Positions 1 through 64,000 of a DNA stretch of 64,000 bases are shown one piece after another (within the stretch, counting starts at the first letter, position 1; each line of letters begins with the position of its first letter). Below the pieces are notes generated by a model. That model was not told the origin of the DNA. It worked only from the letters and a program-made list of their open reading frames with translations, and did not search any database. Where the stretch lies: positions 6,445,501 to 6,509,500 of the forward strand of contig NC_134680.1 in the NCBI RefSeq assembly GCF_024713945.1, in the 5' to 3' direction. The translations under genes and the position numbers were made by a program. The stretch comes from Dermatophagoides farinae (Eukaryota; Arthropoda; Arachnida; Sarcoptiformes; Pyroglyphidae).

Positions 1-2
1 CA

Positions 3-164
3 TTGATATCGGCACAACACTTATCGTCCAGTTTCCATAGATTCTATGGCATAGAAGAATATTTATTCTTTCTCCATCAGAACTTGTCAGAATATAACAT
101 GACCGATAAAATAACAACAAACGAAACGAAACGAAACGGAAAAAAATTTTTTTTTCCCAATTGA
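3..164 (+). CDS. Possible C-terminal fragment of a gene entering from the left edge
   Basis: A plus-strand frame is open from the window edge to a TGA at 162-164 (53 codons). The first two thirds (about LISAQHLSSSF and FYGIEEYLFFLHQ) are not microsatellite-like, unlike nearly all other spurious frames here. No start, splice site or family is recognised. It could equally be cadherin 3' flanking DNA with an open frame by chance. Confidence 0.2.
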   Translation: MISAQHLSSSFHRFYGIEEYLFFLHQNLSEYNMTDKITTNETKRNGKKFFFPN

Positions 165-1009
165 ATTCAATGAAAATATATTCAAAAGTAACCGAATAAT
201 AAAACTCGACAGTTAGGAGAGAGAGACAGACATTTCTAACGAAAATTTCATTTTGATCATTTCAAGTAGATAAATTTCGTTTCAATGTAAGAATAAATAA
301 CAACACACAGCGACAAATGGTGAAAATTGATAAAAAAAAAATCTAAAATTTCATTTTATACACCAAGCATTTCGGCACACACACACACACCGGAGCGAGA
401 GAGAAGGAACGATTCGCATTTAAATCTCAAAATATCCAAGAATCGATCATCGATTGAACGATTGAATGAATGAAACCTAAACGAATCAACTTTTGTCGAA
501 ACGAATCAAAACGATCATTCAACAATTCGATTTGAGAGAGCGAGAGAAAAGAATATTCTTTTTTATATCGATAAAAATCTTTTTTATTTTGTCCTTTTTT
601 CAGAGGAAAAAAATCGAGTTTCCAAAAAAAAAGAGAGAATCGAACTGAATGAATGAAAAGAATATTTTTTCACAGATTTTATTTTCTTGTCGCACGAAAA
701 AAAAAACATTTTTTTTCAGCCTGGAACTTGGTTGGTTTTCGATGGGTGGTGGTGGTGGAATTTGGGTATGGATCAAAAAAAAAAAAAAAAATACAAAGAA
801 CCAGACATTTTTTTGTTTCGGTGCCAGAGATATATACATTGTATTTGAATTTGAATATAAATGTACAGATTTAGCCGAAAATGAATTTGAATTTAAATTT
901 TTTTTTTTTGTGTGTGTGTGTGGAAGCACTTTTTTTCGGTTATTCTTGTTGTTGTTGTTGCTGTTATTATGTGTGTGTGTATGTACGTGTGAAATGTACG
1001 TGTTCATTG
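165..1009. other. 3' flanking DNA of the cadherin gene
   Basis: Holds homopolymer A/T runs, short (CA)n and (GA)n tracts and the candidate minus-strand poly(A) signals. The open frames on both strands at about 600-1047 are translations of these runs. No gene seen. Confidence 0.7.
583..588 (-). terminator. Candidate polyadenylation signal for the cadherin gene
   Basis: AATAAA on the minus strand 422 bases past the stop codon. A second AATAAA lies at 678-683. Which is used cannot be told from sequence. Confidence 0.35.
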
Positions 1010-3879
1010 TTATTCATTTGTTGGCTGTTGATGTTGATGTTGTATAAGTAAAAGATTTGTACCGGAACCGGTTATTGTTGGCATATTATTATCATTATCA
1101 TCAACAACAACATCATTATTTATCGATGATAATGATGTATGGCCAGGATAATATTGTGAATGATGATGGTGATGATTTTGTAAATCATTTGCCGTTATCA
1201 TTAATGATTTCATTTCGATTAATTCTTCTTCCGGTATTGTTGTTGTAGTGGTTGTCGATGAAGATAACTGTAAAGCAGATAATGATGGTGGCATTTGTGA
1301 TAGTGGTTGTGCAGCAGTAGCAGCAGTAGTGATTTGAGCTAAATCATATAATGCATATGAATTATGTTGATGATGTGAATTTGATTGAAACGATGTTGAT
1401 GGATGGTTAATAGTAGCCATGGTCATTAAATGATGATGATGATGATGATCACTATAATCAACATTAGTATTACCAATACTAAATGGTGAAATAGATTTTG
1501 ATTGTCCATTCGATGTTGTTGTTGTTGCTGATGTTGTTGTTGCTTCTGACATTGTTTCCTGTTGTTGATGATCATTTAATAATACTAAATGTCCAGTAGT
1601 TGCTGCTGTAGTAGAATTATCATAATAATGATGATTATGATGATGATGAGTTAAATGATTATTATCAATAATCAATGCTGATGATGAACCATTCGTTGTG
1701 ATTGTTGTTGGTGTTGATGATGATATTGGATCATTATTAATTTGACTATAATACAAATGCTGCTGCTGTTGTTGTGAATTTTGTTGATAAAACGATGGAC
1801 ATTCTATTGGCGATTTTCTCAATGGTGATAGTGTATGTCCATGTATATCATCATTATCATCGTGATGATTATTACCATTTTCATCACCATCAATCATAAT
1901 TTGTTCAACATTATTATTTGAATTGATTGAATCATCATCAAATTGTTGATTTGAAAATGTACGATGACGATGTTTTGCATGTGTATGTATGATACGTGTT
2001 TTACGTTTTAGAAACATGAATATTATCGACATTAATAATAGGATGGAAAAACCACCAAATAACAATGTTGAAAACCAATGATTTGAATTCCAGCTAATGG
2101 TAGATTGATAAAAATGATGAAAAAATGTATTTATTCGTCCACCATTTTTTCGACTATCGATACCACTATCGATACCATTACCATTGCTTTCATTAAATTT
2201 TAAAAGCGATGATGATGTATCAATTTTGTTATTATTGATGATTGATAATTCATCACTATCATCATAAGGTGATATACGTTGTTTATTGATGATTTGATTC
2301 CATTTTCCGCCATTTTTGTCATCATCATCATCATCATTATCACCAGTTCTATCATCCGGATTATCAGATTCATTCGATAAATCATATGGCGCTTCCATTG
2401 ATAATTTAATTACCAACTCTGCATGTATAACATGTGTATCCAGTAAACCGGATATATCATGTTGTAATTGTTGTTGTCGTTGTATTTGTTGTTGCTGTTG
2501 TTGTTGTTGCTGTATTGATGCTACAGCTAAAGCAGCTGATGATGATGATGATGATGATATCGTGGATGGAATGTCAAAATAACCTAAATCACTGACTGAA
2601 ATTCCAATAAAAATATCCACATATTCAGATAATTGTATCAATTCTTTTAAATGTAACAGATTATGTGGAAATTCATCACCATATCGTTGTCGGAAACGAT
2701 TCCATAATTTTTGCCGATAATGTTCAAATTCTTGTATTAATGTTTGATAAAAATATTTTCGAGAAAATTTCTCCGATATTTGTATACGTATTGCACCCAT
2801 ACGTGATATAAAACATTGAAAATATTTATTCAGATTTGTATAATGGCCAACGCCATAATGATGATAATGATGATTATCTGTTGAACGATTTTTTGCATCC
2901 ATTTTATCGTTGGTCATCATGGAATCTGTTTCATTTTTAATAAACATCCAGAATAATGTTTCAACATTCATCGTTGTTGTTGTTGTTGTTGTTGATGTCG
3001 TTTCGTTATTATTATTGTTGTTGGAATCGATTGTTGATGATTTTATTTGTAATAATAATTTTGGCACTTGAATAGGAAATCTTAGCTGTACATCTAAACG
3101 ACAAATAAAGTGATTTGTTTCCGGTAAATCTTGATCAATTATTGTTTGATTGAGCAATATACGTTGAGCATAAAGTTGATTAATACCGGATAAATGTTTA
3201 CTACCAATGCCACTGCTACTTGCACCCAAAAATGTTAGATAAAAATAATCACGTAAAAATTGTGGTGGTTCATCATTATCATCTGTAACATTGATTTTAA
3301 CATTTGTACACGATGATGATGATGATTGATTTAAGCTTGATGATTGTTGTTGTTGTTGTTGATTATTATTATTAGACCAATGATACGTCTGTTGATCACC
3401 ATTGATAGCATGATCGGTGGCACAAATTTTTATCGTATATTCACCAATAGATTCACGATCTAAACAACAAACCGCTGTTGATACTAGGCCACTTAATTCA
3501 TCTATATCGAATATTAATTCACCATCTTGATTAACACGATTAACTTCAATTGAATAACGTATAATTGAATCTGGATCACGATCGATTGCTTGCAATCGTA
3601 TCACATCGATACCGGTGCCAAGATTTTCACGAACTTGTGCATGATATTCATGTTGTTCAAAATATGGTTGATTATCATTAATATCTCGTACACGTACAAT
3701 AACCAATACGGAACCATTAATCTTTTCCGATCGTTCATCTTCTGCTTGTATGGTTAATCGATATTGTTCACGACCATCGGGTGGATCACGATCTAATGGT
3801 GCTATTAAAAATAGTTCACCGGTAATTGTATTTATGGCAAATTTACTTTGTTCCGGATGTTCATAATCGACACCATTGC
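1010..3879 (-). CDS. Cadherin exon 7: cadherin repeats, membrane span and cytoplasmic tail
   Basis: 956 codons including TAA at 1010-1012. It completes repeat 1 (FAINTITGELF, LDRDPPDG, AEDE, DINDNQPYF), then repeat 2 (RENLGTG, AIDRDPDS, TAVCCLDRES, DDNDEPPQF). The next region keeps TIIDQDLPETN, reminiscent of a degenerate third repeat, and a segment around residue 890 (EYVDIFIGIS) that resembles the membrane-proximal conserved region of CadN-like proteins. The hydrophobic span is encoded near 2077-2010, followed by KRKTR. The tail is His, Asn, Gln, Ser and Thr-rich, with runs made of (ATG)n and (TTG)n microsatellites read in frame. The acceptor AAAAAG is purine-rich, with its pyrimidine tract some 25-60 bases upstream; phase and homology support it. 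Confidence 0.9.
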
Positions 3880-6652
3880 CTTTTTCGTTTTGTTTTATTC
3901 CCATATAGTAGTAACAAAATTGAAACAGAAACAGAATTAGAACGAAAATCAAAATCGATTAATCGGAAAAAAAATAAATTATAATCAATTACAGCATACC
4001 ACTTAAAATGAACATTAATCCTCCAGCAAAACTACCACCAGATTTTCTTTGATTAATCGTTGTCGTCGATATCGAACCATTCGAATCGTTGATCATCAAT
4101 GCTTTGACCTAGATTGTTGTTGTTGTTGTTGAATTCGTGAAAAAAAACGAAAAAAAAAATGAAATTAATCACATGTATCTGATGGAAACGAAAACCACTT
4201 CCTTCCGGGCAGAAAACTTGAAAATTTTTTTTCCGTGTGTGTTTGTTGGAGAAAAAAACGGAAATTCAAAAGTAGAAAATTCCAAGAAAATTTTTTCTTT
4301 TACGGAATTTTTTTTTTTGTTGAAAAACGAACTCTTTGAAACCGCAAATAGAATTCCAAACTTTTTTTCCACTTTCTCACACGCAGAATACTAACAACAA
4401 AAATGTCATAATAAATGATGATGGTCATAATTCATAAAAAGTGGATACAATATACCAACACACACACACACCGTATCTGCAAAATTGAATTGAAATTCAT
4501 TCGAACTAGAAGCCACAAGATTTTCGTTTCCTTTTGCCAGATTCTTGAACAAAAAAAAATTACAGAATTTCTTTGTGTTTCTGGAATATTTCTTTTCCTC
4601 TTTCATGCTTAACTCTTTTATTTACAATTTTGTCTGAATTTTTTTTAAGCGCAATATGACCTTTTTCTTTTTATCTTTTGGGGTTTGTTTTTTCAGTGCA
4701 AAATTTTAAATTATTTTTTTTATTCGCAAATGCACTGCATGCTTGAATGGTTTATTTGTGAATTTGTAAACATTGTGAATATTTATTCAAAGATTCTGTT
4801 GTTGTCTTTGTTGCAGTGGTGAGTAAATCATGAATCGTGGATTTTCTTATTTTTTTTTCTTCATATTCTTCCACAAGAATTAAAATTTCGAAAAAAAAGT
4901 TTAGAGAAAAAAAAGATTGGCATTTTTTTTTGTTCTCCAAATCAAATCAGAATTTTTTTTCCATTTTTTTTTTTTTTTTTTTTGGTTGTTGTTGTTTTAC
5001 ATTTCCGCAGGGTGTGTGTAAGCGAATTTTTTTGGCAAATCAAGAAATAAATACCAAACACGTACAGAATTTGTACTACACACACACACACACACAGATG
5101 TTTTTCTAATGCTGCTGTTGATACGGCCCCCGTTTAAATTCCTTTATGAATTTTTTTCCACTTGTTTCGTCTTTATTTCAGATAAAGGAAATTTTGTTTA
5201 AAATAAAATAAAATTCCGATTCAAACTGCAAATATAAATAAATAAATATAGCCGCAAGGATCAAGATCAAATGGATTTTTCATACTGAATGTAAAAAAAA
5301 ATGAGAATATATATGGTCGATTAGCGAAATCAATTTTCTACATTTTTTTTTGTTTGTTTGTGCAATTTATTCATATCTGACAAACAAAACAAACAGATAA
5401 ATATTGAACAAAATCAAAATCAAAAAAAAAATTGGCTCCAACGACTCATCATGGTCTGATGATCCACGGGAATAATTTACCCATGGACTGGAATATATTT
5501 TTCATCCATGGTGGTGTGCAAAAGTTAATAAATAATAACAGCATCCAGATGAAAAGAAAGGATCTACAATAGAAAAAAAAATTAAATAACCTCAACCTCA
5601 ACGATGACAACAATAATAACAAATAGTGGAAAAAACGATCCATTTTCCTGTTTCCGCTACTGGGTTATTCATTTTTTTTTCATCGACATTCATATCACAT
5701 CATTCAACCAGCCATCCATCGTGTTTCAAATCGATTTGCTTTATTATCATTATTATTAGCATGGATTCATGGAACTGAATAGATGAAACACACACACAGA
5801 CACACACAGAGCGAGAGAGATAAAACAAGCAGTTCCGTGTGAAAATTTCATTGAAAAGTTTAATTCAATTTGATCAACAACTCTATTTGGTGTAATGTGT
5901 GTGTGTGTGTGTGTGTTTGTGTCTAAATGACTTGTCCACTAACATTTTGCACAACAACAACAACAACAACAACAAAAATTTAAAATTCAAACAAAAATAT
6001 GAAAAGAAAATGAAAACAATTTTTCTAGTTTCGATTCATTTCATTCTGGATAAAAATAAATAAAAAACATCAAAATTGATGATGAACAAAAAAAAAAAGA
6101 AATGAATGGATAAATAAATTCTGTGGTTGTTGAATGAAAATGATTCAATGATCAAAGAATCATTGAAGAATAATACAACAAGCCACAGCCGCAGTTATTA
6201 TCATTATCAGGATTTTTCCCATGATGATGATGATGATGATGTTCAACCAACAATCATCATCATCATCATCATCATCATCATGAGAAAAAAAAGCTGTTAA
6301 AAATTATTGGCATTTGAAACATTTTCATTTTGCCGCTTGAATTCTTATTTTTTTTGCCAATTCTCCATTCTTTTATTATTCTCTTATTATTATATTGAAG
6401 GATATTTTCCGCAAAATTTGGCCAAACATTGATGATGATAATGATAATGGGTGTGTGTGATTCTCATTCTCATTTTTTTTTTTTGATCGGCCATACAAAA
6501 ACTTTATTGAGATATATATTTTGTTTGTGTATTGGTCACATCACATCACAACACAAAACGTCAAACTACAGCACATCTATCTATTTCAAATCGTATAATA
6601 AAAGAGCGTGGAAACTGAGTAAAAAAAAATTCATTTGTCATGTTGTCACCAA

Positions 6653-6683
<31 letters not shown>

Positions 6684-6845
6684 TACGCACGCAAACCAGA
6701 ATTTCGGCATAGTTTTCTCTCATATATACAGTATATGGTTGTGTTATTGGGGCTGATGATTTTGAACGATTTTTTTTTTCACAGAACACCCACCAACAAA
6801 CCCACACCACAACCACCACCAGAACCAAAACGATAACGAACCATA

Positions 6846-6887
<42 letters not shown>

Positions 6888-7996
6888 AAACCGATTTTTT
6901 TTAGTAGCCAAAAGACTTAAAATGACAGAAAAAATAGAAATAAAACAGATATAGAAAGTGAAGCAAATAAAAAAAAATGTCTATCAAAACAAATTGAAAT
7001 GGAAAAGTAATCGAAACTGAATTGAGAGCCCACATACTCACATACACACAATGGACAATGATGACACAATAAACAACTCATTCTCGCACTTGATATTCGG
7101 AAATTCTTTTTTTTTGGAAATTTTTTTTTTCATTCCATTAGATTTGATTCTCGAGAGAAGAAAAGAAAATAAATGATTCGATTCTGTAGATTCTATGCAG
7201 ACACACTTGACCATCATTGAATCATTATCGTATTTGTGTGTTTGTGTGTTAATTGAAAAAATTGACCCGAAAAAAAAACAGGCAAATGAATCCCGATTGT
7301 TTGAATATTTGGGAAGAAAATATGTGAAACGAACAAAACGAACCTGAAATAATTTTTTAGGCAAATCTGTTTCCTCTTCATTGACAATTACTTCATAAAC
7401 AGGTTGTTTTATCGATTGTTGCGATATCGATGGTATCGATGTTGATGATTCATTTGAATCATTATCGTCATCATCATTTTCACCATCTTCATAGTCATAT
7501 TCATCACCCGATTTATTAATTTTTGATTTCACGTGATTTATTTGAGTTGCATTCGAGTTTCTCATTGATTTTGATGATTTTAATAATGATAATTGGCCAT
7601 TTGATTTAATCACAGTCGATGATGATTGAAACTAAAACAAAGAAAGAAAAATTTCCGAAATTAAAATCCGAAGAAAATTTCTTAGCTCCACCCTTTCTGC
7701 TCTCTGGCGCAAACAAATAAAAAAAATCATACCATTTTCTGACGATTATTACCCATTGGCAATGATTTTTTTCTATTTCTTTTTCTTTGATTATGATGAA
7801 AAATTTGATGATGACCAGTGGCCATTTTTTGTGTATCTTTCACAACACGTTGATTAATTATTGCTGCTGCTGCTGAGGCTGCCATTTTATCATTATTTTT
7901 CATCATTTGCATATTTGATGTCGATGTTGTTTCGGCTGTTGGCATGAATAATTTCATCATCATGTCATCATCATCGATATCATTATGATAACCATC

Positions 7997-8030
<34 letters not shown>

Positions 8031-11000
8031 ATTGATGGTTTTTGATAATTTGACATTTGTACAAATTGATTCCAATGATCATCACCATGATAACCATTAT
8101 TGATATTTTGATGATTATTCCAATGATTGGATTCTTGTTGTTGTGGTTGTTGTATCCTGTGCGTGTGTGCATCAAAGAATCGATTTGATTCGTGAAAATT
8201 TGAAAATTAGAAGAGAAAAAAAATTCATTCAATTTTATAAAAGTGATTGATTGACATTTATAAATGATATATATTCATACCATAAATTATCGAATGTTGA
8301 TGGTAATGGTAATGGTAATGGCAATCGCAATGATGATGATGATGATAATTCAATTTTCATAACATGATCGTCATTTATGGAAGGCATGATGGAATCACTT
8401 TGATTATTGCCATATTTCTTCGTCGATGATGAACCGGATGGCCATGGAAGGCTCGCTAAAGAAGGCTCTGCATATAGACAAAAAAATGGAAATGGAAAAA
8501 AATTAAAAAAATTTTCAATTTTTGTTTAGTTTGCAAAAAAAAACAGAAAAAATTACTGCTGCGCATGCCATCATTTAATGATGATGTTAATGATGTTGAT
8601 GATAATAATGAACAACAACAACAAAAAAGATGGAACTTACACACACACACAGAAAAAAATTGAAAGATAAGAATTTTTTGTATCTGGAACTCTTTTTCAT
8701 TGAACATCATCATCATTTTAATTATCCTGCTTTTTTGGAATTTTTTTTTGTGTGTGTATGTGTGTATAGAAACTTGAAAAGCTGAAGCTTTTTTTTCTTG
8801 TTTTGTTCAATTCTGGTGTGTGTGTGTGTGTATGTGTTTCCAGTTGGAACAACAATAACACAATGACAACACACACACGATGACAACAAGGAAATTTACC
8901 GAAAAAATGGAGAAAAAAACTTTCTCTTGTCTTCAGTTGTTTTTTTCACTTTTTCTTCTTCTTCTTCTTCTTCATCATTATTTCTCCGATGATGATGATG
9001 ATGATGATTATGATTAATTGTGATTACTGATTACTATGAAATGATAATGTTAATTTAGTTAATGGCGAAACCAAAAAAAAAAAACACCTACAAAAAAAGA
9101 GAGACGTGAATTTACCACAAAAGAAAAGAAACGAAAACAAAAAATTCTTGGCATTCCACTGCTCATTATTTTACATCCTGGTTTTTATTTCCTGAGAATA
9201 TTCTTCTTCATTTTTCATTGATTATACAATGTGGTTGATCATCATACTATTATTACTCAAAATGGATGGAAAATGGAATATTCTTGATTCAACGGACAAA
9301 CAAACGAACGAAAAATTGTCAACTAAATGAAAATAATTTTCAAATTATCATTTTGAATCTCGCTCTCGCTCTCGCTCTCTCGCTCTCTCTCGATGAAATC
9401 TGATACATTGGGGTAGAAATAGAAACATAATAATAGACGGCCATGGATGCCAGAACAAAAAAGGTAAAAATTCCAAAATTGAATAAAGGAAAAAAAAAGA
9501 ATTTTCAAGAGAAAATTATAATTAAAGCAACAAAGACCAATCATCATCATCATCATTATCGTTATAATCATCATCATCATAATAATAACCGATCATATTA
9601 CATCCATAATCATCACGGTTTTTTTTTCACTACACCATGGTGTTCGTTTTTTTCACAGGTTGCCAAAATTTTATTTTAGTCGAAAAAAAAGTTTTTTTTC
9701 CAATGTTCAGTTGAACAACCGTTGATTATATGGATTATTATTCTGTTCAATGATATTGTTGCACATCGTATAATTGGTTTTTTTTTGTTTCGTTTTTTGT
9801 TTTTGTATTTTGATCCGGTTTCACGTTCGATATTTCCGGATTGGTATCAATCAATTCAGGTTTCAGCCATACCGTAAGAATGTAGATGCTGCAGGTGATG
9901 AATATATATATAGAGTGGGTTTTTATTTGGAAACTTTTATCGGATTTTTTTTTCGGCTGTCGTCGTCGTTGTTGTTGTTGTTGCTGTTGACAATTTTTTC
10001 AATGTCATTTGTACATTTTTATAATACCAAATTTAAGCCGATTACAACAACAACAACAACAACGACGACGACGGCGAGAAAAAAAAACCTGATTAAAGAA
10101 TCCAAGATTCATGAAAAACAATTCCTGCACTGATTTCAATCAATTGGCAATTTAACTAATCTAATCAGAAGAGAAAGAAAAAGAAACCCATGAAAAACTC
10201 ACGAAATATAACCAAATGAATGAATGAAATGAGAATACCCAGATGGAACAACAAACAGATGATGAAATGAAATGATGAAACCGAATGATCAAACAAACAT
10301 TTTTTCTTTTGTTTTGTGGATCAATAATTGTTGTTGTTGTCGTTGTTGTTGTTATTTTTTCACTTTCATCAATAATGAAAAAAAACCCGACAACGTGTGT
10401 ATGCATGCATGTGCGTGTATGTGTGGTTGATAAAAAATACTGACTATCAATCAGGATAATAAATTGGACACAATGACATAGACACGCACACACACACACA
10501 CACACAGAATCTACAGAATAAATTCTAGAATCAAAGAATAAATGTAAAAGAAAAAATTTCTTTATGATGGCCAATGGTCAATGGTAATGGCATTTGGCAC
10601 AACCAAAACACCAATACCACCACACATGATGATTAATTACTAATTAATTTATTACATCATATGTGTGTGTGGGTGTATTTTTTTTTCTTTTTGGTCATCA
10701 TTCATCATGAACCGGATTCGCGAAAAAAAAAAAACAACAACAACAAACCAGTCGGCCTCTGAACATATATCCATATAAATATTTATCAATGACCAAAAAG
10801 AAAATTCATCATGATTCAGATTTATAAATGAATGAAATCGAATGAAATTCAGAAACAAACAAACAAAAAAAAAATATGAATTTTGTTCACCTGTGTGGAC
10901 AGGATTATTTGATAATGATGATGTTAAAACAGCAAAAAAAACTGGTCATGTGTAAATCGTGTAAATTTTTTTCATCTGTTTATTGCTGTCCATTTCTGGT

Positions 11001-14000
11001 ACATTGCACATCCATATATAATGAATTTGAAATGAAATTTACACTGAAAATTAATTAACTACTACTACCACCACTACTACAGCTACTACTACTGCTGCTG
11101 TTGCTGTTATTGTGAATTTGATGAATTTGATGCAAGAATTAAAGCAAAAAAAAAAAAGGATGGACGACAACCATAATGAAATAAAATGCGGTGACGACAT
11201 TATTTATTAGCTAGTAACGTCAGAATCACAATCACAATCAAATAAATGATGATTGTGATGATTTATGCAATTTTAGCAAAAAATTAAACCAAACGAAACA
11301 AACAATGAAAAATGAATGAATGAATAAATAACCGAAATGAATTTACCAGTAATGATGTGTATAGGTGATAATCATGGTTTTCTATCTTTACTGGGAAATT
11401 TATCGTTTTTTTTTGCACTGGAAAAAAACTATTCAATGATGATTTGCAAGAAATTTTGAAAAAAAAATTTTCCAAATAAAATTGTAGCCATCAAACTATT
11501 CATCTAAGCATTATGCATGCCATCGGAATGACACGTAGTAGATTATTATCGATTCCTATTGGAATTTGAAATCCAATTCTGTATTCAAATAGACAATAAA
11601 AAAAACCTCAATAATAATGATGAGAAGAAGAGGAAAAAAAATGGCAGATAGAAAAAAAACATCCGTTATGTCATCGTCATCATCGTCATCACCATAATAG
11701 CCGAAGGGATTCTGCTCGAATATTATAATCACATTCTCAGTCTTTGAATTTGAATCCAGAATTTTTTATATTCAAACGTTATTACAATAATAATAACCTA
11801 CACACCTAAATAAACATCAACACTGCCGCACATGAAAATATTGTTGAAATTGATGCTCGAAAGAAAAAAAATTTTTTTTCATTTCAGCATTAAATATGAT
11901 GATGATAATGATTCGATTTGATTATTATTTCATACACAGAATAATAACTAATGTTCCAGAATCAGCCAACAACAACAACATGATCAAATGTAAACATTTG
12001 GATTATTTAATTGAAAAAAATGGTGAATTTAGCCAAAAGAAATGAATTTTAAAAGAAAAAAAATTTTCATTTCATTCATGAATTACCAAAAAAAACTAAT
12101 CATCCTCATCCTTATGATGTCATCATGATGAACAGAATATGAGAGAAAATAAAAACGATGGAACCAAATTCTTTGAAATTCATCGTTTCCTTTTTTTTGA
12201 TTATTCATTTCATTCGTTCGTTGCTACCACCACCATAATCATCATCATCATGATGAAAAGTTTAATTCTGACGATGATGATGATGATGAGAAAAACTTTT
12301 ATAGAATTTTTGCTCCACTACAGCCATTACGATCGATATGAATGTCTAGCACACACACACAAATACACAGAATAATTATGTAATGTACATCAAAGGAATA
12401 TATCAGAATTTTTTTCTCTTGGTTGTGTAGAGATATGAGGGGAAAAAAAGACGGACAAATGATAAATAAATAATTTATGATTCCATTCATTGATTTGTTT
12501 CATTTTCATCAAAAGAAAGAGAGAGAGAGAGAGAGTGGAAATAGAAAAAAAAACGAAACAAAATTTCAATATTCTGGTTCTGTTCCATGTGTATTCAAGA
12601 ATTTTTTTGCTCGTTTTAATTAAATTGAAATTTTTTGTTTTAATTTGTTTTGAGGGCAAATTGTTTTTTTTTGTTTGTCATTTTCACAAAATGTCGATCA
12701 CAGAATCAGATTCTAGAACAAACGAGAGAAAATTCTGTTTTTTCCCCCATATTGAAAAACTTTATTCATTTATTCATCATTTTCAAGTAAAAGAATCTCG
12801 ATGAAGATCACTTGAAATTTTTGCTTTTTGTTTTTGTTTTTGTTTTTGTTATTTGGTTCTTGGAATTTATTAAAGCTCTTGGATTACATACACGATTCCA
12901 TATATATACTACATACTTGAACAATAAAATGGGATAGATATGCACACACATTTATGATTCTTGTGTACATGTGATTCTTGTGCTGCTGCTGATGATGATG
13001 ATGATGATTATTATTCTGTTTGATGATACTAATTTCGATGATTTTGATCGTAAATATTATTATTGTTTCTTGATTCATTTCAAGTACAAATTTTCTCCAT
13101 CTTCTTCGCCTTTTTCTTATTTCCTTTAGTAAACATAATCGATGGCAAAAAAAAGAGATCCATGAAGAACAGGGAAAAAAATGAGATTTATCGATTATTA
13201 ATAATCGACCGAGAGAGAGAAAAAAATAACCGCAGCAGCAGCCAATACATAGAGCAGAGCAGAACAACAACAAAATGTTTCTGGAACCTTTAACCAATTC
13301 GAACCAAAAAAAAAAAATGATGCACAAAGAAATAATGATATGAATATGAAAAAAAAACCAAATGGGTGACCTTATTTTTTTTTATTATCGTTATTTTTTT
13401 CATTATTAACAATCTGTGTTCTTGGAATATTCTAATAATACACGTTGTTGTTGTTGTTTTTTTTATTGCAGAATATTGTTGTTGGCTCATGAAAGAATCG
13501 ATTAATCGAAATTTGAATTCTTCGTGAAAAAAAACAACAACAACAACAACATGTTTTACACATAAGCTTAGCGAATAGTAAAACGACGATCAGCCAAGAA
13601 ACCAAGAAAAAAAACCAATAAGAATCAAGAATCGAAAAAGTAGAAGAAAAAAAAGTTCCACAACAACAACAACAACAACAAATTGAATCATTTTCATATC
13701 TATTAGAAAACAATCTAATGAATCATTGTCATCATAACAAAGATCCAAAAAAAAACTTTTGTTACGAAACAATGTATCATTTTGAAATGAAGAAAAGTAG
13801 AAAAAGTTTCTGAAACTAAGAAATGCATGCGATTGATTTTTTTTCATTTTGGATTCTCTGGTTGTGGATCATCTTCTAATTTTTTGTTTCTGGTAGATTA
13901 TTGGCCTGCAATGTGTGGAAAAATTGAGGTGTGTGTGTATGTGTGTTTGATATTCAAAATGTGCAAAAAAAAAACTTTTCAGTTTTCATCTTATTTTCAG

Positions 14001-17000
14001 AAATCTGCATTGAGAAAGAATAAAACTGAAACGAATCGATAAATATACCCGCACACATATAGTCGTCGATTCATATTCAATCAATGATTCATACAAGATG
14101 ATGATGATGATGCTTTTTCCATTGTCACCACCACCACTATAGAATTTGGTTTCATTTTTATTTTTTTTCCAGAGTGCAAATTCCGCTTGAATAGAAATCG
14201 ATTTTTTTTTTGCATTTTTGGTTTCGTATTTCGTACAATTTTTCTCTGTTCATTGTTGTTGTTTTGGTTGTTTTGGTTTATTCATTGTTTCCACCAGCAC
14301 TGGAATTTATTTTGTTTGTTGAAATTTTTGCAAAAAAAAAATTCTAAAATTATCAGATTGCTGATTCTTCATCATTTTAGCAAAAAAAAAAAATGGAAAT
14401 GATCATTATCTGTATATTGAGTGTGAATAAAAGAAATGGCTGCAGCCAGCCAGCCAGCCACCAAATGAATGAATGATATCATCACACACACAGAAAATGA
14501 TATTACCTTTTTGCTACAAACTATGAAAATGTGAAAAGAACAAGAAAAAAAAATCAACCTTTTACCATTGATGATGATTTTTGATTGAACACAAAAAAAA
14601 ATGTATCATCATCATCATCATAAATGAACCAGCATTTGAGCAGCAATGGAAGAATGATAAAAAAGAAAATTTTTTTCTTTTCTTTTTCCATTTCGAATAA
14701 TAGAATTATTCGGGCATAAATTTTTTTTTCAATTTTATGGCATTCAAATCGTGATCATTCACAGTTGTAGACACGTGTATCGTTGTGGTAAAAAACGATT
14801 TCAATAATGTGTGTGTGTGTGTATGTATCGGGGTTCAATGATCAAGTGAAAAAAAAGAAGAAAAATTCACAGTTCAATAATATAAACGAATTTTTTGATC
14901 AAAGAATTGCCGTTGTTGCTGTTGTTGTTGTTTAGAATTGAAATTCTTGGAAATGGAATGGAAAAAAAATATTCATAAATGATGCAGGTATAAAATTCTT
15001 TTTTTTTTGATTTGCTTTATTGATTTCTATATATACATGTTTAACAAAAGAAATCATTCAGTATGGGCGTATTTTTAGGGGGCGTTTCAGAATTCAACAA
15101 GACCAGAACAAGAAGATTACAGATAAGATTATGATGCAGATGACAAACAAACTTGAAATGGCACAGAAAAAAAACAAAATGAATACTTGAGACAATTTTG
15201 AAATGATATTTCTTTGGGATTTTTTTTTTTTGGATCGATGAACCGGTGAAATAGAGAGAGAGAGAGAGAGAGAGAGAGAAAACATTCCAATTATGGGAAA
15301 AAAAATGACCATATAGTTTCTATGGTTGAAACATTTTGGATTTTGGATTCTGGGCGTGTGTGTGTGTGTGTGCGTGTGGGATATGAAATCGGACAAGCAA
15401 ATAATAATAGATTTTCAATTAGAAATCATAAATCATTTACTTGTAAAAGTATTCCAGATCTTTGGATTCTGGAAAAGAAAATCCTATATTAAATGAATGA
15501 ATCTAAGATATTTATTTGTTATCAAATAAGAGAGAATTCAGCAGTGGAAAATTGTATTTGGGCTATTCACAATCTACTGACCACTCTACAAATATGTTAG
15601 ACTTGGACACATTATCCATTTATTAATAAAAAGGAATGAATGAATGAATGAAAAAAGATGACCGGGTAATTGAAAAACAAACGAATGAATGAATGTTTTC
15701 TATTATACGGACGATATATTTTTATTGCACAAAACAAACAGAAATATATATCCAGTAAGCTGTATGTATGGAAAAAAAATCATCATAAAAATCTCGAATT
15801 AATATTTTACGAAACACAAAAAAACCGGAACCAAAACCCACACACAAAATTCGATGGCTATTTTAACAGTCAAATAGATTTAGACGACACACAGATGATG
15901 GTCATCATCATCACCATCGATATCGATCCATATCTGTGGCCAATTATCAATTTTCGATCCAAAGAAAAAAAATATCGGTAACAGACCAAAATCGAAAATG
16001 AAAAACAGCAGAAACCAAAAAAACAATGATAAAAAAAAACTTTCGCTATTATCCTGTAAAATTTCACATCCAATTCAATTGTTAAATTGGTTTTTTTTTA
16101 TTTTTATTTTTGGGGTGTCAATGCTGTGTTGTTTCCAATCAATTGAACTGAATGGTGTTACATATGAAAATTACAACAACAACAAAAAAAAATCAAAACA
16201 AAGAAAACGTAAAAAAAAATATCAAACAAAGCCAATAAGTAAAATCTTTTCTCATTTGCTGTTTGTGTGTGTGTGTGTGTTTGATTCCAAAATACCCCTG
16301 CGTTTTTTATTCTTGCTCTAAAACCAATATTAAATATTGGTTTTTATTGATTTTTCTTACACAGTTTATTGGTTCGTGTGTGTGATTCTGGAAATATTCT
16401 CGCTCTCTTTCTCGACGGGATACATAATCTATTTGTGAGAGGGGAGGGGGAGGAGAATTTTTTTTTTTTGGTGACAATTGCTCAATACTAATAACGCTAA
16501 CTATGTGTAAAACTATAGATTTGATTCGGTTTGATTTTTTTTCTATTGGTTACAATATTCGTATTGGAACGTGGTTGAAATGAGAAAAAAAAATTTTTTG
16601 GAAAAACATCATTATCATCGGGTGGAAAATTTATTCTTTTTTTTGAAACAAAAAAAAATGACAACAATGAATAACAAATGGTCACACACAGAATATGTAA
16701 AGATTAATGAACAAAAAAAAAACACACCAAAGGCGAAAAAAAATTATCACTTTCATTCCATTTTGAAATTCTGTTGCTGTTACTATTGAAAAAAATAAAA
16801 CAAATGGATTCTGTGTGAGTCAGACAAAAAAAAATTATTCGCCAAATTAAAGAATTTTTTTTTTTGCTTTTGGCTACATTTTTTTCATCATCATCATCAT
16901 CACCATCATCATCATTTCATCAATCAATCAATCATTAAGAATCTGTAATAATGAAACAAAAAAACGAAAATCTGAATCAATTGATTCCAATGATGAACAA

Positions 17001-20000
17001 TATGCGAAGAATCAAAGAAGAATTGTTATTTTTTATTACAAAAAAAAATAGAAATAGAAAACGCCGGACCAGAGATCATTATTTTTCTACTTCATCCCCA
17101 TATATTTGAAAGGGGTAGCACTTGCTATGGCTTTAGCTCTGCAAAAAAAACCATTACACACCGCGCCGCCATTATAATAATCATCATTTAATCGTTATTT
17201 TTTTTGCTGGTTTCATCGTCAGGCATTTTTTTCTCTGATGATAATGTTGTGAATCCACAATGAATGAATGAATTCTGATGAGTGAGAGTGAGAGACCGAG
17301 AGAGGGAGAGTGAATAGAAATCAACTGGAAATGCTCATGAAAAAAAAGGATTCGATTTCGAAACAGCCAGAAACAAACAAAACAAAAAAAAAATCCATCA
17401 CAAAAACACTTGAATATCAGAAACAACACACACACAGTTAGTGGATAGTGGTAGTGATGGATGAATCATCCTCAAACACACACAGAATAAACTCAATCAA
17501 TCAAATCTGTAAAACCGTATGAAAACCATGATGATGATGATCCAGTAACAAAGAAATCAACATCCGAAATCATATTGTAAGCAGCCAAAAAAAAAGAAAA
17601 AAAAAGTTTCAAGATTCTGATATTTTTTCACCAAGAGTGTGTGTGTGTGTTCAATCGAATGAAAAATAATTCCGATTTTTTTTTCTTTGAATCAAATCGT
17701 CATGACGAGAGGAGAAAAAAAAATATTTCAGAATTATCGATAAAAAAAATGGAGAATCTTTGTTCTAGAATCACAGATACACATATACACACTTGTATTT
17801 AAGCTTTGTGATTTAAAAAGTTTCATCATTTTTTTTTTTTTTTGGTCTTGGCTTTCCGGATTCTATCATTTATTCTGGATTCTGAATTGGGATGAAACAA
17901 CAACAGCGACAACGATGATGATGATGATAATGATTTTTTTATCAATACATCAATTCTTTGTCAATATTTGTGAAAAAATGTCATGTCGGATGTTCATTTA
18001 CAGCTAGAAAGAAAAAATTCATCTTGATCTATTTATATCGATTATTTTTCAAAGTATTTCCATCAGACAATATGAGTTTTATAATTGGATTCATTGGATA
18101 TATTGTGATACAACTTTTTTTGTTGTTTCATTTTCAAGACATAAATGGAAACAATATCGTCGATCATCATCGTAATTACCATTGATGATCAATGAAAAAA
18201 AAAATTCCTGTTTCTGTGCGAGTGTTAATCAAAGAGAATATTTCATCGAAAACAATCATTATGATGGTGATGATGGAAATTTTCGTTTCCCAGTTCCGGT
18301 TTGTTTTCGCATTCAACCCTTTTTTTACTTTTCCGGGAAAAAAAACCATAAACAAGGAAAAAATGAAATGAATATACAATGTATCCACGTCAACACATTC
18401 TTTCAATGTGTTTGTGTGTGCGTGTGTCAGTGTTGATTGTAAGTAAACAATAAACACTGGAATTTTTGTGTGTTTTTTTCTGTGTCGGTAATGTTTTCCT
18501 ATCTCTCTCTCTTTCTCTATTTATCTCCATGATGATATGGACACATTATCTTTACAAAAACAAACAAACAAACAAACAAATAAACATTATACACACACAA
18601 GAGAAAAAACAAGGTAATTTTCTCTTTGGAAAAATAAAAAGCAATTTTTCCGAAGAATATTCTGTATAGCAATAAACAAGAGAATAAAACACATCACCAG
18701 TAGCAATAATCAATAAACGAAACAAAAACAAATTTCCCATGAATAAACCTAATGGATTTAGCACTTAAGATATGTGTTTGTTATATGTTATAGTTATTAT
18801 GATTGATATATGAACGTGTGTTTATGGCCATACAAGAATCCAATTTCATGTCTAACAATTCTTATTGAAAGAAAAGGTATTCAAAGGGGTGTTAATGATA
18901 ATGATGATAATAATAAAAACATTAAATAAATGATAAATAATGGATTCATGGATTCTGTGAATTTTTGTGTTTGTGTGTCTGAAATGAAATACATACTTTT
19001 GGCTGTTGTTGTTGTTGAAGAATTTTGTACATTTGTTTGATTTTCATTATCAAATATCACATTTAATTTCATTGATGATGATGATGATTGTTGATTATCA
19101 TTAATAGTGGTCATTATCATCGATGATAATGATTGATTTATGGCGGTTCTTGTTTGATTATTCACTTGATGATGATGATCAATATAATTTGATAAATTGA
19201 TTTTATCATCAAATTTCATAGTAGTAGCAGTATCATTGTTTGATAATTTTGATAAATTTATCAGATATTTTGGATCAAAATACGATGATGATTGTGATGA
19301 TGAATTTGCCAAATTACCGTCATTGTTCTGGTTTGATTCATTTTTGGTCACTATGAATAATGAATTTCGACGAGCAAACAAAAAAAAAGAGAAAAAGAGA
19401 AAAAACAACAAACAACATCATTATTTTGGACAGAAAAAAAATTTCATAAATCGATATAGCCATCTAGTAGTTAGCAATTTACCCGGATTGGTTGTTGGAT
19501 TCAAACACAACAAACATGAATCGGATTAACACTAATCATTAACATAATGATTCCATTTTTTTTCAAACCTGAAATTCTGGTATTGAAACAAAAAAACAAA
19601 AAAAAACGAAAAACTGAAACATGAAAAGCAAAAGAAGAAAAATGGATTTATGTAAACAGAAGAAAAAAAAATTTTTTTCTCCCACTATTACACCGCATCA
19701 TGATCATTATTTTTTTTCCTGGTTGTTTTTTTTTTTACCAACCAACCAGCCAGCCAACCAAAAGAGGATAAATTATTCTTTTTATGCAAAATTATGACAT
19801 CGATTGCCATTTTTATCGCCATCATCATCATCATCATCGCTGTTATTATCGTTTATCATATTCAAAATGTTACATTCATTATGAATTTCTCATTTGTTTT
19901 TGTTTCATTTTTTTTTTTACTATTTTCAAAATTCTTAATGATACAAAAAAAAAAGAAAAATGATGTGTAATGATCAGCATCTGGATGAAATTATCATCAT

Positions 20001-23000
20001 CATCATCATCGTCATCAGTTGGATTAATCATGATGAGATTTGCCCAATGTAAAATTATTATTAACAAGAATTGATCCAGTTCTTTGGAAAAAAAATTACA
20101 ATACAAAAATAGAAAAAATGATGATGATGATGATAATTTAAACTATCGATAGTATCGATATTGAAGGGTGATTCACACACACACACACCATGATTGAAAT
20201 TGATGTAATTGTAATTCAAATTCATTTTTCATCATTATTAATTTTTTTCTTTCTATTTTGATCTCTAGGATTACATAGTGAAACGAAAATTATAAGGGTT
20301 ATAATTCGTCTATATATTTCTCTCTTGTCTTTTGTACAAGAAATCTTTTTTTTCTCTCGTTCACTTTCCAAATATAAATGTTTGACATCATCATTATTAC
20401 GTTGACAATTAATTAAAATTTATATTGAGCACAGGTTTTTTTTCCTATAAACGTGCAAATCATCATCGATTTTCGGTTTCTGTTACTTTGTTGTTGTTTC
20501 ATCATCACAAGCCAGCTAAAAACAAATAATTTCAAACAAATCAAAATTTCAAACGACGATAATCTCTGGTCATTTTTTTTGCTGACCAAAAAAAAATCAT
20601 CTTATCGATAACAGTTAACCAAATGACCAAATATTAATGGCATGATTATCGAAGAGAAATGGCGATTTTCGAAATTCTTTTCCTCATTTTTTTTCATTTG
20701 AAATTGGTTTGTTTTCCGTTTTTTTTTGTTCTGTTTTTCTTTTTTTTTTCATATTTCATTGGAAAAAACAACATCCAGGTCTTCGTAATGTTTGGATTTA
20801 TTTGGAATTCTTTAATTCAAGCATTAGGAAAAACAAATTAAAGAATTGGAATTCATTGGAATCAAGAATTTGTTTTTTTTTCATTTCAATTAATGAAATA
20901 TTTCCTTAGATTCTCTACATTATTCACGATAAAAATCGTTAGAAAAAATCGATCAAAACAAACAGCAGCAGCAGCAACAACAATCGATGTTTCATAATTG
21001 ATGCAGGCAGAAGAACGAGCGAATAACACACACACATACAATTGGCTAACCCGAAATTGAAAAGCAAAAAAGTCAAAGACCTGCTAGAACAAACCACAAC
21101 AACAACAACAACAAAAATGAAACCAAAAAAAAAATTTGCCGGTTTTTTTCCCATCTTTATCGATAATAATCTAATCTAATCTAAACTAATCTAATTTAAT
21201 AAATGAGCTTGGTTTTGTTTTCTCTTCTTTTTTTTCTGCTTCGCAATTAAGCTTGATGATGATGATGATGATGATAATGAATATACAGAATTTGAAGAAA
21301 TGAAAAAAAAAATTCATTGAAATTCATGGCATTTTGTTGGTATTTTTGTAGGAACAAAAATCAAATATATTCGAATACATCTAGAATTCATAAATAACGT
21401 TACGATTCAACTGATAATGAGTGAATGAAGACTGGCAATCCAAATCTGATTCGATGTTGTGATTTAAAAAGCAAGAAAATGGGAAATTTTTTTCTCTTTT
21501 TTCATTTTTCATTTTGTTTGTTGTTTGTTTTTTTTTTGTTTTCGACAACAACAACAACAACAACAAAACGATTGAGAAAATGGAAAAAATTTGTTTTCAA
21601 CAACAACGACAACAACAACAACAACAATTGCATGACAAACAAACAGACAAACAATCTGATGAGAAAATATTTACGAATTTGTGTGTGAAAAAAAACAAAA
21701 ACAACAACAACATGCAATGGAAAAATCCAAAAACCAAAATTCTTAAGAAACGAAAAAAAGAAATCCAAAACAAAATCGACAACAATATCGATGAAAAAAC
21801 AAAACAACAACAACAACAACAAAATGATGAGAAAATTGCCAATGAAAAAAAAACAATTTTTAGAACAAAGAAAACTAAAAAAAAACCGTTAAGACGAAAT
21901 GATGAGAAAAAGTACTTAGAAACACAAACGATAAAAAAAACAAACAAACAATACACATACACACACACCCACATTATGTTTGTGTGTGTGGTATACCAGA
22001 AAATTGAGAAAAAAAATCTGGTTAAATTTATCACAATTTTCTGGTTTGTTCATGTTGATAATGAACCGCTTTATTGGTAGTTTTGTTTGTTGTTTACTAC
22101 AATCGAATGGTAAAATGGTTTTGTTCTGTGCAAATATGCATTATTCTGGTTTTTTTTCACAACCACTATGTATGACGACGGACAAACAACAACATGAATC
22201 ATGGGACAAAAATTCATTTTAAATTCAAATTTTTTTTTCTCCACCAATGACGATATTTTTTTTTTGTTTTTCAATTTAGGTCATAATATATGGTGGCTAG
22301 TGGGAAAGAAATGAGGGGCTGGCCACTGTCCACTGTTTGGACATGAATTCTAAATTTGAATAATGACCATCATAACTGAACGTGTGGCGGTGGTGGTGGT
22401 GGTAGTGGTGGGGAGAATGAGAAAATAAAAAATTCTTTGAACAAAAAAAAAGTGAAAGTCATAAAATGTGTAATGAAAAAGGAGAAAAAACAAAATTGAA
22501 AAATATTCGAATCGAATCTGACCGATAAACGATGTTTAATGGAAAAATTTTCATCACGATGATGATGATGAGTAGAATTCATCAAGATTATTCCAGAAAG
22601 AATTCTAAATAAATAAATAAAAAAAAGAAAGAAACAAGCTTGTTTTGTTTTGTTGTTGTTGTTTGTCTGTTGTTGTTGTTGTTTTTTGTTGTTGTTGTTG
22701 TTGCAAAAAAGCCGTATAATTTTATTTTTGTTTCAACATCATCATCATTTTTTTTTGTTTGTTCGTTGACCAACAAACAACGTGAAGAATATGGAGAAGA
22801 GAATAAAAAAAAAATCTTCGTTTTACTCATCTTTAATGAAAAGGATGGTCGCAGTAGTTGTAAGGATTTATAAAAACAGCCGAATGAATCTAAAAATACA
22901 TTCAGAATTCACATCTTTGGGTGGTTTCCAACATCAACAACAACAACGACGACGGCGACGACGACCGAATAACCAACATTTGAAAATGAATAGAATTTTG

Positions 23001-26000
23001 AAACTATAGCCACTGACGATGCCCAAACATTTTTTTGATTTTGGATGATGATAGTAATCATTTTTTATGACTTTTGGATTCTCTCGGTTCACACACACAC
23101 ACACACACACATAAACATTATACGCTTTTTTGGGCCGATTCTATTCAAGACCATCAAAACTAGACTACCACACACACATATACACTAGCTTAGGACACTG
23201 TTATTATCTTTTTTTTCTTTGAAAAAAAAATACTAAACACAAAAAAAAGATAAATAGATGGACTAAAGATGTAATCAATTTTTTTGGTGAGATAAAGAGC
23301 GAAAACAACCATAACAACAACAACAACAACAAACTTAACTTTTGCACACTCAGTCATTCGACCAAACAAATGGAAAATTTTCAACCATTTGTTTTATTTT
23401 TTTTTTTGTCAAATTATTGAAATTCATTTTTAATAGACAACAACAAATTTCAATTCAAATTAAATTCTCGTTCCATCATGTTCCGGATATTCTTATTTCT
23501 GCAACAATTCATTCGTTTTTTTTTTTTTTTTTTGGTTCTCATTGATAATTAACGTGTGAAATAAGTAAATGAACACAACAATAACCAAACGAGATTCTTT
23601 GTGTCTGTGTGTGCGTTGGGTGCAAATCGATCGATATTATTTGGCAACGATTTCCTCTCTTTTTGTTGGCCTTCTCTTCTGATTCTAATTCTGATTCTGA
23701 TTCTGTTGATGATGATGATAATGTTTTCGCAAAACTAAATTAATGAATTTGATTGTCAATGAATGAATGCAATGGATGGAATACAATGAATTTTGTACAG
23801 ACAAAAAAACACAGTGCAAATTAATTCAAAGAATTGGTTCAGTGTCTGTAGGAGGGGGATAGGAACAATGGGAAAAAAACTCTAAACCTGAAATGGATCA
23901 ATCGAAATTGTAGCCAGAAAAAAGAAAATTTTCAAGTCAAATTCAAGCAAACGAAAACCACACACACACACATACAAACCGAATAAATTTTTCTTTTTTG
24001 CATTATTAAGAAAATTCACATCATCATCAACAGAATCACAGAATACTGGTGAATGGTCGATTGCTGTGTTGTCGTTTATGCGTATATTGTATAGCCAAAA
24101 ATTGTCAATTTTATTGATTAATCAACAATGTAATTAAAATGCAGAAAAAAATGATGATGATGAGGATCGACCACCACCATCATCAGGTTGTGTCACAAAT
24201 TGTCGAAAATAAAAATGTCGAATACAAAATGGTCGAAAATATTTGATCGAAAATAATAAAGTCGAAACGACAAAAACGTCGAACAGACAAAAATGTCGAA
24301 AAATTATCACTAACGAAAAAAGACTCAAATATTATTTTTTTCATTTCAATTCTGGATAATCACACATTAAGATGATAAAATTTTATTTTTATTCGAACTA
24401 TTTGGATTCATATTATTATCAATTCACTTTATATTTTCATTCAAATTTGTTTGTGATTATTATTTGATTGTTTATCGATTTACTACAACATCAAAATTAT
24501 CTTTAAGTAATTATTGAAGAGTGAGTGATAAAAAGAGCATTCAATGTTATGAACGGTCTTCACAGGGCCAAAAATGTTTATTTTTTTTCTAGTTTAGGTT
24601 AGGTTAGGTTAGGTGGTCTCGGTTCATTAGATTAATACAAACCTCACCGAAGGTGAGGTTTGGATAAAACTATTGTATTGACAAACAATCTAGAATAGAG
24701 ATCAAAGTTTAAAATACTATAAATCGGTTCATCGATGTTTTACACTTTTGTCTCAGAAAATTTCCTTGTCTTTGACAATAATAAGTAAAGTCAACACTGA
24801 CGTTATCTGCATTGAATAAAGTAAAGTTAACACTGACGTTCTCTGCATTAAATAAGGGAAAAGTCGCCACTGTGTATCCAGAATTAAAATGAAAAAATAA
24901 TATTTGTCTTTTTCGTTAGTGATAATTTTAAGGGATAAGGGCTCAAGCCATTTCGACATTTCAATTTTCGACTTTTTTATTTTCGACATTTTTGTCTGTT
25001 CGACATTTTTGTCATTTCGACTTTATTATTTTCGATCAAATATTTTCGACCATTTTGTATTCGACATTTTTATTTTCGACAATTTGTGACAGAACCCCAT
25101 CATCATCATTATTATCATCATTTCGATTGATTGGAATTTTCAACTGCTTGCTGTTTTTTTTTTGTTTCACAATTTCAAATGTGAACATGATGATCATTAT
25201 GGAATGTTTTTTTCTTGTTGTTTCGGGAAACATTTCCAAGAAAATTTTTTTTGTTTTGTTTTTTCTTGATCATCAACAACACGAATAAAAAGATTGTGGT
25301 GTTTGTGGTGGTGGTGGAAAATAATCATTACCATTGCCAGAATAATAAAAATTGGCAACCACACACACGCAAGAATTTTATTTTTTTTTGTTGGCAAGAA
25401 AATTCTTAAAATAAAAAGTTTTTTAATTTTTTTGTTCTTTGTTCTTCACAGCAATCATCTAAAATTGTTGGATAAGTTATCTCTGAGAATTCCTGTGTCC
25501 AATGAATTGAGATTCTTTTTTTCGGTTTTTTTTTGTTGTTCAAAAAAAAATCCAATTTTTAAAAGAATTAAAATTCTCTATCTCGTTTGTAATTTTCGAA
25601 TGAAAATAGAAAAACTTTTGGAAACCGATTAATTAAACACACACCACCTACCCACACCCACAAATCCACAGCAGCGAATTCTAATTTTGTTTTCAAAACT
25701 GAAAAAAAGCATCATGATGATGATCAGATTACCGAAAAAAAGGCTTGAATTTTTTTTTTACTTTCACTTCCCTTTTCTTCTATTCACCACTCATCATTCA
25801 CTCATCGTAAACACAACAAGAATTATCCATGATTCATCCACCAAAAAGGATTAACCGGCACACTACTTGACATGTACTTTTATATTAGAAACAAAAGATT
25901 AATCACACACTCACACACTCATACACACACACACACAGACATTATATAAAGATCAAGAATCTTGAACAAAAAGCGAAAAAAAAATTGTCAACAATTCCAG

Positions 26001-28357
26001 TGTATCGTCTTTTCTTGACTTTTCCTTTTTTTCAATTTTATTTGATTTTTATTCTTTTGGGAACTTTTTTTTTGTTTCTTGGATGCTAACTAAATGAAAA
26101 TAATGATGACAGTGACGATGTGTGTGTGTGTGTGTGTTTGGTATTTAAGATTCTAATTAGTCAAAAGAAAAATGAGCAAAAGAAAGAAAGAGTGAGTGTA
26201 TAATATTCTTGTGATTAACTTGATAGAATGAACCATATCATGCTAATAAATCCATTCAATGGAGAACTTTATAGAATTTAATTCAACACAAACCAACTTT
26301 CCAGAAAGCTTAGAATCAAGAAATTTGCCTTTTCCAATGGCCAAATTATTTACTGCATTGGCTATATGAATTTGGATGATTGGAAAATAAATTCTGGAAA
26401 TGATAAATTGAATGAATGTGCAAAAGTTGAAATATGAATCAATAAAATTCTTTACATTATAAATCTTGTTGCAACAACAGAACTGGAGAAAAAAAACTGA
26501 CTATTAAAGAACTACAAAATCTTTGGATGATTATGGTGATTATATCGCCCCCCGAACAATCAGACAGATAAATTACGAAAAAGAATTATAAATACTTAGT
26601 TACCATTCATGAGTTGTTTCGGCTTTGTTTTTTTTTTTTTGCTTATTTCATCAGAAATAAATCCAACCATTTGTTCAATCACTCTCTATCTGTGTGTCTG
26701 ACACACAACAAAAACAAAAATGAACAGATTACAAATTGACATTGAAACTTGATCCAGAAACAGAAAAAAAAGAATGGATATTATTTGGAATTGAAAATTT
26801 TTTTTTTCTATTTTGTTACACAGAAATGTTTCCGGAACTATTCTGGTACAGCCATTCGATTGTGTGTGTGTGTGTGTGGGATTCAATGATTTTTTTTTTA
26901 TAAACGAGTCAGACAGAATGTGTGAATAATAATAATAATAATAAATTAAATCACTGAATCTAAATCAAGCAGAAAAATTCTGGCGAGAATATCGCTACAA
27001 AATAAAACGAAATAAAATGAAAACAAACTAAATTTTTTTTTTATTTCACATATCTATTCTTTATGTCGATTCTGTAGATGAAAGAATAAATTTTTCAAAT
27101 TTTACGAATATTCATTATTGTTATTATTAGCTAAAATTGAAGATTTAAAGAATAAAAAAAAATGATAACCAAATGGAGAAAGAGAAAGAAAAAAAAATTT
27201 GAAAGAATCACGATCAGGCGTCAAAGAATTCAAAAAAAAACATTGCAAAATTGCTACTCATCACACACACACACGAATCATTGATGACGACGATAATGAT
27301 GATGATAATAATGATGGAACAGCAGGCAGTTCATATCTTCTCTGCCTTAATGATTGTTTGTTTGGTTTTATTAGCTAAAAAATAAACAAAATGCTTCGAT
27401 TTATCTCGTGATGATGATGATGATGGTTCCAGAATCGGTAATGTTTGTTATCGTAACTCACGATACAGAATAAACGAATAAATAAAGAGAAAAGAAAATC
27501 AAACGACACGATTTTTTACAATTGATGGTAACAATGATGATCATCGTCATGATTTTGTATTCGCTGGTGTGTGTGTGCGATTTTTTTTGAACAAAAATCA
27601 AAATTCTATTTTCCAAATGGAATCCAAAAATGCAAAGAATTGTAAAATTAATTTCAATTAAAAAAAATGGATGTAACTGAAAAAAATAGGAGAATTTTAC
27701 AATGTAAATTCTGCAAAAAAAAATTAATGAATGAATCACTGATAAAGTGTTCAAAAATTAAATTCTTGGAATCGATAATTTGCATAATTTTCTTTTTTTT
27801 CGCTCCCATTGCATTTTAGTTTTTTTTCATTTGGCCCCAAACAATAACTGCAATGGCAATGAAAACAGCAGCAACCAACCGACCGACCGACCAATGAATA
27901 CAACATGGGCAAAGAATAAGAAAAAGAAATTCCATATTTTCATCGTTCACACACTTAGACACGAGTATGCAAATTAGTTTTTTTTTCTTTCTTGCTTTAC
28001 ATTGAAAATGAAGAAAAATTTAAATTTTTTTTCATTTTCATTTCCATAAAACAAATACAAAACGGAAAAAAATTCACTGACCTTGAGAAAGGGACATAAA
28101 AAAAACTGGAAACCCATACACAGCACACACACGTAGGGTAGTGAATTGTCGTTTCAAATGGTTCGACCTTTTTGTATTATGTGTGAATGGGGTTTTACAA
28201 GAAATATTCTCGTTGAAAAACAAACAAGAAAATTTCGAAAAAATTTTTTTTTCTTTTTTTCCAGGCCAATTTTTTATAATCATCATCATCGTTATTATTT
28301 GGTTAGCGACAACGAAAAAAGATATTTATCGTCTTGGGAATTTGTGTGTGGGTGGCT

Positions 28358-28392
<35 letters not shown>

Positions 28393-31300
28393 CCGCATAT
28401 TCCAATTTTGAATTGCAACAAATGTAGCTACACACAAAATCAGACCGAAGAAGAAGAAAAAAAAATAGTGGCACCAATTCATGATTAATGATCATAAAAA
28501 AACAGGCTGGAAAAGCAGTCGGTAAAGAATCGGTAACGAAATTGAAATGAAATGAAAGAAAAAAAAATTTCATTTTCAGAATTAAAAACAGAATTTATTC
28601 ACAATTGAGAAAAAAAAATTTTTTGATTTTTTTTTTGTCACACACTGTGTAGGTGGTGGTGGATGAAGAAAAATGAATTTGAAATTGAATTAAAATCTAG
28701 AGGACAAAATAAACGATGGTGATGAATTGATTAATTCCGGATTCCGGTTCTGTTTCCTTTTTCTTTGGTTCAAAGGATTATCGTTGTTTTTTTCTTTCAC
28801 GCCGTTTGTCTCTTTTTTTTCACGATCGATTTTCATTCATTAATTTTTTTCCACCCACACACAAACACACACACACACACACTGAAATTATGATGATGTT
28901 TGCGATAAAAAAAAGCCGAAACCAGACAAAAACGAAAATCCGGCCACCAAAAAAAAACTACTACTGAACATGAAGATTTTAAACATTGTGAAAACATCAT
29001 CATCCATGAACAAAACAAAAACAACAACAACAACAAAAAAATTGGAAAATGAACGACGAAAATAATGAAAAAAAAACTTTGAAGATCCATAAGAATCTCA
29101 TTTACTACTACTACAGAAAGAAAAACTTATCAGAATTTCATTATTAAGCTATAAACAGAAATGAATGAATAATTTATTCTTTATGGGCAATATTTTTTTT
29201 TTTTTTTTTTTGCTCGATTCAATTCGATTCTTTACTTGCTTCATCATCATCATCATCATCATGATTGTCATCGAGAATTCTGCTCCACTTTTTTCCCTTG
29301 TTCATTATTTTTTTTTGATATAAAACAATCACCGTTTTATTTTGTAACCGGATATATTACAAATAATAACAATAATCGTAATTCATAAATGACGAATCAC
29401 TTGGGAATAATAAATTTTTTTCTCTCCTGTTCATTATCGTCATCGTCATCATTATGATGATGATGATCATCAATATATTTATTATCACCACGGTTATAAT
29501 TGATTTATTCAGCATATATCCAGAATCCAATGAAAAAAAAGAACCAGAATTTTAAATTTTTTTTTGCAATTTCGATGGAAAAAATTTTTTTTTGAAAGAA
29601 TTTGGTTTTTGTTTTTTTCACTGCAAAAGATTAAAAGCCGATTATTTATCAAGTATCAAGATCACTTGTACCATATAATGATAATCATCATCAAGCAAGC
29701 AGACACACACCAAATCATCATTTTTTGGCTATAGCAATCAACAAACAAACAAGCAAGTAGTGAAAATGGAAACCAAATTATTCCAATCAACTCTGTGTGT
29801 GTGTGTTTGTGTTTGTAAACGATGTACGATGAATAGTAAATGAATTTGGTGATATTTTTACATTTGGAAACGTTTTTGTTGTTGTTGTTCATTTGATTAT
29901 TTAGAGCAAACTACTAACTTTTTTTTGTAAATGTAGAATTCAGTCATTCAGCTAATAATCATAATGATGATGATGAGAATAATAACCAAAAATTACGAGA
30001 ATACTAGAATCCAATCCGATTCTCTCTCTCTCTTGCTGGACAATGAAATTGTGTATTAAGCAAAAAAAAAAAAAAAAAAGAAAAAAGTTTTCAGCACAAT
30101 TCATTTTCAATGATTTCACATTCATTCATTTGTGCAAAATGATCATTATTACAAGTTCAACGATTCGTTTTTGTAATCTAAAAAAAAAATCTCAAATTAA
30201 GCCATAAACAACAACAACGACGACAACAACAACAACCAAAAACTAATCATGTTGACAATTACGTGCAATAGTTGACTATAGAATTTCAAGAATTTCTGAA
30301 TATCTGATATGGATCAATTAAACAATGCAACAATATTGATAGCAAAAAAAAAAATAAGAATTAAAAACAGAATATCAATATCAATTTGTTTCGGAAATTA
30401 TTCCATATGCCAAATAGAAAGCAAATTCTGTTCACACCATGATTTCAGTACAGAATCAAAATGGTGTTTGTGCGTATGTGTTCAATTAATCTGGTCAAAA
30501 AAAAAAAAAAATAAAAATTCCAAACATCTAGATATCCACTAGATATTATTAGGTTATTATTCTTATCGTCAAGTTGATTATATATGACTTTATTATCTAA
30601 ATCCAAGCAGCCAAACACCCACAAACGCTGAAACATACACACACACACAGACAGAATTATTTCATTTTTTTTTAAAGCAAAAAAATTCTGATATACCAAA
30701 TTCTGTTATTTCATCTTGATATATTAATACTATGTATGTATAACTGGTGTAGACAAATGGTGGTGAATATTATGGCAATAGCAATAGACACACAGTATAT
30801 ATAAATTGAACAAACGTTTTATTTATTTATTTTTTTTTTTCATTTTATTTTTGGTTCGTGCTTTGCCTATTAAAAACAACACATAGTGCATCACACACAC
30901 AGACATATTCGATTAACTATTATTGGTACTAGACACATTTATATATTTACTAAAATTCATATGATAATATAATCACACCCTATTTGTTGACGCCCATCTA
31001 AAAAATGTACTAGCAGCATTGTAGCAGTAGTGAACTATTATCATGAGTTAATTATATGCTAATAATAATAATAATAACCATCATCATCATCATCATTATG
31101 ATCACCATTTTTTTCTCTTCAGTTTGTACATTTATATTGATGTGCTCTATGAGAGATTTAGGATTCTGGAGAGAGAAAGAAAAAAAAAAGAGAAACGATT
31201 ACAGAATCTTGAATCTAGATTATGTTATTAATAATTTCCATTCATACATATGTGTGTGGTACACAGACAGATTTTCTTTATTTTTTTTTTTTCGTTTTGA

Positions 31301-34300
31301 AACAAAACAAAAAAAATGTTTCAGAAATAAAATGGAGACAAATAAGAAAAACTTTTCAGAAACAGACAGCGATGATGATGATTTTGAAAACAATATGGTC
31401 GCACACAATCGATTGATTACCATTTTGTTCTGGTAAAATTTTTCAACAAAAAAAAATAAATATTTCTCTCGGGACATTTCATTTACACACAAACAGACAC
31501 GAAAAACTCATCTTTAATTCAAATGAACAGAAAAAAAGAGACCGTTATAATGGTATGTGTTATAACGATTTAATCATCATCATCATCATCATCACCGTGA
31601 ATAAATGTTTTCTATGGTCAATGATTTTTTTTGTGTGTAAAATAATGACATTCACCACACACACACACAAACACACAGAAAAACCGAAAACAACAACAAA
31701 ATACATGTCCAGGTATCATGATGATGATGATGATGATTGCCATCATCATTTTTTTTCGTTTAACTCGGAACTAGTAATAAACTGGTCAAAAAAAAAATGA
31801 AAATAAATTACTACAACAGAGAATAAAATCATGAATATGGTTGTTTTTTTGTTTTTCGCTTAAAATCGCATTTTTTTTCCCAGTAAACTTTCCCTATACA
31901 ACAACAACAACCGAAATATTCCATGTTATTATTGGGACCCAAGAGACAAATATTTTCAGAATATTCTTACTTTACATACCTAGTCTTAATAATGATGATG
32001 ACGATAAAGACAAAGAATATGAAAATATAAAAATAAAATTCACAGGAATAGAGAAAAAAATTCTTGTTTTTTTTCACAATTTCCAGATAGAAAAAAAAAT
32101 CAAGAAAAATGACCATTCCATAATCACGAAATTGATGTGAATTTGTACAAAAAAAAGTATGTGTGTGTGTTGAACGAAATAAACAAAAAAATGGTCGTCA
32201 TTTTCAGTAGTGAACCAGAAAAAAAATTGGTTCAATTTAAGAAAACAAACAAACAAACAAAAATCAAAGGTGCACCATTCACATAAATATGCACCATTAT
32301 CTTGTTTGACTATGTTTTTTTTCCTTCTGGAAATTTGCCGTGATTTGTTTCGATTCACACACGAAAATGGCCAACAGAATATTCTACTGTCATCGAATTT
32401 ACATGAGCAAAAAAAAAATTTCTAATTTCAAAACATAAAAAAAAATTCTATGAATATTCTGTGTGTGTGTGGAAAAATTGGATAAATTTTTCGATTTTTT
32501 TTGAAAAAAAAAACAGAAAAATTAACGATAATTCATAAATAATGTGACGACGATGGAAATAAAAAAAAACAAAACACACGCATACACACACACACACACA
32601 CACACATTAGAAAATCATCGTCAACAGATTAATAATTCATCGATGATGATGATGATATTACCATCATCATCATCGTAAGAAAACGAATAAAAAAAAACAT
32701 TACGGTTCAATAAAATTTATGGCAAAACGAATAGAAAAAAACATTTACGTTTTTCATTCATAAATGGCTCTTGTGTGAAAACACACACAGAATGGACAGA
32801 AAATTGTTCAACATATTATCATCGATATGGATTTTTTTTTGCTTTTCTTTTGTTTTCTCAGTGATTTTAATGGATTCAAACAAACAAAATTTTTTCAGAA
32901 TTTTTTTTTGCCCCCAATAAATTATTACGTTGTCGACAACAACGCCGATGATGACATATTTGACTTTCAATTTATGGATTTGATATGATGTTTTTTGAAG
33001 AAGAACAAGAAGAAAAAGAAGAAAGAAAACCTAAACTGAAGTTAATCTGATTAAAAAAAACAAATTGGAATTTAGTTTCGATTCAACCTGAAAAATGTCA
33101 ACAACAGATATTCAATAATGAATGCATTTGATAATTGTTGTTGTTCTTGTTCAGTTTGTCTATTTTTTTCCGCCGTGTGATTGGTCATATTGGCTTAAAT
33201 GAAGAGATACGATCGGTGCAAAAAAGAAAATGATTTGTACATGTATGTGTACAAGTGTCGAACAAGAACGGAAAAACTTTATTCTGGTCGCTTGTTAGAT
33301 AGTAGAAGTAAGAAAGAAAAAACTTTTTATACTCGTTTGCTTTGTACTTTGGTGCAAATTTTTTTTTCTCCGAATTTAAAGGGAAAAAAACCGCTGCCAT
33401 ACCAGTTATGAATATATTAGAGAATCCAAACCAGAATCAAATGGGTAGAGAAGAAGAGCTGGAACACGAAACTTTTTCCTTTTCTCTTCTTCTATTCATC
33501 ATCATCATCATCATCATTATCGTTCCAAGAATATGATGGTAAGAAGTAAGAGAGAGAGAGAGCCAGGAATCAAAAAGAAAAACTTGGATGTGAAGAAAAA
33601 GAAAATATTCTGCTGTATATGAATAACAAAAACATTTTATAATCATAAAAGCAGAGAATTTCTGATGAAAAAAATTTCCGTCAAATGATAATGGCGATGA
33701 TTATGATTTTGAGAAAAAAAAAATTATAAAATTATTACCATTTTGACCCTATCGGGACTGTCTATATAGACCCGACATTTTTTCTTCTGTTTCTTATTGA
33801 CCAAAAGAAGAAAAGTTTTCGGGAAAAAATTTTCTTTTTCGTTGAAAGTAAAAGTTTTTCCAGTTTGTTGTTGTTGTTGGAACGTTTGATGAATGTTTCA
33901 AACAGCGAAAAAAAAATCAAAAGTTTAACTAAAGTGTTGAAATGATAACAAAAAAAAAATTTCCACTTTCCCAAACACACTGGGAAAAAAAAGTTTCGGT
34001 CAATTTGTTTCCTGTTTTTTTTCATCCACATTAATTTTTTTTGTCAAATTTTAAAATTTTTGAAACAAAGAAAAATGAAATTTTTTCTTTGTTGTTGTTG
34101 TTGTTGTTGTTCACTGGATAAACTTTGTTTCCACACATTCATTCATACAGCAAACAACAACAACAACAACAACAATAAATGATGATCACCATCAAGATTG
34201 CAACAAGAAAAAAAATTTTCTGCGTGTGTGTAAATCAAGCAAACAGAGCAACGAAAAAAAAAACTGAGCATTCATCCAGATGGGCTTGTTTTTTTCGTTT

Positions 34301-35226
34301 TTTTTTGTTTTTTATCCAAAATGATAAAATTCACAGACGAAAGAAAAAAACAAAAGAGTGAGAAAAATTTTTCAAAATGAAATTGAATTGACAAAAAAAA
34401 TAAAGAAAAACAGAATGAATGAATGACAATGACGATGGCGATGATGATGATGAACAGAATTCAAGAATATAAAAACAGATTCTTTGCAGTTACTATAGCA
34501 ACAGCGCACATAATTTGAAAACTTTATTTTTTTTTTTTTTTTTTTTTTGAAAAAAAACTTATTCTTTACTGGAACTGTAAAAAAAAAAATTTTCAGAAAA
34601 AAAAATCATTTTGAATAAAATGAAATGAAAAAAAAACTTGAAATGAGTAGAAAAAGAAACTTTTTTTTTCTTTGCTGCATATATTTCCGGAATATTCTTG
34701 AATGAATTTTATTCAATTGAAAACACACACACACACACACAGAATTTGACGTCTGTTTTCAATTATTTTATATATCTGGATTCTAAAATGTCTAGTGGGT
34801 GTTTAGAGTTTTTTTTCTAAAAAAAATTTTTGAAAAATTCAATTTTTCTCCCTCCTTTTTCTCTCTCTGCAGAATTTATTCTCATGGTTCATTGGTTATT
34901 GTTGTTGTTGTTGTTTGTTGTTGATGGAAATCTTGAGATAAATTTCAGAAAAAACAAAACAAAACAAAATTCTTAAAGAAAAATCATCATCATCATGTTT
35001 AATCAGGCTTAAAATGGAACCAGATTTTTTTTTGTCGAAAAAAAAAATCAAAAAGCAAGTTTTCCCAATGATATTCAAATGTAAAATAATGAAAAATTTG
35101 AATTCAATGTCAAATTTTGATTTTCAAGCCAAGACACACACACACAATACTTTACTATACCATCCACTTACCCAGATAAGTACTGGCGCCAGTCAATATG
35201 AAGAGCACTTTGATTGTATCCAACAT
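1010..35226 (-). CDS. Cadherin related to CadN/shotgun, whole coding region (7 exons)
   Basis: Single-pass adhesion-type receptor. Joined exons on the minus strand are 35172-35226, 18997-19350, 8281-8467, 7733-8156, 7344-7631, 4000-4108 and 1010-3879. Every junction has GT-AG ends and matching phase, giving 1429 codons including the stop. Order: signal peptide (1-18); Ser/Asn/Gln-rich N-terminal region (19-410) with a dibasic RKRNRKK site near 325; cadherin repeat 1 (about 415-547, ending DINDN); repeat 2 (about 548-681, with the CCLDRE motif typical of CadN and shotgun, ending in DDNDEPPQF); a divergent region (about 682-1070); membrane span about 1076-1098; cytoplasmic tail of about 330 residues. 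The joined segment LSGNGVDYEHPEQSKF across the exon 6/7 junction follows the CadN pattern. The tail shows no beta-catenin binding motif and there are no EGF or laminin-G domains, so it is much shorter than classical arthropod cadherins. Family call is confident; orthology is not. Confidence 0.85.
4000..4108 (-). CDS. Cadherin exon 6: middle of first cadherin repeat
   Basis: Short 109 bp exon giving VKALMINDSNGS...GGLMFILSG. Its end matches the Y/F-x-L-x-G strand that precedes the residues linking to exon 7 in CadN-like repeats. The acceptor is CAACAATCTAG and the donor AAGTG then GTATGC. One leftover G joins GC of exon 7 as Gly. Too short to be found by open-frame length; found from domain continuity and phase. 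Confidence 0.8.
4109..7343 (-). other. Cadherin intron 5 (3.2 kb)
   Basis: Between exons 5 and 6. Contains poly-T/A, (CA)n at 6652-6678, (TG)n at 6849-6886 and several (CAT)n runs near 6216-6280. No additional exon or RNA gene recognised. Confidence 0.75.
6849..6886. repeat. (TG)19 microsatellite
   Basis: 38 bp uninterrupted dinucleotide repeat in cadherin intron 5, the longest TG run noted in the window. Confidence 0.95.
7344..7631 (-). CDS. Cadherin exon 5: start of first cadherin repeat
   Basis: 96 residues: a Lys/Ser-rich then acidic linker, followed by VYEVIVNEEETDLPKKLFQ, the N-terminal strand of a cadherin repeat with the Glu calcium ligand. The acceptor is TTGTTTTAG and the donor TTTCAG then GTTCGT, both in phase 0. 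Translation past the donor quickly becomes low complexity, which confirms the exon end. Confidence 0.85.
7733..8156 (-). CDS. Cadherin exon 4: pro-region with dibasic site
   Basis: About 141 residues, mostly Asn/His/Gln/Thr/Asp-rich low complexity. Near the 3' end is a strongly basic stretch (RKRNRKK) that looks like a proprotein convertase site, as expected where classical cadherins lose a prodomain before the first repeat. Acceptor CGCACAG, donor AAAATG then GTATGA, phase 0. A long threonine run from an (ACT)n repeat lies at about 7997-8029. Confidence 0.75.
8281..8467 (-). CDS. Cadherin exon 3
   Basis: 62-residue low-complexity segment rich in Ser and Pro-Leu repeats. The acceptor is TATATGCAG and the donor is TTTATG then GTATGA. 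Two leftover bases (TG) join the first base of exon 4 as a Trp codon, keeping the frame open. No known domain. It lies in the putative pro-region ahead of the first cadherin repeat. Confidence 0.7.
8468..18996 (-). other. Cadherin intron 2 (10.5 kb)
   Basis: Connects exon 2 to exon 3 with matching phase. Dense microsatellites and A/T runs; the many short open frames are low complexity. A less repetitive, GC-richer island at about 17050-17180 is discussed separately. No exon of another gene is supported. Confidence 0.65.
15253..15279. repeat. (AG)n microsatellite
   Basis: 27 bp AG repeat in cadherin intron 2. Confidence 0.95.
18997..19350 (-). CDS. Cadherin exon 2: Asn/Ser-rich N-terminal region
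   Basis: About 117 residues rich in Asn, Ser and Thr with many potential N-glycosylation sites (for example NES, NSS, NQT, NQS). The acceptor follows a long pyrimidine tract ending in TTCATAG; the donor is AAAA then GTATGT. It leaves one base (A) that joins AG at the start of exon 3 as a Lys codon. No domain is recognised. Sequence further 5' in the same frame is the translated pyrimidine tract, not protein. Confidence 0.7.
24594..24613 (+). repeat. Short interstitial (TTAGG)4 array
   Basis: Four perfect copies of TTAGG, the common arthropod telomere unit, inside the interior of the inverted-repeat element. Too short to imply a former chromosome end. Confidence 0.8.
24638..24662. repeat. Perfect 11 bp hairpin
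   Basis: CAAACCTCACC, a 3-base GAA loop, then the exact complement. Lies in the interior of the inverted-repeat element, 25 bases after the TTAGG array. Confidence 0.8.
24785..24855 (+). repeat. 36 bp imperfect tandem duplication
   Basis: Two adjacent units of about 36 bp (beginning GTAAAGTYAACACTGACGTT) differing at a few positions, within the inverted-repeat element. Confidence 0.75.
26243..26507 (-). pseudogene. Decayed Ty1/copia-like protease-region fragment
   Basis: An 80-plus-codon minus-strand frame without a start codon ends at TAG 26243-26245. Its middle reads QIHIANAVNNLAIGKGKF, then KLVCVEL. This follows the pattern I(x)IAN-x(4)-AIGKG-x(n)-VEL of the segment after the catalytic DSG in copia-type aspartic proteases. 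A DS pair lies 26 residues before IAN, where DSG is expected, but the following residues are not GA, so it is not a functional protease. A +1 shift past the stop gives PLNGFISMI, like the next conserved block (PFNLIS). Judged a frameshifted remnant; no LTRs seen. Confidence 0.35.
35172..35226 (-). CDS. Cadherin exon 1: signal peptide
   Basis: Starts ATG at 35226 and encodes MLDTIKVLFILTGASTYL, a plausible signal peptide, then one base of the next codon before a near-consensus donor (G then GTAAGT). The leftover base joins the two bases at the start of the exon at 19350 to give a Val codon, so the phase fits exactly. No in-frame alternative signal sequence is seen closer to exon 2. The link spans a 15.8 kb intron and rests on phase, donor quality and signal-peptide character only, so it is the least certain exon of this gene. 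Confidence 0.55.
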
Positions 35227-38200
35227 TTTTCTGCTTCTTTTGTTTTTTTTTCACACTTTTCTAGGCCCGTTTACATTTGCTGTTGGTGTTGAACAGGACA
35301 GAATCGAATTTTTTTTGATTTTTTAATAGGAAAAAAAATTTTTTTTTTTTCGATGGTTACGGTGACAAAGATGACAAAATATTCACTGGATTTTCATCAC
35401 CCAAATTGAAAAATAATATGATCACACACACACACACAAACAGAAAACAAACAAAAACACAAAAACACTAGAGACACTTAATAATTGAACCATGAATGAA
35501 TGGCCAACAAACACAAATCACATCACATCCCATAACAACAAAAAAAATTTACATGAATTTCCATATATAGAATATTCTTGTAAACGTGTATGTGTTTGTG
35601 CCAGAAAAAAAACACACATACACGCGATTTCATCACCGTATTGTTGCCAATTGTCGCTGTTGTTGTTTGTTTTCTGGTGCCACAAAATGTTTCACGATGT
35701 GTTATATGATGTTGATGTCGATTTATGAATCGATCGCTGAGAAATCCATTCTATCTTATTCTAGATGGAATATTCTAGAGGAATGGAAGAAGAAAAAACA
35801 AACCAGATCAAAATACATTAGTTTTAATAGTTCAGATTCATGCTTTTTAAATTTTTTTCAACGAAAAAAAAAATTCTAATTAAGAAAAAAATTCATTAAA
35901 ATTCAACAACAAAACAAAAACATCGCTTGCATTATCATTATCGACAACAGCGACAACAACAACAACATTAGGTATCACATTAGACACCATTATCATTATC
36001 ATAGTCATCATCATCATTGTCATTGTGTTTATGGATGATATTAACACAAAAACCTTTGAAAATTGATCAAAAAAAAAAAAATCAGCACATTTCACAAACT
36101 TTTTCACATCTACATCACCGACGCCACCATCCGGGTGATAATAATCGATCATCATCGAATTTAATGCATGTAATTCATCATCATTATATATAATACGACG
36201 ATGAAGAGATGATTATTCTGTCTGATAATGCGAACATTATTAACAATAGGAAAAAATGGATGAATTAATTGTTTGAAAATTGCTTGAATTCTTTGTGATC
36301 TTAGTTTCCCAAAGAAATAAATAAAATAGAATGAAAAGAAGCTCATCGATAATTGTATATCGTTCACAATTTGTGTGTGTGTGTGTATGTGTGTTTGATG
36401 ATGAAAATCCATAATTAATATACACATCCAGATCCAGACATGAATGAAAGAGTGAGTGATCTCTTTTGGAAATTGACTTTTTGACATTTAAATCGATTAA
36501 AATTCTATTTCTAGTTTCTTATTCTGTTTACTATTTCTAAATTTTATTTTGGAGCAATGAGCACCAAGAAAAAAAAATTCAATCGGAAATCAATTTCAAT
36601 TTCGGACACTTGGTTCATAATGTTTTTTTTGTTTTCTCTCTCTCTCTCTCTTTTTTTTCGTCGATCAAGAAAAAAACAATAATTTTTTTCAAATTCGAAA
36701 ACAATTCTTTTCTGAAACTTCAACGCACACACACACACACAGGTTTGATTCCCAAATGACCCTTTTCTGTTGTTGTTGTTGTTGTTTTTTTTCCGCTGTT
36801 ACAAAGAATGAAATGAAAAATTTCATGATCAATTTGGTAAATTGAAATTCTTTGAAGTTCACACACACACACACACTGAAACATCAAATAAAATGGACCA
36901 TTGATGATGATGATGATGATGATGATTGTTATTGAATGAATGGCAAAGAAAAAAAAACCTTGATTACCGAAAATAATAAATTTCAAGTGTTTTTTTTCTG
37001 AACAAAACAAAACAAAAAATGGATTTTTTTCCTTCCCTTATCAAACAAAAAGAATCTGAAACTATGTGAACCGGAAGTCCATGGACAAATAAAACAGAAT
37101 CGGATATAAAAAAAAATTAAAATTAAATGAATGAATGAAAAAAAAATTGAAAAATAAATAATTCCAGCCCCCCGCGCCCCAAGAAAAACGGAAACGGAAA
37201 AATTAAATTAGATTTTCCCATTGATTCACGTGAAAACAAACATTTTTTTTCGGAGATTTTGTCCTTGATATCATTATTCTGGTGTCCACCAACACCATCA
37301 TCATCATCTTGATGATATTGATTGCCATGTCAACTTCCACTGTCCACTTATTAATGTTGTTAATGTTATCATGATTGAATTGTCGAAAAAACAAAAAATA
37401 AATATCACTGATAATGACACATTTTTTTTTGTTTACTTCTTATTGAAGCATATAAAAGATTCTTTCAATTATTTCGACCATAAAATATGGCGACAATAAC
37501 AACAGCAAATAACAAAACTTGAAGAATTCAATATATGAAAATGTAGACAAAATTCACATCCGAACTTGATTAATTATCAATGATGGACGAACGACAACTG
37601 ATCGAATGATGATATATTGATATTTTCATTATTATTATTACATTGCGATACTCAGAATTTCCATGCCAGAAACATTGTATCTAGCCATTTTCATGGACAT
37701 TTCTTTGATCAATCATGGATCAAAATGGAGAAAAAATGAATATGCCGAAAATAAATATCAGACATATGAATACACAAATAATGAACAAGATGTATGAAGC
37801 AAAAAAAAAAAAAAACAAATCAAATCAAACATTCAATGATTGAAAGTGGCAATGGAGAGTGAAAACAAAACAAAACAGAAAAAAGAAGAAGAATTTCATA
37901 TGCTTAATTGAAGAAAATGGACAAATATCATCGATGTGAAATATAAACAGAATGGAAAAGAAATGGATGTTTGTCTGTTTGACTGTGTGTGTGTGGACAT
38001 AAACTGATAGCAGAATATATTTTTTTTCTATAAGAAAAAGTCCAAAAAAAAAGTTTTTTTTTCTGCAAAAGAATTATAAGTTCCAGAATATTCTTTGTGT
38101 GTGTGTGTTTGGATGATTTTAGGCTATTTATTTTCTGGCCAATTTATCGATAATTATTTAGCGATTTATTTACAATGTTTTGTTTTGTTTTGTATTCATC

Positions 38201-39167
38201 GTTGTCGAGAAAAAGAGAAAAAAAACAAAAAAAAAAGAAGGTCGAAAATCTATTTATGATCTACACACATTTTTGTTTTGTTTTGTTTCAATTCTTGTAA
38301 AATTGGTAATGATGATGGAAACGAAAAAAAAAGATAAGTGAATGCCAACAACATTGAACAAATGATGATGATAATGATGGTGAGAAATAAGATTATTTAG
38401 CTAATGGAACCACCACCACCACCACGAGTCCAAACACACACACACACACGCACACTGAGAGAAAACTTGACCAAATAAGAATTTGGACGAAATAAAAAAA
38501 AAATGGAATAGAATAAATCCTAGGCCATCTAGCCAAGAAAAGAAAAATATTCTTGATCAAAAAATGACCATTTTCCGAACAAAACAAAACAAAACAAAAA
38601 AACATTTGAAACAAATGAAAAACAAAAAAAAACAAAGAGAGATAATTGGCTTAAATTTGATTAATCAAGACTCTGAGTTTTTTTTTGTTGTTGTTGTTTT
38701 GTTGTTGTTTCATTTTGGTTCGGCTTTGGTTTGGATTTTTTCTTTTCGAAACCAAAATGGACAACAGTAACAAATAAAAAGAGATTGAGAATATTTTCAT
38801 TTTTGGACAAGATTTGGGCCTGTCTGATCTTGTTTGTTTGTTGTTGGAAGGATAACAACAACAACAACAACAACAATGTGTGTGTGTGCAAGTCATTTGT
38901 TTGTCAACGATAATTACAATGATGTTGGACAATTTTTCCAATGTTTTTTTTTTGCTTTGCTAGTGGATGTAAAAGAATCAAGAATTTCAATTTGAACCAC
39001 AACAACAACAATGTTGATGATGATGAAGAGCTAATCAGTTTTTACTAGTGACGATGATTCTATTTTTTTCGGAATTTTGCCAGAATTTTTTTTTTGTTGG
39101 CAAGTTCATTGAATAAATATCACGCAAGTTTTTTTTTCCAAAAATTTTGTTTGGATGAAAATTTACA

Positions 39168-39198
<31 letters not shown>

Positions 39199-40332
39199 AA
39201 ATTAAACAAACAAATTATCACCTGCAAATGTCATTTATTTTGAAATATGAATTTTGATGAGTTTTTTTTCCATTCTGTCAACTTACTTTTTGTTTTTGTT
39301 TTTTTTTGTCGCAAGAATAAATATGAATGAATGAGGAAATTTCAATCAAATTCACAACACACACAAACACACACAGAATGAGATGCTGAATTTTTTTTTC
39401 AAGAATTATTATTCATTGATTGATGATTGATTTGAATTCTGAATGATGATCGATATCATATGGATTGTTCCATTGCAATTATTGATGATTGAAATTTGAT
39501 AAAAAAAATTTTTATCACTGCAAATAAACAAATTGTCATGGAGGCAAACAAAAAAAAATGTCAAATTCGATTAAGTCGATATGATCATCATGATGTTTAT
39601 TGAATATTAATGTTCATCATTAAATTCTTGATGCAAAAAAAAAAGAAGAATGAAGAAGAATTTCTTTTCTTTTTATGAATTTTTGAGTGACAACGTATGC
39701 ATGCACATGATGCATGTAATCGAATGAAATGAATGAATATATGAGATATGGCTGGAAAAACTAAAATTCTGAAATTCTTTCACACAGACACACACACACA
39801 CACAGAATACGGTTGTTATATGGGCGCAAAAGCAAATCGATTCTTTTGGTTTTGGTTGTGCAGAAACCTGAATAAAAAAAATGTAAACGCAAATATGATG
39901 TGTTTCATGAGTGGTAGTAGTGGCATAGTAAATAGTGAAAAACTGATATTGACCACTACCATGATCACGTAAACGTTGGAGATGGATAAAAAAAAATTCT
40001 GGTCACTTGAATATGATGCACAAACATTGAAAATTCTGGTTCAAATAGTTAAAAACAAAAAGAAAAAATTTTTTTCAAATTAACTAATTAGATGAAATCA
40101 TCGACGAATTTAAAGCAAATTCTCTGTGAAACAAATTTTTTACCTGAATGAAAAAATAAATAAAATAAAAACTATCCCAATGGGACATTGATGCATTGTG
40201 GAATTGTAAAATTTTAACGAAAATATAAAACTTTTCAATGTTTCAGTTGTCGTAGATTACGCATCTAACCTAGCGCATAATTTACAAATGTCGAATTTCT
40301 TTCTCAATCGCTGCTGAATCTCCTTGTTTTTC

Positions 40333-40356
40333 GGTTGAAAAAGAATTTTTTCAACC
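40333..40356. repeat. 10 bp stem-loop
   Basis: GGTTGAAAAA, loop GAAT, then the exact complement. It lies in one of the few non-microsatellite stretches of this intergenic region. Confidence 0.7.
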
Positions 40357-41474
40357 AAAACGAAATGTTGAATTTTCATTTGACGAAGGATTGAAATATA
40401 AACAAACAAACAAACGGACAAAATTCAAGAATCGAAGCATAAAGAAAATAGAAAAAAAAATCTCTCCACCGGACTGACCATTGCAATTTTTTTTATTTCG
40501 TGAAATAAAATAAATAAATAAATTCGTTTAAAACACCCAACAGGCAATGCTCTCTCTCTCTGGTTCTTTCTTAAAGAATATCGCACAGCATGCCAGAATA
40601 CCAAGCAGTAGAAAGAAAAAAAAACAAAAAAAATGTCAAATTAGAATTTAGTTCATGAAAAATGGTTATTATTATCCGACGAAAAAAAGACGATCTTACC
40701 AACCAACCAGCAACCACTGCCACCCAATACACATACATCGCAATTCGATGGACCGAAATATATAAATGGTCAAAATCAAGAATGGGAAAGAAATTATTTT
40801 TTGAAGAAAAAAAAATTTCATTTTGATGATGATAAAAAATAAATGCTTAAGCCGCTCTTTTGGCTGTCTTTCAGGGTTTCAATGAATGAGAAATCTGTTT
40901 TGTTTTTTGTTTTTTTTTTGTTTCTTGAAAAATGAAAACAACAACAACAACAATTGAAATGGACAAAACATCATTTACTGAAAAGTTTACAGAATTTTTT
41001 TTTCTTTTGCTTTCGGTCCAAAAGAAGAGCGAAAAAAAATGATACAAAAACCAGTACTTGAGAAAAAAAATTTTTTTCTTTCAAGAAGAACCGGAACAAG
41101 AAATTGTTATTTTTTTGGGCCATATGATTTATCAATTTATTCAAATTGGTGCTGTTTTTTTTTCTTTGGTCGAAATTTGGATTTTTTTTTTGTTTGTTTC
41201 ATGTATTTTTTTTTTGTGACCGAACTGATTTATTTTAGAGATTCAAAACAAAGAAAAAAACACGGTCCAGAAACTTTTTTCTTGTTGTCCGATTCAAATG
41301 TATGTGTGTGTGTGTAAATCCCCAAAAAATGAAAACTTTGTATCCCCAAGAAAAAAAAATAAAGAAGTGGACGAACTAGAATCGGCCAGAATAAACAACA
41401 ACAACAACAACAACAACGACAAACATGTCCACTTCATTCAAATGGGCAATAAATAATAATAGTTTCAAATTTAC

Positions 41475-41475
<1 letters not shown>

Positions 41476-41507
<32 letters not shown>
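41476..41507. repeat. (AG)16 microsatellite
   Basis: 32 bp uninterrupted AG repeat in the cadherin-IR intergenic region. Confidence 0.95.
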
Positions 41508-41511
<4 letters not shown>

Positions 41512-42579
41512 AAAAAAGGAATGAATTTGCCAAATTTTTTAAAAAACTTGACCAAAAATTTGAAAATAATGATGTTGATAATGACGACGACTGGACACAC
41601 AATTGACAAGAATTTTTTCTTACTCGACATTCAAAAGAATTTTTTTCATTTCATTTTTTTCTTCCCAAAAAAAAAAAAAAATTTTTTCATTCGGTTTTAA
41701 AATAAACTTGAAAATTTCTCTACAAGCTTATTCCAAGTAGACAAAAAAAAATGAATTTCAACACCATCAGAAATGAGAAACATTTACCTGAACGATTTGA
41801 AAGAAAAAAAAACTACGAATAATTGACAGAATGTGCATACACACAAAACATTCACATACACATTGTCAATCTATGTCAGTTTGTGATCTATTAATTAAAT
41901 ATTCAAACATTTTTTTATCCCTGGAAACAGAAAAAAAAAGAAAGAAAGATCCCTGGAAACGCAGAACAAATTGATGAACAAAAAAAAAAGAAAAAAAAAT
42001 TTAAACAGAATTAACCAACCGAGAATTTCGAGTTTTTTTTAGTGCAGAATTTAACAAAAAAAAAAAAAGGAAAAAAACCAATCGAATGTTTACTTTATTC
42101 TTCTTTTTTTTCTTTTAAGGTCCATGAAATTTTCTGTTCTTTTTTTTCATTGAAAATGAATGCATTTTGTGTTTCACCTGAGAGAGAGACTGAAATTCTG
42201 AAATTGGTGGAGAAAAAAGGTTTTGAAATAACATTTTTCTGCTGACATCAACATCCGTGTCCATAATAATTTTACAATTCAATTTTTTAACTCTTGAAAT
42301 TCTCTTTTTAAGTAATAAAATTTTCCGATTTCTCATTTGCATTCCATTTTCCAGTGATTGGCATATACAATTCATTTAATCAACTCAACGATCAATTGAA
42401 AAATCCACGACAATGGCAACTTGAAGAATTGGAAAAAAATTTTTTTCATCAATTTTTTTTTGATTTTTTCTGTTTTTTTATTGTTGTTGTTGTTGTTGTC
42501 GAAGAATCAATTTCCTTTTGAAAAAAATATTGTTGTTGTTGTTGTTGTTGAAAAAGTGTAAAAAAAATTAAACAAACGT

Positions 42580-42596
42580 GCTGCCATCTACTTTGG
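42580..42596 (-). promoter_or_regulatory. CTCF-like motif
   Basis: GCTGCCATCTACTTTGG; the complement reads GTAGATGGCAGC, matching AGRKGGCRSY. Lies 0.9 kb downstream of the ionotropic receptor. Confidence 0.2.
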
Positions 42597-42948
42597 CCGG
42601 AAATTTATCATCACCACCAGAAAAAAAGCATTATTGACACTTGGTTCTTTCCATTCAGAATCAAATCGATACTTTACGAAAATTAATTTTCTCACTTTCA
42701 AGAATATTATGCACTGGTGAAACCTGAACAATGTGTTGTTCATTTCCGTCATTATTGTCATATTTTTTTTTGTATCTACAGAATAAAAAAAAAATTTTCG
42801 CATTCTGTCACAATGTTTGTTGACACACACACACACATGAAAAAACTTTATTCTGGATTGGAATTTCATTCCATACTAGCAATTAATCACAATCACAATA
42901 TAGCTAGCTGGACACACATATATTGGCAAGATACAGAGACATAGATAA

Positions 42949-42970
42949 ATAGATAGATAGATAGATAGAT
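42949..42970. repeat. (ATAG)n tetranucleotide repeat
   Basis: 22 bp; tetranucleotide repeats are rare here compared with di- and trinucleotides. Confidence 0.9.
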
Positions 42971-43480
42971 TGAGTGAACAAAACATTTTTTTTTTCTCTT
43001 CACCAATTGTGCAGTAAAGAATTTTCGTTTTAGATTCTATTAATTGATTAATTTTCAACCCGACCACCATCAACTACTGGTTACAATGAACATTTTATTC
43101 TCGATAATAATTTTTTTTTTGCAGTCAAATTTAAAATTCCATGTTTCCAATGTCGAATTCGACAGAATTTGCCTTGTGGCAGTGATTGTTTTCTCAAGAA
43201 TTTTTCTCCATCTCAATCGAACATCATATCAATCAATCAATCAAATCGATCAAACATCGATAATGTAAATTTTTTTTCTCTTGTTGATTTATTATTTAAA
43301 TTTAATATTTCAAATGGAAAAACTTTGTCAAACAAGAAAAAAACAACAACAACAACAAAATTCACGATAACAATGAACAAGCGACAACGACAACAACAAC
43401 AACAACTGAATAATTTTGAATAAATATGAGTGAATGCAAAACAGAATTTGAACACGGAATAATTTTTTTTTCTCGTTCAA

Positions 43481-44113
43481 TCACTTAATTTTATAAGTAC
43501 AAAAACAATTTTTTGTTTTGTTTTTTGTTTTTTTTTTGAACCACAAGAATTCAACAATTGCCACCAATATGGCCATGGCCATGGCCATCATGTACAGATG
43601 AAAACAGATCATTAACTGTGATAGTGTTAGATGACGAAAACTGTCGTTATCATCATCATCGTCATCATTAAAATTTCCATCATCATTTTGATTGTTTTCA
43701 CCGTCATCTTGACGATAAGATAACTTTTTGATCAATGTTGTGGCAAATATATACATTCTGGCTGTACGGAATTCATTATCAAGCCATGATTGATAAATAC
43801 CTGAGCTAAATAATTGAATAGTGATTCGATCGAATTGGCGAACATATGAAAATTGTGATCTGAATAGAAAACACGTTGGACTTGTATGTATGGATGATTG
43901 TTCACTTGCTTTGGCCACATGTAATCGATGTTTTATAGGGCTGAAACTTTGTTGAATTATTTTCAGTATTGTATAATACTGTAAAAATGCATAACTTTTA
44001 CCATTCATTTTGGCCATTGATTCATCAAGTATAAGGCTAATTGCTTCTGTTTGTTGATCAACAAGTTGTTCATGAGCAATCATTGGTGCAAAAAGCGGTT
44101 TATCAGCCATCAT
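43481..44113 (-). CDS. Ionotropic receptor exon 3: S2 and M4
   Basis: 211 codons including TGA at 43481-43483. The acceptor is CATATTGAAG, after a 59 bp intron. It holds the S2 lobe and the last membrane helix, whose MAMAMA stretch comes from a repeated GGCCAT unit. A possible AATAAA signal on this strand lies at 43288-43293. Confidence 0.88.
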   Translation of the reverse strand: MMADKPLFAPMIAHEQLVDQQTEAISLILDESMAKMNGKSYAFLQYYTILKIIQQSFSPIKHRLHVAKASEQSSIHTSPTCFLFRSQFSYVRQFDRITIQLFSSGIYQSWLDNEFRTARMYIFATTLIKKLSYRQDDGENNQNDDGNFNDDDDDDNDSFRHLTLSQLMICFHLYMMAMAMAILVAIVEFLWFKKKTKNKTKNCFCTYKIK

Positions 44114-44998
44114 CTTCAATATGTGGATAATAGAAAAATATTTGAAAAAATGAATTAAAATGTAATACATACATGAACAATTTTCATTGTAGTCGTATTG
44201 TTTTCCATCAATACGACCATATTTTTTTCTTGTTGACAATAATCGGACAATTCTTGTAATGAATCAATACGATTATTAATTGGTATGCTAATCATTGATA
44301 GTAGACATCCGGCATAAAAATTGGACAACATAAATGTGGCCCAAATCCATACGGCCGATACAATAATTGTGGGCGATGATTCACGTTTTAAACGTGAAAG
44401 AACATTTTGTTTGAGCAAAATATACAACCATATTGAACAGGAATCCAGAATCGAATCGGAATTGATTGAATTACAATGCACCGTAATCAATGTCCATAAA
44501 GGCAGTAGTATTAATGAAAACAAAATGGCCAACCAAATGTAATCATCAAATGGATCAAGTAATCGATCATGTTGATATGATTCATGATTTTTTGATTGTC
44601 TTGTCATAATCGATGTTTGATCCATAAAATATGGATAAAGATTTTTATACAATTTTGAACGTTCATAATTCAAATGAAAACCACCGATTATGATGTCTAC
44701 AAGACTTTGATTGGCCATCAAACGTTCATACCAATTGTCGGTTAGATTTATCAATCGAAATGTGAAATTTAATTGTCGACTTAATTCAATTAAAAGATAA
44801 AAATCAACACCTTTCATTGTCGTGGTGGAACCGTATTCGTTGAGGCCAATAAATGGTGGATACTGTTTGGGGAGATTTAAAAAAAAATGAAAATGAAAAT
44901 GAAAACAAATTTGACATCCAATTTTCACTTATAAAAAACATTACAATCGTATATTCGACACTGAATTCCATGTTGGCCAAATTATCCATTCTGTTCAT
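43481..44998 (-). CDS. Ionotropic receptor (IR family ligand-gated channel), whole coding region (3 exons)
   Basis: Divergent chemosensory-type relative of ionotropic glutamate receptors; 458 residues from ATG at 44998. Exons 44945-44998, 44173-44862 and 43481-44113 all join in phase 0. Order: S1 half of the ligand-binding domain (about 10-120: YPPFIGL, GVDFYLLIELSRQLNF, WYERLMANQSLVDIIIGGF, YPYFM); M1 (126-146); pore loop (about 160-170); M3 (183-208, ending SNFYAGCLLSMIS in place of the SYTANLAAF-type block); S2 half (217-400, with FDRITIQLFSSGIYQSW); M4 (415-437); short basic tail. There is no amino-terminal domain, as in many IRs. It probably sits in sensory neuron membranes (inference). 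An Asp run lies late in S2. The start could instead be an upstream exon spliced at AACAG before ATG 44993. Confidence 0.88.
44173..44862 (-). CDS. Ionotropic receptor exon 2: S1, M1, pore, M3
   Basis: 230 codons in phase 0 carrying most of S1 and the channel core. The donor is GTTCAT then GTATGT. The IR family is recognised from PPF at the start, the pattern of S1 motifs, and M1, pore and M3 in the right order and spacing. Confidence 0.9.
44945..44998 (-). CDS. Ionotropic receptor exon 1
   Basis: Encodes MNRMDNLANMEFSVEYTI, the first strand of S1, joined across an 82 bp intron (donor ATT then GTAATG, acceptor CCAAACAG) to YPPF. No signal peptide is visible from this ATG, and the frame stays open upstream through a poly-T tract that ends in AACAG. 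This may therefore be an internal exon of a longer protein. Confidence 0.65.
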
Positions 44999-46261
44999 TT
45001 GAATGTTGTTGGATGGCAGTGAAAAAAAAAATCAAATGGCAACAAATCACAAGATCTATGCACAACACAACAAAACAATTTACAAATTCATTGATCGACA
45101 TTGATTGATTTGTCAATAAATTGTTTTTACTAGGAAATTCTTTATTTGTTCGCCGGAATATCGGATTTAATTACCGCTAAAAAAAACTATCTTGAATACA
45201 CAAAACCCATGTGTGGCTCAGTTTGTAAAAAAAACTAATGGCATAGAATATAACCACAAAAAAAAATGCAAAAAAAAATCATCATTTCCGATTGAAGAAT
45301 CATGGAACAAAATATATATAGCGAAAATGTTTCATTTCTTATTATTTAAGTATTTGATTCGATTTTCATCAATATAAATTGATTCAATTCGATTGATTTT
45401 GTTTGTGTAACAATTATTTGTTGTTGTTGTTGTTGTTGTTTTTATTCAATAATTTCTCAGTACAGCCACATGGATGGATTCCTTATTTTATATTATATAC
45501 AATGTTTATTATGATTGATATGATGACGCCCACAAGCCAGTCAAGATCAGCCTCTTTCTTTTTTTTGTCCGGTTTCCTGTTTTGTTTTTTTTTCATTCCA
45601 TTCAATGAAATGCGATGAGAATCCCGTCTTCATTGACTTTATTATTATTTTCGCTGATCTAGTTTGTTGTCTGTCTATAGGATGAAAAGATTTTTTTTTT
45701 TGTTTCTTCGAAATTTTCTTTTTATTATTATATATCGATGTCAGTTTCATGTTTTATTTTTTTTTCCAAAGAATCTTCTAATCAATCAAATGATCTTGAC
45801 TGATATATCATTGTCTTATTGTATGTACAGGATTGTGGTTGGTTTCTTTATTTTTTCTTTTCGTGTACCATCATCATCATTGCGGAAATGGTGGGCTGGT
45901 TGGTTGGTTGGTCGGTTGATCCATTGATGCATATGTTCTTTTGTGAATTCACTCATTTCCTATTTTTTTGTTCAGTGTCTAGGCTCAGTGTTCTGTCTAT
46001 TCACAAGACATGAAGATTTTTTTTTTTCGTTCGTTAACAATGTGATGGCTGTGAAAAAAAAAAAGAAAATCTATCAATTTTATCGATATATTCATTATTA
46101 TTATCGTTGCCATGACATTATGTGTCTGTTCATCGACGAATTTCTTTTACACCCTAAGGTCCTAAATGTCAAGATGTTGAAAATTGTGTGATAATAACCA
46201 TAAATATTTTCTTTCTTCGATTTGAAAAAAAAATTGAAATAAAAATTTTTTTTTAGCTGAT

Positions 46262-46279
46262 GCTCGCCATCTAGTGAGC
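46262..46279 (-). promoter_or_regulatory. CTCF-like motif
   Basis: GCTCGCCATCTAGTGAGC; its complement contains CACTAGATGGCG, matching the CTCF core (CCASYAGRKGGC). It faces the 46332 motif 70 bp away. Confidence 0.25.
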
Positions 46280-46331
46280 TGAGATGAAAAAAAATTTTGA
46301 ATTTTCATTAAAAAAAAGTAATAGTTTTTGT

Positions 46332-46349
46332 CCGACAGATGGCACTAAA
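46332..46349 (+). promoter_or_regulatory. CTCF-like motif
   Basis: CCGACAGATGGCACTAAA matches the 3' half of the CTCF core (AGRKGGCRSY) exactly and the 5' half in part. It lies in opposite orientation to the 46262 site. Confidence 0.2.
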
Positions 46350-46407
46350 TGTAATAATCATGAAATGAATCAAAATGATTATTTCAATCAATCGGATCAT
46401 CAATAGA

Positions 46408-46586
46408 TTAATGAATAAAACTGGAAATAAAAAAACTAGATCCACCCAATATAACAGGCAAACGAAACCGATTATCAAATTGGCCATCTAATTTTGGAGC
46501 TAAAAAGAAAAAAAAACAGATGAATAACGAAAATTAGGAGAAACGAAAAATTGCATTTTCGATACACCTTTTTTTTCTAACTCCAT
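46408..46586 (-). CDS. Speculative small two-exon protein
   Basis: Exon 46408-46499 follows a strong acceptor (TTTCTTTTTAG) and is open in only one frame: PKLDGQFDNRFRLPVILGG, then a short hydrophobic end and TAA. A candidate first exon at 46568-46586 (ATG, MELEKK) ends in G before GTGTAT and joins it in phase across a 68 bp intron, typical of this genome. The result is 36 residues, possibly membrane-inserted. The donor is weak and the length is within reach of chance. No family recognised. Confidence 0.22.
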
Positions 46587-47256
46587 ACAAGCTCTTATCG
46601 AATATCAATCATCATCATGATGGTAATCATAACTAGGTCAATAGTTCGATATTAATTTTTCTTTAGGATTAAATCATTGATGATCCACAGCAACAAAAAA
46701 AAATTGAACCGAATAAATAACCGGACAACAACAACAACAACCACACCCTTGGGTCACTATGTTTTTTTTCTGTCGAGATCGGGTATATGAGAAATAAAAA
46801 AAAATTCGTTCAACCATCCATTGATGGTGGATTGTAACCATTTTTTTTGTTTGTTCGGTACCCTTTATCTCTCTCTTCAAAAAGACCAAGTTTATTTAGA
46901 GTTGGGTGCACCCAACAAACTATCTCGATCGTTGGTGATCAAATGGTGGCAAGAAAAGAAGAAAAAAAAGGTGTTGTGTGATTTTTTATGACAACAACAA
47001 CAACAGCAACGACAACAACAAGCTACAAACAAGCCGATTCTTTCGTGAACAAATTATTATCATTGCAGCAATTGGATTTGAAATATCCAAAAGTGGAAAA
47101 AACGAATGAAAAAAGAAAGATTTTACCTTTTATTTTTCTTCTTGCAAACAAGAAAGAAAGAAAGAAAGAAAAATTATCTTTGATGTTTTGCCGCTTTTCG
47201 TGAAAAAAAGTGTGTGTGTGTGTGTGAGGACAAGCCACTCCCCCAATTAAAAATGA

Positions 47257-47276
47257 ATGGCCAGTATACTGGCCAT
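47257..47276. repeat. Perfect 20 bp palindrome
   Basis: ATGGCCAGTATACTGGCCAT, fully self-complementary with no spacer, in non-repetitive intergenic DNA. Could be a dimeric factor site; no known factor recognised. Confidence 0.9.
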
Positions 47277-48837
47277 CCAATCCAATCGAATCGAATCGAA
47301 CCATCCGCCCACTAAACATTAGTATCATTCGATGATGATTAGTGATTGATCATCATCATTATCATCATGATCAAAACGTCGATTAAATTCAATTAAATAT
47401 TGAAAAATGAAAAAAAAAAATTTCAAATCTAAATCCAGATCAACCACCACCACAATGATGATGATGATAATCAAAAGAGAAAAAAGCCGCCAAACAAGAT
47501 TAAATGATGAGATAATGGCACTGTCATGTCATAAATATGTGAAGATTTTTTTTTATCGCTAAAGAACAAAACAAAAAAAAAAATATTCCCGGATTCAATG
47601 AATTTGAATCCATTTTTTTTTTTTTTGATCAATATCATGATATCATCATCATGATTAACAAAAAAAAAAACACACCGAAATTTTGAAAAAAAGGTGATGA
47701 AATGATCTGGATTGGATTTTAATCATAGGTTTTCTCAGCAAACAAAATCATATATGATGAATGAATTTACAAAAAACAAATGGCGATCCTTGTGTTGGCC
47801 AAAAAAAAAAAAAAAAAAAAACATTTGCATAACGATTTTTGTTTCATCTTTGGGTGATAAATATCGCCATCATCATCATCATCTTGATAAAAGAAAATTT
47901 GCCGACCAAGTGGATGATTTTCTTTCTTGCGTCTTTTTTTTCGCGCTTGTTATACAATCTGTTTTCTTGATAAAAAAAAAACAAGAGAGCTTGATGCTCG
48001 TGCGAGCTTATACGGTACGCACACACAATGTATTTAACCAACAAAGAAACAGGCAAAGAAATTAAAAAATTGATGAATAACATTAAAAAAAAGTAGAAAA
48101 AAAATGCCGCGCAAGTTGTTGAGCATTTTGTGGTTTGATACATGCCGGCACTAGATTTTTTTTTTATTTCTTTTTTCAATGTTCGGCTTTTTAATCACCA
48201 TCATCTTGATGGACCGTGGTGAACCAAACGACAAACTAAACGACAACGATTATGATGATGATGATGATGATGATGATGATAATGCAGAAAAAGATGAAAG
48301 AAAAAATGCCGAAAAATCAAACAATTTGTAAAGAATCAGAAAAAACTTGAATTTTTTCCAGAGAATTTAAAGTTTTTTTTTTACACATTTCAGTGATCAG
48401 AGAACAAATTTGTCGCGTGACAAGTGTATATCTCTTTGAACGGAAAAAAACATAGGTGTGTGTGTGTGTGGAAAATTGATTTTAATCGGATTTTTTTTCT
48501 CAATTCGTTTGCTGTTACGCAATTCGATGATAATGATTATCAAACATGATTATGATGACCAGTAAGCGGCAAACATCAAACACACACACACACACACGTA
48601 TAACGAAAAATCGGCATAATGTTCATTGGAAAACCATGGGAAAAATGACCATATGGTGTTGCCATATCGATAAATAGATTGATCGATTGATCGGTTTGGC
48701 GTCATGTCACATGTCATGGTGGTTTTTTTAAAAAAAAAAGAAAAGAAAAGAAAAACATTTTACACAATATGATTGAATCACACACAGAGAGAGAGGGCCA
48801 GAGAAAAAAAAGCGGCCATCATCATAATTGTGGAACC

Positions 48838-48850
48838 TGACCTTTGACCC
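48838..48850 (-). promoter_or_regulatory. Perfect DR1 nuclear-receptor motif
   Basis: Minus strand reads GGGTCAAAGGTCA, two AGGTCA-type half sites with a 1-base spacer, the consensus bound by HNF4/RXR(USP)-type receptors. It lies 5.6 kb upstream of the Notum ATG in non-coding DNA. Binding is inferred from the motif alone. Confidence 0.3.
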
Positions 48851-50045
48851 AAATATTCGTCATATTGCGTTATATGAACTCACTCGGTAATTCACTCAAC
48901 AACAACAACAACAGCAACGATCATTGAATCGGCAAATTTTTTTTCATCTTTAATTCATTTTTGTTGTTGTTGTTGTTGTTGGTGGCGGCGGCTTTTTTCT
49001 TTTTGATTTTTTTTTCTGTAACATTTTCTTCCACTGGTTACAAATATAAATCGGCAAAACTTCAAAAAAAAATCAATCATCAATTGAAGCCATCATCGTC
49101 ATCATCATCATCATTGAATAGCCATCGCGTGTAAATATGAAAACAAAAAAATTGAATTGAAACAAGTTGCGCGCACATACAGCTTGCGTGAGTATTTCAT
49201 ATTGTTGTTGTTGTTGTTGTTTTTCTTCAGCCGCCATTTTTTTTTTCTTTCTGGCAATACAATAACGAGCAACGGAAATGGAAAATCACTATTATTATTA
49301 TTATTACCTAATAATAATGATAACAATAACAAAATTTCATTTTAAAAAATTATGGAAATCGAATTCAAATCGATAATCCAATTCAAACACCTGCTGCTGC
49401 TGCGATTGCTTTTCCCTATATCAATGATATGACGTAATATATGCGGTTTTTTTCTTTTTTGGTTCAAAGTGCCAAAATTTACTTTTTTTGTTCTATTTTG
49501 TCTTGATTGAGTTGTATCAAGGTTGTAGGTTGTTTTTATTTCTTTATTTTTTTTTATTTGATCTTTTACCGACAACACCAATGGAAAAAATGAAAGGTGA
49601 TTTGTCGGTGTTTTTTTTTTTGTTTCCACTGTTTGTCATCTAGTTTTTTTTTCGAAAGAAAGAAAAAAAAAATGATCTGATAGATCGATCGATCGATTGG
49701 CGACAGAAAGAAATCCAGTGATTGAACCACAGATGAGTGTGTGTGTGTATGTGTGTCGGCGGTGGTCCTCTTGTTTGCTTGTCAGTCATTATAAAAACCG
49801 TCGATCCATCCCGATCAATCATAGATCTCTTGCTTCGATGACAATATGATGACCACCTGTGATTGATTGATTGATTTGTTAGTTCAAGAATTTAAGATTC
49901 TGAGAATGAAAAAAAAAATTCAATTTCCGTTCATTTTGGAAATTGATAAAACTGAAAATATACAGAAAAAAATCTCATGTTGTTTTTTTTTTGGTGTCAA
50001 TCAATCATTTTATTTATTAAAATATGACGTTCCAAGAATTGTCGC

Positions 50046-50072
50046 TGTTGTTGTTGTTGTTGTTGTTGTTGT
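50046..50072. repeat. (TTG)9 trinucleotide repeat
   Basis: 27 bp run immediately before the 71 bp-period duplication; slippage here may have helped seed it. Confidence 0.9.
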
Positions 50073-50079
50073 CAGCAAA

Positions 50080-50215
50080 GTGAATGGAAAAGAATATCAC
50101 CATTTCAAGTACAGCCATTTGATAAACAGTAGAAAAAAAAGTATAGTGTAGTGAATGGAAAAGAATATCACCATTTCAAGTACAGCCATTTGATAAACAG
50201 TAGAAAAAAAAGTAT
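50080..50215 (+). repeat. Perfect tandem duplication, period 71 bp
   Basis: The segment beginning GTGAATGGAAAAGAATATCA at 50080 recurs at 50151. About 65 bases are identical before the copies part at 50215. The absence of mismatches implies a very recent event or an assembly artefact. Confidence 0.9.
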
Positions 50216-52534
50216 CCGATTATTGATTCGTTTGTTCGCCATTCATATTTTCATTGTTTTTCTCTTTGCCAAAATGTTGAGCTTTTTTTTCTTGTTTTGT
50301 TTTTTTTTGCCAGTAATTCACACTTTTAATTCATCCATGATGATGATGATGATGCTAAATTGAAACTGGAACATCAACATCATCAGAAAATGAACAAATT
50401 AAGAAATGGAAAAAAACAGAAAACAGAAAAACCAACGAGATGAAAAAGAATTTGCATTTTTTTTTCATTTACCACCCGTTGAGTAGGTAATTTTTTGCTA
50501 TTTTAGAATCACTCATCAATCATTGGGATTTGGTTTGGCTTTTTTTTCTTGATTCCAGAATTCATTATTCGACGAATTATTCCTTTCAACGGAATGGTGT
50601 CACACCCAGGGAGAGAGATAGATTTTTTCACTTTCCATCTGTGCTTGTGTTTGTGTTTTCTAGGTTTTTTTTTCTCGTTTTGTATTTGTTTCCAGGTGAA
50701 CAATTTTCTTGTATCATCTTCATCATCATCATCATAATCAATAAAATGACATCCGTCGAAATGAGATATGTGACTGTTTGTTTGTTTGTCAAAACATCAT
50801 CATCATAGAAAAAAATATACGATTGATGTGTCGCCGTCGTTTGTCGTTGTCATAAATTTTCTCATATTTCTCTCTCTCTGTCTCTTACCATTATTATCAT
50901 CATCATAATAAAAACTTTGATCATTGCCGCCCATTATCTATAGTTGCACCAGCGGCAAATCTTTTTTGTAATTTTTTTTGTCTTCTGGCTTGCCAGAAAA
51001 AGAAATCTTGAATCTAAATCTGTAAATGATTAACCACATGTGTGTGTGTGTGTGTATGTGTATGTTCGCCTCTCATAATCACAATCAATTTATCATCATC
51101 ATCATCATCATCATAAAAATGTTTTCACTTTATAAATGTTGATGATGTTTTTTAAAAGAAATTTTCCAAAAAAAAAAAATAAAACACGTGCGCAAGCGCA
51201 CGTGCAATTTTTTTTCCGGGCGTAATAAAATAGAAACAAAACAAAACAAAACAAAAAAGGTGAAAAGCTCATGTCTTTCGACCAGAATGTCTGCAAGTGT
51301 TTCACCATACATTCAATATCGATTCTTCGATGTATGATGATGCGCAATAACCAAGAGAAAAAAAACTCGACGATATGGATGGTTACCCATCCAATAATAG
51401 ACCATGATGATTGTGTTTCTGTTGCATCGATTTGCAGACGACAAAGACCAATTTTTTTTTTTGTTTGAAATTATTAAAACAGATCAGATTCATTCATTCA
51501 GTCAACCATTGTGGTTCATCAGCAGCAATATATTGCTTGTGTGTTTTTTTTTATTCTGGGTGAATTTCAACTTTCAAACCAAAAAAAAAAAAATTTTTTT
51601 TCCAGAATTTCCAGCAGCATCGTATGTTAGAAACGTGAATCCGTGCATGTGTGTGTGTGCGTTCACCTTTGGTATCATCAAGCTAAATGATCATCATCAC
51701 CATCTTGAAATTTGAGACTGAAAAAGAGAAAAAAAAAGTAAGAAAGTTTGTTGTTTTCGTTGTTTACGTTGTTGTTATTGACCATTATAGTAGTTGTCCA
51801 TTTGGTTCAATTGTCTTGATTTTTCTGTGTTTTTTTTTGTCTTCTAGATTCGGTTTTGGTGTGATAATGTGTAATGTCGTGTTATTTTTTTTTCTTCTTA
51901 TAGATATAGGTTGATGGATCATCAATCTCTAAGTGGAAACTTGTGTTTTTTTTATACTTCTTCATCATTGAAAAATGGTATTTCCGGCCGGATTTTTGTT
52001 TTTTTTTCTTGTTCGTCTTTTGTTTTGTTATAGTTTGTGTCTTGTAGTAAATGATAATTCCATCGTAGTCGTCGTCGTTGTTGTTGTTGTTGTTGTTTTT
52101 TAGATGGACCAAACAAAACAAAACAAAAAAAATCGATTTTCACACAAACAATGAAACATGATCAGGCATCGTATTTCAAGTGATTTTGATCGTTTGTGTT
52201 TATTTCTCATTTTTTTTTGTTGTTGTTGTTTTGTAACATTTCATTTTCATTTCTTTTTTGGTTGTTGATCTGTGGATCGATAACTGTTTTTGGCGTGTGT
52301 GTTTGTGTGTTCCACGCTCCAATTGGAACGAAAAAAAAATTCCCAAAGAATCAAAGAATGTGAAAAAAAATCTTAATTTAAATTAATGACTTGAATGTAA
52401 TGAAAAGAAATTTCAAATGGAATTTTTTTTTTTGTTCACAGGTTTCAAAGAAAGTTTCCGAGTAAAGAAAAAAAAAGAAAATTTCTTTTTTCTGTAAACT
52501 TTTTCTTTGCTGAACAAAATCTCATACATCATTA

Positions 52535-52552
52535 TCGTCGTCGTCGTCGTCG
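52535..52552. repeat. (TCG)6 trinucleotide repeat
   Basis: CpG-containing triplet repeat, unusual in this AT-rich sequence. Confidence 0.9.
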
Positions 52553-52882
52553 CTACAAAGGTTAAGCTGAGAGGGAATTTTTTTTCTTCTCCTCATTTCC
52601 TGTCGGAATTCAATATAGAAATTGAATTTGATTCTTAAGAAATTCGATTCATTTTTTTTCCACATTCATCATTACATTTTTCGCCAGAAAGACACACACA
52701 CACACACACACACGCCCATTAAACATTTACAGATGAGTGAATTCTTTCACCATTGATGAAAAAAAAATTCCAAAAAATTCCGGATGTTAATTAAGACCCA
52801 AAAACTGTGTCAACATACAAAAATTGAAAAGCAAAATTCCATTATCACCAACCGACAACAGCATGATCATTTACGAAATTGC

Positions 52883-52913
<31 letters not shown>

Positions 52914-54482
52914 AAAGCACAGAATCGAATGGAAAACTTTGACAAAGAAGAAGAATAAGAAAAAAAAAGACTTTGATTGATTAATCTTTGGGTGGTTACA
53001 ACAAAAAGCCAGGCAGCAGCCATAGCAACACACACAGAGAGAGAGAGAAAGAGCCAGAATAACCAGAACCTGTCTTGTTTTAAAATTCTTAAGATTTAAT
53101 TCTTTGCAATCCATTTTAATATATCGATGATGATGATGCCATCATGTTACTTTACTTGGAATCATGTTCGGTTAGAAAAAAAAAATTTAAAACGAGAGAA
53201 AGAGAGAGAATAAAATGAGAAAAAAATTAAATAAATTAAATTAAATTCTAGAAATTCTTTTCTGTCTTTACTTGTATAGGTTTTTTTCATAAATTCTACA
53301 TTCAGTGTGTGTGTGTGTATGTTTTTTTTTCATTCTTGTTTTTGTTGTCATAGCCAGCCATAGAGAATCTCATGGCAGAATTCAATTTAATGAAAAAAAT
53401 GAAAAAAAAATTTTTTTCTTCCACTTGTTTCTTGTAGTTTTGGAATTTTTTTTCAATTCTTTTCGATTCTCACCCAATCACCTACGGTCACGATGGAAAT
53501 TCCTCGAAATTTTTCACCATTTCGAACATGTTCATATGATCATATGATGATGATGATGGTGGTGAACTTTTTGAAACAATGAAAAAGAGAAAAATTTTAA
53601 TTTCATTTTGAAATTAAAATTCAAGTGAAAAAAAAATTAATTTCAATTTTTCAATATTCTGATGATGGCCGCAAGGTGATTTTTTCAATATTCTGTAATC
53701 AGATGATTGCAACAACAACAATAAAAAAAAGAATCGCTAAGATTAGCAGCAGCAGCAGTAGTAGTAGTGGAAATTCTATTTCCGTTGCCATTTTCATTTC
53801 CGTTTCATACTACGTTTATGGATTGAATTCAAATACAAAAAAAAATCAATTGGTCAGTTTCTTTATGATTCTTCAATTAAGATTCTTTATGATGGAAAAG
53901 AAATTTTTACGGAAACCAATGATACATGTTGGAATGAAGAATGAAAATTCTTTTCAAATTCATTCATTCATTCATTGAACCAAAGAATCGATGGAAAGGA
54001 AATTGTGTTTATTAAAACTTATATATCAAGATTATGTTGCTACTCATTCATTCACTCTTTTTCTATTTTGGACAGGAAATTAATAACTCTAGAGAGAGAA
54101 ACGCACCACACACACACACGCATACACCCACAAGAATCAATCGAATTATGGCGATATTTACAAATTGATTCGTACAATAAAAACAAACAGCAACGACAAC
54201 AACAATCCGATCGAAATCTTCAATCTCAATATAATCAATAGAGAGAGAGAGTTGCAAACAAACAAACAAAAAAATTCAATTAAACTAAGCAAAAATATCC
54301 AAATGACAATCATAGTAAAAAGTGGGTGGAACAATCAAACAATAAAGGTGTTGGCCACAATAAAAGGCCAAAAGTAACCATCCATATATGTCATTTAAAA
54401 ATTGTTTTTTTTTGTTTTGTTTTGTTTATTTTGGCCACATTCATAAACATCATCATCATCATCATCATCATACACGATAAAT

Positions 54483-57162
54483 ATGGCGGCAACATCAAAG
54501 ATAAATCTTCAAATGTATCATGATGATGATGATGATGATGATGAATTAGCAGAAGCAATAATAATCAAAGAATCAAATGATAAAGATCTAAAGAAAGAAG
54601 AATCATCATCGTTATCGTTATCGTTATCAATGAATTCTTCATCAACACCAATGTCATCGACAACAACAACAACATGGACAATGTCGGCTTCAAATTCTTT
54701 GATCTTGACAGCTAATAATAATACAGCAGCTTCTGCTGTTGCTCATCATGATCATCATGATGATGATGATGATGATGATGGTAAAGATCAAAGAAAAATT
54801 TACCGACAAAATTATCGTCATTTTATTCATCATCATCATCATCATCTTGATCAAAATGATGATGATGAACAAAGAAAACAACAACAAGATGGTGATATAA
54901 CGACGAAAAAAGAAGAAAATCTTTATATCACCAATAACAACAACAACAACAGCAACAAGACGAATGTTAATGTAGGCGTTGACCAAGATAAATATGGGCG
55001 TGGCCATCAGATTATTACCAATAATCAAAATATCAATGATGATCAATCATCAATGATAATTGTTATTGGTGCTGGTGGCGAATTGAATTTAAATCAAGCT
55101 GTCGACGACGACGACGACGATGATGATGATGAAGAAATTGGAGAAAATATTCATTTACTTCAACAACACCAGCAACAATCATTCGACCTACAGCACCAAA
55201 ACCGACAACAACAACAACAACAACGAAGACGACGACGAGTTAAAGTCGAATTGAAACCAGCACCAACACCACCAACACCACAACAACTACCACCACTAAA
55301 TACGACGATCAAGACGACTTCAACTAGTTCAAATGATCAAATCAGAAACACTTTGATTTTAGCACCGATTGTATCATCATCATCATCATCATCATCACAG
55401 TCATTTTCACCTGTGTATAATCAAAATAACAACAACAAAACGGCGTCAATTATAATACAAAACGATTCTAGTCGTCGTCATTGTCGTCGTAATAAATGTA
55501 AATTGATTGTAAATCAATTCGATTCCGGTTCGTCAACAACAAAAATATTGCCAACGATTAAAACAATACGTGAAACATATAGATCTGGAATAATTGATTA
55601 TCGTCAACAACGTCGACGATCACATCGACAACGAAAACATCAGCATCATCATCATCATTATATGATTGCGCCAAATACAACAACGACAACGAAATGGAAA
55701 AAGGATTTTTGGCTGAAATTCTGGTCACATCAACGACAACAACAACAACGTCAGTGTCAACGTGAACATTTACAGCTATTAAAATCAATTGATGATAATT
55801 ATGATGATGATGATGAATATATTGATATTTGTGGTGAAAATCAATCATCATCATCATTAATTGATGATCAATCACAACGGTATTCATATTGTTATTATAA
55901 TTTTTTCTATTTTCCACCATACGTTCGTCCATCACTTAGTTTAAATCATGATGATGATCATGATCAACATCGAAAATATTCATCAACATCATCATTGAAT
56001 ACATTGATACCAACGGAATCATTTGAACAATCAAAACTATCGAATATCGGTATCGATACCGATATCGAACATCAACAACAACAATTGAATTTTATGCAAT
56101 CAAAATCATCATATCCCGAATGTTTATTAATGAATGGGAAAAATTCTTCACCATTTGATTCACAACAACAAGAATATCGAAATTATTCTAAACAGTATCA
56201 TTTTTATAATAATCAACAACAATCGAAAAAAATATCCGATACTATCGAAACAACAATCGTCAATGATTTAGATTCGAATGAAAAAACATTCGAACAATCA
56301 TCATTGAATATAAATTATTCGATTCCTCCATCATCAACATCATCGACATTATCATCAACGATTCAACAACAATTATCATCACAAGAATCATCATCATCAA
56401 CATCATCTTCATCGCAATCGGCAACAACCATATGTTTATCAACAATCATGGAAGTATTACCATTGATTCTATTATTATCGATGGGTGTTATCATATCAAC
56501 TACATGTGCCAAATATAGATTTCAATCATCAACAACGAATTTTGTTTCACCATCACCATTATCATCATCATCATCATCATATCATCAAGATTATTTGATG
56601 AATATTTTAAGAAAAAATTCAACTACCTCATCACCATCTTCGAAGACGACGACGATGATAAACGATTCAAATTTGAATCATAATGATAGACAAAGTGATG
56701 AGATCAATAATAAAAATGTTGATGATGATGATGATGAATTTATGAATCGAATGATGAATGATGAAGAATCACCATCACCATCATCATCATCGATTCATCA
56801 AACATTGGAAAATCGGCCACATTATGCAATGTATCATAGTGGTAGTGGTCAACAACAACAGCAACAACAACAATCATCAGGGAAATCAATGAATTTGGCT
56901 GGAACATCCCAACAGCAGTTATTTGCACAACTTGCACATCAATATTCAGCTATGCATCTACAATGGTTATCCAATTCATCTGTTACTTGTAATGATGGTA
57001 CACGTGCCGGTTATTATATACGGCCATCACCAACAGGTTCCCGTAGATGGATAATATTTCTTGAAGGTGGTTGGTATTGTATGAGCAAAAGTGCTTGTGA
57101 TCAACGTTGGTATAAAATGCGTGATTTTATGACTTCATTTCGTTGGAGCCAATATAAAACTG
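54483..57162 (+). CDS. Notum: Notum exon 1: N-terminal extension, signal/anchor segment, start of hydrolase core
   Basis: 893 codons plus one base. Residues 1-655 are runs of Asp, His, Gln, Asn and Ser with basic patches (RRHCRRNKCK). Residues 656-676 form a hydrophobic segment (MEVLPLILLLSMGVI...). The conserved core then begins near 820. Both ATG 54483 (AAATATGG) and ATG 56448 (AATCATGG) have A at -3 and G at +4. The donor is ACTG then GTAAGT. Nearly 2 kb without a stop in AT-rich DNA argues that the extension is translated in at least one isoform. Confidence 0.85.
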
Positions 57163-60139
57163 GTAAGTTGTTTTTTCCAGTTAGTTTTCAGTTGGTCATA
57201 ATTTGGTCAATTTGGTGTGTGTATCGACCCTTTTTTATGAATTGCAATCATTTTGACCAGTTACAAGTGTGTTTATTTATCAGTGTGAATTGAGCTCTTC
57301 ATCTTCATTTTTGTTTGTTGTTGCTGCTGCTGCTGTTTGGAGAGCGAGAGACCGAAAAAAAAGAAAGAAAAAGCTTACCCGATAATGTGTCGGCTTGTCA
57401 ATCTTTGATCTTGTTTTGAATTTCAATTCATGATCATGAATGATTATCATGTGAAGACAAATATCGTAGAAAAAAAAACATGAAGCCGGTCATCCATGTA
57501 TCGAATGGAAACAAAACAAAAATTTTCAATGTTCTGGCTTGGTTTGTATGCAATACTTGTCACCTATGGACCATATATTGATTCGAACAAACACACACAC
57601 ACACAGTTAGATGAAATGAATAAATTAATGATTTATCTCGAAACAAGAAACGAAAAAAAAATACAAAATCTTTCACCATTTTTGTTGTTGTTGTTGTTGT
57701 TTATTTTAATTATTTAGCACATTATACATTGATGATGATGATGATGATGATTGAAACCAGAAAACCAAACATCGAAAAAAAAATCAGTTCAAACTAATGA
57801 AGCCAGAATAGATAGAATCACAAGAATGTACACATACACACACATATATCAAGTGTAAAAAAAAAAATTTTTTTTTGTTTTTGTTTTTGTTTTCATTCTC
57901 ATTTTACATTTATGAAAAATCCATAAAAATAATAACCCTCTCTTTCTATGTTTTGGTGAAACAGAACACACAACACACATCGAGTGTGTGTGTCTGATTA
58001 CTGATGGACGAATAGATTTATAAAATGTTCACATGATGATAAAGGGCCAAAAAATGAAATTTTTTTTTTTTGGTTATTAATTTGAAAAAATAAACAAAAA
58101 CAACACGGCACATTGAACATTCTTTTTTGTTTTTTTTTTGTTTGGTTCATTTATTTATAGTTAGTGGAATACTATCATCATCACCATCAATGAATCCATA
58201 TTGGTGGAATGCAAATCATGTTTTCATACCATATTGTTCATCGGATATTTGGAGCGGTGATTCACCGGCCAAACCACCAACGATGGCCATGTCATTTTTT
58301 GGTTCACGTATCATTGATGAAGTTATTGGTGAATTAATACGTTCACCAACGTATGGATTTTTGGATTCAAAATTCATACTTTTGGCTGGTTCATCAGCCG
58401 GTGCTGCCGGTGTTATGATTAATTTGGATCGTGTAGCGAAAATGATATCCGATGCTGGTTCATCTGCTGATGTTCGTGGTCTGGCTGATTCCGGTTGGAT
58501 TATGGATTCGGATGACCATCATCATCATCATCATCAAATGCCGGTTGGATTTACGAATCAAGATAAACAACAAAGTTCGTCATCATCATCAATGCCATGT
58601 GCGGATGGTATTTGTTCACCAACCGAAATGATTCGTGGTGCCTATAGGTTTGTTTGTGTGGATTGAAATTTTCTTCAATAAACAAAAAAATTTTCTTTTT
58701 TCATCATGAATTTTAGATTATGGAATAGCCGTGTACCGGAATCTTGTGCTAAACAATATCCACAAGAACCATGGCGTTGTTATTTTGGTTATCGTCTTTA
58801 TCCAACATTATCAACACCATTATTTGTTGTACAATTTCAATATGATGAATTTCAATTATACATGGATGGTTTAGCAAATCAAGCAATGAATGAAATGGAA
58901 CGTATCCATTATATACGACAATTATCACAACAAATGATACAAACATTGACTAATGTTAGCGCCGTATTTGTTCCATCATGTATGGCGCATATTTTATTGA
59001 CCAAATTAGATTGGTACAAAGTATCCATCAATGGTATAACATTTCCAGAAGCATTGAATTGTTGGGAACAAACACCGGTGAATTATAATAATCATTATCA
59101 TCATCATCATCATCATCATCATAATCGTTATCATCCATATCAACAAAATCATCGATCAATGTTTACGAATACAAATTCAAAATTTTCAAGATTCACAAAT
59201 AATTCACCTGATCATCATCATCATTATTTTGGTCCAATCATTGATTCTTCTTCTTCTTCATCATCATCAATGATGGATCAACAAAATGAATTATCACAAT
59301 TTTATTCACCATCATCATCATCAACCGGTTCATCAATGAATAATGATAATTTCCTCAATTATCTTACATTAAAATCAAAAAATTCTTCTGCATATTATTC
59401 ACATCAACAAAATGATCAAATCCAACAACAGGAAGAAAAACTGCCAATATTTTTGAAATGGTCATCAGATTTAAAAACATCAACATCATCAACAACAACG
59501 ACGGCTGCTACGCCCACCACCACCACTACATCATCATCTACAACCCTTGTATTAGATAGTAACAATATTAATAGAACATTAGATTTACAAACACAATCGT
59601 CACAAATAATTAATCAAAATCAGAATAAAAATAAACGTAAAAAACGTAAACGACGTAAAGGTCATCATCATCATCATCATCAGAATAATCGTAAAATGAC
59701 AACATCGACCATTTCAACATTATCGATTGATTCTATAATACAGAATGATGATGATGATGATGATAATGGTAGATATTATCATCATAATTCATATCAATCA
59801 CCATCACCATCATCCTATCATCATTATCATCAATTATTAAATACAAAAATGTCACCATCATCTAAATCATTACATCCATATTATCAACAACAATCATCTT
59901 CACAACAAATTCCATTATCATCATTGAATAGAAATTCTTATTGGAATCCATCATTTTATCCACATCATCATCAACATCATGAATTACGAATGTGTCATTA
60001 TCGTTTAATAGATAATCGTCAATTTCCCGATCGTAATCATGAATGTCCACGTTTACAATTTAATCATAATCAACCATCAACAACATCAAATAATGATAAT
60101 CGTGATCATCATTATCGTCAAAAATCTTATCACATTTGA
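54483..60139 (+). CDS. Notum: Notum, Wnt palmitoleoyl-protein carboxylesterase, whole coding region (3 exons)
   Basis: Notum is a secreted or surface hydrolase that removes the palmitoleate from Wnt ligands and so turns Wnt signalling down. Exons 54483-57162, 58161-58647 and 58717-60139 join in frame as 1529 residues. The conserved core runs from about residue 830 (SNSSVTCNDG, RRWIIFLEGGWYC) through NPYWWNANHVFIPYCSSDIW, GSSAGAAGV, VRGLADSGW and YRLYPTL to LNCWE (1175). The catalytic triad is intact: Ser972 in GSSAG, Asp1099 in QYDEF, His1147 in MAHI. Oddities: a 655-residue low-complexity N-terminal extension; a hydrophobic segment starting at Met656 that would make a good signal peptide by itself; and about 305 low-complexity residues (1176-1480) before the C-terminal Cys-containing tail. 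Human and fly Notum are much shorter. Identity is very sure; the start is not. Confidence 0.95.
57163..58160 (+). other. Notum intron 1 (998 bp)
   Basis: GTAAGT ... TTATAG. Contains (ATG)n, (TTG)n and (CA)n tracts; no exon seen inside. Short open frames here are low complexity. Confidence 0.9.
58161..58647 (+). CDS. Notum: Notum exon 2: catalytic serine region
   Basis: Begins after TTTATTTATAG in phase (G plus TT = Val): SGILSSSPSMNPYWWNANHV, then FIPYCSSDIWSG. Carries the nucleophile in LLAGSSAGAAG and the RGLADSGW block, then a His run and Ser run insert before CADGICSPTEMIRGAYR. Ends TATAG then GTTTGT, with two bases carried to exon 3. Confidence 0.93.
58717..60139 (+). CDS. Notum: Notum exon 3: catalytic Asp and His, low-complexity insert, C-terminus
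   Basis: Follows a 69 bp intron. LWNSRVPESCAKQYP, WRCYFGYRLYPTL and FVVQFQYDEFQ (Asp1099), then VPSCMAHILL (His1147) and EALNCWEQ. About 305 residues of His, Ser, Asn and Thr runs follow, including an (ATG)n-coded Asp run and a KRKKRKRRKG basic cluster. It ends with MCHYRLIDNRQFPDRNHECP, related to the Cys-containing tail of other Notums, and TGA at 60137-60139. Confidence 0.93.
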
Positions 60140-60456
60140 TTGTGGAATAAATCAAAAAAAAAAATTATACGGTTCAATCGATTGATTTCCAATTTCTGAA
60201 ATAATTCTTGAATAATAATAATAATATCGACTATAATTGAATTTGCAATTGTAACATAACATAAAAAGCGAAATATTCTTGTTTTTCATTCTGTTTCGAA
60301 TCAATGTGTTTTTCGTTCACTCGTTTTTTTCTTAATTTTATTTTCACAATTTTAATTGAAAAAACAAACGACAACATTCTAATCATAATCATTTTTTTCT
60401 GCCTTTCATTTGTTGTAAATAAAAACTTGTCGTATTCGAAAATATTCTCATTTCCA
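60140..60456 (+). other. Notum 3' flank and upstream region of the first tandem-family gene
   Basis: 317 bp, A/T-rich. The frame of the downstream gene stays open back to 60304, but that stretch looks like untranslated sequence: the first ATGs there (60304 on) lack a cleavable signal near the start, while 60457 gives a clean one. No clear TATA box. Confidence 0.6.
60146..60151 (+). terminator. Polyadenylation signal of Notum
   Basis: AATAAA seven bases past the stop codon. A very short 3' UTR would result, matching the tight packing downstream. Confidence 0.55.
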
Positions 60457-62112
60457 ATGAAAATGAATCATCAGATTTTATTAATGGCTAAAATTTTGGT
60501 TATCATTTCATTTTCATTGCCATTTGTGATGGCAAACAGCAACAACAACAACAACAACAACAATCGAACAATGATGGTATTGAAAATATCGATAAAATGT
60601 GGATCATATGGCCGACAATTTAATCAAACACTTGGCATATCATTTATGAATGATCATGTTTATCAATTATTCAAAGATTTCACCACGATTGTTTATGGAC
60701 CATTGATGACACATTTTGATCATGAAAAACATCGTCTCAGTCTATCCAATGGACAGCAACGTTTATCATTGAAACAATTGAATAAACGATGGAAATTATT
60801 TCAGGATGTGGATTTTTTTTCACTACAACAATATAGTCAACATTTGAAACTAATGGAATTTCATCAACATTTTGGTATGGCCATTTATGACCATCCAAAA
60901 TTAGGACCAACAATGGCCATCTATATGAAACGTTCATCCATTGAATATAATTATGAATTCTATACAATCAATGATCCAATACAACAGATTTCCATTGAAA
61001 GAATTTATTCACGGCCAACACAATGGATATTGATAAGCGGCAATGGTGATGCACATTTAATTCTATATGAAAATGAAAATAAAATTCCTAAATTTCAAGT
61101 ATTAAACAATCCATTACAACGTTCATCAATTGGTCATCTTTGTGTGGATAGTAAACAAAAAACCATCCGTTTAATAAAACCAAATAACGATAATACAGAT
61201 GATCAATGTAACAATGATGAACAAGAATCAACTGGACAAATTTTATCGACCATCAATTATGGTTTCACTTATAAAAATCAATGGCTATATTTGGTGTCCA
61301 TTGAAAAACAAAATGTTTTCTACGTCAATTATCAATTGATTTTATCGAAAGATGATGATGATGATAAACAAAGAGCAAAAAATTATTCATTACAAATGAA
61401 ATCGATTCGTGATTTTGTGGCCAATTGTGATTCATTAGTTAATTTTGATGATGATGATGATGGAATTTCAACGAATTTTTCGCATAACATTGATGATGGC
61501 GCCGATAATGATTCCACTAGATTCGTCATTCAATCATTATCATCGAAGAATATTTTTTCACAAGAAAATCGTCTTGCAATAATCATTATTACCGCATTGC
61601 TTTTATCGATTCTGTTGGTCATTTTATTGTTTGCCATATTTTTGATATCGGAATTTTATTTACAAAAATCAACAGCTACAACTGCTATTGCTGCTACTAA
61701 AAAAGAACGTCATCATTATCATCGTGAAAAGAAGCCAGAATCAGAATTATTAAAACCAACAACAATGGAAAATGAAAACAACTACAACAACAACAACAAT
61801 GGTGATGAAAATGTTGTTGATGAAAAAACAGAAACAACAACCACTACGATAAAATCAATATCAAAATCATCGACAAAACAGCAATCATCACCAATGATAA
61901 AAAATGTTAAAATTCGTTTACGGTCAGCATCATTATCACCGCCGCAGCCGTCGTCGTCAAGCGCTGTAAAATCATTGAAATTACAATCATTATCGGAAAT
62001 ATCTACACAAAAAGCATCGAAAACCTCGCCATCTCGATCATCGGCTGAAATCAATACATCAAAATCATCGGTAATAGTTGAGAAAAATGAAAAATCCAAA
62101 AAACAAGATTAA
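60457..62112 (+). CDS. Tandem family member A: type I single-pass membrane protein, unknown family
   Basis: Intronless, 551 residues from ATG 60457. Chosen start: MKMNHQILLMAKILVIISFS is followed by a plausible cleavage after VMA; an in-frame ATG at 60304 would add 51 residues. The ectodomain (about 25-372) has four Cys (first in KCG at residue 48), potential N-glycosylation sites and an Asp run. The membrane span is about 374-402; the tail (403-551) is Lys, Ser and Thr-rich. Homology to the next gene is visible in TLGISFMNDHVYQLF, NNPLQRSSIGHLC and INYGFTYKNQWLYLVS. I do not recognise the family, so no function is assigned. Stop TAA at 62110-62112. Confidence 0.8.
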   Translation: MKMNHQILLMAKILVIISFSLPFVMANSNNNNNNNNRTMMVLKISIKCGSYGRQFNQTLGISFMNDHVYQLFKDFTTIVYGPLMTHFDHEKHRLSLSNGQQRLSLKQLNKRWKLFQDVDFFSLQQYSQHLKLMEFHQHFGMAIYDHPKLGPTMAIYMKRSSIEYNYEFYTINDPIQQISIERIYSRPTQWILISGNGDAHLILYENENKIPKFQVLNNPLQRSSIGHLCVDSKQKTIRLIKPNNDNTDDQCNNDEQESTGQILSTINYGFTYKNQWLYLVSIEKQNVFYVNYQLILSKDDDDDKQRAKNYSLQMKSIRDFVANCDSLVNFDDDDDGISTNFSHNIDDGADNDSTRFVIQSLSSKNIFSQENRLAIIIITALLLSILLVILLFAIFLISEFYLQKSTATTAIAATKKERHHYHREKKPESELLKPTTMENENNYNNNNNGDENVVDEKTETTTTTIKSISKSSTKQQSSPMIKNVKIRLRSASLSPPQPSSSSAVKSLKLQSLSEISTQKASKTSPSRSSAEINTSKSSVIVEKNEKSKKQD

Positions 62113-62120
62113 AATTTTAA

Positions 62121-62126
62121 ATTAAA
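62121..62126 (+). terminator. Candidate variant poly(A) signal of member A
   Basis: ATTAAA nine bases past the stop; no AATAAA in the 110 bp gap. Weak evidence. Confidence 0.3.
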
Positions 62127-62156
62127 TTTTAAAATTTTCGAATTCTTTTTGTTCCA

Positions 62157-62162
62157 TATAAA
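62157..62162 (+). promoter_or_regulatory. Candidate TATA box of member B
   Basis: TATAAA in ATATAAATTT, 61-66 bases upstream of ATG 62223, inside the 110 bp gap after member A. The position suits a promoter with a very short 5' UTR. Confidence 0.35.
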
Positions 62163-62222
62163 TTTGGAATTGATTTTGTTCGATTAGTTTTCGTGTGTTT
62201 ACTGTTTTGATATTCATGAAAA

Positions 62223-63587
62223 ATGATAATAATACGGTGGTGGTGGTTGTTTCTGTTGCCACTGCTGCTGCGGATATCGAAACATTCTAATTCCAAAATT
62301 CTTCTTGATCAACAACAATCATTTCGTTCTGATTTATCATCATCATCATCATCACCACAATCATTATGGTTTCGTAATGATTCATTGGGCACGACAATTG
62401 AATGTGGAACAAACTATCAAATGGTTGGCCTATCAATTGTTGATGGTTATATTTTTCAATTTCTACACAATTGTAGTGTAATCATTTATCCACCAAATGA
62501 TGATGATTCGCACATCATCAATGATGGTGAAGAATTATCGTTGACCAATGGTCGTTTATATGGATTCAATAAAATGTTGCCAGAAAATCTGACAAAATTG
62601 TTTTGTATCAATCAACAGCAGCAGCAAAAGAAATTTGGTTATTCATTGAATCGTAAATCAAAAAATATGCTCATTTTACATTATTGGTCATCGAAACAAT
62701 CAATGCAAACAACAACACAAATCGATTATTTACAATTGATCATAAGGAATTCATTTTATTCATTAAAACAAGAAAATTATGAATCAAACAACAACCAGGA
62801 AGTACATTTTTTTATGATCAATAATGATGGCAGATCAACATTGTTCATCACGAATGAATCTAATGATAATAAAAAGATTCATCATCAATACGGAATAATA
62901 AGCAATCCATTGAAAACGAAAAAACAAAAAATTGGCTATTTTTGCCTGATAACGTCATCTGATGGCAAACAACAAAATCATTCATATCATTCATCGATCA
63001 CCATTCAATTACAATCAGAACCATGTACATCGAATTGGCAATTAATGAATGAATTATTCGCCGATATTGATTTTGGTTTCACTTGTGGAGAAAAATTATT
63101 TCTAATCACCAGCAAACAAATGGAATTTTTCATGCTGATTTCACAAAGAAAAATGTTGACAAAATGGAATCAAATTTTCACCATTCAAATGGCAACATTT
63201 GACGATGTTTTCATTTGTAATGATTGGAATGTTCATCATATCAACACGAACAAGCGATGGAATAAAACATCGGCAACAATGATCACTACTACTGGAATGC
63301 AGCAGAAATTGATTAATCATTGGAAAATGGTCGCAATCGTTTTGATGATATTCATTTTTACATCATTATTCGCTATATTCTTATACGGTTGTTTTGTGGC
63401 CCATTGTCGTAAACGTAAAATTCTATATGTGATGGTTTCATCGCCATCATCACCAACAGGGTGGACAACGATTCCATCAATCGATGATTATTCATATAGT
63501 AATCGAAACAAAAGAATGAATCAAAAACTACTGGATAACCACCGTCAACAACAACAACAATATCGTCGTGTACGAGAAAAATATTGA
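62223..63587 (+). CDS. Tandem family member B: type I single-pass membrane protein, unknown family
   Basis: Intronless, 454 residues. N-terminal signal (WWWLFLLPLLL). The ectodomain has seven Cys: ECG (61), NCS (84), LFC, YFC, EPC, FTC and ICN. The block GLSIVDGYIFQF, then CSVIIYPP, is shared almost verbatim with the next gene; ELSLTNG, ISNPLKTKKQKIGYFC and IDFGFTCGEKLFLI are shared with member A. The membrane span is about 369-392, followed by a short basic tail (RKRK) with a Gln run. Stop TGA at 63585-63587. Single exon, same strand and 110 bp after A, so it arose by tandem duplication. Function unknown; the layout suggests a surface receptor or decoy-like ectodomain, but that is a guess. 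Confidence 0.85.
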   Translation: MIIIRWWWLFLLPLLLRISKHSNSKILLDQQQSFRSDLSSSSSSPQSLWFRNDSLGTTIECGTNYQMVGLSIVDGYIFQFLHNCSVIIYPPNDDDSHIINDGEELSLTNGRLYGFNKMLPENLTKLFCINQQQQQKKFGYSLNRKSKNMLILHYWSSKQSMQTTTQIDYLQLIIRNSFYSLKQENYESNNNQEVHFFMINNDGRSTLFITNESNDNKKIHHQYGIISNPLKTKKQKIGYFCLITSSDGKQQNHSYHSSITIQLQSEPCTSNWQLMNELFADIDFGFTCGEKLFLITSKQMEFFMLISQRKMLTKWNQIFTIQMATFDDVFICNDWNVHHINTNKRWNKTSATMITTTGMQQKLINHWKMVAIVLMIFIFTSLFAIFLYGCFVAHCRKRKILYVMVSSPSSPTGWTTIPSIDDYSYSNRNKRMNQKLLDNHRQQQQQYRRVREKY

Positions 63588-63650
63588 TTGATCGAAAATT
63601 GAATTTTTTTAAAAAAAAAACACATGTAATTTAATTTCAACATTTTCGTA

Positions 63651-63656
63651 AATAAA
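63651..63656 (+). terminator. Poly(A) signal of member B, possibly also TATA-like for member C
   Basis: AATAAA 64 bases past the stop. The same stretch (AATAAAAAG) lies about 24 bases before TCAGTG at 63674, an arthropod initiator-like motif, and about 90 before the next ATG. One sequence could serve both roles. Confidence 0.45.
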
Positions 63657-63740
63657 AAGTGTTAGTTTTCCTTTCAGTGTAGAATTCGAATTTTATGTTT
63701 TTTAATGGTCTAGTTTTTCTGTCAACGAATCTCAAATTGA

Positions 63741-64000
63741 ATGATGAAAAAAACTGCCAACATTTCCATGTTCATTATATTGTTATTGTTGATAATTATA
63801 CAAGAATCTTTTGCTGATTCCAAGTCCATATGGTTTGCTGATATTGCCAATTCTAAAATCCACGTTGATTGTGGTCTGGATTATGATATATTTGGCTTGT
63901 CCATAATCGATGATTATCTGTATCAATTTGAAAAATGTTCGGTCATCATTTATCCACCACCATTGCAAAAATATTTAATACACAATGATGATATACAATG
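63741..64000 (+). CDS. Tandem family member C, 5' part (truncated by the window end)
   Basis: ATG 63741 opens a frame that runs to the right edge (86 full codons). The signal peptide (MFIILLLLIIIQ region) is followed by IHVDCGLDYDIFGLSIIDDY, then QFEKCSVIIYPP, closely matching member B at residues 59-91 with the same Cys pair (44 and 66). It begins 153 bp after member B. Clear third copy of the family; the remainder lies outside the window. Confidence 0.85.
   Translation, partial: MMKKTANISMFIILLLLIIIQESFADSKSIWFADIANSKIHVDCGLDYDIFGLSIIDDYLYQFEKCSVIIYPPPLQKYLIHNDDIQ

Follow-up and report, generated by a model that had tools for sequence, protein, structure and literature searches.

The window that we analysed, a stretch of 64,000 nucleotides from the mite Dermatophagoides farinae (C4:6445501-6509500 of a 62.4-Mb, 22-contig assembly), carries at its right end a tandem array of genes that all lie on the same strand (Table 1). 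The species assignment agrees with a Blo-t-5-family gene of this genome, in which 111 of 114 aligned residues are the same as in Der f 21 and the 3 mismatches fall at the N-terminal end. An initial annotation of this DNA had claimed at least three such genes. Its positions for A, B and the beginning of C are correct, and the contig, when fetched rightward, completes C (L002:3942-5234, 430 aa, one span), which stops 1033 bases past the window. The same rightward extension, which had been proposed as a way of counting copies, adds gene D and brings the array to four copies. The tandem-gene observation at the right end of the window is confirmed. The spacers between the genes are short (A-B, 110 bases; B-C, 153 bases; C-D, 119 bases), and the frames of A-D run unbroken from the N-terminal helix through the span to the stop, so that the description of the genes as intronless holds for the coding frames as read in genomic DNA. 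The single membrane span claimed for A and for B is likewise placed by hydropathy. (Note that the tails and loops of the array proteins contain N, D, S and Q runs.)

Table 1. Coordinates of the array genes, their membrane spans and the upstream neighbour; positions are those of the window unless a locus is named.
Feature	Position	Strand	Remarks
Notum-like gene (context, outside the family)	54483..60139	+	three frames matching pectinacetylesterase
Gene A	60457..62112	+	551 aa in a single frame; N-terminal helix, 4 cysteines in the ectodomain, one span, 160-aa tail
Membrane span of A, residues 373-391	61573..61629	+	hydropathy
Gene B	62223..63587	+	single frame, 454 aa; layout as in A, 67-aa tail
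Membrane span of B, residues 369-387	63327..63383	+	hydropathy
Gene C, first 86 codons	63741..64000	+	cut by the window edge
Gene D	L002:5354-6718	same strand as A-C	fourth copy; 454 aa counted from the chosen ATG

The array had also been described as lying next to Notum, and the frames upstream of A bear this out, since they match pectinacetylesterase, the Pfam family of which we take Notum to be a member. In the first of these frames (window 54483-57293) about 800 residues, much of them low-complexity (runs of D, H, N, Q, S and T), precede the pectinacetylesterase match, and in the last (window 58706-60139) about 350 low-complexity residues come after it; part of this low-complexity sequence may be untranslated or unspliced. 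To the right of D lies a minus-strand DUF4187 gene, followed by an RCC1-repeat gene.

Homology and genomic distribution of the array genes

The array proteins had been said to share a set of landmarks, and this holds in part. B and C carry the CG...GLSI...QF motif unchanged, D departs from it by one residue (GISI), and A has a degenerate form. CSVIIYPP occurs without change in B, C and D and is absent from A. The NPL...GxxC block is present in A and B, while C and D have its GxxC half alone, and the YGFT/FGFT block is found in A and B and is missing from C and D. With B as the query, D was found at E 3.7e-26 and C at E 2.5e-25. Moreover, when each of 18 family proteins was held out in turn, a profile built on the other 17 recovered it in 17 of the 18 cases (E 2.7e-12 to 9.5e-58), the values for the array being 2.4e-33 (A), 2.6e-42 (B), 8.8e-50 (C) and 9.5e-58 (D). 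The controls were 185 frames counted as non-family together with 50 shuffles per protein; the best control score, 6.4e-7, came from a frame (L071:2759-3112) that may itself be a further family copy, and the second among the 185 frames was 6.2e-5 (L067:1483-1995). The one protein that was missed, C9_484k, was placed in the family by its landmarks. Three cysteines are invariant in 14 aligned proteins and a fourth is present in at least 90% of them; in the 18-protein alignment the four cysteine columns are conserved in 15 of 17, 16 of 18, 16 of 16 and 18 of 18 proteins. Judged by these comparisons, A-D are homologous, with a likeness beyond chance.

When the assembly was searched with individual proteins and with a typed consensus of the family, 25 candidate family frames emerged, of which 6 are weak; they are spread over 7 of the 22 contigs (C2, C3, C4, C6, C8, C9 and C10); because the search scores the best candidates only, 25 is a lower bound. 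This count is made up of 21 distinct open frames (17 with a match at E ≤0.001) and four in a cluster at 0.48 Mb of C9. Eighteen of the candidates were read and aligned, one on C3 (E 3.2e-7) is unread, and the weak ones that were kept lie on C2 (two), on C8 (one), at 7.08 Mb of C4 (one) and at 0.487 and 0.489 Mb of C9 (two). L011, L022, L059 and L067 were excluded after reading as unrelated or low-complexity, and a further set was excluded unread as weak, as matching over the span and tail, or as containing stops (C2:100293, C6:3523796, C6:1917257, C5:354643, C3:5063677, C6:3195182, C4:1006268, C7:65898 and C4:6083979). None of the 18 frames read has an internal stop; C9_483k is truncated at its locus edge, and for three of the 18 (C4_6541k, C4_4192k and C6_4703k) the start was chosen by eye, the ATG being unproven.

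On this evidence from sequence likeness, the family is dispersed and has several clusters, the array being one of them and no small local novelty. The initial proposal of a local array of fast-diverging, mostly single-span surface proteins is upheld, with the addition of many copies elsewhere in the genome. (On C9, at about 482-490 kb in L071 and beyond, four or more divergent frames of the family make up another cluster.)

The copies are strongly diverged, and the tree suggests that the array combines one older copy with three younger ones, because B, C and D fall into a single clade (99/98), within which C and D group together (100/99), and A pairs on a long branch with C9_483k (88/81) rather than with its neighbours. 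Note that 3 of the 15 inner branches of the tree are strongly supported and 8 are open. Chromosomal place follows the tree: it takes 8 changes, whereas shuffled labels average 11.9 (0 of 200 shuffles as low). The initial annotation had invoked selection as the driver of the divergence. Crude dN/dS values, which are noisy at such divergence (Nei-Gojobori), range from 0.36 to 0.86 and stay below 1 in all eight pairs compared; they are high and give no sign of positive selection, so that this part of the claim is not supported.

Protein layout and searches for a known fold

The family proteins have a common layout. Among the 17 that have their N-terminus, 13 show an N-terminal hydrophobic helix at a threshold of mean hydropathy 1.6 over 19 residues, the other four falling below it. 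A C-terminal span is present in 16 of the 18 proteins, and in these it is followed by a tail of 14 to 178 residues whose composition, judged by eye, suggests disorder. A third hydrophobic stretch occurs in C9_484k and C10_2583k. The two proteins without a C-terminal span, C6_4704k and C6_4706k, are possibly secreted versions. (On C6, at about 4.704-4.706 Mb, the adjoining spanless members at L019:66-1238 and L019:1489-2574, both on the minus strand, end shortly after the last conserved cysteine.) In the consensus of the ectodomain, short hydrophobic runs resemble strands when inspected by eye.

The family could not initially be placed among known ones, and searches with the family proteins lead to the same result, in that no fitting Pfam or PDB sequence family and no strong match was found. 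For 14 of the 18 members the best Pfam match had an E of 2.8e-4, with matches scattered over unrelated families; when Pfam and PDB sequences were searched with individual proteins or with the alignment, the matches were all weak and scattered, several of them lying over the membrane span. The hemopexin type is the classic four-bladed propeller fold, and its blade number is possibly like that of the family described here. However, hemopexin (PF00045) was absent from the best 25 of the 38 Pfam families matched by 14 members at E up to 1 (the other 13 families come after E 0.066), nor did it appear among the Pfam matches obtained at E up to 10 with A, B and the first part of C.

Two structure predictions, made from the window sequences of A, B and the incomplete C only, are both strand-rich and both poor (pLDDT 34 and 38), and Foldseek returned no match at E ≤0.001 with either. 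Phage tail fibres top the list obtained with the first of these low-confidence models, none at E ≤0.001; with the second, equally poor, the best E was 0.69, and several of the top matches are presumably propellers. We also compared profiles of four putative blades with borders set by eye. Blades 1 and 3 scored above column shuffles (1 of 200 as high), but column shuffling also destroys strand periodicity, so this score is no proof of a repeat; for the other five blade pairs 18 to 153 of 200 shuffles were as high, and hhalign, run on blades 1 and 4 as the only pair, aligned 4 columns. Because the models are too poor to judge the fold, the four-blade propeller considered below is taken from the literature (PMC12105342).

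Likeness to the 4BetaP family and competing readings

A family with a matching layout, 4BetaP, was reported in 2025 in D. pteronyssinus as "a previously undescribed family" that comprises at least 119 genes with male bias (PMC12105342, section 23), so the designation of the array genes as undescribed is probably wrong. According to that paper, male levels of 4BetaP transcripts exceed female levels 2.7- to 429.7-fold, and the proteins have a membrane helix at the N-terminus, a non-cytoplasmic propeller of four blades, generally at least one C-terminal membrane helix, and a putatively disordered cytoplasmic tail of variable length (PMC12105342). As described there, 4BetaP has in common with the D. 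farinae family the N-terminal helix, ectodomain, C-terminal span and variable tail; moreover, both are large multigene families without other known domains, and the two species are sisters. Note that this is a comparison by description of layout and not by sequence, that D. farinae has two copies without a span, and that at least 119 4BetaP genes stand against 25 candidates, itself a lower bound, in D. farinae.

Because layout, family size, the lack of other domains and close species kinship coincide, the best reading is that the array genes are 4BetaP genes of D. farinae, encoding what would be ligand-binding ectodomains on male reproductive cells, and we consider this reading probable. The interpretation given in the initial annotation is, in this light, partly supported. 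Among the literature matches listed, whose coverage mostly leaves out subscription journals, there is no description of the family in D. farinae, and the main text of the 4BetaP paper contains no word beginning with "intron" (PMC12105342). Our analysis adds to that paper the single-exon frames, the tandem clusters, the four conserved cysteines and the two spanless copies.

The likeness to 4BetaP is, as noted, one of described layout, the models reach pLDDT values of just 34 and 38, and one of the six blade pairs lies clearly above shuffles. These points, together with the commonness of a layout composed of an N-terminal helix, an ectodomain, a span and a variable tail and with the want of a Pfam match, would also accord with a separate mite family, so far without a name, whose members are receptors or adhesion proteins of the cell surface, are 4BetaP-like in layout only and serve, for example, gut or cuticle cells in defence or sensing. 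We think this unlikely, since layout, family size, absence of other domains and the sister-species setting would all have to coincide with 4BetaP, and a second such family in one genus would be a coincidence.

Single-frame, dispersed genes whose products have an N-terminal helix and one span might instead derive from envelope-type genes that came from a virus or transposon, were domesticated or decayed, and spread as single-exon copies. That origin strikes us as very improbable, because D, the sole copy scanned, has no close relative in the viral collection, the frames of at least 150 aa to the right of the array are those of the DUF4187 and RCC1-repeat genes, the 18 frames read are free of internal stops, and the copies are very diverged and not recent. 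A scan of the bacterial collection with D likewise gave no relative. As for the idea that the frames are spurious products of low-complexity, AT-rich DNA, to which the N, D, S and Q runs in tails and loops might point, it is scarcely credible and is contradicted by the conservation of cysteines and landmarks, by leave-one-out recovery in 17 of 18 cases, and by a dN below dS in 8 of 8 pairs.

If the array genes are 4BetaP genes, then their anatomy suggests how the proteins may work. The N-terminal helix would send the ectodomain outside the cell, where this cysteine-bearing, beta-rich part, probably a four-bladed propeller as in the sister species, may be held together by disulphides; the C-terminal span would keep it at the surface with the disordered tail inside the cell, and copies without a span would be secreted. 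If the male bias of D. pteronyssinus holds in D. farinae too, the ectodomains are most likely displayed by sperm, male germ cells or cells of male glands and may bind partners in mating or sperm function; fast divergence after repeated duplication, both in tandem and to dispersed sites, could have provided every copy with a binding face of its own. Among genes of the male germline, single-exon genes in many copies are common. A bolder version, which we find rather doubtful and offer tentatively, is that of a very large family of single-exon genes for receptors on the surface of sperm or male-gland cells, with a minimal four-cysteine propeller as their scaffold, in which tandem and dispersed copying and fast divergence are as expected for the recognition of mating partners or sperm in mites, and in which the spanless copies are secreted partners or decoys.

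The main value of the array is as a pointer to mite male reproduction. Should its genes be 4BetaP genes, this family, which ranks among the largest with male bias that have been reported in a house dust mite, would be available in a second species, and D. farinae and D. pteronyssinus would make a close species pair for testing gene turnover, selection and expression. In the 4BetaP paper, the C. elegans proteins Q22625 and Q19393 are described as germline-expressed and similar in structure to one 4BetaP protein, their role being called unknown (PMC12105342).

One further observation concerns C6 at about 4.718 Mb, where a frame that looks kinase-like by eye (L015:2607-3797, minus strand) adjoins the family member C6_4717k; male-biased kinase families are among those reported in D. 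pteronyssinus (PMC12105342).
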